Origin: Methanolobus profundi
Lineage (GTDB): Archaea > Halobacteriota > Methanosarcinia > Methanosarcinales > Methanosarcinaceae
Direction of reading: 5' to 3'
NCBI RefSeq assembly: GCF_900114835.1
Contig: NZ_FOUJ01000002.1
Span: 80,374 to 144,373 of the forward strand
Length of the DNA stretch: 64,000 nt
Of the stretch, positions 1 through 64,000 are shown in pieces (position 1 is the stretch's first letter; each line of letters starts with the position of its first letter). The notes under the pieces were generated by a model. It did not search any database. It had not been told where the DNA came from and saw only the letters and a list, made by a program, of their open reading frames with translations. Position numbers and translations under genes: made by a program.

Positions 1-338
1 TAAGAAGCTGCAACTGAATTAACTGTTATATAATTGGTCTTGGTCTGAACGTCACTTTCAGTACCATTTATTGCTGTAAGAACTACGGTATAGGTACCAG
101 CAGAACTATAAGTATAAATTGGATCTGATGCAGCAGAATCATTAGTACCGTCATTGTCAAAGTCCCAAGCCCATTCAGTAGCATTTGTTGAAGCATCAGT
201 AAATTGAACAGTAAGTGGTTCATCACCAGAAGTTACATTTGCACTGAAATCAGCAGTCACATTTGCAGCCGAAGCTATCGTACTGCAAAGAAATAGTAGT
301 GAAAAGGCAATTAAAATTAATTTGAATTTATTTCGCAT
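1..338 (-). CDS. PKD-domain surface protein, N-terminal part (cut by window edge)
   Basis: Reading the minus strand from an ATG at 338 gives an open frame to the window edge. It opens with a signal peptide: Arg-Asn-Lys-Phe-Lys, then a hydrophobic stretch ending in an Ala-Ser-Ala-Ala cleavage region near residue 26. A PKD (Ig-like) domain follows, recognised by 'FTDAS', 'WAWDFDNDGT' and the 'YTYSSAGTYTVVLT' strand. PKD domains are common in exported archaeal surface proteins and mediate protein-protein or carbohydrate contacts. The C-terminus is missing, so the full architecture is unknown. The AT content is higher than in the neighbouring housekeeping genes. Confidence 0.8.
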   Translation of the reverse strand, partial: MRNKFKLILIAFSLLFLCSTIASAANVTADFSANVTSGDEPLTVQFTDASTNATEWAWDFDNDGTNDSAASDPIYTYSSAGTYTVVLTAINGTESDVQTKTNYITVNSVAAS

Positions 339-390
339 TATAAACATTCCTTAGATTAAATATCAATATCGTAAACTATATATCCTAATC

Positions 391-1383
391 TTAATCCCCC
401 AATTGTAGATAACCTTTTCGATTTATCGTCAGGTTTTGCCCATTGCGACAAGTAATGCCAGTACCAAGTTCCCGCTCAACTACAACTCCTATAACATTTA
501 AATAACATACGCTTTGTGCAGCCTCAAGCATATCAGGAGATACCGTAAAGAGCAGTTCGAAATCCCCGCCTGTATAGAGCGCTAATTCTGTAAGTGTGGT
601 CTCATCAGAAGTGATGTATTGTGAGACCTCAGGTTGTATCGGAAGGGCATCCTCATCTATTCTAAAACCAACCTCATTGAGGTCGGCAAGGTCATACAGG
701 GACATAGCAAGCCCATCACTTGTATCCATCATACAGGTAACAGCACCTGAATGTGCAAGCGCCATCCCATCCATGATACGTGGGATCGGTGTCAGCAGTT
801 TGTCCAAGAGACTATCAGGGATATCTATGCCATTCTCAATTGCATGGAGTGCCGCACCGGCAGAACCGGCAAAGCCTGTAACACAGACCACGTCACCTAC
901 TTTCGCACCCTTTCTTGTCAACAGTTCTGACTTTTTGACCTTCCCAAGAGCAGTACCTGTAATGGTGAGCTCATCATGGGTATCGATATCCCCACCTATG
1001 ACAGAAGTACCACAGAACCTGGCACAATCATCCATCCCTTTTGAGATATCTTCTACAAAGGAAATATCAGTCTCTTTGGAAAATCCCATGGCAGAAAGGA
1101 AACCCACCGGACGTGCACCCATGGATGCAACATCACTCAAATTAACAGCAGCAGACATCCATCCTATCTGCCACGGGGTCATCTGAACAGGGAAGTCCGT
1201 TTTGCGATGCAACATATCAGTTGTTATCACCATGTACTCTTCTTCAGAGATATCAATGACAGCGCAGTCATCGCCTCCTGCGCCTATACGGACCTCCGGG
1301 TCACAACCACAATTGAGCATGCCGGATAAACGTGATATAAGTGAGCGTTCACCGATCTCAGATACAGGAGTATGATCTTTCAT
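391..1383 (-). CDS. thiL: Thiamine-monophosphate kinase
   Basis: Phosphorylates thiamine monophosphate to thiamine diphosphate with ATP, the last cofactor-forming step; cytoplasmic. The 330-residue length and the AIR-synthase-like fold signatures match ThiL: 'EIGERSLI' at the N-terminus, 'GAGGDDCAVID' (about residues 34-44), 'TTDML' at 54-58 and 'NLSDVASMGARP' at 81-92, with acidic metal-ATP ligands in each. The minus-strand upstream region carries a TATA-like CTATATATGG. A second thiamine-related family, YjbQ, lies at 37.9 kb but is not linked. The family is clear. Confidence 0.95.
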   Translation of the reverse strand: MKDHTPVSEIGERSLISRLSGMLNCGCDPEVRIGAGGDDCAVIDISEEEYMVITTDMLHRKTDFPVQMTPWQIGWMSAAVNLSDVASMGARPVGFLSAMGFSKETDISFVEDISKGMDDCARFCGTSVIGGDIDTHDELTITGTALGKVKKSELLTRKGAKVGDVVCVTGFAGSAGAALHAIENGIDIPDSLLDKLLTPIPRIMDGMALAHSGAVTCMMDTSDGLAMSLYDLADLNEVGFRIDEDALPIQPEVSQYITSDETTLTELALYTGGDFELLFTVSPDMLEAAQSVCYLNVIGVVVERELGTGITCRNGQNLTINRKGYLQLGD

Positions 1384-1478
1384 ATTTTATCTGCTTATTT
1401 TTGTGACCATATATAGTTACTCAACAGAGTAGTATAATATACAGGATGAAAACAGAACAATAAGATCACAAATAGTTC

Positions 1479-1502
1479 TTGCTGATGCACAGGCATCAGC
1501 AA
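1479..1502 (-). terminator. Perfect 10-bp hairpin downstream of the DUF4349 gene
   Basis: TTGCTGATGC and its exact complement flank an ACAG loop. It lies about 20 nt past the stop of the gene ending at 1523. The T-tract after it on the minus strand is weak, so it may be a 3'-end stabiliser rather than a terminator. Confidence 0.5.
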
Positions 1503-1522
1503 ATAACGCAAAAATGAAAAGG

Positions 1523-2392
1523 TCACCTGCGCATTCTTCTCCTTACAAGCACAGCGGCCCCTCCAAAGAATACAATAACAATTAACAGTGGCAGAAGATA
1601 TCCAACCAGTATTATCAGTGCATTGACCATTGAGATAAAGCCATTAACAGACTCGGACAACGCATCCCTGATACCCCATGAACGAGTGATCGGCCGTGGT
1701 TCTCTCACATTTATAGTGATCGTTGAGAACTCTGTCCTGTCGTCAAGATAGTTCAGCCTTCCAGTAAGACTCTCGATCTCACCACGTACCCTTTCAAGCT
1801 CTTTTTCCACAGCAAGGACATCATCGACCGTTTCGGTCATATTGAGAATTTCCTGAAGACGGGTTTCCTGCCTTTCAAGATTATCCAGACGTGCACTGAC
1901 ATCTATGTACTCCTCCGTAACATCCTGGGAATTCACACTCTTTGATGTTACTTCACCCAGACCTGCAACTTCCTCGAGGAAGGATGGATATTCAGATTCC
2001 GGAACCCTTACAGTAATATACCCCGCTTTACCTTCACTGGAATCGTAATAAGAATCATAGACGTAGGAATTTGAAACATAGCCACCTGAGGCCACTGCCA
2101 TCTTCGATATCTCATCAATACCTGCTGCGGCATCATCGACCTGTATCGTCATGTCGATGGTCGTTATTGTCTTGCGGTCCACAGAAGCAGTTGAGGCTCC
2201 ACCATAATCTCCATCGTATACGGCTTCATCCATAATTGCATTTCTTGCGTAAGAATCACTACTATCTTCGATTACAACATAATCTGCTGACTTCTGAGAA
2301 TAACTATCCTCATAGACCCCGGCACAGCCAGAAACAAGAGTAGCCACAAGTAAAAGCATCATTACTATAATGCTACTGAATTTTGCTTTCAT
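1523..2392 (-). CDS. DUF4349 membrane-anchored lipoprotein
   Basis: A 289-residue exported protein. The N-terminal hydrophobic segment ends in a lipobox-like 'LVSGCAG' with Cys23, so it may be lipid-anchored. A charged coiled coil at about 155-220 ('LERQETRLQEILNM', 'EKELERVRGEIESL') precedes a C-terminal membrane helix and a basic tail ending 'RRRMRR'. This is the order seen in DUF4349 proteins: signal, beta-rich domain with conserved 'YVSNS', coiled coil, helix. The biochemical role is not known. RBS GGTG lies close upstream of the ATG. A small hairpin follows the gene. Confidence 0.8.
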   Translation of the reverse strand: MKAKFSSIIVMMLLLVATLVSGCAGVYEDSYSQKSADYVVIEDSSDSYARNAIMDEAVYDGDYGGASTASVDRKTITTIDMTIQVDDAAAGIDEISKMAVASGGYVSNSYVYDSYYDSSEGKAGYITVRVPESEYPSFLEEVAGLGEVTSKSVNSQDVTEEYIDVSARLDNLERQETRLQEILNMTETVDDVLAVEKELERVRGEIESLTGRLNYLDDRTEFSTITINVREPRPITRSWGIRDALSESVNGFISMVNALIILVGYLLPLLIVIVFFGGAAVLVRRRMRR

Positions 2393-2456
2393 TTCATCAC
2401 ACCTTTTTAAGTATGATCAATGATTGACCGGAAAGTATTAAAAAATTGTTTAAACT

Positions 2457-3245
2457 TCAAACTGATCCGAACTTAACCTTTTCGTTGCCTTTCTCTTTGC
2501 TCCTTACATATATATTGTCAAGGAACTCATGAGCAACATCGGCAAGTCCAAGAAGTTCATCCCTGCTCAAAGGTTCTATATCCCGGAGAGATCCCAGCAT
2601 TGCCTTATCAGCAAATCCCTGCTGGAGAACATATACGGGTTCACGACTACCAGTGAGTTCATTAATGGACCTTGCAATTTCTGAGACTTCATCGGAACTT
2701 CCCATGAAACCTCTGATGATAGTTGTTCTCAGCTCAAGTTCAACATCATTTTCCAGAACAATAGAAATGGACCCAGCCACTTTTTCCATTACACTTTTAG
2801 GATCAAGATGGATGTCGGAATAATCCATGCATCCAATTGCCTTTGCATACTTTTCTGCATCGTCAAGAGGAGCTTTTACATCGATGAAGAATTTGTCCAC
2901 GAGCCCCTCTTCCATCAATTCGGCCATTACGTGAGGATAATAGCCATTGGTATGGATACCGACCAGCAGGCCGATCTTCTTTGCAGAACTTGCAATATGC
3001 TTTACAGCATCCTTCTGCATCAAAGGTTCACCACCTGAGAGAACCACACTGCTGACAAAGGGTCGGGACTTCTTCATCTCAGCTTCAAGAACTGAAGCCT
3101 CGACCATGTTGCTTTCAAAAAGAAGCTCATGGTTCTGGCAATAAGGACACCTGTAAGGACATCCTCGTAAAAAGAAGACGATCGACACTTTTCCGTGCCA
3201 ATCGACAGTTGATATGGGAACAGCGTTCCCATAGTTCACTTTCAT
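2457..3245 (-). CDS. nrdG: Anaerobic ribonucleotide reductase activase (radical SAM)
   Basis: Generates the glycyl radical on NrdD using S-adenosylmethionine and a [4Fe-4S] cluster. The 262-residue protein has C-x3-C-x2-C at Cys29, Cys33 and Cys36 ('CPYRCPYC') and the radical-SAM 'SGGEPLMQ' motif near residue 70. It begins 5 nt after the nrdD stop, so the two are translated from one message. The length and the 'RGCPYRCPYCQN' context fit the archaeal/anaerobic NrdG group rather than pyruvate formate-lyase activase, and the gene order supports that choice. Confidence 0.92.
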   Translation of the reverse strand: MKVNYGNAVPISTVDWHGKVSIVFFLRGCPYRCPYCQNHELLFESNMVEASVLEAEMKKSRPFVSSVVLSGGEPLMQKDAVKHIASSAKKIGLLVGIHTNGYYPHVMAELMEEGLVDKFFIDVKAPLDDAEKYAKAIGCMDYSDIHLDPKSVMEKVAGSISIVLENDVELELRTTIIRGFMGSSDEVSEIARSINELTGSREPVYVLQQGFADKAMLGSLRDIEPLSRDELLGLADVAHEFLDNIYVRSKEKGNEKVKFGSV

Positions 3246-3250
3246 ATTCT

Positions 3251-5659
3251 TCAGATCATGTCTGAGGAGCTGTAACGCATCCTGTCCGCAAGCTCCTGTC
3301 TCTTACCGTTGTTCCAGCCGCCTACTGCCTGCACATATCCGGTTACCCTGGACATCTGCTCGACGTTCTCTGAACCACAGTTCTCACATGAGCACTTAAG
3401 ACCTGACATCATGTGGAAGTCATTGAGACAAACGGTCATGTCCTTGGTGAATGCAAAGTAACCGATCTGAGTGTTCTTTGCAATGTTCATTGCAAATTCC
3501 TTGAGACCCTTTGCATCAGGTGCACCTTCTCCCATCCAGATGTGACAGATGTTACCTCCGTCAACTATCGGGAAGAACACATGTTCGATGTTCATCCTGT
3601 CAATAAGTGAGATGTTTGCACCTGGTGGTACATGAGTACCATTGGTGTAGTAGACAGGCAGATCTGTTGTCTTCCTCAGGTTCGCAAGAGCAGCTTCTTT
3701 GTCACCCTTTACAACTTCAAGGACACAATCCCTGTACTCCTCGTGGAGCATATCGGATACTGAGAATCTCTGACCTGTTGTCTCGGCAGGAGTACGTGCA
3801 AGAGCTATCTCAAGACCGTGCTTCTGACTGAGCTCATGAGCATACATCTCCATCTCGGTCATTGCCCTGATGGCGAACTTGAATGCATCCTTTGACTCAT
3901 GCAACTGAGAACCAACATGGTACTGGACCATCTCATTGATACCTATGACACCTATTGTACAGACAAGTGCATCGATATCGACTGCGATACAGCCTTTCTC
4001 ACCTGTAACAGGGTCCTTTGGTCTCTGTGTAGCGAATGGCATCCTGTTGTTCTCGATGATATTCTCCATCCAGTTGCGCTTTGTCTTAAAGAGATCTATA
4101 CACTGATCCATGAGGTTCTTGAGGTCGGCAAACAGAGCAGAATCATCCCCATTCGCCCTGTATGCCGCTCGTGGGCAGTTAAGGGACACGACCTGCCAGG
4201 AACCCATTGAGAAATGTTTTCCATCTTTGAACAGGAGCTTGTCCTCAAAACTGTCATCTGCATCAGCATTTGCTGAGAACTGATATGCACAACACTGATA
4301 GCAGGATATACCCTCGCCTGCGCCTCTGTATTCAGGTAACTGATTATCGAAATATGGAGTTCCGAACTTTGCTGCAAGTTCGAATGTCATGTCATAGAGC
4401 TCTTCATAACTTAGCAGATCAGGATGTGCCTTGTTAAAGAACTCATCTTCTTTCATGAAATCCGGCTCTATGGATATCTCAGGCTTAGGGAAATTGAAAG
4501 GTTTACCCCAGTTGTCACCTTCGATCATTACGTCCATGAGTGCCTGGAATGCAAGACGTACCTCGCGCTCGAACTCGCTATAGGTGCGTTTCTGAGTACC
4601 ATTGGTACCATCGTGAACACGACCCTTGTAAACAGCAGGCTTATCCTTCCAGAGCTTTGGTACGCCAGGGGATAGCTGAACGGAGGAGAACACTACCTGT
4701 CCACCACGGGCTACCATCATCTGGGTCATTTCGTACACGAACATCTGCATAAGCTGCTTTATGTCACCGTAATTCTTGCCCTCGAAGTATGGAGCAAGGA
4801 ATGTAAGGAAATTGTAGAATCCCTGACCGCCTGCGAAATTGGTCTGAGCACTTCCCAGAGCTTTCACTGCGTGAAGAATTGCTACCTCTGCCTTCATTGC
4901 AGGACCGGCTACACTTGCCTTTGCACCTGAGCCATCTGGCATGAGACCATAATAGAAGAAATACCTGAGATCCCAGTCCTGGCAGAATGCACGGGTACCA
5001 AGATACTCAAGGTCATGAATGTGAAGATCACCATTGAGGTGCATGTCAGCAAGCTTTGGAGGAAGCAGCAGAAGGTATTGTTCTTTAGAGATCTTGTCTG
5101 CCTTCTTCTTATGTGATGTCTCTGCATTCTCCTGGAGATTTGCATTATCGTTAGCTTCAAAACCACTTCCAAGATCGATCTCACATGCATCATATACAGG
5201 AGTACCTATCCTTGTAGAAACGTTTCTCCACTCGACATGTCCCCTCTGAAGGAGTTCCATGTTAACGATCTCTCTGATAAGAGGACCTGAAAGGAATTTA
5301 AGGTCAAGACTTCTGATACGACGCTCCACATCCCTGGCGATCTCCAATGCTGCATCTTTCTCGATGCCGGGCTTGCCATGGAACCTCTCAGCAAGCTTTG
5401 TTTCCTTCATCAACTGATCTACTATGATACTTCTATCCCAATCGACCATGTGCCCTGATGTGGTACGCACTTTTGGCATTATGGATATATCATGGCCATC
5501 GAGTGTTTTCTGTATAGCATGCTGTTTTGTGAGTGGTGTCATACTAATATCTGTCCTTTCGTCTTCCTCTGCGTGAACCTGAAGGTCAGTTCCCAACTCT
5601 GCCTTTTCAAGTTCTGTCTTATCTTTCATATTGGTTGCACATACGTCCATCATTCCCAC
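3251..5659 (-). CDS. nrdD: Anaerobic (class III) ribonucleoside-triphosphate reductase
   Basis: Reduces ribonucleoside triphosphates to deoxyribonucleotides under anoxia with a glycyl radical. An ATP-cone lies near residues 60-160 ('VRTTSGHMVDWDRSIIVDQL'). The catalytic barrel includes 'GISCYQCCAYQF'. The C-terminus has a Cys-rich stretch 'CSCENCG' and the radical site 'RVTGYV' with Gly774. At 802 residues it is full length. It sits 18 nt after nrdH and 5 nt before nrdG. A dedicated redoxin upstream suggests the thiol-dependent subtype rather than formate as reductant; this is an inference from family knowledge and gene order. The exact Met is uncertain within the first 11 residues. Confidence 0.95.
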   Translation of the reverse strand: MGMMDVCATNMKDKTELEKAELGTDLQVHAEEDERTDISMTPLTKQHAIQKTLDGHDISIMPKVRTTSGHMVDWDRSIIVDQLMKETKLAERFHGKPGIEKDAALEIARDVERRIRSLDLKFLSGPLIREIVNMELLQRGHVEWRNVSTRIGTPVYDACEIDLGSGFEANDNANLQENAETSHKKKADKISKEQYLLLLPPKLADMHLNGDLHIHDLEYLGTRAFCQDWDLRYFFYYGLMPDGSGAKASVAGPAMKAEVAILHAVKALGSAQTNFAGGQGFYNFLTFLAPYFEGKNYGDIKQLMQMFVYEMTQMMVARGGQVVFSSVQLSPGVPKLWKDKPAVYKGRVHDGTNGTQKRTYSEFEREVRLAFQALMDVMIEGDNWGKPFNFPKPEISIEPDFMKEDEFFNKAHPDLLSYEELYDMTFELAAKFGTPYFDNQLPEYRGAGEGISCYQCCAYQFSANADADDSFEDKLLFKDGKHFSMGSWQVVSLNCPRAAYRANGDDSALFADLKNLMDQCIDLFKTKRNWMENIIENNRMPFATQRPKDPVTGEKGCIAVDIDALVCTIGVIGINEMVQYHVGSQLHESKDAFKFAIRAMTEMEMYAHELSQKHGLEIALARTPAETTGQRFSVSDMLHEEYRDCVLEVVKGDKEAALANLRKTTDLPVYYTNGTHVPPGANISLIDRMNIEHVFFPIVDGGNICHIWMGEGAPDAKGLKEFAMNIAKNTQIGYFAFTKDMTVCLNDFHMMSGLKCSCENCGSENVEQMSRVTGYVQAVGGWNNGKRQELADRMRYSSSDMI

Positions 5660-5677
5660 CTCGAAATTCTATTGCAC

Positions 5678-5929
5678 TTAAAGTATACTGCCCAATGATT
5701 CCAGATTCACGTCAGGACCGCTGAACAGTTCCTTATGAGTTAAAAACTCATCGCCGATCTGGAGTACAGGGGCGGTCATGGTGAAAACACCATTGAATTT
5801 GAGTTCGGTCAAAGCTTCAGGAGTAGACATATCTGCAGTTTCAAAAGAAACTCCTTTTGAGTCAAGTACCTTTTTGAGCTGCTCGCATTTCGGGCAAGTC
5901 TTTGTAGTATATATTATCACTTCAACCAT
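5678..5929 (-). CDS. nrdH: Glutaredoxin-like redoxin of the nrd operon
   Basis: A small 83-residue thioredoxin-fold protein with the redox motif C-P-K-C at Cys12 and Cys15, preceded by a beta strand 'EVIIYTTKT' and followed by the cis-Pro region 'TAPVLQIGDEF'. It is the first gene of the nrdH-nrdD-nrdG operon, 18 nt before nrdD. The likely job is to deliver electrons to the reductase; the physiological partner that re-reduces it is not visible here. A TATA-like element lies about 25-35 nt upstream. NrdH and glutaredoxin labels are interchangeable at this resolution. Confidence 0.85.
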   Translation of the reverse strand: MVEVIIYTTKTCPKCEQLKKVLDSKGVSFETADMSTPEALTELKFNGVFTMTAPVLQIGDEFLTHKELFSGPDVNLESLGSIL

Positions 5930-5948
5930 TTTCTCGCGTCCCTATGTA

Positions 5949-5963
5949 GTATATAATTAAATT
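5949..5963 (-). promoter_or_regulatory. TATA-box region of the nrd operon
   Basis: On the minus strand TTTAATTATATAC lies about 20-35 nt before the nrdH ATG, the position expected for an archaeal TATA box with a very short leader. No NrdR-type box was seen. Confidence 0.5.
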
Positions 5964-6149
5964 TTTATATTAGCACAGTTCTGAAGAGGAACTACAATGC
6001 CTTTTGAAAAAAACACATTCAATAGACATTGCAATGAAAGTTACCTTTGTCTCCAGAAGGTAAATTATACAAATAACCTATAGCTTAATAATGGTTTTTC
6101 AAACTGCATTTGAATATACAGTGAACAATATTACACCATATTTAATATC

Positions 6150-6180
6150 ACATATGATAATATATTGTTATCAGATATGT
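6150..6180. repeat. Imperfect inverted repeat between nrdH and radB
   Basis: Arms ACATATGATAA (6150-6160) and TTATCAGATATGT (6168-6180) pair except for a 2-nt bulge, around a 7-nt AT spacer. It is in the middle of the 462-nt divergent intergenic region (5930-6391), roughly 210-220 nt from both starts. The rest of that region is AT-rich with no credible ORF. An operator role is possible but unproven. Confidence 0.4.
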
Positions 6181-6391
6181 ATACTAAAAAGATAATATAC
6201 TTGCTGACCAAATTTACCCAACCCAATAACAGATCTTTTTGATATACCACCATTCACAGTACAGCCATATTGAGAGACCTGCGATACAACAAAATGAACA
6301 GAAAAGATATGTTAAAAATAGACAACCATTGCCAAAATATGTATATTATTAAGCCCACTATAGCAGATAATCCTGTTAAGAGGTGTAAAAT

Positions 6392-7060
6392 ATAACCGAA
6401 CAACTAAGCTCCGGATGCAAACCCATTGATGACCTCCTGGGAGGAGGATTCGAAGCAGGGGTCGTTACCCAGATATTCGGAGAACCCGGAAGTGGAAAGA
6501 CAAACCTATCACTCCAGCTTGCAGTAGAATGTGTTAAGAAAGGGAAAAAGGTCGTTTATATTGATACTGAAGCGATCTCACCTGCAAGATTCAAACAAAT
6601 AGCAGGAGAGAATGCAAAGGAGATAGCACAGCATATAGTCATCTTCGAGCCTCATAATTTTGAAGAGCAATATGCTGCTGTTAAAGAGATAGAGAAACTG
6701 ATATCCGATAAGATAGGACTCATAATAATCGATTCGGCAACTGCATTCTACCGATTCGAACTGGACCAGGAAGAATCAAGTATGAGGACCAGGAGAGAAC
6801 TCTCGAATCAGATCGGTTTTATACATGCAATTGCACGCAAACACAGAATAGTGGCAGTAATAACCAACCAGATCTACACCGACATCACAACAGGGAATGC
6901 AAAACCCATAGGTGGCAGCGGGATAGAGCACATATCGAAAACCATCATCCAGCTCGAGAAGAGAGGAGATGGCAAAAGACGTGCAAAGCTCTGGAAACAT
7001 CGTTCACTTCCAGAAGGTGGCACCTGCGAGTTCACTATCACCAATGAAGGTGTCAGGTAA
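6392..7060 (+). CDS. radB: DNA repair and recombination protein RadB, ATA start
   Basis: RadA/RecA-family ATPase paralogue found in euryarchaea; it assists homologous recombination. The frame reads 222 residues with Walker A 'GEPGSGKTN' at 30-38 and Walker B 'LIIIDSATAF' near 110-120. Homologues begin Met-Thr-Glu, and here the matching codons are ATA-ACC-GAA at 6392. An in-frame TAA at 6386-6388 blocks any earlier start, and the first in-frame ATG, GTG or TTG is at 6782, after both Walker motifs. A GAGGTG ribosome-binding site sits at 6380-6385. The start is therefore ATA, or a G-to-A change or base error at the start codon. Confidence 0.9.
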   Translation: MTEQLSSGCKPIDDLLGGGFEAGVVTQIFGEPGSGKTNLSLQLAVECVKKGKKVVYIDTEAISPARFKQIAGENAKEIAQHIVIFEPHNFEEQYAAVKEIEKLISDKIGLIIIDSATAFYRFELDQEESSMRTRRELSNQIGFIHAIARKHRIVAVITNQIYTDITTGNAKPIGGSGIEHISKTIIQLEKRGDGKRRAKLWKHRSLPEGGTCEFTITNEGVR

Positions 7061-7103
7061 GTAGCGATCCTGAACACCGGAATTAAAAATAAAAATGAGA
7101 TAT

Positions 7104-7856
7104 TCAGGCCCTTGCTATTGTGATAAAGCCTGTGTGCCCTACTTTTGTAGTTGATGGACGAGTACCTCTTGCAGAGAATGATATCTCACGTTCAGTACAT
7201 TCTATTGTCATAACATCATAGAAATCCTCAGCATCCATTGCATCACGTATCTCCTTTGTCTGCTCGAAGAAAGGAGAATAAGTTGCAAGGAATCCACCAG
7301 GATGCAATACTTTTCTTATATTCGGAATGACATCCTTTGTGTTCTGAGTGTCAAGTGTGACCACATCGAACTTCTCATCGATGTTGTTTATTTCCTCAAC
7401 TATATCGCCACAGCGAAGTTCCACGTTGTCAAGACCTGCGTTTTCCACATTCTTACGTGCGACCTTGACAAAGTCCTCTTTTACCTCATAGGTGACAACC
7501 CTCTTTGCAATGGAACCAAGATACATTGTCAATACCCCCGATCCTGTGCCTGCATCGAGGACAACATCATTCTTATTGAGACCTGTGTAAGCTATTATCA
7601 TGCCTATGTCCTTTGGCATCATGGGAGCACCGGTCCTCTTTGCATGACGGAAGAAGTCAGGCATCTTCGGACGCTGGATGGTGAATTCCTGGCCCATATG
7701 AGCTACGACCGTGTCCCCGGGGACCTTATCAGCAAGAGTGGAGAGTTCTATTATACCAAAATCCGTGTGCAGTTGCTCATCGGAAACTTTCACAATGAAC
7801 TCTCTGACCTTACCCCTGTGGGAGGTCTTCAGCAAAACCAATTCACCAGTTATCAT
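7104..7856 (-). CDS. trmI: tRNA (adenine-N1)-methyltransferase TrmI
   Basis: Methylates N1 of adenine 57/58 in tRNA with S-adenosylmethionine. The 250-residue protein has the N-terminal beta-barrel region ('GELVLLKTSHRGKVREFIV') and a Rossmann methyltransferase domain. Motif I is 'VLDAGTGSGVLTMYLG', and 'VTLDTQN' takes the catalytic-acid position. Its ATG overlaps the stop of the upstream HD gene by one base (TAATG), so the two are translationally coupled. It converges on radB with about 40 nt between stops. The archaeal TrmI family assignment is firm. Confidence 0.92.
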   Translation of the reverse strand: MITGELVLLKTSHRGKVREFIVKVSDEQLHTDFGIIELSTLADKVPGDTVVAHMGQEFTIQRPKMPDFFRHAKRTGAPMMPKDIGMIIAYTGLNKNDVVLDAGTGSGVLTMYLGSIAKRVVTYEVKEDFVKVARKNVENAGLDNVELRCGDIVEEINNIDEKFDVVTLDTQNTKDVIPNIRKVLHPGGFLATYSPFFEQTKEIRDAMDAEDFYDVMTIECTEREISFSARGTRPSTTKVGHTGFITIARA

Positions 7857-9706
7857 TATCTTACACCTGTGGAACGTTTCTTAGAGACATACCTGTTGGA
7901 GGGTATCGTTACGATATCCCTTTTGATAGAGTGCTTCACCATGGTCAGATGGGACATCATCTCATCGAACTCATAACGGTATGCTTCTGCAAGTGTCCCT
8001 GCATATTCAACCCCTTCCCATGTCAGCACATATTCATAACTCTGCCGGAACCTACCATCTTTTTCATAGTAACGAAGGTCCTCATCCACTATACCCATTG
8101 CAACAAGTACCTGTATGTCCTCGAATACCTTCTCACAGTACGGGAATCCATACCTTTCATGGAAGGAATAATCAAAGAGATTCTTCAGCTTCGGGAAACC
8201 ACTGAGCTCGAGGATGGTACGGTAGAGCCATGTGATATGACGAAGACGAGGGATCGATATGGAACCTTCCTTTTTATTTTCATTGACAAAGAGACTGTGG
8301 ACCGCGTAGAACAAAAGAATAATTCCCTCGATAGGAAGATACTGGTCCTCACGTGTGAAATTCAGAAGCCGAGGGGAGAGATCATCCACAACCCTGCGTA
8401 ATTCAGAGAGTACAGCTGTTGAATCCTTTTCAGTGACCACATCAATATGAGAGAATGCAGTGAGAGATATCTGCCGGGAGATCGCACGCACCAGACCATT
8501 GGCAAGTGCCGACTCATCATAGAAGAAACCATCTTCTTCATCCATGGCGATACGCATGCTCTTTGGAACTCCCGAAGCAACAGTAAGGTCCACAAGCACA
8601 TCACCGAGTTCCCCGGCAAGTCTTGTCTCGAGCCTCCTTGTAGCTACACCATGACGTGCGATAGTGGAAAGTGCCATTCTGGTCGATGGCCTGAGTATCT
8701 TCTGACTAAGCCTTGCAACAGGCACATACAACCTGCCATCACGCAGGTCGTTCAGTAATCCCAGGGACTTATCGGATGCATTGGACCTGATAAAACTTAG
8801 AAGGTCACCATCATTATATTCGGTGAAGAAACGAACGATCTCATCTTTTGCTGCATCTTTCCCAGAGACTGACCTGAAGTGTTCAAGTGCATCCTCAAGT
8901 GCATAGAGCAGCATGACCCTGCCTGCCTGGGTCTTTGGATTATGAATGATAGCAGTGTAATGATGAGCACGGGAAACTAACAATGATTCCGCTGCTGTGA
9001 GAGCCATATCACTGCCATAACCGGAACCATCGGAACTGCCCAGAACGATGTTCCCATTCTTTATTATGAGACTCCCGATTATCTGGTCAACGTCTATGAG
9101 TCCAAAAGAGACACCTGTATGATATGAATCACGCAGAAGGAAATCTATCCTGTCTGCATCCACATCTCCTGCAATGACCTGGGCAAGATATGGTTTTGAT
9201 ATTGACTGTGCATCTCCGGTGGCTATCTTTGATATCTCAGCAAAGAAGTCGAAGGGATCTGTGCCGAACTCTGACTCCACATATCTTGCAATATAGTTGT
9301 CCTGTGGAAGTATCCTTGATATGATATCCTTTGAGAAGGCCTCATGTTTGATGAACCTCTTCCCATCGATCATTGGCTGTAACTGAGGATTACGTTTGAG
9401 CACATTCTCTACTGCATGCGAGAATGCAGAGTGACCCACATCATGCAAAAGCCCTGCAAGCCTTATCTTGCAAATCTCCACATCCTCAAGCGACAGGGAC
9501 TGACCGATCACCGATGCCATGTGCATGGTTCCGATGCTGTGTTCAAAACGAGTGTGGTTGGCACCGGGATATACATGGTCAACAAGTCCCAGCTGCTGGA
9601 TATTCCTTAGCCTCTGAACATGCCTTGTATTAAGCACCATCTGTTCGAACTCATCGAGTATGATGGTCTTGTGTACAGGGTCGTGGATTATCAGGGGTTT
9701 TTGCAT
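7856..9706 (-). CDS. HD-domain phosphohydrolase (dNTPase/SAMHD1-like)
   Basis: A 616-residue metal-dependent phosphohydrolase of the HD superfamily, related to dGTP triphosphohydrolases. From the ATG at 9706 the metal ligands fall at His56 ('TRFEHSIG'), His88-Asp89 ('GLLHDVGHS') and the Asp in 'GDVDADRIDFLLRDS'. The N-terminal 'IHDPVHKTI' and 'QRLRNIQQLG' match this family. The frame stays open to 9829, but those extra 41 codons do not resemble the family start. It is co-transcribed with trmI. The substrate is not known; deoxynucleotide hydrolysis is only the family expectation. Confidence 0.85.
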   Translation of the reverse strand: MQKPLIIHDPVHKTIILDEFEQMVLNTRHVQRLRNIQQLGLVDHVYPGANHTRFEHSIGTMHMASVIGQSLSLEDVEICKIRLAGLLHDVGHSAFSHAVENVLKRNPQLQPMIDGKRFIKHEAFSKDIISRILPQDNYIARYVESEFGTDPFDFFAEISKIATGDAQSISKPYLAQVIAGDVDADRIDFLLRDSYHTGVSFGLIDVDQIIGSLIIKNGNIVLGSSDGSGYGSDMALTAAESLLVSRAHHYTAIIHNPKTQAGRVMLLYALEDALEHFRSVSGKDAAKDEIVRFFTEYNDGDLLSFIRSNASDKSLGLLNDLRDGRLYVPVARLSQKILRPSTRMALSTIARHGVATRRLETRLAGELGDVLVDLTVASGVPKSMRIAMDEEDGFFYDESALANGLVRAISRQISLTAFSHIDVVTEKDSTAVLSELRRVVDDLSPRLLNFTREDQYLPIEGIILLFYAVHSLFVNENKKEGSISIPRLRHITWLYRTILELSGFPKLKNLFDYSFHERYGFPYCEKVFEDIQVLVAMGIVDEDLRYYEKDGRFRQSYEYVLTWEGVEYAGTLAEAYRYEFDEMMSHLTMVKHSIKRDIVTIPSNRYVSKKRSTGVR

Positions 9707-10344
9707 TGTGAAGTAATAATGAGTATTTGATATATAAAGGTTGGAAAGGTAGATTTCTGTGAGAAGCCTGTTAATTTCAACTTTGAACACAGCAATTCTT
9801 ATGAGCATTAAATAATTGCATGATTTCAATAGTTTTCAGGAGGATGGCGAAGGAAAGTGCCGCCTGCGGCGGATGGTAGCACCATTCTTTGTCTGCCACT
9901 GATCCTTACAGATATAATTAGAAACACAAGGCTGCAAGGAACAATAATTTAGATCGATCAGAAGTTATAAATTACTAAAATCATCCCGAAGGGTCCGGCA
10001 AAGCCGGCACATCCCAAAAAGAGGAATAAGATGAAACGTTGCTTCCACTCGTTTTCTGCATACAGATAAATTAAAAAATAGAATTGATCCCATAAGATCG
10101 ATAATCTACAACCACGACAGGCATATACAATCGTATGAGCAATTTCAATGAGAATCCCTACAGAGCCAAAGATGGATCTTGGTTATTTTGAGATAATGAC
10201 CAATCGGGAAGAATATATACATGCAATAGATTATCGCGACAGTGTAGCGACAATTCAAATCATACTTTTGCCCTTACCTACGAAGACTGACCCGCCAACC
10301 TTTACATTTTTATCCCGGTTCTTACATCTAAAGAGGCAGATAGC
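9707..10344. other. Long intergenic region without a credible gene
   Basis: This divergent gap between the HD gene and mtnA holds the first copy of a dispersed element (see 9842-10063) and then about 280 nt of sequence. A 66-codon frame at 10148 overlaps the mtnA start and has no family resemblance or RBS. No tRNA-like fold was recognised. Confidence 0.6.
9842..10063 (+). repeat. Dispersed intergenic element, copy A
   Basis: Three blocks match copy B at 52199-52331 in the same order and orientation. Block 1 (9842-9895) matches 52199-52252 at 41 of 54 ungapped positions. Block 2 (9996-10022) matches 52265-52291 at 25 of 27. Block 3 ends both copies with TCTGCATAC. Copy A has about 88 extra nt between blocks 1 and 2. 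Conserved hairpins are CCG-nCTG-CGG in block 1 and CGGC-nAA-GCCG in block 2. No coding frame is conserved. The strand given is arbitrary. Confidence 0.7.
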
Positions 10345-11364
10345 ATGAGAACCATAGACTGGAATGATGACTCTAATTCAATTGTAATGATAGACCAGAC
10401 ACTTCTGCCAATGGAGTACAAGGTCATTGAATGCAAGAACCTTGCTTCCCTTTGTGAAGCAATAAGGTCGCTTCGTGTCAGAGGTGCTCCAGCATTGGGA
10501 GCTGCCGGTGCCTATGGTATCGCACTTGCCGCAACCCTCAGCAGTGCAAAGGACATGGAGGCACTCATCAGAGACCTCGATGTAGCTGCAAAGACCATAA
10601 AGGCAACACGCCCAACAGCTGTCAACCTTGCATGGGGTGTTGACAGGACCATTAGTGCGATCTCAGATGCATACGACCTTGATGGGATCAAGGATGTAGT
10701 ACTGGCCGAGGCAAAGAACATCGCCGACGAGGATGTCGAAACCAACAAGAAGCTAGGAAAGTACGGAGCAAAATTGCTGGAGGACGGTGACACGGTCATG
10801 ACACATTGCAATGCAGGAAAGATGGCATGTGTTGACTGGGGAACCGCACTGGGAGTCATCCGCTCTGCCGTAGAAGCAGGGAAAGATATCAAAGTGATCT
10901 CCTGCGAGACAAGACCACTGAACCAGGGTGGCAGGATCACAACATGGGAACTCATGCAGGACAATATAGACGTGACACTAATATCAGACTCCATGTCAGG
11001 ACATGTTATGAGCAAGGGCATGGTGGACAAGGTCATTGTAGGTGCTGACAGGATAACAGGAGACGCGGTCTTCAACAAGATAGGCACATACACCCACTCG
11101 GTCCTTGCAAGAGAACATGAGATACCATTCTTTGTTGCAGCACCAATATCCACATTTGATCCGAACAACTGGGAAGATACCGTCACGATCGAAGAGAGAG
11201 ATGCAGATGAACTTCGCTTCTTTAAAGATGTACAGATAGCACCTGCAGATGTCAAAGTATACAACCCTGCATTCGATGCCACACCAATGGAGAATGTGAC
11301 CGCCGTCATTACAGAAAAAGGAGTGTTCTATCCACCGTTCCTGCTGGATGAACTACTGGCCTGA
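10345..11364 (+). CDS. mtnA: S-methyl-5-thioribose-1-phosphate isomerase family protein
   Basis: Aldose-ketose isomerase of the eIF2B-like family; in MtnA it converts methylthioribose-1-phosphate to the ribulose form in methionine salvage. The 339-residue protein has 'RVRGAPALGAAGAYG' (45-58), the catalytic Cys155 in 'THCNAGKMAC' and the catalytic Asp234 in 'GADRIT'. The related ribose-1,5-bisphosphate isomerase of archaeal AMP recycling shares the fold, but the presence of both catalytic motifs and the length favour MtnA. RBS AAAGAGG precedes the ATG. It stands alone; no other salvage genes are adjacent. Confidence 0.9.
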   Translation: MRTIDWNDDSNSIVMIDQTLLPMEYKVIECKNLASLCEAIRSLRVRGAPALGAAGAYGIALAATLSSAKDMEALIRDLDVAAKTIKATRPTAVNLAWGVDRTISAISDAYDLDGIKDVVLAEAKNIADEDVETNKKLGKYGAKLLEDGDTVMTHCNAGKMACVDWGTALGVIRSAVEAGKDIKVISCETRPLNQGGRITTWELMQDNIDVTLISDSMSGHVMSKGMVDKVIVGADRITGDAVFNKIGTYTHSVLAREHEIPFFVAAPISTFDPNNWEDTVTIEERDADELRFFKDVQIAPADVKVYNPAFDATPMENVTAVITEKGVFYPPFLLDELLA

Positions 11365-11461
11365 AGGCACATCCTTTTAAATCATGAAGTTCATGTGAGG
11401 AACAAATAAATTAATAATAACCAATTATAACTAATTAATAATTAGTAAATACGGAGATACC

Positions 11462-11644
11462 ATGTCAAAGAAGAAATCCAGTGGCGGAAACGGCCTGATG
11501 TCATCAGCAGGTCTTATGCGGTACTATGAAGCCGACAAAAAAGCAATACACGTAGACCCTAAGACAGTAATAGCCTTTGGTGTTGTCATAGGTCTTATTA
11601 TACTCATACTTGATGCAAACTTTGGAATGTGGCCAGTAGTATAA
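11462..11644 (+). CDS. secG: Preprotein translocase Sec61-beta subunit
   Basis: A 60-residue tail-anchored component of the SecYE-beta protein-conducting channel. It has the Lys/Ser/Gly-rich cytoplasmic head, the family motif 'LMSSAGLMRYYE', then one membrane helix at about 38-55 ('VIAFGVVIGLIILIL') and a short outer tail. Size and order match archaeal Sec61-beta exactly. It converges on the SRP19 gene, so two protein-targeting genes share this locus. Confidence 0.95.
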   Translation: MSKKKSSGGNGLMSSAGLMRYYEADKKAIHVDPKTVIAFGVVIGLIILILDANFGMWPVV

Positions 11645-11704
11645 ACTACATAGTCACACCTAACCATTCTTTTTTAAAATAACTAAAAATAAACAGTGTA
11701 ACTA

Positions 11705-11995
11705 TCAGGAACGCATTTCCTTGATAGTTGCGCAGATCCTTCTGCAATGATGGGTCTTTGGTGCAGTATTATCAATAAGTACTCTGCCTTTATCTTCCCA
11801 CCAGCTGCGAGGATACGCCTTGTCGGCTTCGACCTCAGGGTTGAGCCCAAGCTTTTGTGCAGCTTTGTTTATCTCAGTGATAGTTGGAGACTCCACAGAA
11901 GTCCTTCTGGAAACAATACGACCATGACTCCTTGATTTTGTCTTGTCGATATATGCAGGCCAGATGACCAGTTTTCCCCTGTCTTTCATCATCAT
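11705..11995 (-). CDS. srp19: Signal recognition particle 19-kDa protein
   Basis: Binds the 7S RNA of the signal recognition particle and helps SRP54 assemble. The family signature 'GKLVIWPAYIDKTKSRSHGR' is near the N-terminus and the basic C-terminal region contains 'WWEDKGRVLI'. I chose the first Met of the MMMKDR run (96 residues). An ATG seven codons earlier lies immediately next to the likely TATA box, which would put the transcript start close to the chosen Met and make the gene nearly leaderless. Which of the three consecutive Met codons is used is undecided. Confidence 0.9.
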   Translation of the reverse strand: MMMKDRGKLVIWPAYIDKTKSRSHGRIVSRRTSVESPTITEINKAAQKLGLNPEVEADKAYPRSWWEDKGRVLIDNTAPKTHHCRRICATIKEMRS

Positions 11996-12017
11996 GGGTC
12001 TAACAATACACCTCATT

Positions 12018-12030
12018 CAATTTAAATTTG
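12018..12030 (-). promoter_or_regulatory. TATA box of SRP19
   Basis: CAAATTTAAATTG on the minus strand ends 22 nt before the chosen ATG, fitting a leaderless transcript. Confidence 0.5.
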
Positions 12031-12112
12031 CCCTGAAAATTCACGTAACAATCAGGTATGATATACAGGAGAATGGATAAAATATAAGTACACTGAATGC
12101 TGCCTTGTATCC

Positions 12113-12388
12113 ATGATCGATGTACCAAGAGAACTACCAGTGGAAACTGACGTACAGGATTTCATCCTCAAAGCAAAAAAGGACTTCCGCCTGTGCACCA
12201 CATGTGGAGGACCTGCCATAGTTCCTACAACTATGAGCGAGCCAAAGGATTCCGACATAAAAGTGAGCATAGGGAACAATACACTGCACGTATCAAAGGT
12301 CCAGGCAAGATATATCAGGCAGATCGAGATGAGAATGCTCCTTGGATACATTAACTATTGTGAAAGGAACGGTATTGAAGAGTACTGA
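12113..12388 (+). CDS. Small archaeal CxxC protein, function unknown
   Basis: A 91-residue cytoplasmic protein I cannot assign to a characterised family. A 'CTTCGGPAIVP' motif near residue 30 looks like half a zinc site, and a basic helix 'ARYIRQIEMRMLLGYINY' fills the C-terminal third. It has its own TATA-like AAAATATAA upstream and converges on the DUF5806-like gene. Only two Cys are present in the motif, so metal binding would need dimerisation or other ligands. The composition is ordinary and the ORF looks real. Confidence 0.75.
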   Translation: MIDVPRELPVETDVQDFILKAKKDFRLCTTCGGPAIVPTTMSEPKDSDIKVSIGNNTLHVSKVQARYIRQIEMRMLLGYINYCERNGIEEY

Positions 12389-12399
12389 TGTACCCTTCA

Positions 12400-12873
12400 T
12401 CAATATTCTTCATCCAGTGATTCATTTATATTTCTGAGAACTTCGGCAACTAGCATCTGGACCTCTGTTGCATGTTCCTCCGGGACCTCACTACCCTCGG
12501 TATCCATGAGCTTTTTGATATCGATGACCATCTTGTGGATCATAGTTATCATCTCTTCCTGCGTTATAAGTCCTGCATAATATGCATAGAAGAAAGTAGT
12601 TCCACTGCGTTGCACCTTTTTCTTAAAGGATGAGCGGGCATTGGAGACTTCCTGCCTTGAATATGCCTCATCCATGAACGGAACGAGCTCTGGAAGGTTC
12701 TCACCTATCCACGTCATCTCTGAATGGTTGGAGAGATTCTTGAAGTCGGCACACATCCTTGACACCACCCATTCCCTGGCCGTAAGGTGCGTAGTCTCTT
12801 TCAAAAAACGAGTTACATCGGAGTAACTCTTATTGTCCATTTTCTTGAATTTCTGATACTTGTTCATCGCCAT
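12400..12873 (-). CDS. DUF5806-like archaeal protein
   Basis: A 157-residue acidic-tailed cytoplasmic protein. The sequence 'LTAREWVVSRMCADFKN', 'IGENLPELVPFM' and 'ARSSFKKKVQRSGTTF' matches my memory of the euryarchaeal DUF5806 family, also seen in haloarchaea. The helical content is high and no membrane segment is present. Function is unknown. It is divergent from the universal stress protein at 12976 with about 100 nt between starts. The family label is from recall, not a search. Confidence 0.75.
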   Translation of the reverse strand: MAMNKYQKFKKMDNKSYSDVTRFLKETTHLTAREWVVSRMCADFKNLSNHSEMTWIGENLPELVPFMDEAYSRQEVSNARSSFKKKVQRSGTTFFYAYYAGLITQEEMITMIHKMVIDIKKLMDTEGSEVPEEHATEVQMLVAEVLRNINESLDEEY

Positions 12874-12975
12874 TCACCCTTAACAAAGCATACACAGAGC
12901 TAGTATTGCAGCCATTGTATTACACAATTGCATTCCAACATATTTAATAATAACCTGTACAATTCCACAGGTTGA

Positions 12976-13410
12976 ATGAAAATACTCATCCCTACAGATG
13001 GCTCGGTATACTCTTCAAATGCTGCAAAGGTGGCTGCAAAAATAGCACTTGGCCACGATTACAAGCTGCTTGTTCTGCACGTGGTCCCTGATAAAGGGTT
13101 CAAAAGGAAAAAGTGGCAGAAAGAAGGTGCTGAGAATGCAATATCAGGCATCACAGACATACTTGTGAAGGCAGGTTGCGAGATAGAAAGGATAGAGTCT
13201 ATAATAAAGGACGGTAACGCACCCGAGATGATCGTCAAGGTTGCCAGAAAACAAAATGCGGACCGCATAGTCATTGGCACACATGGCAAGAACGGCCTGA
13301 AGAAACTGATGGGGTCTGTTACTGAGAAAGTATTACAGATATCTGATGTTCTGGTACTTGTCGTACCGCCCAAATACACTGCTCATATCGATAACATAAA
13401 TGATGAATGA
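12976..13410 (+). CDS. Universal stress protein, UspA family
   Basis: A 144-residue nucleotide-binding alpha/beta protein. It starts 'MKILIPTDGSVYSSNAAK', the Usp ATP-binding strand-loop, and ends with 'GTHGKNGLKKLMGSVTEKVL', the G-x2-G-x9-G-S/T signature that binds ATP phosphates. Such proteins form dimers and respond to stress; the specific role here is unknown. It is a single-domain protein with no transporter fused. Confidence 0.92.
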   Translation: MKILIPTDGSVYSSNAAKVAAKIALGHDYKLLVLHVVPDKGFKRKKWQKEGAENAISGITDILVKAGCEIERIESIIKDGNAPEMIVKVARKQNADRIVIGTHGKNGLKKLMGSVTEKVLQISDVLVLVVPPKYTAHIDNINDE

Positions 13411-13429
13411 TAGTGGAGATGTCCACATA

Positions 13430-14242
13430 TCAACGAATTTCAAGTGCTTTTTTCATTGTAGCTTTTCCTGAACGCACATCATCGATAGAGAATACTTCCA
13501 TATTGAAGATGCCATTGTAGCCTTTTAGCTCGTTCAGCACAGTATAGTCCACAGTTCCTGAACCCGGTGCAAGATGCTCATCCCCGTCATAATCATTTGT
13601 CCAGACACCACCATTGTCATGCACATGCACATGAATGACATAAGGAGCCATTGTCTTTGCAAACTCACGGAGCTTAGTGCTATCACCAGCACATGTCAGA
13701 TTGGCATGACCTATATCGAAAGTTGCACCGAGATTATCAGAATTCACCTCTTCAACTGCACGCACAAGTTCATTGGCATCACAGCACAGGTTGCCAGTAG
13801 ACGTGCCTTCCTTGTTCTCAAGTCCCAGCATCACGCCGCTATCCTCTGCATCTGATGCAAGTATCTTCAGATTCGATACCATCCTGTTGAAACATGCCTC
13901 ACGGTCATTGCCAACCCTTCCCGGATGCAGTACTATTGCATTTGAACCAAGCTTTGCAGCAAGTTCAATAGATTCCCTGATGAGCCGGAATTCTCTACCG
14001 CCCATACTGGCAGTGTCTACAACCACATCCTTCGGATATGTGGGAACATCGGCAAAATAAGGAGCATGGAGAGATGTCTTAAGATCTAACGTCGAGAGCT
14101 CATCAAGTATTGCATCCAGAATATCCTTTTGGAGAACAGATTCCCTGTAAACACCAAGTTTTGGCATATAAAGCTCAACTGAGTCCAGTTCTGAAGCGAT
14201 CTCGGAGAAATTACCTGCAAAAGATGAAGCACCTAATATCAT
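13430..14242 (-). CDS. Sugar-phosphate isomerase/epimerase-like TIM barrel
   Basis: A 270-residue protein of the xylose-isomerase-like/AP-endonuclease family 2 fold. Metal-ligand motifs are visible: 'LHAPYF' (His), 'VLHPGRVGN', 'GLENKEG' (Glu), 'TFDIGHANLT' (Asp, His), 'VHVHDNGG' and 'MEVFS' (Glu). This pattern fits a divalent-metal isomerase. The substrate is not evident; endonuclease IV is less likely because the length and Cys-free DNA-binding loops do not match it well. It is transcribed away from the U32 gene. Confidence 0.8.
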   Translation of the reverse strand: MILGASSFAGNFSEIASELDSVELYMPKLGVYRESVLQKDILDAILDELSTLDLKTSLHAPYFADVPTYPKDVVVDTASMGGREFRLIRESIELAAKLGSNAIVLHPGRVGNDREACFNRMVSNLKILASDAEDSGVMLGLENKEGTSTGNLCCDANELVRAVEEVNSDNLGATFDIGHANLTCAGDSTKLREFAKTMAPYVIHVHVHDNGGVWTNDYDGDEHLAPGSGTVDYTVLNELKGYNGIFNMEVFSIDDVRSGKATMKKALEIR

Positions 14243-14338
14243 GACTAAATGGTAATGGTAGTATCTAATAAGGATTTTGCTTTTTCAAAATTACAATAAC
14301 CAAAATACTTATCTAAATTAAAGAGTACCAGCAAAGCG

Positions 14339-15370
14339 ATGAAACTTTACGCTCCACACGTGGGACACCTTGAAGGACTGGAGGAGCTGCTTGCCGGTTC
14401 CAAAGATATCTACGGCATCTACATGGCGGGCACTCCAGACTATGTCGGTACCGGGAGGACCAATCTCAGTGCACCCGGACTGGAAGAGATAGCTGAACAG
14501 ACCGAGTATGCCCACGATAAAGGCGTAAAGATGGAAGTGGTCCTGAACAGTTCCTGCATGGGTGGACAACACCTCACTGCAGAAGGATACAACAGGATCA
14601 ACTGGTATTTTAGAGAGCTCAATAACATAGGAATTGATTCCATAACTGTTGCAGAGCCTTATTTTGTAGAAATGCTGGCAAAGGATTTCGACATGGAGGT
14701 CGTTGTATCTGTCCTTTCATTCGTGGATTCCCCACAAAAAGCTGAGTTCTATGAAGCACTTGGAGCAGATACTATAGTAATAGACCCGGTGGTCAACCGT
14801 GACTTCGATAAACTTGAAGCAATAAGGGATTCAGTATCAACTGACCTGAAACTGCTTGTGAACGAAGGATGCCTTTACCAGTGCCCATTCAGATATGCAC
14901 ATTTCAATTTCTTCTCCCATGCCAACGGACCGGGACCTAAACTGAACGTGCTTGATGACTACTACTATTATAAGTGCCTCTCTCTCAGGATAAGTGATCC
15001 ACAACAACTCATCAAATCCCCGTGGATAAGACCTGAGGACCTCAAGGAGTACAAACACATAACAGATATCTTCAAGATAGGTGGAAGGACACATTTCCCC
15101 AATTGGATATTGAACAATGTGAAGGCATACGCCAATGAGTCATATGATGGAAACCTTATGGACCTGCTGGATTGTCCCAGAGACATAAGGGATCTTTTCA
15201 ACATACCGAACAAAGAACTTGATGGTGCCATTTCCCAGTGGAAGCAATGTGGTAAAGTATGTAACAAATGCGGATACTGTAAGAGACTTGCAGAGAAGAT
15301 AATAGAGGTCTACTCCACAGAGGATGGCAATAACGTGCTTAAGCCCCTAAAGACAGAAGGAGGACAATAA
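14339..15370 (+). CDS. U32-family protein with C-terminal Cys cluster
   Basis: A 343-residue TIM-barrel protein of the peptidase-U32 superfamily, which includes Fe-S enzymes in O2-independent hydroxylation and RNA modification. The family signature 'VNEGCLYQCPFR' contains Cys178 and Cys182, and Cys213 and Cys279 follow. A C-x3-C-x2-C-x2-C cluster ('CGKVCNKCGYC') lies at Cys304, Cys308, Cys311 and Cys314. The Cys content suggests one or two Fe-S clusters; protease activity is unlikely. The last base of its stop is the first base of the next gene's ATG (TAATG), so the two are coupled. The reaction is unknown. Confidence 0.85.
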   Translation: MKLYAPHVGHLEGLEELLAGSKDIYGIYMAGTPDYVGTGRTNLSAPGLEEIAEQTEYAHDKGVKMEVVLNSSCMGGQHLTAEGYNRINWYFRELNNIGIDSITVAEPYFVEMLAKDFDMEVVVSVLSFVDSPQKAEFYEALGADTIVIDPVVNRDFDKLEAIRDSVSTDLKLLVNEGCLYQCPFRYAHFNFFSHANGPGPKLNVLDDYYYYKCLSLRISDPQQLIKSPWIRPEDLKEYKHITDIFKIGGRTHFPNWILNNVKAYANESYDGNLMDLLDCPRDIRDLFNIPNKELDGAISQWKQCGKVCNKCGYCKRLAEKIIEVYSTEDGNNVLKPLKTEGGQ

Positions 15371-15756
15371 TGACAATAACAGATACATTAGCAAAGAGCC
15401 GTGGTGACCTTGAGAACAAACTAAGGAACCTGCTGGCAAAACCGGTCTTCCTGATCGAACTTGATGCCTTTGCACTCCCATGCGGATGTAAAGGGGTCAC
15501 AATAAACGCCAGAGGTATACAGTACGATGATATCGAGATATTCGAGGAACATGTCAATAAATATCTCAAAGAGACATCAGAGGATCTCGAAGTAGAGCCA
15601 TCATTCCTTTTTGCAAGACTTGTCCCAGGTACGGCAGAAGTAGCCTCACTTAACAGCAGAATACTGTGTAACAGATGTTACATGGATTTTGCCAGAGGTA
15701 CCGGCAAGATGCCAAGGCCGGATATATATATACTTAACTTTACACGCAGAGAGTAA
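15370..15756 (+). CDS. Small Cys-pair protein coupled to the U32 gene
   Basis: A 128-residue cytoplasmic protein conserved, as far as I recall, in methanogens (possibly DUF5402). Two Cys pairs, Cys38-Gly-Cys40 and Cys100-x2-Cys103, could bind a metal or Fe-S cluster. Its ATG shares a base with the stop of the U32 gene, and it ends 256 nt before mtrE, with T-rich sequence just after the stop. The tight coupling argues for a complex with the U32 protein. No enzymatic motif is recognisable. Confidence 0.75.
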   Translation: MTITDTLAKSRGDLENKLRNLLAKPVFLIELDAFALPCGCKGVTINARGIQYDDIEIFEEHVNKYLKETSEDLEVEPSFLFARLVPGTAEVASLNSRILCNRCYMDFARGTGKMPRPDIYILNFTRRE

Positions 15757-15820
15757 TACCTGTTTTTTCAATATTTTTTGAAATATATATTTTTAACGTT
15801 GGTCGCTATCGGATCTTTTC

Positions 15821-15893
15821 TCATATCAAAGGTTAAAAAACAACGCTTTTGATATGATCCATTCGAAAGCTTTAAGAAGTATTTAATATAATG
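15821..15893 (+). promoter_or_regulatory. mtr promoter region with 10-bp inverted repeat
   Basis: TCATATCAAA at 15821-15830 is exactly complementary to TTTGATATGA at 15848-15857. A TATA-like TATTTAATATAA follows at 15880-15891, which would give a leader of roughly 95 nt. A strong AAGGAGG at 15998-16004 is the mtrE ribosome-binding site. The inverted repeat lies just upstream of the TATA box, where an archaeal activator could bind. Confidence 0.5.
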
Positions 15894-16012
15894 CAAACCA
15901 CCTGACGTTAGTCTACGCCATAGCAATTATGAAAATATATTCAAATGATCATTGTTGTAAATTTGGCAGATCTACGCTAATTTAATACAAATACAAAAAG
16001 GAGGAAATGTGA

Positions 16013-16927
16013 ATGGAACCGCTCACAGGTATGGGCGTACTCGCACTTATGGGAGCAGCCGCAACTATTGCAGGTGCCTCTGAAGACCTTGAATCAGATG
16101 TAGGGTCACAGAGTAATCCGAACTCCCAGGTGCAGTTAGCGCCCCAGATGATGTATCCACACAGGATACACAGTAAAGCTGTTTCTGGAGAACCACCATC
16201 AAACGCACTTATGTGTGCTATCGGTGGAACAACCGCATCCGTACTTATCAGCACTGGTGCATCTGCTGTCCTTGCTCTCGCTATTGGAGCAATTGTCGCT
16301 GCAGCTATACACGGCACTTATTCAATTACTGCGTATATGGGCAGATCAGCAAGTCAGAAACGTTTCAAACAACCAGTTTATCTTGATGTAATTAGAAGTC
16401 ACACACCAGTTATTATGGGGTATGCATTTATCACAACGATCTGTATCCTTGTGGTATCATATCTAATGGTAACCGCACTGGCTCACCCATTCCCACTGCC
16501 ACTTCTGGCATTCATATGGGGAATCACTGTTGGTGCTATCGGTTCTTCAACCGGTGACGTACACTACGGTGCAGAAAGACAATTCCAGAACGTTGAATAT
16601 GGATCAGGCCTTAACGCTGCAAACTCCGGTAATATCGTGAGAAAAGCAGAGTCTGGTCTGAGAAATGGTATTGACAACTCCTGGTTCTGCGCAAAATTCG
16701 GTGGACCTGTAACAGGTCTTGCTTTTGGAATGACCGTTTTCCTTAGTGGCTGGGTAACAGCTGTTTTCGATGCTACAAAAGGAGATGCGATCGGCTGGGT
16801 TTCAGTCATCGCTGGTGTAATTATTGTACTTATGCTTATATTGTGGAACAGGAACATTGAAGTCGCTGCTCGTGCTGCATATGGACCATACAAAGAGGAC
16901 GAGGCAGAAGCAGAGGTGGCTGCATGA
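16013..16927 (+). CDS. mtrE: Methyl-H4SPT:CoM methyltransferase subunit E
   Basis: An integral membrane subunit of the Mtr complex, which transfers the methyl group from tetrahydrosarcinapterin to coenzyme M and pumps Na+ out. MtrE with MtrC and MtrD forms the membrane channel part. The 304-residue protein starts 'MEPLTGMGVLALMGAAATI' and has about six hydrophobic helices. It is the first gene of mtrEDCBAFGH and its stop overlaps the mtrD start by four bases (ATGA). A strong AAGGAGG precedes it. Confidence 0.97.
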   Translation: MEPLTGMGVLALMGAAATIAGASEDLESDVGSQSNPNSQVQLAPQMMYPHRIHSKAVSGEPPSNALMCAIGGTTASVLISTGASAVLALAIGAIVAAAIHGTYSITAYMGRSASQKRFKQPVYLDVIRSHTPVIMGYAFITTICILVVSYLMVTALAHPFPLPLLAFIWGITVGAIGSSTGDVHYGAERQFQNVEYGSGLNAANSGNIVRKAESGLRNGIDNSWFCAKFGGPVTGLAFGMTVFLSGWVTAVFDATKGDAIGWVSVIAGVIIVLMLILWNRNIEVAARAAYGPYKEDEAEAEVAA

Positions 16928-17643
16928 TCGATATTGCAGGAATTTTAATGGCAAACATCGTCTACGTGATCCTTATCACATTAGGTGGAGTACTTATTTC
17001 ATGGAGTGTCCACTTCGTACCAGTAGGTGGTGCTCCGGCAGCTATGGCTCAGGCAACAGGTATCGGAACAGGTACTGTGCAGCTTGCAGCTGGTGCAGGT
17101 CTTACAGGACTTGTAACAGCAGGTGCCATGATGCAGATCACAAACAACGCAGCACTCGTCCTTGCATCCGGCGCAGTCGGTGCAATGATCATGATGTCTG
17201 TGACAATGATAGTCGGAACATGGGTATACGCATATGGTGTCGGATGTCCTCCAGCATCAGCAAAAGTAAAGTACGACCCAATTACAAAGGACAGACAGGA
17301 CCTCTATGTATCACAGGGTACTGAGGGACACGGACTTCCAACCGTCTCTTATGTAAGTGGTGTGATCGGTGGTGCCCTTGGTGGTATCGGTGGATCACTT
17401 GTATATTACGCTCTCATGAGCATTAATAACGGACTCGCACTTCCAGACCTTGTAGGTATGGCCAGTGTATTCGCAGTAGGTATCTTCTTTGTGAACGCGG
17501 TAATTCCATCATACAACATTGGAGGAACTATCGAAGGTTTCCACGACCCTAAGTTCAAGAGATTCCCTAAAGCAGTTCTCGCATCTCTTATAGCAACTTT
17601 CTTCTGCGCACTTATTAGCGTATTAGCGATCGGAGGTATGTAA
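16924..17643 (+). CDS. mtrD: Methyl-H4SPT:CoM methyltransferase subunit D
   Basis: A 239-residue membrane subunit of Mtr with about six transmembrane helices rich in Gly, Ala and Val. The N-terminal helix is 'ILMANIVYVILITLGGVLI', followed by 'VPVGGAPAAMAQATG'. It shares ATGA with mtrE and abuts mtrC with no gap. The conserved small-residue helices pack against MtrC and MtrE in the Na+-translocating unit. The length matches the family. Confidence 0.97.
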   Translation: MIDIAGILMANIVYVILITLGGVLISWSVHFVPVGGAPAAMAQATGIGTGTVQLAAGAGLTGLVTAGAMMQITNNAALVLASGAVGAMIMMSVTMIVGTWVYAYGVGCPPASAKVKYDPITKDRQDLYVSQGTEGHGLPTVSYVSGVIGGALGGIGGSLVYYALMSINNGLALPDLVGMASVFAVGIFFVNAVIPSYNIGGTIEGFHDPKFKRFPKAVLASLIATFFCALISVLAIGGM

Positions 17644-18453
17644 ATGTCAGCAGGTGGAAGTGGAGCAGCCGCAGAGGCAATTCCACAGAATAAGATCATA
17701 GCTTTCGGTGTTGTTGGCGGACTTATCGGAATATACGCAGCATATTTCCTTGTGGATATCGTTGGATCATACATGTCATTCATCGGTGCACTCGGTGCAA
17801 TATGCGGTATGGTATGGGGCGCAGCATCAGTAAGAAGAGTAGCAAGCTACGGTCTTGGTACTGGTGTACCTTCAATTGGTATGCTGGCACTCGGTATGGG
17901 TGTACTTGCAGCAACATTCGGACTCGCTGTTGGTGGCGTCGCAGGACCTGTGATCGCACTTGTAACAGCAGCAATTATCGGTCTTATGATCGGTGTCCTC
18001 GCAAACAAGATCCTTAAGATGGGAATCCCTATCATGGAGATATCCATGACAGAGATCGCAACAGCTGGTACAATAACTATTATTGGACTTGCAATCGCAA
18101 TGACAGGTACATTTGACTTCCCGGTCGTACTCAGTCAGGTAATTACCACAGGATACATTGCAGTGATCTTCATTGCAGGTGGACTTGCGATCCTTCACCC
18201 ATTCAACGCATGCCTTGGTCCAGATGAGACACAGGACAGAACACTCATGTGTGCATTGGAAAAGGGTGCTATCGCAATGGTAGTTGCAGGAATTGTAGCA
18301 AGCATTAACGAAGGTGCATCTGGTGCACTCACGATCCTCATAGGACTTGCTATCTGGTACATAGGATTCAGCGGATACTATGAACGTGTAAAGAGAGATG
18401 CATATGCTGTTGTCGGAACAGGCCTTCTGCCTACAAAGGAGGAATTGGAATGA
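17644..18453 (+). CDS. mtrC: Methyl-H4SPT:CoM methyltransferase subunit C
   Basis: A 269-residue polytopic membrane subunit with repeated Gly/Ala/Ile-rich helices and the typical '[21 protein letters not shown]' loop. It partners MtrD and MtrE. The mtrD stop directly precedes its ATG and its own stop overlaps mtrB by four bases, so translation is coupled throughout. Confidence 0.97.
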
Positions 18454-18764
18454 GCATGGTACATGTAGCCCCTGAGGCACACCTTGTACTGGATCCTCTT
18501 ACATCTCTTCTCGCAGCAGAAAGAGAGGATATCATCCAGTATTCAATGGATCCTATAATGGAACAGCTCGATGAACTTGACAAAATAGCCGATGACCTCA
18601 TCAACTCTCTGGCACCAAGCCAGCCACTTATGAATACCTTTGAAGGCCGTGAGCACACATCATACAGTGCAGGTTTCTATGGTAACACATTCTACGGAGT
18701 AATAGTAGGTCTTGGAGTTGCAGGACTTATGCTCCTGGTCATGAGCGCATTAGGAGTGATGTGA
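18450..18764 (+). CDS. mtrB: Methyl-H4SPT:CoM methyltransferase subunit B
   Basis: A 104-residue subunit with a soluble N-terminal part ('[24 protein letters not shown]') and one C-terminal membrane helix ('[21 protein letters not shown]'). In Mtr complexes MtrB belongs to the small single-helix subunits surrounding MtrA. It is one base from mtrA. Confidence 0.96.
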
Positions 18765-18765
18765 A

Positions 18766-19494
18766 ATGGCAGATAAAAGAGAACCAGCAGTCGGATGGCC
18801 AATACTTAAAGGTGAATACGATGTTGGCGATGTCAACAACTGTGTTGCAGTTGTAACATGTGGTTCACACCTTGCAGCAGGCCCACAGTTGGATGCAGGC
18901 GCATGTCTGACAGGTCCATGTAAGACCGAGAACCTTGGTCTTGAAAAAGTAGTTGCTCACATAATATCAAACCCTAACATCAGATTCCTTCTTGTAACAG
19001 GTTCTGAAGTAAAGGGTCACATTACAGGTGAAGCAATTATCAAGATCCACGAGAATGGTGTCAAAGACAACAGGATCGTCGGTGCAACTGGTGCTATCCC
19101 TTATGTAGAGAACCTGTCAGAAGAAGCAATTGAAAGATTCCAGCAGCAGGTCGAATGTATCGATCTCATCGGTACAGAGGACATGGGTGCTATCACTGGA
19201 AAGATCAAGGAACTTGCAGGAAAGGACCCTGGAGCTTTCGATGCAGATGCAATGGTGCTTGAAGTAGGAGACGGTGCTGGAGAAGGAGAAGAAGAGGCCG
19301 GCGGACTTAAACCAATGGCAGCTGAGCTTGCAACCGTTAGAAGCAGAATACTGGCTATCAATAAGGAAATGATGGCTATCGGTAACCTTAACAAGTTCCA
19401 CTCTGGTGTTCACGCAGGAAAGGTCGAAGGTATAATGATCGGTCTGGCAATAACACTGTCACTGCTTGGAATGCTGCTGTTCGGAGGTCAATAA
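18766..19494 (+). CDS. mtrA: Methyl-H4SPT:CoM methyltransferase subunit A (corrinoid)
   Basis: The corrinoid subunit that carries the methyl group between MtrH and coenzyme M. The 242-residue protein has the family block '[35 protein letters not shown]', in which a His serves as lower cobalt ligand in characterised MtrA, and a C-terminal anchor helix ('[19 protein letters not shown]'). An acidic linker 'GEGEEEAGG' precedes the anchor. The length and anchor mark it as the membrane-bound form rather than a truncated homologue. Confidence 0.97.
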
Positions 19495-19495
19495 T

Positions 19496-19723
19496 ATGGC
19501 AGAAGAAGAATATGGAAAAGGCGTACCAATGGTCATAACCCCACAGATGGGACCCATTGAAACCGTAGTTGAGGACATCCGTTACAGAGCCCAGCTTATC
19601 GCAAGGAACCAGAAACTTGATTCTGGTGTATCTGCAACAGGCGTATCAGGATTCATTGCAGGATTGGTATTCGCGATCGTAATGGTAGTTATCATCCCTA
19701 TGTTCGTCTGGAAGGTGATGTAA
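19496..19723 (+). CDS. mtrF: Methyl-H4SPT:CoM methyltransferase subunit F
   Basis: A 75-residue subunit that resembles the C-terminal part of MtrA, with a cytoplasmic helix '[20 protein letters not shown]' and one membrane helix '[21 protein letters not shown]'. I take the ATG one base after the mtrA stop; the frame is open upstream to 19466, but those codons lie inside mtrA and do not fit the family. Confidence 0.95.
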
Positions 19724-19724
19724 A

Positions 19725-19958
19725 ATGACCGACAGAAGTGACAGGGTACCAAGTGTGGTCACAGACCCGGAAGACTTTAACGCAGTACTTGAGAAACTCA
19801 ATCTCATAGATGAGAAGGTCGAGTTCGTTAACAGTGAAATTGCACAGCGTATTGGTAAGAAAGTTGGAAGAGACATAGGAATACTTTACGGAGCTGTTGC
19901 CGGAATAATCATGTTCCTGCTTTACGTACTGTTCCTTGCACCTATGCTCGGTATTTAA
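19725..19958 (+). CDS. mtrG: Methyl-H4SPT:CoM methyltransferase subunit G
   Basis: A 77-residue subunit with an amphipathic N-terminal half ('LEKLNLIDEKVEFVNSEIAQRIGKK') and one membrane helix ('ILYGAVAGIIMFLLYVLFLAP'). One base separates it from mtrF and 17 nt from mtrH. MtrG is thought to help tether the peripheral MtrH. Confidence 0.95.
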   Translation: MTDRSDRVPSVVTDPEDFNAVLEKLNLIDEKVEFVNSEIAQRIGKKVGRDIGILYGAVAGIIMFLLYVLFLAPMLGI

Positions 19959-19975
19959 ACAAAGAGGTTATTCAT

Positions 19976-20932
19976 ATGTTCAAATTTGACAAGAAACAAG
20001 AGGTATACGATGTCGGCGGCGTCAAGTTCGGTGGCCAGCCAGGACAGTACCCTACCGTGCTTATAGGAACAATGTTCTATAACAGGCACAAGATCGTAAC
20101 AGATGAAGACAAGGGTGTCTTCGATGTAGAGGCTGCAAACAAGTTATGGCAGGCAATGGTTGACATGGGCGAAGTCACTGGAAACCCAATAGTTAACCAG
20201 ATCGTCGGAGAAACACCGGAAGCTATCAAGAAGTATATCGACTGGTTCATAGAAGTCGATGAAAAGACACCATTCCTTATCGACTCATCTGCAGGTGACG
20301 TACGTGCAGCTGCAGCAGAGTATGTAACAGAGATCGGTGTAGCTGACAGAGCTATCTACAACTCCATCAACGCAAGTGTCCATGCTGAAGAGATCGAAGC
20401 TATCAGGGACAGCGACATCAATGCATCCATTGTGCTTGCATTCAACGCAACTGACCCTAGCGTAAAAGGAAAGCTTGAGATCCTTGAGAACGGTGGTACC
20501 GGTCAGGAGAAAGGTATGCTCGAGATCGCAAAGGAATGTGGCATCACAAAGCCTTTGATCGACGTAGCAGCAACCCCACTGGGAGCAGGTTCCGGTGCAT
20601 CCATGAGAGCAGTCATTGCGATCAAGGGACACCTCGGACTTCCTGTTGGTGGTGGATACCACAACATGGCATCCGCATGGGACTGGATGAAGGCATACAA
20701 AAAGCAGTTCGAAACCAGAGAAGAGAAGCAGGCAATTTACATGCCAGCTGATATCGGAACAAACCTTGTACCACAGGTACTTGGATCAAACTTCCAGCTC
20801 TTTGGTCCTATCGAGAACACTGACAAAGTATTCCCTGCAACAGCAATGGTTGACATTATGCTTGCAGAGACTGCAAAGGAACTCGGCCTTGAGATCATGG
20901 ACGAGAACCACCCTATCAACAAGCTGGTATAA
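19976..20932 (+). CDS. mtrH: Methyl-H4SPT:CoM methyltransferase subunit H
   Basis: The soluble subunit that takes the methyl group from methyl-tetrahydrosarcinapterin and gives it to the MtrA corrinoid. The 318-residue TIM barrel is related to other pterin-dependent methyltransferases and begins 'MFKFDKKQEVYDVGGVKFGG'. It is the last gene of the operon; its final codons form the 5' arm of the terminator hairpin. Confidence 0.97.
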   Translation: MFKFDKKQEVYDVGGVKFGGQPGQYPTVLIGTMFYNRHKIVTDEDKGVFDVEAANKLWQAMVDMGEVTGNPIVNQIVGETPEAIKKYIDWFIEVDEKTPFLIDSSAGDVRAAAAEYVTEIGVADRAIYNSINASVHAEEIEAIRDSDINASIVLAFNATDPSVKGKLEILENGGTGQEKGMLEIAKECGITKPLIDVAATPLGAGSGASMRAVIAIKGHLGLPVGGGYHNMASAWDWMKAYKKQFETREEKQAIYMPADIGTNLVPQVLGSNFQLFGPIENTDKVFPATAMVDIMLAETAKELGLEIMDENHPINKLV

Positions 20933-20957
20933 GCCAGCTTTCTTTTTTTCTTTTTTA
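20921..20957 (+). terminator. mtr operon terminator overlapping the mtrH stop
   Basis: AAGCTGG (20921-20927) pairs perfectly with CCAGCTT (20934-20940) around a loop that holds the TAA stop of mtrH. A T-rich run of about 17 nt follows directly. Confidence 0.75.
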
Positions 20958-21174
20958 AATGCTTGTAAAAAAAGAGCCGCAGGCATGGTCAGGAGCCCCC
21001 ACTCCCCAACCTGCTACACATGTACATAAATAGTACATATGAACACCAAATATACTGTTGAACATTATAACATATAAATTGTCAGAAGTACTGCAACATA
21101 ATGCCAGTAGTCAAATAATAGTAACTGTCATATCAGCAGCAAATTAATTAAAGAAAAAAATACTATCAGCTAAC

Positions 21175-21741
21175 ATGACCGAGGCAATGCTTATATGGGA
21201 CACTCCTTTGTTGTTCGAGAAACTCTTCAAAGAGCATGATATCAAATGCCAGAGAATAGTATCCGATTCAATAGGCACACCTTTTATCCCACCATGCAAA
21301 TGCGTGGTCATCCCAACAGGTTTTGCCAACAAAGCATACACTAAGATCCTCCCAGGAATTGAGAGAAATGCAAAGAGCCTCGAGAAGTTCGTGCGCTCAG
21401 GTGGCAACCTTATGGTGTTTGGTCCAATGGTCCCGGAATATAAGTACAACTGGCTCCCAATGGAACTTGAATACAAACAGGAACAGCAGGTAACCACCAT
21501 ATGCATGGCACAGGACCATGAAGCACAATGTCTTGTAGAAGATACATGCTCTGAGGTCGAATTCGATGGTTATTTCTCAAAGACAGATGGAGAAGTGGTT
21601 TTCAGAAGTGACGAGGGAAAACCGCTCATGGTAGTCAAAGAACTGGGAGAAGGCAGGATAATTGCTACAACCATCCATGAATTCCCATCTGGCAGATTCC
21701 TTAAATGGATAAATGATACTGCAAAAAAAAGTAAATTATAA
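21175..21741 (+). CDS. Glutamine-amidotransferase-like protein, function unknown
   Basis: A 188-residue soluble protein. The alternating beta/alpha pattern with 'VVIPTGFANK', 'LEKFVRSGGNLMVFGP' and 'GEGRIIATTIHEFPSGRFL' resembles class I amidotransferase-like (ThuA/BPL_N type) folds. I see no complete catalytic Cys-His-Glu triad. It stands between mtr and the lysC operon with its own TATA-like ACATATAAATT about 100 nt upstream. The RBS is poor. I cannot name a function. Confidence 0.7.
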   Translation: MTEAMLIWDTPLLFEKLFKEHDIKCQRIVSDSIGTPFIPPCKCVVIPTGFANKAYTKILPGIERNAKSLEKFVRSGGNLMVFGPMVPEYKYNWLPMELEYKQEQQVTTICMAQDHEAQCLVEDTCSEVEFDGYFSKTDGEVVFRSDEGKPLMVVKELGEGRIIATTIHEFPSGRFLKWINDTAKKSKL

Positions 21742-22020
21742 TTAATTACCAAAATCAGTCTTAAGTTGCTCTACAATATCTGCAGCATCAGGGACCCTGA
21801 GAACAAAAAGACCAAAACATGGCTTGATGAACTGGAAGAATACCTCATCTCCCTTCACACCTACGGGGACATTATCCCCCATAAGAGCTACACCACGTAG
21901 TCGGTAACCACCGATCACGTGATACACCTTATCAGACTTTTCCTGTATGAGAGCCTCGCACTGAGCAGGAGTCGCTCCTTTCAACAGGATCTCAAAGGGA
22001 ATGTCATTGATACAAGCCAT
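21742..22020 (-). CDS. DUF1894 methanogen protein
   Basis: A 92-residue protein whose pattern 'INDIPFEILLKGATPAQCEALI', 'IGGYRLRGVALMGDNVPVGV' and 'FIKPCFGLFVLRVP' fits DUF1894, a small family restricted to methanogens. It is the last gene of lysC-purM-DUF1894, with 17 nt after purM, and its stop abuts that of the + strand gene ending at 21741. Function is unknown. Confidence 0.8.
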   Translation of the reverse strand: MACINDIPFEILLKGATPAQCEALIQEKSDKVYHVIGGYRLRGVALMGDNVPVGVKGDEVFFQFIKPCFGLFVLRVPDAADIVEQLKTDFGN

Positions 22021-22037
22021 GATAATACCGTTATAAA

Positions 22038-23042
22038 TTATTCAACTATTACAAGGTCCTTGACCTTTATGCCTTTTTCCACAATGCGACCTACTATCTT
22101 ACCGCCGGTCATACTGGCAGCTTTTTCAGCCTGGTCCTCTGGAAGAATGACAACAAATCCCATTCCCATGTTGAATGTCCTGAACATCTCAAGGTCAGCC
22201 ACGTTACCTTCTTCCTGAAGGAACTTGAAAATGGCATTTGGCTCGATAGGATCATAGAAATCGAAACCAAGTGAGGTGACCCTCTTGAGTTTCAGAAGTC
22301 CACTGCCTGTTATGTGTGCAAGTCCATGGACATCACATTCCTTGATGACATCAAGAACCTCCATGTATATCCTTGTTGGGATCAGAAGTTCATCTCCGAT
22401 GGTTGTTGACTCATCATAAGGGAACTTATCATGATAGGAATAGGATGACTGTTCGATGATATTTCTCACAAGGGTATAACCGTTACTGTGAACACTGTCA
22501 GCAGGAATACCTACGATAGCATCACCCAGCTGAACGTCCTCTCCTGTAATGATCATATCCTTTTTGACCATTCCAAGACAGGTTCCAGCGAGATCAAAAC
22601 CCTTCACAATATCAGGAAGTGTTGCAGTTTCCCCACCTACAATGGACATGCGGGATATCTCGGCACCTTTTCTAAGGCCTTCCCCTATCTGGGCAGCAAA
22701 GTCTTCGTCATGCTTTTCAAGAGCAAGATAATCTACAAATGATATAGGCTCAGCACCGATAGCAAGCAGGTCATTGACGTTCATTGCGATACAGTCGATA
22801 CCTACTGTGTTCCAGCGCTTCATCTCATTTGCGATCAGGACCTTGGAACCAACACCATCTGTTGCAAGAGCAAGTGCATACTCACCAAAATCGATGAGCC
22901 CTGCATAGTGACCGATACCGGTCAGCGGAGCACCCAGACCTTCACGCTTGTAGTCCATACTCTTTGTAAGAGCCTTTATGGTCTCTTCTTCCTTTTCGAT
23001 GTCAACACCGGATTCTGCATACGTAAGGTGCTTGTCTTTCAT
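22038..23042 (-). CDS. purM: Phosphoribosylformylglycinamidine cyclo-ligase
   Basis: Closes the imidazole ring in purine synthesis (AIR synthetase). The 334-residue protein begins 'MKDKHLTYAESGVDIEKEEE', with family motifs 'GVGSKVLIANEM', 'AMNVNDLLAIGAEP' and 'GGETATLPD'. The frame extends 19 codons upstream into the end of lysC, but the internal Met matches the family start and lies 13 nt past the lysC stop. It shares an ancient fold with ThiL at 391. Confidence 0.95.
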   Translation of the reverse strand: MKDKHLTYAESGVDIEKEEETIKALTKSMDYKREGLGAPLTGIGHYAGLIDFGEYALALATDGVGSKVLIANEMKRWNTVGIDCIAMNVNDLLAIGAEPISFVDYLALEKHDEDFAAQIGEGLRKGAEISRMSIVGGETATLPDIVKGFDLAGTCLGMVKKDMIITGEDVQLGDAIVGIPADSVHSNGYTLVRNIIEQSSYSYHDKFPYDESTTIGDELLIPTRIYMEVLDVIKECDVHGLAHITGSGLLKLKRVTSLGFDFYDPIEPNAIFKFLQEEGNVADLEMFRTFNMGMGFVVILPEDQAEKAASMTGGKIVGRIVEKGIKVKDLVIVE

Positions 23043-23055
23043 TGGGATCCCTGCA

Positions 23056-24450
23056 TTATTTATCAAGTTCAAATTCACTGTGTAAGGTCTTAACAGCATC
23101 GAGTGCTTCCTTTGAACTAACTACAAAGGAGATATTGTGCTGTGATGAACCCTGACTTATCATAATAATATTGATTCCGGCCCTTCCAAGGGAATAGAAT
23201 ACTTTTCCTGCGACCCCTGGAATACCATCCATTCCTGCACCGACAACTGCGACAACACATACATCGCGGTCGTAGGCAACATCACCAACCACATTGGTGG
23301 TGAACTCTGACCTTACGGCTGCTACTGCCGCCTCAAGATGGTCCTCATTGACCACAAGGGACATATTAGCTTCGGACGAGCCCTGGCTGATCATAATAAT
23401 ATTGACACCTGCATTGGCAAGTGTAGAAAATACTCTCGCTGCTGTTCCAATGGCTCCTACCATTCCAGCTCCGGATATATTGATAAGGGCAACTTTGTTG
23501 ATGAGCGTTACCGCCTTGACAACATCCTGTATCTGCTGCTGTTCTGCAACTATAAGAGTACCGGGGAATTCAGGCTCAAAAGTGTTCTTCACACGCACAG
23601 GGATCTTATGCCTGATAGCAGGCTCAATGGTCCTTGGATGAAGTACCTTGGCTCCGAAGTATGAGAGCTCCATAGCCTCGATATATGATATCTGAGGAAT
23701 AGGTCTTGATTCCGGCACGATCTTTGGATCGGTGGTCATGATACCGTGGACCTCTTTCCACAGCCATATCTCATCAGCTTCTATTGAAGCCCCTATTATA
23801 GATGCTGAGAAGTCAGAACCTCCACGACCAAGGGTCGTGATGATGGACTGCTTGTTCTGAGCAATGAAACCTGTGACAACAGGAATATGATCGGATATAA
23901 TTGGACAGAGCCTTTCATGTACCTGAGAGTAGCTGTCCTCAAGTGGCTTTGCATCGCCATAATTGGAGTCGGTAACAATACCAGCTTCCCCACCAGTGAA
24001 AGCCACTGAAGGAGTGCCGAGGGAGCGGATAGAACCGCTTACAATAGGTGCAGCAAGACGCTCACCATATGAAGAGATGTAATCAATGGAACGGTTGGTC
24101 AGTTCACCGAGATAACAGATACCTATCAGAGCCTTTTCAAGTTCATCGACCCTGCTGTCTATTACTTCTACACACTCTGACCTTATTTCCTCATCATAGA
24201 TAGCAATATTGATCGCATCATAGTGTTTTTTAGTTAGGTCGGCTATGAATTCCTTGACCTGTGTCACTTTACCATTCCGGGATACCTCTTTTGCAGTACC
24301 CAACAGGCCATCTGTGACACCTCCGAGTGCAGAGGTCACTGCTACAAGTTCATTTCCATTCATATGGTACTGCCTTACAAGCTCTGCCACATGACGGATC
24401 TTTTCGCCGTTTTCCACGGAAGTCCCGCCGAACTTCATTACGATTCTCAT
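23056..24450 (-). CDS. lysC: Aspartate kinase
   Basis: Phosphorylates aspartate, the first step to lysine, threonine and methionine. The 464-residue protein has 'MRIVMKFGGTSVENGEKI' at the N-terminus, 'TLGRGGSDFSASI' near 210 and two C-terminal ACT domains at about 320-460, each with 'INIIMISQGSS'. The ACT pair indicates feedback control by an amino acid product. It heads the lysC-purM-DUF1894 operon. Confidence 0.95.
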   Translation of the reverse strand: MRIVMKFGGTSVENGEKIRHVAELVRQYHMNGNELVAVTSALGGVTDGLLGTAKEVSRNGKVTQVKEFIADLTKKHYDAINIAIYDEEIRSECVEVIDSRVDELEKALIGICYLGELTNRSIDYISSYGERLAAPIVSGSIRSLGTPSVAFTGGEAGIVTDSNYGDAKPLEDSYSQVHERLCPIISDHIPVVTGFIAQNKQSIITTLGRGGSDFSASIIGASIEADEIWLWKEVHGIMTTDPKIVPESRPIPQISYIEAMELSYFGAKVLHPRTIEPAIRHKIPVRVKNTFEPEFPGTLIVAEQQQIQDVVKAVTLINKVALINISGAGMVGAIGTAARVFSTLANAGVNIIMISQGSSEANMSLVVNEDHLEAAVAAVRSEFTTNVVGDVAYDRDVCVVAVVGAGMDGIPGVAGKVFYSLGRAGINIIMISQGSSQHNISFVVSSKEALDAVKTLHSEFELDK

Positions 24451-24554
24451 GATACAACCACGTTTAGTTTGTCAGCTAATGACGTGTATAAACAGTGCAG
24501 ACTAATATAAAGATTATGTGTAAAACAAAATACAAAGTTCAGAAAAATACAATA

Positions 24555-25778
24555 TCATCTGAACTTCTTGAAGAACATGAAGAATAATATGAATACACCT
24601 GCAGTTATAATGAAAGATACAGCATTTGAAATACTTGAACCTGAAGGCAGTGACGGAACAGACAGACTGGAAGAATCATTCCCAGATGAACTATTATCCT
24701 TACTCAGGCTTTCCGCAGCAGAACTGGCAAATCCTGCCAGGGATTCTGTTATATTTTCCTTTATGTTAACAGATACTGAGAACTCCTCTGAATAGGATAT
24801 GAAATCATCGTCATCGTCCATCATTATCAATGTTGCTTTGTGCACACCTGCACCCAGTTCATCGGTGACCGCTTTGTAGACACCTGCATCTACATCCTTT
24901 CGCGTATCGATAACATCACCGTCAACAAGTATACGGACCTCTGAAAAAGAATCATCCACATAATAATTGATAATAGCTGCCCTGCCTGCCTTTAAGCCCC
25001 CATCCACCGGAGACTCAACATCGATATCCACCTCATCAGGGACTTCATCATCGTTATCAGAGGTAGTGCTTTGTTTGAGAGAGACATGTTTGAGGAAGAC
25101 TGTGACCTCATCATCTGATTCAAAGAAAGTCTCTAAATAGGCCAGGAAAATAACATCCGGCTGTTCATCAGAGTAAACCGTATAGTAGAAGTAGTTCTCC
25201 TCCTCCAGATCATCCTGTTTCAGTAACCCACCATTCAGCCTGAGTTCCAGAGAGATCTCACCATCTTCCACGTCCATGACCTTAAGAGTATAAAGCCCTG
25301 CAAGCTCAAGCTCAGAGTCATCATCAAAGGAAAAGCTCTTGTCCAGTATCAGATAGTCACCAACATCTTCCATGGGATCAAGATACTGCTCTATGTAGAC
25401 AGTCGAACGATAAACATCATCAGACTCTTTTACAGAACCCTTTGGAGTTATACGAAGAATGAAATAGTCAATTTCATCTTCATCATCCTCGTCCTCTACC
25501 ACAGTCCGCACATATTCAAGTGGCTCATCCTCTTTTGCAAGAGTATCATCTAGGTCGATCTCTTCACCATTAAGGTAGAGCTCTATCATGATAGCACCGC
25601 TCCTGGTGTTCATATCCACTACCTTGAAGGAATAACCCTGCTCAAGGAAGAGCTCATCACCCACAGCTACAGCAGGTTCCGAATAATGTATCATTGCCTC
25701 TGTTCTCACACCTGCAGCAGGGGAGATACACAGAACAAACAGACAAACACAGACGATTACAAAATGTATATATTTCAT
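24555..25778 (-). CDS. S-layer-like membrane-anchored surface protein
   Basis: A 407-residue exported protein with a signal peptide (residues 1-23). Two related beta-rich modules follow: '[26 protein letters not shown]' and '[28 protein letters not shown]'. An Ig-like segment, a Ser-rich stalk ('[16 protein letters not shown]') and a C-terminal helix with basic end ('FFKKFR') complete it. The duplicated module resembles the DUF1608 domain of methanosarcinal S-layer proteins; that is my inference. The protein is very acidic, with a run of Asp near 320. It is divergent from apgM. Confidence 0.75.
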
Positions 25779-25888
25779 CGAAACCTCACATCATAGGACC
25801 GGTTAAAAATGACAGGATGCTATGCTACTTCGCAAGCATTATTAATGTCTTATGGTTTTTATTGATTTCTATTAATATAGGTGAAAAT

Positions 25889-27094
25889 ATGAAATATGTG
25901 GTACTTATCGGAGATGGCATGGCAGATGAGCCTCTTGAAGAGATAGGAGGTATGACGGTCCTCCAGAAAGCCAACACATCCAACATGGATTACATCACAA
26001 CTTACGGAAGGGCAGGACTTGCACAGACCGTTCCCGAAGGATTAGCTCCTGGAAGTGATGTAGCCAATATGTCCATTGTAGGTTATGACCCTAAGAAGTA
26101 CTACTCGGGAAGAGCTCCGCTTGAAGCTGCAAGCATGGGCGTGGAACTCGAAAAAGATGATGTTGCGTTCCGATGCAACCTGATAACCATCAAAGATGAC
26201 CTGATAACCGACTACAGTTCAGGCCATATAACCAATAATGAAGCAAAGGAGATCATTGAGACAGTAGATGCTGAACTCGGTGATGAAAGGTTCAGTTTCC
26301 ATCCGGGGATCAGTTACAGACATCTTATGGTCTCAAAGAATTCCCTCGGAGCAAATACAGAATGTGTTCCACCACATGATGTGATCGATGAGAACAGACA
26401 TGAGCATATGCCAAAAGGAGAGGACAGCGAGGTTATCTCCGAACTCATAGAAAGTTCAATGAAGATCCTCGCAGACCATCCGGTCAACAACAAGAGGATC
26501 GCAGAAGGAAAGAATCCCGGCAATTCCATCTGGCTCTGGGGACAGGGTTTTGCCCCTGCATTCACAGCATTTGGCGAACTTTACGGACTCCGTGGCGCTA
26601 TCATCTCAGCAGTGGACCTTGTGAAGGGAATAGGCATCTATGCAGGACTGGATGTAATAGAAGTACCAGGAGCAACAGGATACCTTGATACCAATTACAT
26701 CGGCAAGGCAGAATATGCCATGGAAGCACTCAAGGACCATGATTTTGTCTTTGTGCATGTTGAAGCACCTGATGAGGCAGGCCATATGGGCGATATGAAC
26801 GCCAAGATACAGGCTATCGAGGATTTCGATGAGAAGGTCGTTGGCACTGTTCTCAAAGCAGCAAAAGAGATGGATGATGACGTTACCATAATGGTACTTC
26901 CTGACCATCCGACACCTATTGCATTAAGGACACATACATCTGTGCCCATACCTGTAGCCATATACTGCACCTCAGAAGAGAATGCAGATGAGGCAGATGC
27001 CTTTAACGAGGAATCTGTGAAGAAAGGTGCTCTTGGAACAGTGTATGCAGCAGACCTTGTTGGAATGCTGATCAATAACAAGTGGACAATATAG
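25889..27094 (+). CDS. apgM: Cofactor-independent phosphoglycerate mutase
   Basis: Interconverts 3- and 2-phosphoglycerate in glycolysis/gluconeogenesis; a metal enzyme of the alkaline-phosphatase superfamily. The 401-residue archaeal form begins '[15 protein letters not shown]', with the metal/nucleophile block '[16 protein letters not shown]' and '[14 protein letters not shown]' and 'LPDHPTP' near the end. The frame is open upstream to 25694, but this overlaps the divergent gene and lacks homology. An ATAGGTG sequence is the likely RBS. Confidence 0.94.
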
Positions 27095-27134
27095 GTCCAC
27101 TGATTCCTTTTTTTGAGCGCTGTTCAGACTCACC

Positions 27135-27144
27135 ATATATAAAT
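27135..27144 (+). promoter_or_regulatory. TATA box of hsp20
   Basis: ATATATAAAT lies 83 nt upstream of the hsp20 ATG, implying a leader of about 55-60 nt; a GGAGTGAGG ribosome-binding site follows. Confidence 0.55.
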
Positions 27145-27226
27145 AGAACAACGCACATAACTAATAATTAGTGGGAATATCCAATATTTGAGATAGTTCC
27201 AACTATATACCACAGGAGTGAGGTAA

Positions 27227-27688
27227 ATGAAGTTTGGATTAACACCATGGAGGCCATCTTCGGCTTCGAGATGGGACCCCTTTGATGAAATGAGGCACAT
27301 GCAGGAACGCCTCTACAATATGTTCGGGGATGAAAGTTCTCCATCAGAGATGATGGATATGGATACACTCTCCCCTCTTGTAGACATAGAGGAAAAGGAT
27401 GACAAGATAGTTGTCACTACAGACCTCCCTGGAGTCAGCAAGGATGATATCAACATAGATATCAAGAACGACAGGGTATGGATCAGTGCAAACACACATA
27501 AAGAATCCAAAGAAGAGCAGGAAGGATACCTTATGCGTGAACGTACCTACAGCAGATTTGCACGTGCATTCAATCTGCCATCATCGGTCGATGAGGATGC
27601 AGCAAGTGCAAAACTTGAAGATGGTGTACTGACCATAACAATTCCAAAAGCAGAGATCGAAGAAAAGCACAGGATAATGATCGAGTAG
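27227..27688 (+). CDS. hsp20: Small heat-shock protein, Hsp20/alpha-crystallin family
   Basis: A 153-residue ATP-independent chaperone. The alpha-crystallin domain spans about 45-150 with 'PLVDIEEKDDKIVVTTDLPGVSKDDINI' (here quoted in part), 'ERTYSRFARAFNLPSSVD' and 'AKLEDGVLTITIPKAE'. The final 'HRIMIE' is the oligomerising Ile-x-Ile-like tail. It is monocistronic with a TATA box and a hairpin terminator. Confidence 0.94.
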   Translation: MKFGLTPWRPSSASRWDPFDEMRHMQERLYNMFGDESSPSEMMDMDTLSPLVDIEEKDDKIVVTTDLPGVSKDDINIDIKNDRVWISANTHKESKEEQEGYLMRERTYSRFARAFNLPSSVDEDAASAKLEDGVLTITIPKAEIEEKHRIMIE

Positions 27689-27703
27689 AACCTGTTTTCA
27701 ATT

Positions 27704-27735
27704 AACGTCCAAAAGGACGTTACTATCTTTTTATT
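27704..27735 (+). terminator. hsp20 terminator
   Basis: AACGTCC and GGACGTT pair perfectly around AAAA, followed by a short T-rich tract including TTTTT. Confidence 0.65.
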
Positions 27736-28112
27736 ACCCGTCATTGCTATTTGCGGCATCAGTTAGAGATATCATCATCCTTTGCTCAGTCGGGGTAACT
27801 GTCATCATCGCCGCAGGAAATACTATGCAAATATAGTATATTATTCTTCTTCACAGGAACCATACAATACAAGCTTGCTAACCACATACATGCACTTTAC
27901 AAAAAACAGGAGGGGAGGCAAACTTTAGGCATACTCAATTATGGTTTCAATGTTATTACTGATCGGTTGGTTAAAGTATAAACTGCTGAAACTTTATATT
28001 TGCCTCGAACACCCGCTCCCTTATATATAATGTTGGATTTCACCATACTTAAGATCAACTCTTTGATCCAGCCAATATCAAGATAATAACACATATCCTC
28101 GGAGGGTCCTGA
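27736..28112. other. Intergenic region upstream of cofE
   Basis: No ORF was recognised. GAGGCAAA (27915-27922) and TTTGCCTC (27999-28006) form an 8-bp inverted repeat enclosing a smaller ACTTT/AAAGT pairing. A TATA box TTATATATAA sits at 28021-28030. An unannotated RNA is possible but not shown. Confidence 0.45.
28021..28030 (+). promoter_or_regulatory. TATA box of cofE
   Basis: TTATATATAA lies 83 nt before the TTG start of cofE; a GGAGGG ribosome-binding site is at 28101-28106. Confidence 0.55.
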
Positions 28113-28871
28113 TTGAAAATGAATGCATTCACTGTTGAGAACATCCCCATGATAAAAGAAGGGGATGATATCGCATCGTTCATCTGTGAAAGAACAGACA
28201 TAGAGAATAATGATATCGTAGTCATTGCCTCCACAATAGTCTCAAAAGCAGAAGGAAGGATGTTCAGACTTGAAGATTTGGTAGCAACAGAAGATGCAAA
28301 ACGGATAGCAGATAAACTTCGACTTGATCCCAGATTCGTACAGGCAGTTCTTGACCGCAGCCACGAAGTACTTGTAGAGTTCCCGATCCTCCTGGTTGAA
28401 ACTGACAACGGACATGTCTGTATCAAAGCGGGAATAGATGACTCAAATGTGGATGAAGGCTATCTTGCAGACCTCCCTACTGACCCGGACAAAAGTGCAG
28501 GGGACATAGGAGAGAGAATTGAAGAGATCACCGGCAAGAATATCAGTGTGATAGTCACCGACACCAACGGCAGAGCATTCAAGATCGGACAGACCGGTAT
28601 TGCTGTGGGCGTATACCAGATCCACCCCATCAGGAACTGGAAAGGAGAGAAAGACCTTTTCGGTAACATACTGGAGGTCACAGAGGAAGCCATAGCTGAC
28701 GAGATAGCAGGAGCTGCAAACCTCCTTATGGGTGAAGGGGACGGTGGATACCCTGTTGTTATTGTAAGAGGACTTGAACTAAGGTCGCAAGAAGGTTCAA
28801 TAAAAGAGATGTACCGCAGTGAGCGGGAAGATATAATAAAAAAAGGACTTCGCTCTTTAAGCAAAGTCTGA
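28113..28871 (+). CDS. cofE: Coenzyme F420-0:L-glutamate ligase
   Basis: Adds the gamma-linked glutamates to F420-0 with GTP, giving the methanogen hydride carrier F420. The 252-residue protein has '[14 protein letters not shown]', '[28 protein letters not shown]' (part of the active-site region) and '[22 protein letters not shown]'. The start is TTG at 28113, supported by GGAGGG seven bases upstream and by the family N-terminus; an ATG two codons later is possible. It converges on, and overlaps by a few bases, the dCMP deaminase gene. Confidence 0.94.
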
Positions 28872-29318
28872 TATCTCGAGATTTACTACCTCAACACCTG
28901 ATTCCGAGAAGAAATCCAGTGCATCAGTATCAGGATAAGGTTGAATATAAACAACCCTTTTGATATTGGAATTGATTATCATCTTGGCACACAGGATGCA
29001 TGGCTGGTGGGTACAGTAAACTGTCGCGCCATCCGTGCTCACACCATGAAGTGCAGCCTGGATTATAGCATTTTGTTCTGCATGGACCGCACGGCATTTC
29101 TCGTGGTGGGTCCCTGAAGCGATATTATTCTGCTGTCTGATACAACCTATATCGAGACAATGTTCCATGTGTCTCGGTGCACCATTATAACCGGTGGAAA
29201 GTATACGTTTATCCCTGGCGATCACGGCGCCTACTTTATTTCTAAGACATGTGGAGCGCTTGGCCACAACTGTAGCGATCTCAAGCAAATATTCATCTAT
29301 ACTTGGCCTGTCAGTCAT
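28857..29318 (-). CDS. dCMP deaminase family protein
   Basis: A 153-residue zinc-dependent deaminase. The catalytic motif 'HAEQNAII' (His, Glu) and the zinc-binding 'PCILCAKM' are clear. The long insert between them and the N-terminal '[24 protein letters not shown]' fit deoxycytidylate deaminase (ComEB-like), which supplies dUMP for thymidylate. Its 3' end overlaps cofE on the other strand. The upstream TATA lies about 22 nt from the ATG, so the transcript is probably leaderless. Confidence 0.9.
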
Positions 29319-29340
29319 TGCTTAAGAGAAGCAGTAAGTG

Positions 29341-29351
29341 GTATATATAAG
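29341..29351. promoter_or_regulatory. Near-symmetric TATA element between deaminase and secF
   Basis: GTATATATAAG reads as a TATA box on both strands. On the minus strand it is placed for a leaderless deaminase transcript; on the plus strand it could serve secF, 79 nt downstream. Confidence 0.45.
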
Positions 29352-29429
29352 TTATAGTGTAAGAGTGTATTCATCAATTCAATAATTTGTAGCCGGAATT
29401 GAGAACTTATTATTCTGGAGTATAGAAGC

Positions 29430-30332
29430 ATGGAAGTCGGTTTGACTGAACGTTTAGATTCTTTTGTTAGAAAACATAACGATCGTCAGCTTGCAGCTGT
29501 CCCTATTGCAATATTTGTGATATCCCTGTTGATACTTGCATTTGTCTTTGCAACTAGCGGTGCACCTGTAAAGCTTGGAATGGAATTCAAAGGCGGGACA
29601 ATGGTCTCTGTGGCAACTGAAGAAAGTGTGTCATTCATTGAGCAGAAGTATACAGATTACCCGATAACAGACGTCAGACAGGCCGGATCAAGAGTTATTA
29701 TACAGTTCGGACCTATGAACGATGAACTGCAACAGGAACTGGTAACTGATGTGATAGATTCCTACGAGAGCGTAGAGATAAGCCAGATAGGACCCGTATA
29801 CGGAGAAAGCCTTCAGAAACAGGCTGTCAAAGCAGTTATCATATCATTCATTGGAATGGCAATAGTGGTCTTTTTGATATTCAAGACATTCGTGCCATCA
29901 CTTGCAGTAGTAGTATCAGCATTATCGGACATTGTTATCGCAGCCGCATTCATGAACATCGTTGGTATCGAACTGTCCCTGGGAACCGTAGCAGCACTTT
30001 TGATGCTCATTGGTTATTCCGTTGACAGCGATATATTGCTCACTACAAGAGTGCTCAAAAGACGTGGAAGCCCTCAGGAGAATATTACCAATGCGATGCA
30101 TACAGGAGTGACAATGACCACAACGACCCTTGCGGCACTTGTGGTGATGTACCTGGTATCTACATACGCATATTTACTTAGCTCATCTCTTTCACAGATC
30201 ACCCTTCTATCGAACATATCCATTGTCCTTATCTTTGGACTGGTAGCGGATATGATGAACACCTGGATGCTTAACACATCCATACTCAGATGGCATGTTA
30301 CAAGCGTCGGTACAAGGAGGCGCAAAGCATGA
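29430..30332 (+). CDS. secF: Protein-export membrane protein SecF
   Basis: A 300-residue RND-type membrane protein that works with SecD to drive protein export with the ion gradient. It has six membrane helices and family motifs 'MEFKGGTMV' near 52, 'SDIVIAAAFM' and 'GYSVDSDILLTTRVLK' near 190. In archaea secF precedes secD, as here, and the two genes overlap by ATGA. Confidence 0.95.
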   Translation: MEVGLTERLDSFVRKHNDRQLAAVPIAIFVISLLILAFVFATSGAPVKLGMEFKGGTMVSVATEESVSFIEQKYTDYPITDVRQAGSRVIIQFGPMNDELQQELVTDVIDSYESVEISQIGPVYGESLQKQAVKAVIISFIGMAIVVFLIFKTFVPSLAVVVSALSDIVIAAAFMNIVGIELSLGTVAALLMLIGYSVDSDILLTTRVLKRRGSPQENITNAMHTGVTMTTTTLAALVVMYLVSTYAYLLSSSLSQITLLSNISIVLIFGLVADMMNTWMLNTSILRWHVTSVGTRRRKA

Positions 30333-32017
30333 GAGATGATGAGAAACAGAGTATTTTCAAGGACATAAGAGTGATAGTCTTCATCCTTGCGATCCTTGGC
30401 TCTATTATATTCATACACCCGGGGTATTCTTCTGAAGAAGGATTCACCACGAATCTCAACTATGGACTTGACCTTGAAGGAGGATCATGGCTCCAGTTGA
30501 AACTGCAGGGCGCAGTTGCCCAGCTTGATGCGGAAAGTGGCCTTCTGGTAAAGGAGATCGTCAATATCAATCTTGCACAGGATGTTGAGATAGCATCTGT
30601 TGATGAGACCGACGATGACATTGCTGTGACCTTCACATCAGAACAGATACTTACAAATAATCAGATGGACCAGCTTGGCCTTGGCCAGACGACCATCTCA
30701 CGAAGCAATAACGTCACAACAGTGATACTACACTCCTCTAAGGAGACTCTTATAAGTACATATATCGGTGACTCACTTAAAGCCGAGGTACTGCCTACAC
30801 TCATATCAGACGGAGTGGAATACGAGATTAGAACTGCCATTACAGAAGAAGAACTTGAAGAGCTTATGGCAAAGGTCGGCGGATCAATAGTCACTGATCT
30901 CAATGGTAATGCGATCTACAAGGAAGGGGTCACCACTGAGACAAGGGATATGACAAAAGATATCCTCAGTGACAAGCTCAATTCCCTCGGCCTTAAGGAC
31001 ATACCCGTGAAAACAGTAGGTGATGATTACATACTCATTGACTTTGCAGGCATAGACCTTGCAACGGCCAAGAACATCGCTGAGAAGCCAGGTAAGTTCG
31101 AGATAAGGATCATAACACAGGGTAACGAGTCAGAACATGTCCTCTACGGTGATGAGATCGAATCTGTCAGCATTGTAGGATATCAGGAAGATGGCGGACA
31201 ATGGTACGTACCTTTTACACTTACAGACGAAGGAGCCCTTGCACTTCAGAGAGTTGCTATCGAGACAGGTGCAACACAGGACCCAATGTCACATAACCTT
31301 GTGATGTATCTTGATGAGAATGAGGTATACAGTGCACCTCTTAGTTACTCTGCAGCTGAAAGGCTTGCAACTACACCCATATACTCATGGCAGGCATCCA
31401 CCGGCCCTGACGATGATAGCAAAGCACAGGCTGAAGAACTACAGATCCACTTGCGTGCAGGTGCATTACCTGTAAATGTAGAACTTATGGGATCAGGACA
31501 TGTTGATGCTACCCTTGGACAGCAGTTCAAGACACAGGCAGTTATCGCAGGTCTTCTTGCGCTGCTTGCTGTTGCCTTTGTGATATTCAGTAAATACCAC
31601 AAACCAGCGATCCTCATACCAATGGTAGGAACCTCTATCAGTGAAGTAATAATGATACTGGGTTTCGCAGCCGCGATCGGATGGCAACTTGACCTTGCAA
31701 GTATTGCAGGTATCATCGCTGCCATAGGAACAGGTATCGATCACCTTGTGATCATTACAGATGAGGTACTATACGAAGGAAAGCTGCCTCCAAGAAAGGT
31801 ATATCTTTCAAGGATAACAAAAGCATTCGGTATAATATTTGCAGCATCAGCAACAACTATAATCGCAATGTCACCACTGGTGGTCATGGGATTCGGAGCC
31901 CTTAAGGGATTCGCAATAACAACCATCGTAGGTGTGCTTATAGGAATACTGATCGCAAGACCAGTGTACGGAAAAGTGATCCATGAAGTACTTGCAGCAG
32001 AAGCTGCAGAAGAATAA
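30329..32017 (+). CDS. secD: Protein-export membrane protein SecD
   Basis: A 562-residue partner of SecF. After a first helix it has 'NYGLDLEGGSWLQLKL', a long extracytoplasmic region (about 50-380) with the P1-like domains, then five helices with 'GTSISEVIMILGF' and 'AAIGTGIDHLVIITDEV'. The start is the ATG inside the secF stop; an upstream Met at 30290 is inside secF and does not match the family. A TTG-start RFC gene follows after 17 nt. Confidence 0.95.
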   Translation: MRDDEKQSIFKDIRVIVFILAILGSIIFIHPGYSSEEGFTTNLNYGLDLEGGSWLQLKLQGAVAQLDAESGLLVKEIVNINLAQDVEIASVDETDDDIAVTFTSEQILTNNQMDQLGLGQTTISRSNNVTTVILHSSKETLISTYIGDSLKAEVLPTLISDGVEYEIRTAITEEELEELMAKVGGSIVTDLNGNAIYKEGVTTETRDMTKDILSDKLNSLGLKDIPVKTVGDDYILIDFAGIDLATAKNIAEKPGKFEIRIITQGNESEHVLYGDEIESVSIVGYQEDGGQWYVPFTLTDEGALALQRVAIETGATQDPMSHNLVMYLDENEVYSAPLSYSAAERLATTPIYSWQASTGPDDDSKAQAEELQIHLRAGALPVNVELMGSGHVDATLGQQFKTQAVIAGLLALLAVAFVIFSKYHKPAILIPMVGTSISEVIMILGFAAAIGWQLDLASIAGIIAAIGTGIDHLVIITDEVLYEGKLPPRKVYLSRITKAFGIIFAASATTIIAMSPLVVMGFGALKGFAITTIVGVLIGILIARPVYGKVIHEVLAAEAAEE

Positions 32018-32034
32018 GAGAAGGAAGTGATAGA

Positions 32035-33063
32035 TTGAAGGACCTGTGGACTGTAAAATACCGCCCGAACACATTTGATGAGATCATTGGCAATGAGCAA
32101 TCACTGGACATGATCATCAGACTGGCAAGGTCCAACAACCTTCCACACCTTGTCTTCCACGGACCGGAGAACTCAGGCAAGTCAAGCACAGCCTTTGCAC
32201 TTGCCTTTGATCTATATGGAGATGACTATGAGCGCAACCTTGCATACTTCAATGCATCGGATTTCTTCGAACAGGGAAAGAGCTACCTTGTACGTGACAA
32301 GAGATTCCTGCGCATACTTGGGACCGATGACCCTAAGAAGATATCAAGCAGTGTGATCAACGTCTTCAAGGAAGTTATCAATGAATATGCGAGCATGGCA
32401 CCAATGGATGCTGATTTCAAGATCATATTCATAGATAATGCCGAATCTCTGAATTCAGATTCACAGCATGCACTCAGGAGGATAATGGAAAAATACACGA
32501 CAACATGTCGTTTCATACTTTCCACCACCCAACCTTCAAAACTGATAACACCCCTGAGGTCCAGAGGTTTACAGCTTTTCTTTACCCATGTCTCAGATGC
32601 AAAGCTCGCAGAGTTCATTGCCAAGGTGATAGAGAATGAAGGGCTCACTGTAACATCTGATGGCATAGATGCACTTGTCTACCATGCAAGAGGTAACATT
32701 GCAAGAGCACTCAATACCCTTCAGATCGCATCGATACAGCCAGGAAGCGATAATATCGGCCCACAGCAGATATATGATGCCACACTGGGAGAAAGCTCAG
32801 AGAATGTGGCAATGCTCTTCGACTCTATCACGTCGAAGAATGTACTTGAGGCCAGAAAATACATTGATGCCCTGATCCTTGAAGAAGGATTGTCAGGACA
32901 GGAGATACTTCTGCAGTTGCATAAGACCGTAATCGCATCAAATGAGCCTGATGATCTGATCGCCAGGTGGGTCACAAAGATAGCTGATACAGACCTTTAC
33001 CTGACAGAAAGTGCAAATGACAGAATACAACTTGAAGCCCTTGTTGCAGGATTCTGCCAGTAA
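32035..33063 (+). CDS. Replication factor C small-subunit paralogue with degenerate ATPase
   Basis: A 342-residue clamp-loader-type AAA+ protein. It begins 'WTVKYRPNTFDEIIGNEQ' like RfcS, and Walker A is 'GPENSGKSS' at 43-51. Walker B reads 'IFIDNAES' (131-138) instead of an acidic DEAD-type box, and the arginine-finger motif is Ser-Arg-Gly (176-178) instead of Ser-Arg-Cys. This fits the second small subunit of the three-subunit RFC of Methanosarcinales. The start is TTG, with GGAAGTGA as RBS. It is in the secFD transcription unit. Confidence 0.85.
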   Translation: MKDLWTVKYRPNTFDEIIGNEQSLDMIIRLARSNNLPHLVFHGPENSGKSSTAFALAFDLYGDDYERNLAYFNASDFFEQGKSYLVRDKRFLRILGTDDPKKISSSVINVFKEVINEYASMAPMDADFKIIFIDNAESLNSDSQHALRRIMEKYTTTCRFILSTTQPSKLITPLRSRGLQLFFTHVSDAKLAEFIAKVIENEGLTVTSDGIDALVYHARGNIARALNTLQIASIQPGSDNIGPQQIYDATLGESSENVAMLFDSITSKNVLEARKYIDALILEEGLSGQEILLQLHKTVIASNEPDDLIARWVTKIADTDLYLTESANDRIQLEALVAGFCQ

Positions 33064-33120
33064 GGCATATCCTGTTGCATATTTTATTTTTGATCCATAT
33101 TTACATTATACTGATCTTTC

Positions 33121-34770
33121 ATGAACGATAATAACACAACTGACTTCCAGATAGCATGCCGGGAAATAATGGACATGGTACTGGAAGGCAAAATAACAGA
33201 TGAGAAGCAATTGAATGTGGCAAAGAAGAAAGTTGCCAAGAACTTTCGGCTTTCTACCCTTCCAAAGAATGCTGACATCATAATATCAGGCAATGATCAG
33301 GAACAGGAAAAGGTCAGAGCCATACTTCAGCGTAAACCAGTACGCACCATATCCGGAGTTGCAGTGATAGCTGCAATGACATCACCTGCACCATGCCCCC
33401 ATGGCATATGTGTCCCATGTCCAGGTGGACCGGATTCAGAGTTCCACTCCCCACAGAGCTACATGGGAAGGGAACCTTCCACCATGCGGGCCATACAGTT
33501 CGAATATGACCCTTACAGAATAGTTACGAACCGCCTTACCCAGTTGAAGCAGATAGGACACGAAGTGAAGAAGGCAGAGCTCATAATCATGGGAGGAACA
33601 TTCTCTGCAAGGTCCATTGACTACCAGGAATGGTACACTAAACGCTGTCTTGAAGCCATGAACGATTTCTATGGCGATTCATGGAGACAAAAAGCAAACC
33701 CCATAGGAAAGACCATCCCATACTATACTATCGAGGACGTGCAGAAAGCAAATGAGACCTCAGAGGTCAGAAATACCGGCATCACCTTTGAGACACGTCC
33801 TGACTGGACAAAGAAGGCACATATAGACAAGATGCTTGAGCTTGGAGCCACCAAGGTAGAGATAGGGGTTCAGAGCACCTACGACTTCGTTCTTGAGAGA
33901 ATGAGACGTGGACACAGCGTTGCCGACAGTGTTGAAGCGAACCGGATCCTCAGGGATAGTGCACTGAAAGTTGGGTTCCACATGATGCCAGGTCTTCCCG
34001 GAGCCGATGTAGAGACAGATATCAGGAACTTCAAGAGACTTTTTGAGGATCCCAGGTTCAGACCTGATTACCTGAAGATATATCCTACCCTTGTAACAGA
34101 AGGGACCGAACTTCACAAGATGTGGGAACAGGGCAAATACGAAGCTATGACAGATGATGAAGCAACTTTGCTTCTTTCAGAGATCAAGTCATTCATTCCA
34201 AAATGGGTCAGGTTACAGCGTATACAAAGAGATATACCATCACCACAGATACTCGCAGGAGTTCGTAAAAGCAATATCAGACAACTTGCACATGACCATC
34301 TGGAACAACATGGTGGCAGGTGTCGTTGTATAAGGTGCCGCGAAGTAGGGCACAATATATTAAAAGGGAATGAACCAGATATTGAGAATATAGAACTTAC
34401 AACTGAAACGTATGAATGCTGTGGAGGAAAGGAGCATTTCATCGCTTTTGAAGATGTAGAAAAAGACATACTGATAGGATTCCTCAGGCTCCGGTTCCCT
34501 AATGAACCGCATAGAGAAGAGCTTCAGAATACTGCCCTTGTAAGAGAGCTCCATATATTCGGATCCACCGTAGCTGTTGGAAAGAGTGCAGGAAAAGATG
34601 ACTGGCAACATAAGGGATATGGCAGAGAACTTATATCCCATGCTGAAGAGTTATCTCTGGGTTCTGGATACGGGAAAGTTGCTATAATAAGCGGAATTGG
34701 TGTACGCCAATATTACCGGAAGTCAGGTTATGAGCTTGAAAAGGCCTACATGACAAAGATCTTGTCATGA
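33121..34770 (+). CDS. elp3: tRNA uridine-34 acetyltransferase Elp3
   Basis: Radical-SAM/GNAT enzyme that makes the cm5U-type modification at tRNA wobble uridine. The 549-residue protein has Cys92, Cys97 and Cys100 ('CPHGICVPC') for the [4Fe-4S] cluster. The 'PGLPGADVETD' region and a zinc-site-like 'GRCRCIRCREVG' follow. The C-terminal GNAT domain (about 430-549) has 'WQHKGYGRELISHAEEL' and 'GVRQYYRKSGYEL'. In archaea Elp3 acts without the other Elongator subunits. Confidence 0.95.
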   Translation: MNDNNTTDFQIACREIMDMVLEGKITDEKQLNVAKKKVAKNFRLSTLPKNADIIISGNDQEQEKVRAILQRKPVRTISGVAVIAAMTSPAPCPHGICVPCPGGPDSEFHSPQSYMGREPSTMRAIQFEYDPYRIVTNRLTQLKQIGHEVKKAELIIMGGTFSARSIDYQEWYTKRCLEAMNDFYGDSWRQKANPIGKTIPYYTIEDVQKANETSEVRNTGITFETRPDWTKKAHIDKMLELGATKVEIGVQSTYDFVLERMRRGHSVADSVEANRILRDSALKVGFHMMPGLPGADVETDIRNFKRLFEDPRFRPDYLKIYPTLVTEGTELHKMWEQGKYEAMTDDEATLLLSEIKSFIPKWVRLQRIQRDIPSPQILAGVRKSNIRQLAHDHLEQHGGRCRCIRCREVGHNILKGNEPDIENIELTTETYECCGGKEHFIAFEDVEKDILIGFLRLRFPNEPHREELQNTALVRELHIFGSTVAVGKSAGKDDWQHKGYGRELISHAEELSLGSGYGKVAIISGIGVRQYYRKSGYELEKAYMTKILS

Positions 34771-34853
34771 GACTGGTCTAGAAAGTTTTATAAGTCATGG
34801 TGGCGGAAGGTAATAATAAATACAATATATAATTAGAAAGATCACCGATTACA

Positions 34854-35237
34854 ATGATCGAGACAGGAGACAGGATAGTGGACTCAGAGCTGCTTGAACA
34901 AATAGTCAACAACTTAAAAGAGATCAATTCCAAACTTGACAGGCTTGTCGTCCAGGTAGAGGCCAGAGATGAGCAGGTAAGTGAAAAGGACAGGATGGTG
35001 GCAGATTCCCTAGACGTGATCACATTATTATCACTCCCAGATCACCTGAGGACCACAGCAACAACACTGTTCGAAATAGGACCGGCTACTGCCGATGAGA
35101 TAGCCAGTGTTACGAACAAGGAACGAGCTGTGGAAAGCAACTACCTGAACCAACTCGTAAGGATGAATCACGTAAGGAAATACAGAGAAGGAAGGAAGGT
35201 ATACTTCCGCATTAATGAGAGCTTAAAGAAAAAATAA
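34854..35237 (+). CDS. HTH transcriptional regulator with N-terminal coiled coil
   Basis: A 127-residue protein. Residues 1-55 form a helical coiled coil ('LLEQIVNNLKEINSKLDRLVVQ'). The C-terminal 60 residues form a winged helix-turn-helix: 'TATTLFEIGPATADEIASVT', 'SNYLNQLVRMNHVRKYREGR' and 'KVYFRINESL'. It resembles ArsR/MarR-like archaeal regulators. No ligand cysteines are present. The targets are unknown; the MinD-like gene 79 nt downstream is the nearest candidate. TATA-like ATATATAATT lies about 25-30 nt upstream. Confidence 0.8.
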   Translation: MIETGDRIVDSELLEQIVNNLKEINSKLDRLVVQVEARDEQVSEKDRMVADSLDVITLLSLPDHLRTTATTLFEIGPATADEIASVTNKERAVESNYLNQLVRMNHVRKYREGRKVYFRINESLKKK

Positions 35238-35316
35238 AATAGCACACTATAAATGCTTCTTCTGTATATAGTGATCATTTGAGAATACGCAATAAAAAAT
35301 AACCGATGATAGAACT

Positions 35317-36063
35317 ATGACACATACACTAGCTATCCACTCCTCAAAAGGTGGAACAGGAAAAACCAGCATTGCTGTGAATCTGGCTGTTGCATTTGCA
35401 GCAGAAGGAAAGGACACATGCCTTATAGACCTGGACCTTAGAGGGCCATCACTTTGTACGATGTTCAGGCCAAAAAGCCGTTTCTGGATCAATGATTTCT
35501 TATCAGGCAAATGCAGCCTGAAGGATACACTGACCGATGTAGGAGGAGAACTTGGAACCAATGGTCAGCTTTATCTTAGTTTCTCGAACCCCGATATCGC
35601 AGAGATCAGGGACCTTGTGAGCAAGGACAGGAACTGGCAGGCAGGAGCACTCAAAGCACTGATGAACGGCAAGAAGGAACTGGCAGAGAAGGATCTGGAT
35701 GTGATCATATTCGACACCAGCCCCGGAGTTGAGTACGAATCCATAAATGCTGTTGCTGCATCAGATATAGTTGTCATAGTCCACAATGATACACATGCCT
35801 GCACCAACTGTACAGAACAACTTATAAATGGTGTTTACAGCCTGCTTGACAAGAAATGCGCGATCGTTGATAACATGCATCATGGAAACTGTCTTGATGT
35901 TATAGAGAAGAGCAGGTACGGGGCACCCGTTCTTGCGACAATTCCATGTATGTGCGAGATAGCTACAAGAGGAAAGGATGAGATACTTGTCCACACAGAA
36001 CCTGAACACCTGTTCTCAAAGAGCATAATGGCGATCAGAGATAAAATTGAAGCTATGCAATGA
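35317..36063 (+). CDS. MinD/ParA-family ATPase with cysteine clusters
   Basis: A 248-residue deviant-Walker ATPase: 'SSKGGTGKTSIAVNLA' (9-24), 'CLIDLDLRGPSL' and 'DVIIFDTSPGVEYE'. Unusually for MinD it carries Cys162-x2-Cys165 ('HACTNCTEQ'), Cys181, Cys192 ('HHGNC') and Cys211-x-Cys213 ('PCMCE'). These could bind a metal or Fe-S cluster, as in Nbp35/ApbC-type relatives, but the spacing is different. No membrane-targeting helix is obvious. The role is unknown. Confidence 0.85.
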   Translation: MTHTLAIHSSKGGTGKTSIAVNLAVAFAAEGKDTCLIDLDLRGPSLCTMFRPKSRFWINDFLSGKCSLKDTLTDVGGELGTNGQLYLSFSNPDIAEIRDLVSKDRNWQAGALKALMNGKKELAEKDLDVIIFDTSPGVEYESINAVAASDIVVIVHNDTHACTNCTEQLINGVYSLLDKKCAIVDNMHHGNCLDVIEKSRYGAPVLATIPCMCEIATRGKDEILVHTEPEHLFSKSIMAIRDKIEAMQ

Positions 36064-36079
36064 GAATTGTCTGCTTCAA

Positions 36080-36961
36080 TTACTTATTTTCATTCATTAT
36101 TTTCAGGACATCCTCATGGAGGTATGTGTCCAGTTCCTTTGACCTTTTTTCCTCTATATCCTGTTCTATCGTATCAGATGAGATCAGTATGTCCTTGAAG
36201 ATGACAACAAGTACGTATACAAGGAATGCAGGGAAGAATGCCAGTATGGTCCTTTCGATCGGATAGACGAAGACCACAGAACTGTACATATCGGCCGGAA
36301 GATCATATAGGAGATAATATGTGATGCTGCCCGCCATATGATCGGACAGGACGCCCATTAAAGAAGCGATAAATAATGATGCGAAAATGTATATCTTGGA
36401 AGTGACGGTCTTCACAAGGATCGATCTCTCAAAGTAGATGAATATACCTAATACCAGCAAATGGTACCATGGATAGGAATAAGCTTCCCTGCCAACATCC
36501 AGCATATACCATAGTACAATAAGTGAAATAAATATAGTCTTAGCTGCCTTGTGCTCCCTGTTGACAACCAGACCGGCAACTATCGAGCTAAGTGCAATGA
36601 ACAATGGAGATGCCAGTGAGAACGCGTTCATTGACATATATTTTCCACTTGTTATCTCATACAGGAAAAAACCTGTTGCGGATACGATAGAGCCCCAGAA
36701 TGGACCGAAGAGCATACCATTCAACGCACCGAACGAGACTATAGAGCTTATACGAGTAGATTCGATACCTGCCACATTCATGAAATCCGGCATATATATT
36801 GAAAAATACGTCAAAACTATACCAAATATAATGTAAACTACTTTTACATCATTTTTTACTCTTAGTTTTGGCAATAGTTTTGGAAACACGTCCCTTAGAT
36901 TGGAGACATGTTTATATAAAGCTTTACATTTAGAGAGACTCAAGTCTACTAAAATTGGCAT
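36080..36961 (-). CDS. Polytopic membrane protein, ECF-S-like
   Basis: A 293-residue protein with about six or seven membrane helices. The pattern of small helices with 'SSIVSFGALNGMLFGPFWGSIVSATGFFLYEI' (quoted in pieces) followed by 'MSMNAFSLASPLF' is like substrate-binding S components of ECF transporters. A charged C-terminal cytoplasmic tail, 'IEEKRSKELDTYLHEDV', ends it. No ECF ATPase genes are nearby. The substrate and even the transporter role are uncertain. It converges on the MinD-like gene. Confidence 0.65.
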   Translation of the reverse strand: MPILVDLSLSKCKALYKHVSNLRDVFPKLLPKLRVKNDVKVVYIIFGIVLTYFSIYMPDFMNVAGIESTRISSIVSFGALNGMLFGPFWGSIVSATGFFLYEITSGKYMSMNAFSLASPLFIALSSIVAGLVVNREHKAAKTIFISLIVLWYMLDVGREAYSYPWYHLLVLGIFIYFERSILVKTVTSKIYIFASLFIASLMGVLSDHMAGSITYYLLYDLPADMYSSVVFVYPIERTILAFFPAFLVYVLVVIFKDILISSDTIEQDIEEKRSKELDTYLHEDVLKIMNENK

Positions 36962-37445
36962 CCATCGGTTTATTTTTTAAATCCATCTAAAAAATAGTAG
37001 GAAACATTGTATATACATAATAAGTATCTTACCTGACCAGGTCTTATGTGTATGACATCTAAGCAATACAGATAACATTGAATGTCTACATTAGAACGAA
37101 ATATTTTTGCGGGCATCCCAGCATAAATTTAATAAATGGAGAAATATAGAATTTTTATTTTTATTTTTGCCATAAAAAAATGTATAGACAACTATAAAAA
37201 TAAGAGAAGCGTACAGAATAAATAAAATTATAATCGCCCATAGCATACTGTTTTCAATGCAAACCAAACTGTATTAATAAATTAAAGAATTATACCATTA
37301 AACTAATTTATATTATGAATATAATGTTATACCAGTTACCCTTAAATAAAAGTTTGTATATACACTAATTTTTAGAGAGAAAAAAATCTCACTTAATGAT
37401 TACAAAAATTGAGTGAAAAACGAACAATATAAAGGAAGGTAAAAC
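36962..37445. other. AT-rich divergent intergenic region
   Basis: These 484 nt separate the membrane protein from the DUF1699 gene. They have no credible ORF. TATA-like sites include CTTAAATAAA (37341-37350) and TGTATATAC (about 37355-37363), followed by the leader hairpin at 37389-37416. The composition is markedly AT-richer than the flanking genes. Confidence 0.55.
37389..37416 (+). promoter_or_regulatory. Leader hairpin before the DUF1699 gene
   Basis: TCACTTAAT and ATTGAGTGA can pair over nine positions with one G-U wobble around a 10-nt loop. It ends 29 nt before the ATG at 37446, inside the likely 5' untranslated region and upstream of the AAGGAAGG ribosome-binding site. Confidence 0.45.
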
Positions 37446-37844
37446 ATGAAAATAAGAGTAGTAAGTTCAAAAGAAGAGATAAACACACTTGGCCCGAATG
37501 AAGAGATCATACACCTTGCATTCAGACCATCCAACACAGATATCTTTTCACTTATCATGAAGTGCCCTAATGTAAAAGCACTCCACATTCCAAGTTCCTA
37601 CAAGAGAACTATCTCAAACTCTGCAAAGATGTACCTTGAGATGCAGGGCATCGAGCTTCTCGAAGGAGATGTATGGGGACACAGAAAGGACATCAATGAA
37701 TACTCTGAGGTTTCACAGAGCGTCTACGACCGTATCGCACAGTACAAGCAGGAAGGAATGTCCGAAGAGGAAGTAGAGGACAAGATGATCAGAGAGACAA
37801 GGCTCAGCCCTGACTTTGTCAAGTTCCTCGTTAAACAATCATAA
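37446..37844 (+). CDS. DUF1699 family protein
   Basis: A 132-residue soluble protein of a family I know only from Methanosarcinales and relatives. The sequence 'MKIRVVSSKEEINTLGPNEEIIHLAFRPS' (in part) leads into 'HIPSSYKRTISNSAKMYLEMQGIELLEGDVWGH' (in part), followed by a helical tail. No catalytic motif is recognisable. It has a strong AAGGAAGG site, a long AT-rich leader and its own terminator, a layout typical of a well expressed, independently regulated gene. Function unknown. Confidence 0.85.
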   Translation: MKIRVVSSKEEINTLGPNEEIIHLAFRPSNTDIFSLIMKCPNVKALHIPSSYKRTISNSAKMYLEMQGIELLEGDVWGHRKDINEYSEVSQSVYDRIAQYKQEGMSEEEVEDKMIRETRLSPDFVKFLVKQS

Positions 37845-37861
37845 AACAATCAAAAACGACT

Positions 37862-37900
37862 CCTGGCCCAGGCCGGGATCTTTTCTATTATTTTCCTTTT
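37862..37900 (+). terminator. Terminator of the DUF1699 gene
   Basis: CCTGGC and GCCGGG pair around CCAG with one wobble, then a T-rich tract with several TTTT runs. It may also lie in the path of the convergent yjbQ transcript. Confidence 0.6.
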
Positions 37901-37931
37901 AGCCATCACTTTATCTGGTGATGCCAGCCTG

Positions 37932-38351
37932 TTATTCCCCGTACATCTGGACAAGGACAACTCTTGAACGTGGGCGATTATCAAGATCAATAAGGATTAT
38001 CTGTTGCCAGGTGCCTAGCAGGATAGACCCATCGGTCAACGGGAATGATCCGCTCTGTCCCAAAAAAGAAGCCCTTATATGAGAATGGCCATTGCCATCA
38101 TGCCATCTTTCGTTATGGTAGTAAGTAATATTCTCAGGAGCAAGTCTTTCCAGCGCTGCTTTCATATCACGGATCAGGCCAGGTTCGAACTCGATGGTAG
38201 TTATCGCCGCAGTGGAACCCGGAACATATACAAGTAGAATGCCATCGCTCATTCCAGACAGGGCAACAAGCTCCCTTACCTGCGGAGTGATATCTATGAT
38301 ATCCGAATTCCCGGATGTATCTACCTTGAACTCTCCCCTGAAGACCACCAT
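37932..38351 (-). CDS. YjbQ/UPF0047 family protein
   Basis: A 139-residue single-domain protein of the UPF0047 family, some members of which have secondary thiamine-phosphate synthase activity in vitro. The signature 'YHNERWHDGNGHSHIRASFLGQS' (in part) carries the conserved His residues, and 'LLGTWQQIILIDLDNRPR' closes the fold. The physiological role in archaea is unknown. It is followed on the same strand by no gene; the small membrane ORF lies upstream, 14 nt away. Confidence 0.92.
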   Translation of the reverse strand: MVVFRGEFKVDTSGNSDIIDITPQVRELVALSGMSDGILLVYVPGSTAAITTIEFEPGLIRDMKAALERLAPENITYYHNERWHDGNGHSHIRASFLGQSGSFPLTDGSILLGTWQQIILIDLDNRPRSRVVLVQMYGE

Positions 38352-38365
38352 GGGCCGCTATAACC

Positions 38366-38551
38366 TCACTGCATTTCGTTAAGCTTCAGCCCAACTACTG
38401 AGATCACTATTATGAATACAGCAAGTGCACCGATGAAACCATACTCCTGTGAAAAGGAATCTTTAAGTTGATGTGCGACACCAAATAACAGGATAAGTAA
38501 TACTACAGAACCTACTGAAGATACGATCTCTAAGTTTTTCTTATTCATCAT
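38366..38551 (-). CDS. Small two-helix membrane protein
   Basis: About 60 residues from the Met-Met at 38551/38548. Two hydrophobic helices ('SSVGSVVLLILLFGVAHQL' and 'YGFIGALAVFIIVISVVGL') flank a short polar loop. The frame is open to 38605, but that extension overlaps the promoter side and adds an odd hydrophobic start. It lies 14 nt upstream of yjbQ on the same strand and may be co-transcribed. No family recognised. Confidence 0.6.
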   Translation of the reverse strand: MMNKKNLEIVSSVGSVVLLILLFGVAHQLKDSFSQEYGFIGALAVFIIVISVVGLKLNEMQ

Positions 38552-38661
38552 TGCTAATTGAGCTAACAGGTACATCAATCTATCGAATATGAAGAGAAAA
38601 CACAAAATGCAATATTTAATATAACCTCAGAATAATATATTTTCAAAAACGAGATCATGCT

Positions 38662-39159
38662 ATGACAGAATTTGAAAGGGTACTTGTCCAGTCATTTAAT
38701 GCATTATTCGAAGAGAAGAATTTCAAAGGGATCGCTTACCGTTTGAAACAGCACAGATTCACCCCGCAGTTCCTTGACGTACTTGTTGATTCACTGGACC
38801 CTGATTATTATATGGGCATCGAATGTAAGAGCATCTCTGTTGACAAAGGTGCAAAAGCACTGTATTTCACGCAGCATTTTACAACAGATAAGCACGGGGC
38901 ACACCAGATAGAGAGAATATCAGATTTCCTGCTAAGGTCTGGCAGGACAGGATTCCTTGCAGTAGAACTGAGAATGGGAGTTGGAAGGTCAAGGGAAGCT
39001 TACATGATACCCTGGACAGAGCTGTACAGAAAGTACAACGAAGAAGGTACCCCAAAGATCACAGTGGATGAGATAAGGGAGTATCCACAGATAGAAAGAG
39101 AGAAGAACAAGTACCTAATCGATCCAAAGGGCTGGAAGAAACTCAGGTTGATAGAATAA
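38662..39159 (+). CDS. PD-(D/E)XK-type archaeal nuclease-like protein
   Basis: A 165-residue protein. 'FLDVLVDSLDPDYYMGIECKSIS' (in part) gives an Asp followed by Glu-x-Lys, the core of a PD-(D/E)XK nuclease, as in Holliday-junction resolvases. 'HQIERISDFLLRSGRTGFLAVELRMG' (in part) resembles the following strand-helix. It is 11 nt upstream of the RecJ-like gene, which suggests a joint DNA repair role. It does not match Hjc closely enough to name it so. Confidence 0.7.
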   Translation: MTEFERVLVQSFNALFEEKNFKGIAYRLKQHRFTPQFLDVLVDSLDPDYYMGIECKSISVDKGAKALYFTQHFTTDKHGAHQIERISDFLLRSGRTGFLAVELRMGVGRSREAYMIPWTELYRKYNEEGTPKITVDEIREYPQIEREKNKYLIDPKGWKKLRLIE

Positions 39160-39170
39160 GAGGAGGAGAA

Positions 39171-40553
39171 ATGTCTGAAACCATGGCCATGATGGCAGAA
39201 CGTGCAAAGGAATGTGCTGAAGAGATCAGAAAGTACGACGAGATACAGCTTGTATCCCATATAGATGCCGATGGTATCACGTCCGGGGCCATCATTGCAA
39301 AGGCACTGGAAAGAGCAGGTATCGGCTATAATATGATGTTCGTGAAACAGCTGGATGAGGCCATAGTGGAACAACTGGCAGACATGAACCCTGAACTTAC
39401 CATCTTCACTGACCTTGGTAGCGGACAACTGGAACATATCAATAATTACGGATTACATGCGATAGTCTCGGACCATCACCGCCCACAAGGAGAGACAAAG
39501 CTCCATCTGAACCCTCATCTTTTTGGCGCCAACGGCTCATATGAGATAAGCGGATCAGGCACCACATTCATACTTGCTACACAACTTGGAGACAACCGTG
39601 ACCTTTCAGACCTTGCGATCGTGGGCTGTGTTGGAGACATGCAGTATCGTAAGCATGGGCAGCTTGTCAGCCTTAACAGAATGATACTCGATGCCAACCC
39701 GGAGTACATTGTTGCTAAAAAGGACATATCCCTCTTCGGAAAGCAGACAAGACCTGTGTACAAGATGTTACAGTTCTCATCTGACCCATTCATCCCGGGA
39801 CTTACAGGTAATGAAGATGCATGCATCGATTTCCTTGCAAGGATAGGACTTCAATTCTCTAATGATGAGAAATGGAGAAGATGGATCGATCTTACTGAAG
39901 AGGAAAAGATGAAGGTCACATCATCCCTTCTGCAACATTCCATGCAAAGCGGAATGTCATCATACAACATCGGAAGACTGGTAGCAGAAGGCTACATACT
40001 TCGATCAGAACAGGAAGGGACAGAGATGAGAGATGCAACAGAATATTCCACACTCCTCAACGCTACAGGCCGGTATATGAGAGCTGAGGTAGGGATGCAG
40101 GTATGCATGGGTGACCGCGGAGAAGCCTATAATGAAGCCCAGGACCTTTTGAACACTCATCGCAAGAACCTTGTAGATGGGCTGAACTTCGTCAAGGATA
40201 ACGGTATCACTGAACTCTCGCATCTCCAGTATTTCGATGCAGGCAGTGTTATACCTGAGACCATTGTAGGTATTGTGGCAGGCATGAGCCACTCATCTGC
40301 AGGGAACCGTAAATTACCCATCGTAGCATTCGCTGACAAGGATGACGGCCACAAAGTATCCGCAAGAGGTACACAGGAACTTGTCAACAGAGGACTCAAC
40401 CTTGCTGAAGCACTTAGCATCGTCTGCCAGGAGCTTGGAGGAGCTGGCGGAGGTCATGACATTGCAGCCGGAGCCACCGTACCGTTTGGTAAAAAAGAAG
40501 AATTTATCCAGAAACTCAATTCAACTATCGCTACACAATTAATGAGAAAATGA
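39171..40553 (+). CDS. recJ: RecJ-like DHH phosphoesterase/exonuclease
   Basis: A 460-residue DHH-DHHA1 protein. Metal motifs are 'SHIDADGITSGAIIAKAL' near 27, 'FTDLGSGQ' and the diagnostic 'VSDHHRPQG' near 102. The DHHA1 substrate motif 'GGAGGGHDIAAGA' is near the end. Archaeal RecJ/GAN-type enzymes degrade single-stranded DNA or RNA and join the replisome. Its RBS GAGGAGG is strong. It ends 6 nt before the convergent NrpR-like gene. Confidence 0.92.
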   Translation: MSETMAMMAERAKECAEEIRKYDEIQLVSHIDADGITSGAIIAKALERAGIGYNMMFVKQLDEAIVEQLADMNPELTIFTDLGSGQLEHINNYGLHAIVSDHHRPQGETKLHLNPHLFGANGSYEISGSGTTFILATQLGDNRDLSDLAIVGCVGDMQYRKHGQLVSLNRMILDANPEYIVAKKDISLFGKQTRPVYKMLQFSSDPFIPGLTGNEDACIDFLARIGLQFSNDEKWRRWIDLTEEEKMKVTSSLLQHSMQSGMSSYNIGRLVAEGYILRSEQEGTEMRDATEYSTLLNATGRYMRAEVGMQVCMGDRGEAYNEAQDLLNTHRKNLVDGLNFVKDNGITELSHLQYFDAGSVIPETIVGIVAGMSHSSAGNRKLPIVAFADKDDGHKVSARGTQELVNRGLNLAEALSIVCQELGGAGGGHDIAAGATVPFGKKEEFIQKLNSTIATQLMRK

Positions 40554-40559
40554 GCCACA

Positions 40560-41315
40560 TCACACGATATCGTTGATGTGGGAAAGTTCGTTGATATCAA
40601 TAAGTGTTGACATTGCATTGGTGCGTATCGGAATACCATGTTCCTGGACGATAGCCATTGGATTTGTACCGCCAATGACAACAATGCCAAGATGATCACG
40701 TTCAACCGGCACATCCAGTATTCTGGTATTTGGTTCGCCAACCTCAAGAATCCCATTTATTCCGGCATCGACCATATCAGAAAGAGTACTGTCTATTATA
40801 TCCCTTGCAACCATAGGCGCCTCGCGCAGATTGGCAAGTATCTTTCCAGAGCCTGTTTTGAGCATACTCATCACGGATGTTAGCTCCTGTGACATCAATA
40901 CCTCAAGAGGGTCTATGGTAGTACTCTGATAAGTGAGGACATTCGTAAAACGGACAGGTTCACCATCACGGATCTCAACGAGACCGCCAAATCTTGGTTT
41001 TACCATAACACCGGCCTTCAGGAGAAGACCATCGATAGTGATACTACAGACGGTCGCAAAGCCAACCTCATCCTTGCCGATCTTCCTTTCGCCAATAGAA
41101 TCCCCTTCATGGAGGATCTTGAGCAGAGGACTGACAGAGAGTCCACTGTTAATGGCCATACTGAAGATCTTGAGAACATCATCATAGTCCTGCTTGTCTA
41201 TGAGAGAAAGATTGACAATCACATCTCCCTCCATTGTCCGGGGGTTGAAGGTCGTCCTGAACATCAGGTCCTCTATTTTAGATGATGTGAACTGAATACG
41301 CTGATTCCTTTGCAA
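40560..41315 (-). CDS. NrpRII-like nitrogen regulator domain protein, no HTH
   Basis: A 251-residue protein consisting of one NrpR regulatory domain (DUF128). Family features include '[22 protein letters not shown]' (in part), '[19 protein letters not shown]' and '[21 protein letters not shown]' (in part). NrpR represses nitrogen-fixation and ammonium-assimilation genes and senses 2-oxoglutarate. Methanosarcina has NrpRI with an HTH and NrpRII with the sensor domain only; this matches NrpRII. It would need a separate DNA-binding partner, which is not in the window. Confidence 0.85.
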
Positions 41316-41397
41316 AGATATACCTCTGAACCGTTTTGTAACTGGTAGGAACTAGTAACTGCCAGACATTTATAGTTTCGCATAAATGCTCAAGAGC

Positions 41398-42186
41398 TCA
41401 TGGAGCAGTAATCTTTCCGAACACCTCTGGATGGTCCTGCGGATTCACCAGAAAATCAAGCTTATCAATATCATTTACAATATCGTACATATCCTTTCCA
41501 CAGAAAAGACCTGCTTCAGGATAGTCCATTGGCTTTACGAACCTGATCTCAGGAACTTCCGGATAATCAGAGTTCTTTACAAAGCCGGCGGTCAGAAGAT
41601 AATATGCACCACCAAAGAGCTTCTTAATAGGCTCATAAAGTGAAGAGAAGTCACGACATACCCAGTTGGCCATCTTAAGTGTTGAATCTGACCTGTTTAT
41701 CGTAATGTGCCCATATCCCGGAGGAACAAGTGCAATATCCCCTGCCTTTGCTTCGCAGACAATGACGTCGACCACCCTGTCACCTTCAGCTTTCTGCAAA
41801 AGATATACAGCCTCGCCCTCAAGTACCTGATATACCTCAGCGTATGAGACATCATGACCAGGAACCACTGGATGATAATGACCGGCAGTCTTGACATACT
41901 CGTCACCAAGCATTGCCGGAGGGATTATAGTGATATCGTACCGAAGACCATGCTCAACTATCTTTTGATGGTCGGACCCGTTCTTTGAAAGGTCACGATA
42001 CATGTAATAAAGCTCAATATTTTCCTGTGAGCGCAGCCATGCCTGATCATGGACCACTTCGTCCATATCATGTAGCATCCTGATATCAGGAGTGTGGACA
42101 TTCCCATAAAAATCCAATTCATTACCCATATGATCACACTTCACCATTTCACCAAAATCACGTATAGTAGGTAATATCCGCAACAC
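41398..42186 (-). CDS. pgiA: Cupin-type glucose-6-phosphate isomerase
   Basis: A 262-residue metal-dependent isomerase of the archaeal cupin class, converting glucose-6-phosphate and fructose-6-phosphate. The metal-binding cupin motif 'TAGHYHPVVPGHDVSYAEVYQ' has its His and Glu ligands in part, followed by 'EAKAGDIALVPPGYGHITIN' with the last His. It is not related in sequence to the classical Pgi. Its N-terminal extension is typical of the longer methanosarcinal form. Confidence 0.92.
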   Translation of the reverse strand: MLRILPTIRDFGEMVKCDHMGNELDFYGNVHTPDIRMLHDMDEVVHDQAWLRSQENIELYYMYRDLSKNGSDHQKIVEHGLRYDITIIPPAMLGDEYVKTAGHYHPVVPGHDVSYAEVYQVLEGEAVYLLQKAEGDRVVDVIVCEAKAGDIALVPPGYGHITINRSDSTLKMANWVCRDFSSLYEPIKKLFGGAYYLLTAGFVKNSDYPEVPEIRFVKPMDYPEAGLFCGKDMYDIVNDIDKLDFLVNPQDHPEVFGKITAP

Positions 42187-42225
42187 AGTATTTATTTTTG
42201 CCGGAAAGTGATCAATAAGATCACT

Positions 42226-44022
42226 CTATTTACCCAGATGATCGAGTATCCTTTGCGCAAGTTGTCTGCTTATACCATCCAGACCCGATATCTCATCCAC
42301 AGATGCAGAACGTATCTTATCTACCGAACCAAAACTCTCAAGCAGAAGGCGTTTTCTGTTAGGTCCGACACCAGGAATAGGATCAAGTTCAGAATGTGTC
42401 AGACTTGCAGATCTCCTGCGCCGGTGGGAACTTACCGCAAAACGATGAGCTTCATCGCGTATCTGCATCAGGAGTTTCAGTGCAGGTGAAGTATGCGGAA
42501 GAATTATCACTTCCTCAGGACCTTTTTTTGTTGTGATTATATGCTCGAACCTCTTGGCAAGACCTATCATAGGTATGTCAAGTCCCAGAGAATCAAGGGA
42601 GGACTTTGCAGCACCCACCTGACCCGGACCTCCGTCTATGAGGATAAGATCAGGCATTGGTTCATTGTTCTTAAGTAGCCTTGAATAGCGTCTGTGTACT
42701 GTCTCTGCCATCATGGCAAAATCATCTATTCCTTTTACAGTTCTGATATTATGCTGGCGATACTTGCTGTTTGCAGGTCTGCCATTCTCAAAATAAACCA
42801 TTGATCCAACTGCATTGGTACCTGATATATTAGAGATATCAAAACCTTCTATGTGCAGAGGCAAAGCATCCAGCGATAATACCTTTTGCAGATCACCAAG
42901 TGCCTCCATTGCAGCCTCAGACCTCGCTGGCTTCAATTTTGCCATCCTGCGGGACATTTCGGCATTTCTTGCAGCCATCTCGATGAGCTTCTTCTTCTCA
43001 CCCCTTAAAGGAACATGCACCTTCACATCCCTGCCGGAACGCTGACAAAGCCATCTGACGATAAGATCCTTTTCGGGAAGCTCATATTGGACCAGAACCT
43101 CAGGAGGAATGGGAGAATCCTGATAATATTGTTTCACGAACTGGGCCATTGACTCTTCGATACTTTCCGAAGCTTCAGCTCCGATCAGCGTGAGATCGGC
43201 CTTGCCCACCATACTCCCATGGCGCACATAGAAGATCTGGATGTATACAGCTTTCTCATCAGCAACCGCTGCGATCACATCACGGTCATCGGTCCCTGAA
43301 CTCGCTATCTGATGTTCCGAGAGATATTTCACAGAATCGATCTGGTCCCTTACCTCGGCAGCAGCCTCGTACTCCTGAGCTTCTGCCAGTGACCTCATCT
43401 TTTTTTCAAGTAGCTTCAGGATGCCTGATGTATCACCTTTCAGGAACCTTATTGCTTCCATGACCCTTCTGCGATACTCTTCCTTGTCAATCCCAACCCT
43501 ACAGGGAGCCATACAGCGCTTTATATGATAATTGAGACATGGCCTCGTCTTGCCGGGCTCGATCCGCTTCTTGCACTGACGGAGCATGTAGGCCCGCGAT
43601 ATCAGGTCAAGTGTTGTGCGGATAGCCTTTACGTTAGTATAAGGACCAAAATAGATTGCACCGTCCATGAGCCTTCTACGGGTAAGGAAGATACGTGGAA
43701 ATGCGGAATTGACAGTGACCTTGACATAAGGATAGCGTTTGTCGTCCTTCAGACGTACATTATAACGAGGACGATATTTCTTGATGAGATTGGCCTCGAG
43801 CACAAGAGCATCGATCTCAGAATCAGTAACTATGTACTCAATATCATCGATATGATTTACGAGGGTCACCGTTCTTGGAGGCAGGTTCCTCTTGGACTGA
43901 AAATACTGGCGTACCCTCTTATCAAGGGATTTGGCCTTACCTACGTATATCACATCACCTGAATTGTCTTTCATCAGGTAGACGCCAGGAAGTGCAGGGA
44001 GTGTTTTCAGGTCGAACTTCAT
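42226..44022 (-). CDS. uvrC: Excinuclease ABC subunit C
   Basis: Makes both incisions in nucleotide excision repair with UvrAB. From the Met at 44022 it is 598 residues. A GIY-YIG nuclease domain comes first ('LPALPGVYLMKDNSGDVIYVGKA', in part). A UVR helix pair ('EAQEYEAAAEVRDQIDSV') follows, then the RNase-H-like half ('IEGFDISNISG', 'LILIDGGPGQV') and a C-terminal helix-hairpin-helix. An earlier Met at 44049 overlaps the upstream gene. It is a bacterial-type gene widely present in mesophilic methanogens. Confidence 0.94.
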   Translation of the reverse strand: MKFDLKTLPALPGVYLMKDNSGDVIYVGKAKSLDKRVRQYFQSKRNLPPRTVTLVNHIDDIEYIVTDSEIDALVLEANLIKKYRPRYNVRLKDDKRYPYVKVTVNSAFPRIFLTRRRLMDGAIYFGPYTNVKAIRTTLDLISRAYMLRQCKKRIEPGKTRPCLNYHIKRCMAPCRVGIDKEEYRRRVMEAIRFLKGDTSGILKLLEKKMRSLAEAQEYEAAAEVRDQIDSVKYLSEHQIASSGTDDRDVIAAVADEKAVYIQIFYVRHGSMVGKADLTLIGAEASESIEESMAQFVKQYYQDSPIPPEVLVQYELPEKDLIVRWLCQRSGRDVKVHVPLRGEKKKLIEMAARNAEMSRRMAKLKPARSEAAMEALGDLQKVLSLDALPLHIEGFDISNISGTNAVGSMVYFENGRPANSKYRQHNIRTVKGIDDFAMMAETVHRRYSRLLKNNEPMPDLILIDGGPGQVGAAKSSLDSLGLDIPMIGLAKRFEHIITTKKGPEEVIILPHTSPALKLLMQIRDEAHRFAVSSHRRRRSASLTHSELDPIPGVGPNRKRLLLESFGSVDKIRSASVDEISGLDGISRQLAQRILDHLGK

Positions 44023-44023
44023 A

Positions 44024-44779
44024 TCAGATACATTCTGAGAATTTGTCATCTATAAATCGGGAAAGTGTCAGGTCGATTATTGTCTTAAGGTTTACAATAT
44101 CCTCACAGTTATACTTCAACAACAGGTCAAGTGCATCCTCATCCCCACGCTCATACTGATACCAGAGACGGACAGCATCGAATCCGCTTATTCCTACAGT
44201 TTCCTCGGCTCGTGAGATACCCAGTTCACATTCTATCTTCTTCAAACCACCTGTAAGACCGATACGGCGAAGAGGATACATCAGATCGGCATGAAGCTGG
44301 TTGAACTCAATTTCAGGATACTCACGTTTGATGAAAGGAAGATCGAACCTTGCTCCGTTAAAGGTCACAAGGAACTCATATTCTGGAAGTATATCCACTA
44401 TATCATCCATATCAATGCCTTTCACAAAGGTCTTTGCCTCTTTCCCGTCATAGATACCTACAACAGTGATAGAGGAACTTGACGGAGAGAGACCCGTGGT
44501 CTCTATATCCACGTAAGCGACCTTATCAGAGAACTCCCTGAAGGCACGCCAGTGCTCTGCTTTAGGAAGGGAACTTGCAAAGAACTCAAAATCCCGGGAC
44601 TCCAGTCTTTCTACCGATTCCCTGATACCTGTCATGATCATATCTTTCTTTGCGGGGGAGATAAGGAGCTCATCCCTTCTGGCCATGAACTCATCCCAGG
44701 TCCTTATCCCATTGGACCATATCCGTTTTTCCACGGTAGTACCGATCCGCGGCATGTGAATGTATGTACTTGTAAGCAT
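44024..44779 (-). CDS. RNase H-like DEDD exonuclease-type protein
   Basis: A 251-residue protein with an N-terminal helical part and a YprB-like DEDD nuclease domain. 'VAYVDIETTGLSP' supplies the first Asp and Glu, 'FLVTFNGARFDLPFI' the second Asp and 'LLLKYNCEDIVNLKTI' the last. This is the classical order of 3'-5' exonuclease residues. The gene precedes uvrC by one base or overlaps it, which suggests a linked role in repair. Natural substrate unknown. Confidence 0.8.
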   Translation of the reverse strand: MLTSTYIHMPRIGTTVEKRIWSNGIRTWDEFMARRDELLISPAKKDMIMTGIRESVERLESRDFEFFASSLPKAEHWRAFREFSDKVAYVDIETTGLSPSSSSITVVGIYDGKEAKTFVKGIDMDDIVDILPEYEFLVTFNGARFDLPFIKREYPEIEFNQLHADLMYPLRRIGLTGGLKKIECELGISRAEETVGISGFDAVRLWYQYERGDEDALDLLLKYNCEDIVNLKTIIDLTLSRFIDDKFSECI

Positions 44780-44940
44780 TATATTCCTCTTTTTACTAGT
44801 ATAATAGAGTGAGGAGGTTGATAACTATATTTACTACCTGCAAGTGCTAAATAAAAGAAAGTCCGATATATATATGTTGGATCTACTCCCTGCACCAACA
44901 ACAAAGTACTTTTTATATGGACGAGATTCAGGAGATTGAT

Positions 44941-45864
44941 ATGAACAAAGTTGCAGTGATAGGATCAGGCAATGTAGGCGCTACCACAGTCCAGAGACTG
45001 GCAGAGCTTAATATTGCAGATATTGTGATGGTAGATATCGTCGAGGGTCTGCCACAGGGAAAAGCACTGGACATACTCCAGGCAGCTCCACTTATGGGAT
45101 ATGATGTTGACGTAAAAGGAACCAATGACTACGCAGATATCGCCGGATCTGATGTTGTTGTGATCACCGCAGGCATAGCACGCAAGCCCGGCATGAGCAG
45201 AGATGACCTGCTTGCAACGAATATCAAGATCACCCAGCAGATATGCGCAAGTATAGAACAGTATGCTCCTGACGCGATCATCATGACAGTAACGAACCCG
45301 CTGGACATAATCACATATGCCGCCCTGAGATGTACACAGTTCGACAGGAACAAAGTTTTCGGAATGAGCGGATTGCTTGATTCCAGCCGCTTCGCATCAT
45401 TCATTGCAAAGGAACTGAACTGTTCTGTAAAAGATGTATGTGCAATGGTCCTTGGAGGACACGGTGATTCCATGGTCCCTCTTCCCGAATACTCCACAGT
45501 ATCAGGAGTACCATTGAGCAAGCTCATGGATGAAGCAACTATCGAAAGGATAGTTAACAGGACCATCAATGCAGGTGCCGAGATAGTGGCATATATGAAG
45601 AGTGGAAGCGCCTTCTATGCACCTTCTGCCGCCATAGCAACCATGGTGGAATCCATACTCAATGACACCAAAAGAATAGTCCCTGCTTCTGCATTCCTTA
45701 ATGGAGAATACGGACAGCATGACATATGTCTTGGAGTGCCTGTGAAGCTCGGAAAGAATGGAGTTGAAGAGATAATAGAGCTGGAACTGACCAAACAGGA
45801 GATGGAAGCCCTGCAAAGGTCCGCTGATGCGGTCAGAGAAGGGATCTCAAAGATACGCTCCTGA
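44941..45864 (+). CDS. mdh: Malate dehydrogenase
   Basis: NAD-dependent malate/oxaloacetate interconversion. The 307-residue enzyme has the Rossmann motif 'VAVIGSGNVGATTVQRL', 'VVITAGIARKPGMSRDDLL' (Arg loop for substrate) and the catalytic His in 'VLGGHGDSMVPL'. It is of the LDH-like MDH type. I use the internal ATG at 44941 because a CAGGAG ribosome-binding site lies properly before it; the ATG at 44917 would add eight residues. A TATA-like TATATATATG lies further upstream. Confidence 0.93.
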   Translation: MNKVAVIGSGNVGATTVQRLAELNIADIVMVDIVEGLPQGKALDILQAAPLMGYDVDVKGTNDYADIAGSDVVVITAGIARKPGMSRDDLLATNIKITQQICASIEQYAPDAIIMTVTNPLDIITYAALRCTQFDRNKVFGMSGLLDSSRFASFIAKELNCSVKDVCAMVLGGHGDSMVPLPEYSTVSGVPLSKLMDEATIERIVNRTINAGAEIVAYMKSGSAFYAPSAAIATMVESILNDTKRIVPASAFLNGEYGQHDICLGVPVKLGKNGVEEIIELELTKQEMEALQRSADAVREGISKIRS

Positions 45865-45954
45865 AAAAAGCTGAAATGGGGCATTTACTTCTGAAAAAAC
45901 GGACTTACATACAAATATTCATATATAAGTAAAATAAAAGAGGGAAGGGATATC

Positions 45955-46224
45955 ATGCGTGCAGACATAACTTCACTTTTCGGTTTGAACATTTATACTG
46001 ATACAGGCACATACGTAGGGAAAGTTGCTGACCTTGTATTAGATGTGGACGAGAGAATTGTCAGAGGACTTGCTGTTTCTGACATTAACAGAGACCTTTT
46101 TGATGTAACTTCAAAAGGGATCATCATTCCTTACAGATGGGTCATCACTTCAGGTGATATCGTTCTCATCAGGAATGTAGTGAACAAGTTCAAGAAGGCA
46201 AATAAAGTAGTAGAAGAAGACTGA
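45955..46224 (+). CDS. PRC-barrel domain protein
   Basis: An 89-residue single PRC-barrel: 'SLFGLNIYTDTGTYVGKVADLVLDVDE' (in part) then 'VRGLAVSDINRDLFD' and 'IIIPYRWVITSGDIVLI'. Small archaeal PRC-barrel proteins are abundant and bind proteins or RNA; a specific role is not known. It lies 3 nt before thg1, so they are very likely co-transcribed. A TATA-like CATATATAAG is 25-30 nt upstream. Confidence 0.88.
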   Translation: MRADITSLFGLNIYTDTGTYVGKVADLVLDVDERIVRGLAVSDINRDLFDVTSKGIIIPYRWVITSGDIVLIRNVVNKFKKANKVVEED

Positions 46225-46227
46225 TCT

Positions 46228-46977
46228 ATGAAAAGGCGAGAGATCTATTCAGATCTGCGTTGCATACCGCCTGTGATCGTGCGCATTGATGGCAGGAACT
46301 TTAAGAATGCGCTGTCACGCATGGGATTTGAAAAACCCTATGATGAAAGGTTCACATCCGCAATTGTCAATTCAATTGAGCTGTTTTTCAGAAAAAGCGG
46401 ATTGAGCCCTGTTCTTGCTTATACTTTTTCGGATGAGATCAGCTTCCTGTTCAGAGATAATGCTTTCGATGGCAGGATAGAGAAGATCGATTCCGTGATA
46501 CCATCTTACATAAGCAGTGCTTTTACAACAGCCATTGCCCCGGAGGAGCCGGTTTCCTTTGATTCAAGGATAATACCATTGCATGAGGAGGACGTTCGCG
46601 AATACCTCATCTGGAGACAAGATGAGGCATGGCGTAATTGCATCAACTCATATGCATATTACACCCTCCTTTCCGAAGGCATGAATGAAAAAGAAGCTGC
46701 CAGAAACCTCAAGAATAAGAATGCTTCAGATATGCATGAACTGCTTTTTGAGAGAGGCATCAATATTTCAAAAGTGCCTGCATGGCAAAGACGTGGGATA
46801 ATGATCCACCGGAAAGAGACCGAAATAGAAGGTTTTGATCCACACCTCAATGTCAGAACGACAAGCATCAGGACAAAAGTATTCTCTGACCGCGAGATCC
46901 CCCTTTTCAGTTCAGAAGAGGGAGAGGCTTTTCTTGAAAAACTCCTTGCCAAAAAGGCAGACGAGCAAAATAAGTAA
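46228..46977 (+). CDS. thg1: tRNA(His) guanylyltransferase Thg1-like protein
   Basis: Adds a nucleotide to the 5' end of tRNA-His in reverse (3'-5') direction. The 249-residue protein has the polymerase-like metal motifs 'IVRIDGRNFKNAL' and 'TFSDEISFLF', and 'RQDEAWRNCINSYAYY' in place of the eukaryotic HINNLYN region. The reading frame is uninterrupted. In Methanosarcina acetivorans the homologous gene is reported to contain an in-frame amber codon read as pyrrolysine; none is present here. Confidence 0.9.
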   Translation: MKRREIYSDLRCIPPVIVRIDGRNFKNALSRMGFEKPYDERFTSAIVNSIELFFRKSGLSPVLAYTFSDEISFLFRDNAFDGRIEKIDSVIPSYISSAFTTAIAPEEPVSFDSRIIPLHEEDVREYLIWRQDEAWRNCINSYAYYTLLSEGMNEKEAARNLKNKNASDMHELLFERGINISKVPAWQRRGIMIHRKETEIEGFDPHLNVRTTSIRTKVFSDREIPLFSSEEGEAFLEKLLAKKADEQNK

Positions 46978-47045
46978 ATTGTTACTGATTTTACTTAGAA
47001 ATAAAATTAAAAAGAGTTAAATAAGTATTACATTTACTATATTAC

Positions 47046-48419
47046 ATGAAATTTAGTAAATTAATTTTGATTTCTGTGATAAGTTTATTTGTATTACTCT
47101 GCGCGGGGTGTGTTGAGGACACAAATACAAATAATTCATCAAACACTAATTTTTCTATGGATCCAAATGTTTCATCTAATTCAACTGGTCTGACAAATAT
47201 AGATCCTGTAGAAATTAACGGATCAGTAACTGATGAAAATACGATCGATATTAACTCTACAATAAATGCAGATTCAGTTGAAACCTATGATATTGCAACT
47301 GCAAACAATGCTTTTGCCTTTGATATGTATTCAATGGTCATAGTTGAAAATAAGCAAAACGTTTTCATTTCTCCATACAGCATTTTCACCGCAGTGGCAA
47401 TGTGCTATGATGGTGCAGAGAACTCTACAAAAGAACAAATGGCAAATGTGTTCAATTTCCCACTTAATAAGACTGTCCTAGGAATGAGCTCAAAGGACGT
47501 GATCAGTGAGATAAATTCAGGAAGCGATGAATATGAACTGGAAACTGCAAATGCATTGTGGGTGCAGAAAGACTTTGATCTAAAGCAACAATACATTTCC
47601 AATTCTGTAAATTACTATTCTGGGAAAGTAGCAAAAGTAGATTTTAAGAACCAGCCTGAAAATTCGAGAGTTCTGATAAATGATTGGGTTGAAAGCAAGA
47701 CAAATGATAAAATAAAAGATCTAATTTCTGATGGTGTGATCAAGCCTAAATACACCCGGTTAATTCTCACAAATGCAATTTACTTTAACGGAAAATGGAT
47801 GGATGAGTTTGATAAAGAAAATACGCAGGATCAGGCTTTCTATCCATCAAAAGATGAAGAAATAAGTGCAGAAACCATGTATGCACAAAGATATCTTAAC
47901 TATGGTGAAAACTCAAATGCAATGATCCTAGAACTTCCATATAAGGGAGATGCCCTTTGTATGTATCTTGTTCTTCCAAATGAGAATACAATTGAAGATT
48001 TTGAAACTTCTTTTTCACTAAATGATTACAATGAATTAAAATCAAATATGGATTCAAAGTATGAAGTAAGAACATGGCTTCCAAAATTCAAATTTGAAAC
48101 TAAGACCAAACTATCAAAGTCACTTATAGAAATGGGGATGGTAGATGCTTTTGATGATAAAAATGCAACCTTTACCGGAATATCGGATGAGAGGTTAAAA
48201 ATATCCGAAGTAGTTCATCAGGCTTTTGTTGATGTTCAAGAAGAAGGAACAGAGGCTGCAGCAGCAACGGCAGTAGTAATAGACGAATGTGAAAGTGTTG
48301 AAGAACCAGAACCCATAAGAGAATTCAAAGCAGACCATCCCTTCATGTTCTTCATAGAAGACAAGAGAACGGGATGCATTTTGTTTATGGGAAAGGTAGA
48401 AAGTCCTGAATATGAGTAA
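47046..48419 (+). CDS. Lipoprotein serpin (protease inhibitor)
   Basis: A 457-residue serpin with a signal sequence and lipobox-like 'LLCAGC' near Cys22, then an Asn/Ser-rich linker to about 80. Serpin motifs include 'NVFISPYSIFTAVAMCYDGA', 'LILTNAIYFNGKW', the hinge 'EEGTEAAAAT' at 399-408 and 'ADHPFMFFIEDKRTG' at the end. The Ala-rich hinge is the inhibitory type. By counting from the hinge, P1 is Cys415 within Asp-Glu-Cys-Glu. The gene is AT-richer than its neighbours, consistent with transfer. Confidence 0.92.
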   Translation: MKFSKLILISVISLFVLLCAGCVEDTNTNNSSNTNFSMDPNVSSNSTGLTNIDPVEINGSVTDENTIDINSTINADSVETYDIATANNAFAFDMYSMVIVENKQNVFISPYSIFTAVAMCYDGAENSTKEQMANVFNFPLNKTVLGMSSKDVISEINSGSDEYELETANALWVQKDFDLKQQYISNSVNYYSGKVAKVDFKNQPENSRVLINDWVESKTNDKIKDLISDGVIKPKYTRLILTNAIYFNGKWMDEFDKENTQDQAFYPSKDEEISAETMYAQRYLNYGENSNAMILELPYKGDALCMYLVLPNENTIEDFETSFSLNDYNELKSNMDSKYEVRTWLPKFKFETKTKLSKSLIEMGMVDAFDDKNATFTGISDERLKISEVVHQAFVDVQEEGTEAAAATAVVIDECESVEEPEPIREFKADHPFMFFIEDKRTGCILFMGKVESPEYE

Positions 48420-48442
48420 ATGTCATTGACATTTACTTTTTT
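48417..48442 (+). terminator. Serpin gene terminator
   Basis: TAAATGTC, starting at the stop codon, pairs perfectly with GACATTTA around ATT; TTTTTT follows two bases later. Confidence 0.7.
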
Positions 48443-48590
48443 AGTATTACAATATCACTCTGAACTCCAGCCTCTCCCGACATAGAGGTCTTGACCGGAA
48501 AGTATCGCATTTCTCGGATAAAGCGCGAAATAAGAAAAAGCATTTAAAGAGAGATGTGTTTATACAAACCACGATCTACAAGGTGAACCT

Positions 48591-49541
48591 ATGGATAAAC
48601 TTGAGCTTATAAAAAGAAATGTACAGGAAATAGTGACTGAGGACGAACTTAAACAACTTCTGGAAACAAAGGAACATCCTACAGCCTATGTCGGATATGA
48701 GCCAAGTGGTAAGATCCATATGGGACACGTCCTTACGGTCAACAAGCTTCTTGACCTCCAGAATGCTGGTTTTAAGATCACCGTACTTCTTGCAGATGTC
48801 CACGCATACCTCAACAAGAAAGGAACACTTGAAGAGGTTCGTGAAGTTGCAGATTACAACAAGAGATGCTTCATTGCACTGGGACTTGATGAAGAGAACA
48901 CGAATTTCGTATATGGTTCAGACTACCAGCTCGGACAGGAATACATCCTCAACGTCCTCAAGCTCACACGTACCACAACCCTGAACAGGGCAACAAGAAG
49001 TATGGACGAGGTCGGACGTAAGATGGAAGACCCATCAGTATCCCAGATGGTCTACCCTATCATGCAGGCAGTGGATATCGCAATGCTCGGTGTTGATGTG
49101 GCAGTTGGTGGTATCGACCAGAGGAAGATCCACATGCTTGGCAGAGAAGGTCTTCCAGGACTTGGTTTTAAGGCACCTCTTTGTATCCACACCCCGATCC
49201 TTCTGGGACTTGACGGCGAGAAGATGTCATCATCCAACAATAACTTCATTTCAGTAGATGACACTGAAGCTGATATCAAGAAGAAGATGAAGAAAGCTTT
49301 CTGCCCTGCAGGAGAGATCAATGATAACCCTGTGATGGAGCTTTTCAAGTACCACATCTGTCCAAGGTATGAGGAGATCGTCTTTGAAAGACCTGAGAAG
49401 TTCGGCGGTAACCTCGTATGTAAAAGCTATGGGGAGCTTGAGCAGGTATTCGCATCAGGCGAACTTCACCCAATGGACCTGAAGACCGGTGCTGCAAAAT
49501 ACATGAACATGATACTCGATGTTGTCAGAAGTGTGATATAA
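48591..49541 (+). CDS. tyrS: Tyrosyl-tRNA synthetase, archaeal type
   Basis: Charges tRNA-Tyr. The 316-residue class I synthetase has the HIGH-equivalent 'GKIHMGHVL' near 38-46 and KMSKS-equivalent 'KMSSSNN' near 205. The motif 'VGYEPSGKIH' and the lack of an S4 tail mark the archaeal/eukaryal form. It has a TATA-like CATTTAAAG upstream and a short leader with AAGGTG. Confidence 0.95.
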   Translation: MDKLELIKRNVQEIVTEDELKQLLETKEHPTAYVGYEPSGKIHMGHVLTVNKLLDLQNAGFKITVLLADVHAYLNKKGTLEEVREVADYNKRCFIALGLDEENTNFVYGSDYQLGQEYILNVLKLTRTTTLNRATRSMDEVGRKMEDPSVSQMVYPIMQAVDIAMLGVDVAVGGIDQRKIHMLGREGLPGLGFKAPLCIHTPILLGLDGEKMSSSNNNFISVDDTEADIKKKMKKAFCPAGEINDNPVMELFKYHICPRYEEIVFERPEKFGGNLVCKSYGELEQVFASGELHPMDLKTGAAKYMNMILDVVRSVI

Positions 49542-49609
49542 GCCACATATTTTCCCCATATAGGAATTTATATATTAGGTCCGAAAGAATATACAATTAA
49601 AAAATAACG

Positions 49610-50752
49610 ATGGGGATCAGGATGAAATATACATTTCAGGACTCAACAGAATTACCTTTACAAAGAGACTTTATACAGGACCTTAATAACTTCATAGAGA
49701 TGGCGAAGAAGGTCCTTCCACTCGAAAATTCTGCAATTGAACTCAGCGAGGAAGAGTCAGAAGAGATATCTTCCCTTGAGAAAAGGCTTCAGGAGATCGA
49801 AGCTTTTAATAAGGACGTACAGCAATATGTGGATGAGCGCTCAAAAGGCGCTGAGGACAAGGAGATACTCGAGTGTCGCAATTCGGTCATAGATGTCTGT
49901 AATGAGGTTTCGAACCGTGGTATCAAAGACCTGAATCTCAAACTGGAGCAGATCAAGCGCCAGTCAGAGAGTGGTATCTATAAGATAGAAATGGACCTGC
50001 TGAACAATCTTAACCCTCTTTTTGAGTCCGGCATCTATGGTTCCAACAAGGCATATTCTATTGCAATGAAGGACATGTCACTGAAAGGAGAGCTCAAAGC
50101 AGAATTCTCTGGCATGGAATACACATGTGACCTCACATATGCCCACGACATACTGACGATCAGAGAAGTATCCGGGAACCTTTCACTTCCAACATGGACA
50201 AAAAGCCTATTCTCCAAAGAGAACAAGCTCAAGATCATAGACGTTTCCGAATACACGATAACTTCCATGAACTTTGACGGGGACAGACACATAGATGTCA
50301 GTTTCGAGAACAAGAAGGGAGAACAGAAGTTCAAGGTAGTTTCCGATAATGATACGTACCAGATATATCACGGTGACCTTGACATCACTTCCGATGAGAC
50401 CTTGCTCAAGTCCCTGAACGTGGACAGTATAGCAACACTTGTGGAAGACGTCAAGAAGTACATGGAGATGTTCATAAAGTCCCAGACTCTGACACACATC
50501 CTGCTTGACGGAAAGGATGCAGTGCGCAACAATGAGGTCTTCGACTGTCTGAAGCTTGTGGCCGAGCAATACGGCGATATCGTAAGGGAATCCCTTGAGA
50601 AAGGATATGTCAAGAATGAGATCACCATAAAGATCGAAGCATCAGACGGAACCCGTACTGAGAAATACATCACCAAGGAGGAAGCCTTTGACCAGCTCGC
50701 TGAACTTGGAAGCGAAGGACTGGAACTGGCAAGCATACTTGGCGTTGACTGA
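49610..50752 (+). CDS. Coiled-coil protein, function unknown
   Basis: A 380-residue cytoplasmic protein I do not recognise. Residues 15-150 are rich in Glu/Lys helices ('EESEEISSLEKRLQEIEAF'), the middle is beta-rich ('GMEYTCDLTYAHDILTIREVSGNL', in part) and the C-terminal part is helical again. There is no signal peptide or membrane segment. The start is the ATG at 49610 or the one four codons later. It lies between tyrS and the marker-16 gene, all on the plus strand but with separate spacing. Composition is ordinary. Confidence 0.8.
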   Translation: MGIRMKYTFQDSTELPLQRDFIQDLNNFIEMAKKVLPLENSAIELSEEESEEISSLEKRLQEIEAFNKDVQQYVDERSKGAEDKEILECRNSVIDVCNEVSNRGIKDLNLKLEQIKRQSESGIYKIEMDLLNNLNPLFESGIYGSNKAYSIAMKDMSLKGELKAEFSGMEYTCDLTYAHDILTIREVSGNLSLPTWTKSLFSKENKLKIIDVSEYTITSMNFDGDRHIDVSFENKKGEQKFKVVSDNDTYQIYHGDLDITSDETLLKSLNVDSIATLVEDVKKYMEMFIKSQTLTHILLDGKDAVRNNEVFDCLKLVAEQYGDIVRESLEKGYVKNEITIKIEASDGTRTEKYITKEEAFDQLAELGSEGLELASILGVD

Positions 50753-50858
50753 GAGCAGGAACATTAAAGCCTGTTCTTTTCTTTACTTTTTTTTCTTTTT
50801 ATCATCACGCACCTGTTTGCGTTCATCTATCAATGAAAATCTGAAACGAGGGATATAA

Positions 50859-52142
50859 GTGGAAAGTTCTGTTAGCAAGATAAGGGAAAAACTGGATAAA
50901 AAGGAAGCTGTGGTCATGACAGCACAGGAAGTGTCCGAGCTTGTTGCAAAGGGAGAGGACATCAGTACAATGGATGTCGATGTTGTCACAACTGCAACAA
51001 GGGCGATCATGAGTGGAACATACGCCATACTTTCTTTTCCTGTGAACTCACCTGCTCACTTCAAACGAGCTTCAAAGGTACTTCTCAACGGCATCCCTGC
51101 ACATGTGGGACCATGCCCTAATGAGAGACTGGGAATTCTTGACCTGATCGTTTTCGGAACGGCACACTCTACATATGAACACAACTACGGAGCAGGTCAT
51201 CTTTTCAGGGAACTGGTAGAAGGAAAGAACATTGAAGTAGCTGTGGAAACAGATGAGAATGTGTCCTTCAAATGTGATGTCAGGCTTGAAGATATGCCCT
51301 ATGCGAAGCTCTATGCAACCCGCCATACGTTCAAGAACTATGCAGCTTTTGTCAATTGTTCCTCAGAGCCAGTGGACACCATATTCCATGCAGCCAGCTT
51401 CGACCCGGATATGAAGGAAGCGACACTTTCCGGCTCAGGAGAGATAAACCCCATACAGAACGACCCGAACATGGAAACGATCGGTGTAGGCACACGCATG
51501 CTCATGAATGGTGCAGAAGGTTTTGTCATTGGTGATGGAACACGCAGCAGTCCCGGAAAACCAAACCTTGCAGGAGTTGCTGATATGCATGATATGGACC
51601 CTGCTCTGATGGGAGGGTTCAAGACATCTGCAGGCCCGGAGTGTATAGCATCCTGGGCAATTGCGATACCTGTCACCAGCCAGTCAATACTTGATGCCGT
51701 AATGGAGACGGACAAAGATATCCCAATGGTGGTCAATGACATTGATAAAAGAACCATGATCAGCAGTAGCACCTACGCAGATGCATGGAAAGGTACAGAC
51801 CGTTCAGTTGGCTTCCATCCGAATTCATGTATCAATTGTGATACCTGCGAACCTACCAGGGATTGCCCAATGAATGCAATATATTACAAAAATGACAAAA
51901 TGGTGCTTGACAGGTACCTGTGCTTCAATTGTGGTCTTTGTTCCACGATCTGTCCGGGCAATGTGTTCACTGCAGAACTTGGTAAGCTCCATTTCGAGAT
52001 GGATGATAAGAAATACGACATCCCTATCGTTCTAAGGCAGACTGACCGCAAGCGATCAGAAGAACTTGCCGTAAAACTGAAAAAGAAGATAGAAGATGGA
52101 GAGTTCAAGCTCAACGAGATGGTTGAGAGGATATATCCATAA
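50859..52142 (+). CDS. DUF39/ferredoxin protein, methanogenesis marker 16 type
   Basis: A 427-residue protein with an N-terminal DUF39 domain and two C-terminal [4Fe-4S] motifs: Cys324/327/330/336 and Cys355/358/361/365. DUF39 proteins are implicated in making homocysteine from aspartate semialdehyde, where a separate ferredoxin partner exists in Methanosarcina; the fused form matches methanogenesis marker 16, of unproven function. The family blocks 'MSGTYAILSFPV', 'GTAHSTYEHNYGAGHLF' and 'GVGTRMLMNGAEGFVIGDGT' support this. Start is GTG with GAGGGA as RBS. Confidence 0.85.
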   Translation: MESSVSKIREKLDKKEAVVMTAQEVSELVAKGEDISTMDVDVVTTATRAIMSGTYAILSFPVNSPAHFKRASKVLLNGIPAHVGPCPNERLGILDLIVFGTAHSTYEHNYGAGHLFRELVEGKNIEVAVETDENVSFKCDVRLEDMPYAKLYATRHTFKNYAAFVNCSSEPVDTIFHAASFDPDMKEATLSGSGEINPIQNDPNMETIGVGTRMLMNGAEGFVIGDGTRSSPGKPNLAGVADMHDMDPALMGGFKTSAGPECIASWAIAIPVTSQSILDAVMETDKDIPMVVNDIDKRTMISSSTYADAWKGTDRSVGFHPNSCINCDTCEPTRDCPMNAIYYKNDKMVLDRYLCFNCGLCSTICPGNVFTAELGKLHFEMDDKKYDIPIVLRQTDRKRSEELAVKLKKKIEDGEFKLNEMVERIYP

Positions 52143-52198
52143 TTAGTGCAATAATGAAAAGCATTTTTCAATAAGCACTGCTTCAGTCATCCTTAGAA

Positions 52199-52331
52199 GT
52201 ATGGTGAAGGAACATACCGTCTGCGGGTGATTGTGGCATTATTCTTTGTTTGATCGAACCGTCACGGCGAAGCCGGCACATTCCAAAAAGATGAAAAAGA
52301 ATCAATTCCCCTCAACTTTTTCTCTGCATAC
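52199..52331 (+). repeat. Dispersed intergenic element, copy B
   Basis: Shorter relative of the element at 9842-10063, with the same block order and orientation; the distance from the end of block 2 to the end of block 3 is 40 nt here and 41 nt in copy A. It lies between two convergent stops (52142 and 52361) and takes up most of that gap. No ORF is conserved between the copies. Confidence 0.7.
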
Positions 52332-52360
52332 CGGCAATGATCCATAATACAAATATCAGG

Positions 52361-53011
52361 TCATCTATAGCTCTTCAAGCCTCTGACATACCCCTTTTCA
52401 TTTATCATTGAGTATTCCTTTGAGATCAGTTTTTTGATCGTTTCGTTTTCTTCAGTGATCGGTTTTCCATTTGTGCCATAATATATCACATAATACTGGC
52501 TTTGATCCTGCATAAATGGCTCAATGATAACTGCAAAATATCCCGATGTTTCATTACTTTCATAGATACTGACATTAAGCTCGGTTGGACCATATATGGT
52601 GTTGTCATTACCTACATCTTTAAGCGTCTCAGTAATGTCTACTGTTCCATCTTGTAGCTTTCCGTGTTCTTCCAGATAATTGTATAACTCCTGCTCACCA
52701 GTTTTCAGATCATCATGATCATCAAAGTAATATACTGTCATCATGGTTCTTCTAGTATAGTTTACTGAACACGAATGTCTGGATATTGAAGGAAAATATG
52801 TTGATTGGTTAAGAACTGCTTTATTTACCAGATCAGGTGGCATGTACCAAGAGAGCATAACTTCTGGAGGAGTTGGGTCACTAGAAGCGTGTCTACAATA
52901 GACTTCAATGTATACATTAATTGTATCTGAGTGTATATATACAACTGTAAGTAAAGATAAAAGTAGTATGCACAGCACAATTATTGTTTTACCTTGTTTT
53001 GTCAATGACAT
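52361..53011 (-). CDS. Exported or membrane-anchored protein, unknown
   Basis: A 216-residue protein with a basic start and a hydrophobic segment at 8-27 ('IIVLCILLLSLLTVVYIHS'), likely an uncleaved anchor. The rest is soluble, with several N-x-S/T sites ('NQSTY', 'NYTRR', 'NVSIY', 'NETSG', 'NETIK') and two Cys. No family is recognised. RBS GAGGA is present. Its leader carries a terminator-like hairpin. The composition is AT-rich compared with the housekeeping genes. Confidence 0.75.
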   Translation of the reverse strand: MSLTKQGKTIIVLCILLLSLLTVVYIHSDTINVYIEVYCRHASSDPTPPEVMLSWYMPPDLVNKAVLNQSTYFPSISRHSCSVNYTRRTMMTVYYFDDHDDLKTGEQELYNYLEEHGKLQDGTVDITETLKDVGNDNTIYGPTELNVSIYESNETSGYFAVIIEPFMQDQSQYYVIYYGTNGKPITEENETIKKLISKEYSMINEKGYVRGLKSYR

Positions 53012-53028
53012 GTTTCCTCTTTTGTAAT

Positions 53029-53058
53029 AAAAAAAGGGAGAGATCTAAGGTCTCACCC
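53029..53058 (-). terminator. Hairpin plus U-tract in the leader of the 52361-53011 gene
   Basis: On the minus strand GGGTGAGA pairs with TCTCTCCC (one T-T mismatch) around CCTTAGA, then seven or more T. It lies about 18 nt before the ATG of the exported protein and 256 nt after comE. It could end the comDE transcript or act as an attenuator. Confidence 0.6.
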
Positions 53059-53313
53059 AAGTTACTACAGCAAAATTCCAATTTTCAAAAGTTATATTTA
53101 GTTTGAATCCCACTCCACATTAGTACAATGCGATTGTACAAAATTATTTACCAATACATAAAATAATTATGGCCACAGATTAAACTGTACACAGATATTA
53201 TAATTGAAAATACATAGAAATAACTATCTGTAGCTGGTGCCTACAAAAATAATCACTATTCTTACCAGCATACAGATGTTTTATTGACTTGAATTATACT
53301 GAGTTTAGAAAAG
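53059..53313. other. AT-rich region between comE and the exported-protein gene
   Basis: No ORF is supported. A perfect palindromic repeat GTACAAT-GCG-ATTGTAC occupies 53123-53139. The rest is AT-rich and featureless to my reading. Confidence 0.5.
53123..53139. repeat. 7-bp perfect inverted repeat, operator-like
   Basis: GTACAAT and ATTGTAC with a 3-nt GCG centre. It lies 112 nt upstream of the ATG of the gene starting at 53011 and fits a dimeric regulator's site, with no T-tract to suggest a terminator. Confidence 0.4.
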
Positions 53314-53868
53314 TTACAGAGCGGATATATCCATAAACCTCTTTATTATAGTCTCCGGGGACATGCCGATAACCGGAGCATCGGTGTTCCCCGGCTCTGC
53401 TTTTACAACTATTATTCCATTATCCACTGAGCTAAGGGTTTCCCTGAGAGTCTCGGAAGTGTCAACCTCATAGACCTCGTTGTTACCTGCACCTTTTGCA
53501 ACCTCTGCAAGGTCAGTGTTCTTTGAAGTTGCTGTAGGCTGGTTACCTGTGGAACCATAGGCACGATTATCAACTATGACCAGCAGGTAGTTCTCTGGCT
53601 GGACGGAGGCTATTGTCGCAAGGGTTCCCATATTCATGAGAACGGAGCCATCGCCATCTATTGTTATGACCTTCTTATCAGGTCTTGAAAGTGCAAGACC
53701 AAGTCCTATTGATGAAGCAAGTCCCATGGAACCCAGCATGTAGAAATTATTTGGCATATCGCAGACATGATGCAGTTCCTTACATGGAATTCCGATATTG
53801 GCCACAAGTAATGCGTCCGTTGCCTTTGTCTTTGAAACTATCTCGTTGATAGCATCTATACGCTTCAT
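53314..53868 (-). CDS. comE: Sulfopyruvate decarboxylase, beta subunit
   Basis: With ComD converts sulfopyruvate to sulfoacetaldehyde for coenzyme M. The 184-residue beta subunit carries the thiamine-diphosphate motif: 'TIDGDGSVLMNMGTLATI' starting with Gly-Asp-Gly and ending in the 'NRAYGSTGNQ' region. It overlaps the comD stop by one base (TAATG). Third gene of the cysteate synthase-comD-comE operon. Confidence 0.93.
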   Translation of the reverse strand: MKRIDAINEIVSKTKATDALLVANIGIPCKELHHVCDMPNNFYMLGSMGLASSIGLGLALSRPDKKVITIDGDGSVLMNMGTLATIASVQPENYLLVIVDNRAYGSTGNQPTATSKNTDLAEVAKGAGNNEVYEVDTSETLRETLSSVDNGIIVVKAEPGNTDAPVIGMSPETIIKRFMDISAL

Positions 53869-54392
53869 TACTGCTTCCTCCAGAACTGTATAGGCAGAAG
53901 TACAGCTACAGGCATCTTCTTCTCAGATGCCAGCTCCCATGCCTTTGAGACCATATCTGCCGGATCAGTGTCCTTTTCAGGTATGAAATAAGGAATATCC
54001 ATGGTGTCGAACAGCTTTGTTGTAAGCTCACCCATTGGCACCTGTGCCACTATAGGTTCACCCAGCACACCCCTGTGACTTATCACCATCAGAAGCGGGA
54101 TCTTGTAGAGCATATTGAGCGATGCAAGTGCATTGATGGAATTACCCAGACCTGAGTTCTGCATGAGCATTGCAGGTCTTTTACCGCCCATGTAGGCACC
54201 GGCACACACTCCCACGCCTTCTTCCTCACGGGTCACAGGCAAATGAAGGATATCAGGGTCTTCCTCCACCATGTTAATGAGCTTGCCCAGATTTGCACAT
54301 GGTACACTCACGATGAAGTCTATTTCTGCATCCTTTATTCCTTTGAATATGGATTCTGAAGGTGTCAGATCACCTGATAAAGAGGGAGACAT
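53868..54392 (-). CDS. comD: Sulfopyruvate decarboxylase, alpha subunit
   Basis: The 174-residue alpha subunit supplies the pyrimidine-binding domain: 'VPCANLGKLINMVEEDP', 'REEEGVGVCAGAYMGGKRP' with the catalytic-Glu region and 'MLMQNSGLGNSINAL'. It lies 2 nt after the cysteate synthase stop. The split alpha/beta arrangement is usual in methanogens. Confidence 0.93.
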   Translation of the reverse strand: MSPSLSGDLTPSESIFKGIKDAEIDFIVSVPCANLGKLINMVEEDPDILHLPVTREEEGVGVCAGAYMGGKRPAMLMQNSGLGNSINALASLNMLYKIPLLMVISHRGVLGEPIVAQVPMGELTTKLFDTMDIPYFIPEKDTDPADMVSKAWELASEKKMPVAVLLPIQFWRKQ

Positions 54393-54394
54393 GG

Positions 54395-55645
54395 TTATGC
54401 GCCTAATTTTTCCATTACAGCTGTTACTATCCTGTCCTCTGCATCCTCATCATCTGCAGAGACCGAAAGGAACACAGGCAGTAGTTTTAACTCATAGTCC
54501 TCAGCCAGACGTTTTTGACCGCCACCTGTAATGTTCAGGACGATACGGTCATCAGCTTTTACCTTACCTGCTTCCACAGCCTGCATAAGAGTTGCAACAG
54601 CAACTGCTGCTGCAGGGATGAGGTCTATACCTTCTGAGCTTTCAAAGAGTTCCTGTGCATCGGCTGCTTCCTGCTTGCTTACTGCATAGATGTCACCATC
54701 TGTTGCTTCAAGAGCATCCTTTACACCACCTTTTACAGCAAAAGGTGGTTTCCTGTTAAAGAGAACATCATCATAGATCCCATCAGGACATGCAGCATCG
54801 ACTGCATCTGAACCTTTCCAGAGAGAATAAAGTGGAGCACATGGAAGGCTCTGTCCAAGATGTAGTTTTGGTACGGTGTTCCCGAAGCGACCGTCAGCGG
54901 CAAGTCTCATGGAAGCTTCCCATGCGGATATTCCACCAGTACCGCTCCCAACAGCCTGGAAATAGTGATCAGGGAGGTTGCCTGATGTCAATACCGCATC
55001 GAGCATCACTGTACCCATACCATCACGTCTGGCAACGTTCTTTGCGCCGCCCTCGTTAACAAAACCATCCCTTGCTGCTATCTTTCCTGCAAGGGTAATC
55101 GCATCAAAATAGTCACCTTTCACCGTTACAAGGCATACTGAACTGTTATCGTCATGTGTGGTCCATAATCTGTGAGCGCTTTCCTCCGGCACCACAAGAA
55201 GCAGAGGCTGACCTGTTATGCTGCATGCATGGGCAAATGCCCTGGCAGTGTTCCCTGCAGATGCGACCACCATTACTCTTTTTTCATCCTGCTCGCGGAG
55301 TCTCTGCATAGTTGGAAATGACTCAAGGTCCTTGAAGGTGCAGGTCATAAGATATGCATCTTTCTCCGGCCAGTAACCGTTAAAAGCGACCCACAGGTTA
55401 GTAAGACCAAGAGCTGAAGCAAGTTTCTCACTTTTGTAAGTAACAGTTCTTCCAGAACCTTCCTCGATAATATCTTCTACAGGAAGCCAGTTATAATACC
55501 TCCAGATACCTGGCATATCAGTGGGTTCCAATTGTTCTGATGAATAATAAGTACGGATCAGAGAATCATCACTCTGACTACAAGCTAATGAATAAGGATC
55601 CTGAACTTCGCCACATTGCAGGCATTTTACACTGTACTTGTCCAT
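54395..55645 (-). CDS. Cysteate synthase
   Basis: PLP enzyme that makes L-cysteate from O-phosphoserine and sulfite, the first step of the coenzyme M route in Methanosarcinales. The 416-residue protein is threonine-synthase-like: N-terminal 'VKCLQCGEVQDPYS' half zinc-finger, PLP-Lys region 'LMTCTFKDLESFPTM', 'VVASAGNTARAFAHA' and the C-terminal 'VLNITGGGQKR'. Threonine synthase is excluded mainly by the downstream comDE genes and the family context. A transaminase then gives sulfopyruvate. Confidence 0.9.
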   Translation of the reverse strand: MDKYSVKCLQCGEVQDPYSLACSQSDDSLIRTYYSSEQLEPTDMPGIWRYYNWLPVEDIIEEGSGRTVTYKSEKLASALGLTNLWVAFNGYWPEKDAYLMTCTFKDLESFPTMQRLREQDEKRVMVVASAGNTARAFAHACSITGQPLLLVVPEESAHRLWTTHDDNSSVCLVTVKGDYFDAITLAGKIAARDGFVNEGGAKNVARRDGMGTVMLDAVLTSGNLPDHYFQAVGSGTGGISAWEASMRLAADGRFGNTVPKLHLGQSLPCAPLYSLWKGSDAVDAACPDGIYDDVLFNRKPPFAVKGGVKDALEATDGDIYAVSKQEAADAQELFESSEGIDLIPAAAVAVATLMQAVEAGKVKADDRIVLNITGGGQKRLAEDYELKLLPVFLSVSADDEDAEDRIVTAVMEKLGA

Positions 55646-55782
55646 ACTGCAAATGAGGAAAGAGCAATTATAAAAGTTACCCTCTTGCCAGAGGTTTTAG
55701 TCCAAATACGGATAAATAATACTGCAGTATTATACAAAACGGCCATAAATTCACGAGTTCATCATAAAAAATAAGAAGGAGA

Positions 55783-56505
55783 TCACTCCTTATTTTCAAT
55801 TACTTCATGATATATTTCCTTTCCTGCAAAATTTCCCATCATATAATACTGGCGAACCTCGGGCCCAAGACCATCTATTATATGCTCGATGGAGTCAAAG
55901 CTCTTTGACAATTTTTCAACCTGTCCTTCTGTGACAGAACTTCCTTTCTCATGTTCGAAATAGTCTTTGAGTATTCCATCGATAACACCCTTGAAGTGCC
56001 AGTCCTGAACTGATGATGGAGTGATCGCAATGGATGTCTTGTAGAGTTTAAGGATATCACCCTGCATACCCATTCCCACCAGGGCAATCAGTTTGCCGGC
56101 AAGGGATTCAAGGGACCCTGGTGTGCTTTCAAGCAGTTCATCATAAATAGAGAGTGCATCCTCGAACCTTGTCAGTTTGTTAAGAAGCATCCCATGATGA
56201 TTTCTGACCTGTGCATCTTCCGGGAACTTCTCACTGGCCTCAGAAAGATAAGTAAGAGCATCTTCATTCATTTCCACCATTTCAAATACCATGGAGGTCT
56301 GCAAGAGCCTTTCCTTTTCATCTTCGATCTGCATCAGGAAAGCTTCTGCAAAGCCAATGCCCCGCTCTGTCTGCTCAAGTCCGTGATAAGTGGCAACGAT
56401 CTGAAGAAGATATTCCATACTCGGAGTGTCACGGAAAGTCTCTTTCAGATTACGAAGGTTCTCTGTTAATGCAGCTTTCATGTTCGGTTCCGTATTATCA
56501 TCCAT
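55783..56505 (-). CDS. TPR-containing protein
   Basis: A 240-residue soluble helical protein with three or four recognisable tetratricopeptide units, e.g. 'MNEDALTYLSEASEKFPED' and 'FEDALSIYDELLESTPGS'. I use the ATG at 56505 because the frame beyond it overlaps the HAD gene and has no homology. It lies 31 nt after the HAD gene and is likely co-transcribed. The role is protein-protein scaffolding in general; no partner is known. Confidence 0.75.
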   Translation of the reverse strand: MDDNTEPNMKAALTENLRNLKETFRDTPSMEYLLQIVATYHGLEQTERGIGFAEAFLMQIEDEKERLLQTSMVFEMVEMNEDALTYLSEASEKFPEDAQVRNHHGMLLNKLTRFEDALSIYDELLESTPGSLESLAGKLIALVGMGMQGDILKLYKTSIAITPSSVQDWHFKGVIDGILKDYFEHEKGSSVTEGQVEKLSKSFDSIEHIIDGLGPEVRQYYMMGNFAGKEIYHEVIENKE

Positions 56506-56536
56506 GAAAGTATATTGTAGAGATATATTTAAAATC

Positions 56537-57205
56537 TTACGAATTATCGCATAAGTGTCCTTTCTCAAGGATGTTGTAAAGATATGCCTGCAACGAAGCA
56601 TGATCATTCAATATCATGTCCGCCTCGGATAACTTATCAGGAGTAATATACGTTGGTACACCCACACAGTAAAGACCCGCCTTTTTTGCAGACTCCACAC
56701 CCATAGGAGCATTCTCCACCACGATACATTCCTCTTTGCCGATACCCAACATCTCAACGGCCTTAAGATATGGCTCAGGGTACGGCTTTCCATAATGCAC
56801 ATCTTCACCGGACACTATCACATCAAAGATACCCGGGAAGAACTGGTCCATGAAAGATTCCACTGTCACTCTCTCAGAACCTGTAACAACAGCCAGCTTG
56901 AAATCTTTCTTCAGAACGGACAGGCACTCCACCATACCTTCGAATGGCTTTACATCAGCGATACTGGTGAATATCTCGATCTTCCTTTCCAGTATGCTGT
57001 CATACATGTCCGGATCAAGTTCCCTGCCTGCTTTCTCAAAGAGCCACTCAAGTCCTACCCTGTGATTGGCACCTTCAACCTCATATATGTCAGCAGGAGT
57101 TACATTGACACCTACTTCACTGGAAACCTGGATCCATGCCTGTGCATGATACGTCATAGAGTCCACAAGCACACCATCCATGTCAAAAATAAGGGAACTT
57201 AGCAT
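56537..57205 (-). CDS. HAD-superfamily phosphatase/phosphoglucomutase-like
   Basis: A 222-residue HAD hydrolase of the beta-phosphoglucomutase-like subfamily. Motif I is 'IFDMDGVLVDS' (nucleophile and acid Asp), motif II 'LAVVTGSERV', the Lys in 'VHYGKPYPEPYL' and motif IV 'IVVENAPMGVESAKKA'. The alpha-helical cap follows motif I. The substrate is probably a sugar phosphate, but it is not determined by the sequence. Confidence 0.9.
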   Translation of the reverse strand: MLSSLIFDMDGVLVDSMTYHAQAWIQVSSEVGVNVTPADIYEVEGANHRVGLEWLFEKAGRELDPDMYDSILERKIEIFTSIADVKPFEGMVECLSVLKKDFKLAVVTGSERVTVESFMDQFFPGIFDVIVSGEDVHYGKPYPEPYLKAVEMLGIGKEECIVVENAPMGVESAKKAGLYCVGVPTYITPDKLSEADMILNDHASLQAYLYNILEKGHLCDNS

Positions 57206-57269
57206 GGGCTCTAATTATTCTAATGCAGGATAAACCTTATGTGACAAAGTGTGACAATGCTTCCCAGGG

Positions 57270-60200
57270 TCACACTTCGGTCGTAGTTGTGTTGCTATCA
57301 CTATACCATCTCTCAGGCAGAGTGTAATCCAGCGTATCACTGTAAACGGATGGCAAGAAGAACTGTGTTCCTCTGTCATCAAGTGAAACTGTGAAGCCAG
57401 GATCAATGGAATTGAGCTTCTCCCTTGTTGCATCGGCCGTAACTGACTTTCCAACACGATACAATGCGAACTGCTTGTTGTACAGTACAGATGTGGAATT
57501 TGGATCGATCGCCAATGCCTTATCATAACTTTCAATGGCATCATCCACTTCACCCATGACATTCAACACAAAACCCTTGTTGTACCAGGCAGTGATACAT
57601 GAAGGATCAAGTTCCAGTGCTTTATCATAGAAAGCTATGGAGCCCTTGTAGCTGCTTCTCATATAGGAGAGCGTTCCAAGGTGATACCATGCAGAAGCAC
57701 TTGTAGGATCAGTTGCTGCTGATAGCTCGAAAGTGGAATATGCATTTGCAATGTCATCCATTAGATAATAATTGAAGGCTTTCCTGTTAAGGACATTCAC
57801 ATTATCCGGCTCAAGCTCCAGGATGGAATCATACGTTGTAAGAGCATCCTCATAGTTACCAAGTCTTTCGTAAATGGACGCCTTCCCCAGTAGTGCAATT
57901 GAATCCTCAGGAGAAAGGACAAGTATCCTGTCATAGAAACCAATGGCAATATCATAACTACCAAGTCCTTCTGCTGCACTGCTCTGGAACCTCAGGACGG
58001 TGACATTCGTCGGATCGTACTTCAGCACATTGTTGAAAGCATCTATGGACTTGTCATAGCTTCCTGTCTGGTATGCTGCATATCCGGTCCTGTACCAGAG
58101 GTCGGTGTTCTGAGTGTCCTCCTTCAGCATTGCCTCATAGTACGGAAGGGATTCGGAATATGATCCCAGATGATCGTAAGATGATGCTATATAGTTGAGA
58201 GCATCGTAATTTGAAGGTTCATCTGCCAGAACAATTTCCAGTGATCCTACAGACAACTGATAATCTCCGTTGTTGTAGTGTGATAATCCCTTATTGTACC
58301 ATGTCCTGACATTATCAGGCTCGAACATAAGGGCCTGTTCATAACAATAGATAGCTTCAGAGTATTTTCCAAGAAGGTCGTAGGCTGATGCCATACTTCC
58401 CCATGCATCGACAGACTCCGGATCAAGAAGTATCGCCTTTGTATAGGAATCTATAGCTTCCTGAGGCATTGACATCCCTTCATAGCTTGAACCTCTGGAA
58501 ACCCATACCTGGTCATAGGTCACAACCTCACCTAGTATCTCAGAACCGTCTACTGAATAGAGATTACCATAGGATAGAGAATCCGAACCGTACCAGATGA
58601 ACAGATCAGAACTGAAAACATCATCATCCATTACCCCGAAGAGCAGAGATGATCCGGAATAATCTGAAGATGAACTGTTGCCCTGATCAAGAAGTTCCTG
58701 GTTAACTGTTAACTGGAATCTGGCAACTGAATGTGAAGGGTCCAATACAAGGATCTGCTCATAACATTCAATGGCCCCTTCATACTTTCTAAGTTCATGC
58801 AACGCATTGGCCTTTCCAAGCCATGCATCTATTGACCCTGGATGAAGTTCGAGTACTTCTCCATAAACATCCGCAGAATCATCATACTTCTCAAGGTTGT
58901 CAAGGTCAAGTGCCTTGTTATAAAGAGCTGCTGTAAAGTTGCCTTCAAGTTTTACAGCCTTAGAGTATGCTTTTTGTGCATCATTGTACTTGCCAAGCTT
59001 ATCATAGACCAGGCCAAGATCATAATAGACCTTTGCACATGACCTGTCAGCTTTTAGTGCCTTATCATAAGAATCAGTAGCTTCCTCATATTGCTCAAGG
59101 GCCTCATATGCTTTTGCCTGATCATACCACACTACAGGATGACCGGATTCAATGGCGCCTGCATTGCCAAATGCCTCGACCGCATTCTCATAATTGCCCA
59201 TCTTGTAGAAAGCAAGACCTTTATTGAACCAGAGCAAAGCAGAATCGGAATCAAAATCAGGAGTAGCCTCATAACAATCAGAAAGCTCTACAGCCACGCC
59301 GAACAGACTGGCACCGGTACCGAAATTATTTGTTCCGGAGCTATCGGAACCAAGTTCCAATGCTTTATCATAAGCCTCTATAGCTTCGGCATATTTACCC
59401 ATGGAATCTAAGAGATTGCCTTTGAGGGACCATACCTCACCATTTTCCGGCTGATAAAGAAGCACCTGGTTGTAAGCTTTCAGAGATGATTCATAATTTC
59501 CGAGCTGTTCATAGAGAACTCCCATCTGATACCAGGCATCTACAGCATATGGATCTTTGGTCACAATAGCATCATATTGCTGAACAGCTTCCTCGAGCTG
59601 GCCTATGAGCACAAGGTCCTGTGCTTTATTGTTGCGTGCTCTGATGTTCTCCTGATCGAACTCAATGGCCTTCTCATACGAAATAATAGCTTGCTGGTAA
59701 TCCCCAAGAGCATCATAGTTCACGCCTTTACCATACCAGTGATCAGCATTGTCAGGTTCTACCTCAAGTGCCTTATTATAGATATCAATAGAATCATTGT
59801 ACTTACCAATACTATACAGACTGGCTGCATTTATTGAAAGTGCTTCTGATCTGGAATTAGAAAGATCAACGATCATATCATAATATACAAGGGACTCGTT
59901 GTATCTTCCAAGTTCTTCAAGTGAAAGGGCCTTCCAGTACCATACACTTGGAACTCTTGTATCAAGACCTCTGTCATCAATGATATGACCCTGAGATATC
60001 CCCAGAAGGGAGAATGTACCGATATCAAAGACCTCTTCATAATCTGAGACACTTTCATTTGATAATAAGTAAAGGGACTCATCATAGTGCAACAAGGCCC
60101 CTTCGTTATCACCCTGACCTGAAAGCACCATACCTTTCTTGAAATGGGCCGCAGGGGAATCCGGATAACTGGAAAGAATATCATCATATATCGTGGATGC

Positions 60201-60446
60201 TGAATCATATTTACCCAACAGGATATAGGTAGAACCCTTATTGTCAAGGACCTGGATATTATCTGGATCAGTTTCAAGGACCTGATCATAATAGGTCATC
60301 GCTTCCTCATAGCTACCATTCATTGTCAAAGAAGCTGCAATTGAGATCGAACCCCCTGGATCCTGCCCCAGACTGTCAGCTAAAGGGCATAGATATAGGC
60401 TGGACAATAGTAAGATAACAAGGAGGACAGGGTTTTTAAACAACAT
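57270..60446 (-). CDS. Large exported TPR-repeat protein
   Basis: A 1058-residue protein with a signal peptide (basic start, 'VILLLSSLYLCPL', cleavage near residue 25) followed by more than twenty tandem 34-residue tetratricopeptide units of the 'YDKALELDPxxxxAWYNKG' type. Two spacers without repeats (about 370-400 and 580-650) divide the array. No membrane anchor or catalytic domain is visible at the C-terminus. An extracellular scaffold is likely; the partners are unknown. It is divergent from the IMPACT gene. Confidence 0.88.
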   Translation of the reverse strand: MLFKNPVLLVILLLSSLYLCPLADSLGQDPGGSISIAASLTMNGSYEEAMTYYDQVLETDPDNIQVLDNKGSTYILLGKYDSASTIYDDILSSYPDSPAAHFKKGMVLSGQGDNEGALLHYDESLYLLSNESVSDYEEVFDIGTFSLLGISQGHIIDDRGLDTRVPSVWYWKALSLEELGRYNESLVYYDMIVDLSNSRSEALSINAASLYSIGKYNDSIDIYNKALEVEPDNADHWYGKGVNYDALGDYQQAIISYEKAIEFDQENIRARNNKAQDLVLIGQLEEAVQQYDAIVTKDPYAVDAWYQMGVLYEQLGNYESSLKAYNQVLLYQPENGEVWSLKGNLLDSMGKYAEAIEAYDKALELGSDSSGTNNFGTGASLFGVAVELSDCYEATPDFDSDSALLWFNKGLAFYKMGNYENAVEAFGNAGAIESGHPVVWYDQAKAYEALEQYEEATDSYDKALKADRSCAKVYYDLGLVYDKLGKYNDAQKAYSKAVKLEGNFTAALYNKALDLDNLEKYDDSADVYGEVLELHPGSIDAWLGKANALHELRKYEGAIECYEQILVLDPSHSVARFQLTVNQELLDQGNSSSSDYSGSSLLFGVMDDDVFSSDLFIWYGSDSLSYGNLYSVDGSEILGEVVTYDQVWVSRGSSYEGMSMPQEAIDSYTKAILLDPESVDAWGSMASAYDLLGKYSEAIYCYEQALMFEPDNVRTWYNKGLSHYNNGDYQLSVGSLEIVLADEPSNYDALNYIASSYDHLGSYSESLPYYEAMLKEDTQNTDLWYRTGYAAYQTGSYDKSIDAFNNVLKYDPTNVTVLRFQSSAAEGLGSYDIAIGFYDRILVLSPEDSIALLGKASIYERLGNYEDALTTYDSILELEPDNVNVLNRKAFNYYLMDDIANAYSTFELSAATDPTSASAWYHLGTLSYMRSSYKGSIAFYDKALELDPSCITAWYNKGFVLNVMGEVDDAIESYDKALAIDPNSTSVLYNKQFALYRVGKSVTADATREKLNSIDPGFTVSLDDRGTQFFLPSVYSDTLDYTLPERWYSDSNTTTTEV

Positions 60447-60599
60447 AACATTACCTGAGGTAGAGAATTTAATGCTAATGATCGTATCTAGATTAAATAG
60501 TGAGTTTTAGTATTTACGTATATCTAAATATTTGTGAACAATATATGTGCAGAATATTATAAAAATCATTTGATGAGAATACAGAACTGGTGAATTAAC

Positions 60600-61199
60600 T
60601 TGCTTATTTACAGAACATTGAAAGAACAGGGTTATGCCCTGAAAGAGATAAAGAACTCGACCTTTATAGGATATGCCAGCCCTGTCCGGGATGAGAATGA
60701 AGCAAAGGAGTTCATAGATCTTGTAAAGAGCAAGCATAATGATGCTAATCACAACGTATCTGCATATCTTATCAATTCCAACAATGTACTTGCAATGAAA
60801 TACGATGATGATGGCGAACCTTCGGGAAGTTCTGGAAAGCCCGTATTCAAAGTACTTGAGATGAAAGAGCTCAGCAATGTTGTGGTGGTGGTGAGCAGGT
60901 ATTTCGGAGGGATCAAACTTGGATTCGGAGGGCTTTCCAGAGCATATAGGGAAGCTGCTGTGGAAGCCATTGAGAATGCAGGTATCATGGAAGTTCACGA
61001 AAGAACACGCATTGTGATAAGATCAGGTTACCCGGACATAGATACGGTAACAAAACTAGTTGAAGGGGCAGCAGGTAGCATCATTAAGACAGACTATTCT
61101 GATGTAGTGGACCTTGTGGTCGAAGTTGATTCTGAGATGGCAGAGGATCTTATAGAAAAGATTATCAACGTGACCAGTAACAGGGTTACTGTTAAATAA
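60600..61199 (+). CDS. IMPACT/YigZ family protein
   Basis: A 199-residue protein of the UPF0029/IMPACT family. The signature 'YDDDGEPSGSSGKPVFKVLE' (in part) and 'VVVVVSRYFGGIKLGFGGL' is characteristic; the C-terminal ferredoxin-like half begins near 115. Eukaryotic IMPACT regulates the kinase GCN2; the archaeal function is unknown. The start is TTG with a GGTGA ribosome-binding site, since no ATG lies near the family N-terminus. Confidence 0.9.
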   Translation: MLIYRTLKEQGYALKEIKNSTFIGYASPVRDENEAKEFIDLVKSKHNDANHNVSAYLINSNNVLAMKYDDDGEPSGSSGKPVFKVLEMKELSNVVVVVSRYFGGIKLGFGGLSRAYREAAVEAIENAGIMEVHERTRIVIRSGYPDIDTVTKLVEGAAGSIIKTDYSDVVDLVVEVDSEMAEDLIEKIINVTSNRVTVK

Positions 61200-61313
61200 G
61201 ATACTTCCACCTAAAACCAGGGTCAATACTATCATCTTATATTATTTTCCCGTGAGAAAATAAATAAGAAGACCCCCATTGCTAATTACCATCACCAAAG
61301 AATCGAGAGCACT

Positions 61314-63770
61314 ATGTCCAAAAGAGCAAGAGATATGGCATTCAGGCACTTCAACAAAGGAGTAAGCCTTATTGAGAAAGGACTTCATGAGGATGCGCTT
61401 GACATCCTGGAAGAGGCAGAAGAACAGGCTAAGGAAGCGGACTCACCTCAGATACTTGTTGCGGTGCTTCAGACATATGCAGACCTGTTGTTCGCACATG
61501 AAAGAAAAGATGAAGCACTTACAAGGTACAGTGCTGCAGCGGACATCCTTGAGAAAGAACCGGAACACCTGTCCAGTGAACAGAAAGCCAATATGTTCAG
61601 CAATATGGCACTGGCACTGGAGAATGCAGGGAAGAATGAAGAGGCAAAGGAAAAGTACGAGGTCTCTGCACAGGGCTACAGGGAACTTCTCGATGAAGAA
61701 CCAGATAACATATCATATTTATCAAATGCCGTATCCACATTGAACAACATGGGAGCTTTGCTTGCTGAGATGGGAATGAATGGAGAGGCACTCGATACAT
61801 TTGAAGAGGCATTCGACCTCCATGAAAGAACATCCGGGGACAAAGAAGATGATGGATACCAGCAAAAAAGAGCCACCATACTTGAGAACCTGATGAACAT
61901 ACCACTGGAGAATGCATCCGGAGTGGATGAACAAAGATATACCAGATTACTGGAACAGTATGCAGAGATAGATACCGAAGATAAGGGGTCATCAAAAATG
62001 TCCACAGCTTTGCAGAACATTGCTCATATGCTTGAGAAGGAAGGAAAGACCGATGAGGCATTCATGAAACTGGAAGAAGCACTTGAAACGGTTTCCAGAC
62101 AGTTCGATGAGATGCCGGAAGAACCTGCGAACAGGAAGATGCTCATTGACATTCTCAGGGATATGAACAGGCTCCTGGAAAATGAAAACGACTCCGGAAG
62201 GATGCTGGATAAGTATGAGCTAATACTGCAGATGTCCAGGAAACTGCTGGCTTCCATGCCTGAAAATATGTCATATCAGCTTAATGTTGCCTTTGCTCTT
62301 GATATAATCGGCAACCTGCTAAAGGATGAAGGCAGGATCACTGAGGCAATAACAAGAATAGTGGAATCTGTTGATATTGCAGTCAGTGTACTGGAAAGTG
62401 AAGGGGATGAACATTCTTCCCTGCAGGATATGATGATCATCATACAGGATATGGTCTCACTTATAGAGCTTACTGATAATGAAGATACAAGACTTGAACT
62501 TTACAATGATCTGCTGACCAAGATAGAAAAGGCAGGTCAGGAGAACCTTGAACTCGGCCTTATCTGTGCAGAGATATACAATGAGACAGGCAGGATGCTT
62601 GCCGAAAAAGGAAGAAGTGATAAAGCTATTGATGATCTCAGAAAAGCATTCTCTATCTATGAAACTGTCAGTCATGCCACTGGAGATAGCTCAAAGATGA
62701 ATGCCATCAGGAAAGATATTGCCCAGATGCAGTTCACACTTGGACAGTATGATGATGCTCTGAATATCTACATGGAGCTTATCAGAGCAGGTAACATCGA
62801 CGGAGAACATGCCAGCAGGATAGATGAGATACTGTCCGAAAAGGAAAAGATGGCAGATAACACCGGAAACGTCGATATACTGAAAAAAGAGTATGATTCG
62901 ATCCTTGACATCAGGACGGAACTTCTCGGAATGATACCTGACAGGGACGGGAAGAATGCTGAAAAGATAAGGGTGATCCAGGAAAAGATAGCTGACCTGA
63001 TGGTTGCAATGGGAATGAACAGAGAGGCACTCCTAGCATATGAGCAACTTCAGGAGACAGGCACTGATAACAGATATCTGGACAGGATACTGAAACTCCT
63101 TGAGAAGATAAGAGTGGCTGCAGGAAGTTACAATGATGCTGAGAAACAGGAAGTACTGGAATTCCTGCTTTCAAGATATAACAGTCTTGCAGAAACTAAT
63201 GGCAATGACGCTGTCATCGTAGGTAACAGGGCATCTGTTATCGAGAATATAGCATACATCCTTTCTGAAAGACAGGAAGCTGAAGAATCAGGATATATGT
63301 ACAGCTATGCACTGGAAGCATATACCCAGCTCTCTGAACTTGAACCGGATAACTTCTTCCCTCATGAAAGGATCGCAGCGATCCATACAAGGATAGCTGA
63401 ACTCGCTGTAAATGTAGGAGACAGCGAAGAAGCTATTTCAAGATACGACATGGCACTTGGCACATATAGCTCACTTATCGATGCTGACCCTTCGAATATA
63501 GGATACCAGCTTGATCATGCCAGCGTCCTGGATGGTATGGGTGCTCTTTACCTCAGCCTTGAGAAACATGCCGAAGCAAAGTGGTGTTATGAAAATGCCC
63601 TTAAAGCCTATGGCCAGATCATGGAATATGACCCAGGGAACAAAGCATACCGTTCCAATGTTACAATAACCCTTGAGAACCTTGGCTATGTGCTTGAGCT
63701 CATGGGAAGAAAAGAAGATGCAATGTGGATGTATGAAAATGCCAGAAAGATAGATGAAGGCATTGAATAG
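61314..63770 (+). CDS. Large cytoplasmic TPR protein
   Basis: An 818-residue, very acidic, almost wholly helical protein with no signal peptide. TPR-like units include 'GLHEDALDILEEAEEQAKEAD', in part, and 'SEEAISRYDMALGTYSSLID'. The units are longer and more irregular than those of the exported protein. Similar long acidic TPR proteins are numerous in methanosarcinal genomes, and no enzymatic domain is fused. A hairpin terminator follows. Confidence 0.85.
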   Translation: MSKRARDMAFRHFNKGVSLIEKGLHEDALDILEEAEEQAKEADSPQILVAVLQTYADLLFAHERKDEALTRYSAAADILEKEPEHLSSEQKANMFSNMALALENAGKNEEAKEKYEVSAQGYRELLDEEPDNISYLSNAVSTLNNMGALLAEMGMNGEALDTFEEAFDLHERTSGDKEDDGYQQKRATILENLMNIPLENASGVDEQRYTRLLEQYAEIDTEDKGSSKMSTALQNIAHMLEKEGKTDEAFMKLEEALETVSRQFDEMPEEPANRKMLIDILRDMNRLLENENDSGRMLDKYELILQMSRKLLASMPENMSYQLNVAFALDIIGNLLKDEGRITEAITRIVESVDIAVSVLESEGDEHSSLQDMMIIIQDMVSLIELTDNEDTRLELYNDLLTKIEKAGQENLELGLICAEIYNETGRMLAEKGRSDKAIDDLRKAFSIYETVSHATGDSSKMNAIRKDIAQMQFTLGQYDDALNIYMELIRAGNIDGEHASRIDEILSEKEKMADNTGNVDILKKEYDSILDIRTELLGMIPDRDGKNAEKIRVIQEKIADLMVAMGMNREALLAYEQLQETGTDNRYLDRILKLLEKIRVAAGSYNDAEKQEVLEFLLSRYNSLAETNGNDAVIVGNRASVIENIAYILSERQEAEESGYMYSYALEAYTQLSELEPDNFFPHERIAAIHTRIAELAVNVGDSEEAISRYDMALGTYSSLIDADPSNIGYQLDHASVLDGMGALYLSLEKHAEAKWCYENALKAYGQIMEYDPGNKAYRSNVTITLENLGYVLELMGRKEDAMWMYENARKIDEGIE

Positions 63771-63790
63771 GGCGAAATGACAATAACCCC

Positions 63791-63825
63791 GCATTCCTTA
63801 TAACAAGGAATGCAATCCCTTTTTT
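63791..63825 (+). terminator. Terminator of the 818-residue TPR gene
   Basis: GCATTCCTT and AAGGAATGC pair perfectly around ATAAC, followed by a CTTTTTT tract. Confidence 0.7.
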
Positions 63826-63852
63826 CGCTCATACTCCACTTGGTTGACGGAT

Positions 63853-63920
63853 GGAATGTGGACGGTGTGTGCAAACGTTTTTGAGAGATACTGAGGGGAA
63901 AGTAGCTCGGTCCACATTCC
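63853..63920. repeat. 11-bp inverted repeat near the window end
   Basis: GGAATGTGGAC (63853-63863) and its exact complement GTCCACATTCC (63910-63920) flank 46 nt. They lie in a minus-strand 65-codon frame (63798-63995) that matches no family I know. This may be the end of an element or a gene remnant continuing past the window. Confidence 0.4.
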
Positions 63921-64000
63921 AGTGCAATCCAATTCCGTTTTTTGGCGGGTAATAATGTCCATATCGTACCATTTGGGACATTTGGTCACATCCATCTTGT

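Follow-up and report, generated by a model that had tools for sequence, protein, structure and literature searches.

MITEs related to IS5-family insertion sequences (IS) are established in the Methanosarcinales, where ISMac15-, ISMma12-, ISMba19- and ISMbu10-related families have been described (PMC3852290, Table 4). They are gene-less, 140-252 bp long, present in 5-24 copies, and bounded by inverted repeats of 15-17 bp resembling those of an IS5-family element. Archaeal MITEs have also been reviewed (PMC10969869). The family described here, from Methanolobus, shares with the PMC3852290 MITEs the property that only the ends resemble their IS. It is set apart from them by description: it belongs to another genus, is larger (300-415 bp), has target duplications (TSDs) of 8 bp rather than 0 or 3, and contains inverted hairpin modules in two internal layouts. 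Two other kinds of repeat share some of these features. The REPINs and BIMEs of bacteria (PMC3116915 for REPINs) are likewise paired inverted short hairpin modules found between genes in many copies, but the Methanolobus element has IS5-type terminal repeats (TIRs) and TSDs, and a Y1/RAYT transposase is absent from the genome. Terminator-like repeats such as SPRITE (PMC10969869) are also small repeats with GC-rich hairpins and nested elements; the host here is however an archaeon and the likeness is conceptual only. The kind of element is ordinary, a well-supported MITE family of an already well-known kind in which just the slow-changing hairpins are slightly out of the ordinary, and no published description of this particular Methanolobus family was found among the open-licence literature.

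The window, that is the whole 64,000-nucleotide stretch of Methanolobus DNA that was analysed, contains two old copies of this Methanolobus-specific MITE, copy A and copy B. They were compared with a type I profile built from 41 related copies, which includes copy A and excludes copy B. Copy A (9753..10167, + strand; 415 bp) is a complete type I MITE, with a profile match at 9755-10123 and a TIR at either end. The left TIR (9753..9768, +), placed from the profile alignment and the sequence, is a degenerate ATTTCTGTGAGAAGCC that agrees with the family end GGCTCTGTAGAAATCC at 10/16 positions. The right TIR, GAATCCCTACAGAGCC (10152..10167, +; C16:90525-90540 on the reverse strand), agrees at 13/16. 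Flanking these are the two copies of a decayed 8-bp TSD, AAAGGTAG at 9745..9752 and AAAGATGG at 10168..10175, which match at 6/8 positions and were assigned from the sequence and from the TSD statistics of the family. As judged from these letters, the ends of copy A are worn, with a weak left TIR and an imperfect TSD. Inside lie the 5' hairpin block (5B), GGAAAGTGCCGCCTGCGGCGGATGGT at 9852..9877 (+), which is an inverted copy of the 3' module, and the 3' hairpin block (3B) at 9981..10013 (+), with stems CCC-GAA-GGG and CCGGC-AAA-GCCGG. The original prediction had located copy A correctly but had taken in only the middle of the element, which extends from TIR to TIR.

Copy B (52160..52342, +) is a decayed type I copy that matches the profile in two parts, 52160-52252 and 52261-52342, and has no recognisable terminal repeats. 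About 97 internal positions, the CCCGAAGGG stem among them, have been deleted. The indel reported earlier between the copies is genuine, profile positions 135-231 being those missing in copy B. Recounting by eye gave the same block identities as before, 41/54 for block 1 (9842-9895 versus 52199-52252) and 25/27 for the CGGCRAAGCCGGCACATYCCAAAAAGA block. Copy A scores 289.6 bits (E 6e-88, as a member of the profile) and copy B, from outside it, 54.2 and 39.7 bits (E 2e-16 and 5e-12); the likeness of the two is thus far beyond chance. A type I profile search found no third copy in the window, in agreement with the original prediction. Two copies in the window therefore stand, but their apparent rarity does not. 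Against the possibility, raised at the time, that there would be no further copies anywhere, copy A as a query hit a further ~30 loci in the window's own genome of 3.1 Mb.

The family is widespread in the genus. Copy A matches 20 of 27 Methanolobus genomes and a 96-nt 3' segment matches 19 of the 27, whereas the same segment has no match in any of the 85 genomes that represent other Methanosarcinaceae genera. Among named genomes a 24-base exact core occurs in Methanolobus records only (M. vulcani, M. bombayensis and a Methanolobus MAG), and the phage and plasmid collections gave no match to the element. Copy numbers, which come from sequence searches and are lower bounds, vary widely among the Methanolobus species. 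The longest open reading frame per copy has a median of 48-51 aa, and no reading frame is conserved within the element.

Many copies end in GGCTCTGTAGAAATCC...GGATTTCTACAGAGCC, the latter being the reverse complement of the former. The element is about 300-415 bp long, and 304-415 bp in the 35 copies that have both TIRs. In these 35 the 8-bp flanks are identical at 8/8 positions in five copies and at 7/8 in six. The mean flank identity is 5.14/8, as against 2.99 (maximum 3.97) in 20,000 random re-pairings of the flanks, none of which reached the observed value. In one case a type I copy, flanked by the perfect TSD CAACATTG, is nested within a type II copy (L032/L040). The element is thus short, multicopy and without a transposase gene, with TIRs, a TSD of constant 8-bp length and a likely autonomous partner that has the same ends, as a MITE should be. 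We are highly confident that the family is a MITE with an IS5-type partner, a judgement that leaves aside any role of its hairpins.

The partner is a 1001-bp IS of the same genus. First, it has the same 16-bp ends as the MITE, with perfect 8-bp TSDs in six copies. Second, its transposase carries PF01609 and scores 223.1 bits to NF033579 "IS5 family transposase" (cut-off 140). Third, short type I copies have their last ~26 bp in common with the transposase-3' end of the IS (25/26 between MITE L257 and IS L111). Outside these terminal ~16-26 bp the MITE is unlike the IS, and the hairpin blocks are absent from the IS. The IS is a candidate member of the ISH1 group of the IS5 family, whose members have closely related transposases and 8-bp target duplications; the latter length is that of the IS. 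Because the ends and the TSD length are common to both, the 1001-bp element is the likely source of the transposase that moves the MITE. That transposase would have acted on the MITE in trans and placed it mainly in intergenic DNA, and after insertion the copies would have decayed through point mutation and deletion. The transposase gene or pieces of it are present in 23 of the 27 Methanolobus genomes, and its copy number does not track MITE number across species. Only one full-length copy of the IS was found in the window's genome (L087 990-1989; G000:C7:379989-380988), with poorly matching 8-bp flanks (5/8); its transposase reading frame continues past the terminal repeat into flanking DNA. 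A 2-kb pair of TIR-like sites on contig C17, considered as a parent IS, was rejected as a chance pairing; the two large genes between the sites appear from their translations to be phage-related. On a 31-kb contig (L086 387-2507), two adjacent reverse-strand genes appear from their translations to encode phage portal and head proteins.

The MITE occurs in two layouts. Type I consists of the left repeat, a leader of ~60 nt, 5B, ~105 nt, 3B, a tail and the right repeat, and is either ~315-330 or 400-415 bp long. In type II, mostly 304-361 bp, the order is left repeat, 3B, a relic repeat CTTCTGTAGAATTCTC, leader-like DNA, 5B and right repeat. The two consensus sequences agree at 83% over 89 nt around 3B and at 71% over 98 nt around 5B. 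Type II most likely derives from a head-to-tail dimer or circle junction of type I, since its block order is the one such an event would leave. At L018 and L022, whole or partial type I copies lie as tandem pairs a few hundred bases apart, an arrangement that could be a step toward type II.

The two hairpin blocks match each other in inverted orientation (82% over 22 nt). Alignment and inspection by eye define a common module, ACCATCC followed by a hairpin and GGCACGNTCC, to which 3B adds the CCCGAAGGG stem. By this comparison a single GC-rich hairpin module is present twice, as 5B and 3B, in diverged copies of opposite orientation. The core CCGSCGMAGSCGGC occurs exactly 38 times in the genome, as against no occurrence of a reversed control at up to one mismatch, and nearly all modules in the genome fall at loci already found as copies of the element. 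The hairpins are real and change more slowly than the sequence around them. Since the first query had included the hairpins, the 30 copies used to measure constraint were chosen again by the segment between them; in these, identity to the consensus is 0.867 in the hairpin cores and 0.751 in the flanks (Wilcoxon p 1.2e-5, a generous value because the copies are related). Relatedness among the copies, or gene conversion, could lie behind this conservation instead of function. The likeliest single role for the hairpins, though we hold it less probable than not, is to limit the transcription that enters or leaves the element, which would allow copies to be tolerated in the gaps between genes. That the paired inverted hairpins are a selected functional part, for example a two-way transcription stop or a single-stranded DNA or RNA signal, seems to us unlikely. 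If they were, selected hairpins would have been carried into intergenic gaps by an IS5-type MITE and would have survived the rearrangement that swapped the module order. The slow-changing inverted hairpins and swapped layouts offer a small, testable case in which to ask whether an archaeal MITE carries a part that influences transcription around it; should the hairpins have no effect, the family is an ordinary one.

The original prediction had read the two copies as a small dispersed element or a structured RNA family. The first half holds, with TIRs, 8-bp TSDs and a likely IS partner, but the second half is not supported. If the blocks were stems of a non-coding RNA made at each locus, and the copies its genes, the hairpin cores would be expected among the slowest-changing parts, as they are; a single C-G to G-C swap separates 5B from 3B; and the consensus folds slightly better than shuffled sequences (z -1.67 as RNA, -2.22 as DNA). 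Copy A itself however folds no better than its shuffles (z -0.16), and RNAalifold, applied to 79 copies (41 of type I, 38 of type II), gave a weak consensus of about -19 kcal/mol, driven by the hairpins. The stems, proposed earlier for covariation analysis, contain only 4 compensated cells in the 79 copies and their changes mostly break pairs or leave G-U, so covariation provides no evidence that pairing is kept. Rfam gave no match, either at the gathering threshold or at E<=1. The block order is swapped in type II, and the TIRs, TSDs and wide variation in copy number between species point to a mobile element. An RNA gene family is therefore quite improbable. The transcriptome of Methanolobus psychrophilus is described as containing 195 intergenic sRNAs, of which nine are highly conserved and are induced by cold (PMC5378194). 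With the family read as a MITE, a recurring Methanolobus intergenic repeat is explained and tied to a specific transposase, and annotation as RNA genes is unneeded.

By a rough count based on the longest neighboring ORF, 30 copies lie between convergent genes and 7 between divergent genes. On a circular chromosome convergent and divergent gaps are equal in number, so the counts show a bias; selection against insertions into promoters accounts for it with no need for the element to have a function. The same bias would be in keeping with a REPIN- or BIME-like repeat, in which paired inverted REP hairpins are mobilised by a Y1 (RAYT) transposase, and 5B and 3B do form a short hairpin module in inverted copies ~130 nt apart. 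Such mobilisation is nevertheless unlikely because the window's genome has no match to Y1_Tnp (PF01797), which is absent also from the copy-carrying genomes G019, G021, G023 and G026. In addition, the element is bounded by the outer ends and 8-bp duplications of a DDE-type IS, and the modules are almost confined to known loci of the element rather than dispersed on their own. We give this possibility marginally less weight than the RNA genes. Chance resemblance, or remnants of a decayed coding gene, would fit degenerate copies in intergenic gaps but is refuted by the copy number (~30 loci) and the ends, and also has against it the E value of 2e-16 for copy B from outside the profile and the lack of a long reading frame.

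The gaps that hold the two copies of the MITE differ in their genes. Copy B lies between convergent genes, a "methanogenesis marker 16" gene and a reverse-strand ORF of 216 aa (52361-53011, -) that has no Pfam or NCBIfam match. Copy A occupies the gap (9709-10344) that separates mtnA (10345 onward) from a minus-strand gene, with its start near 9709, whose product is an HD-domain protein. In four related species this gap is ~130 bp long and has no element. The same gap holds a reversed type I copy in G019 and a type II copy in G022; these differ from copy A, and the gap has thus been hit independently. The HD-mtnA gap is a repeated insertion target, with differing MITE copies or orientations in three species.
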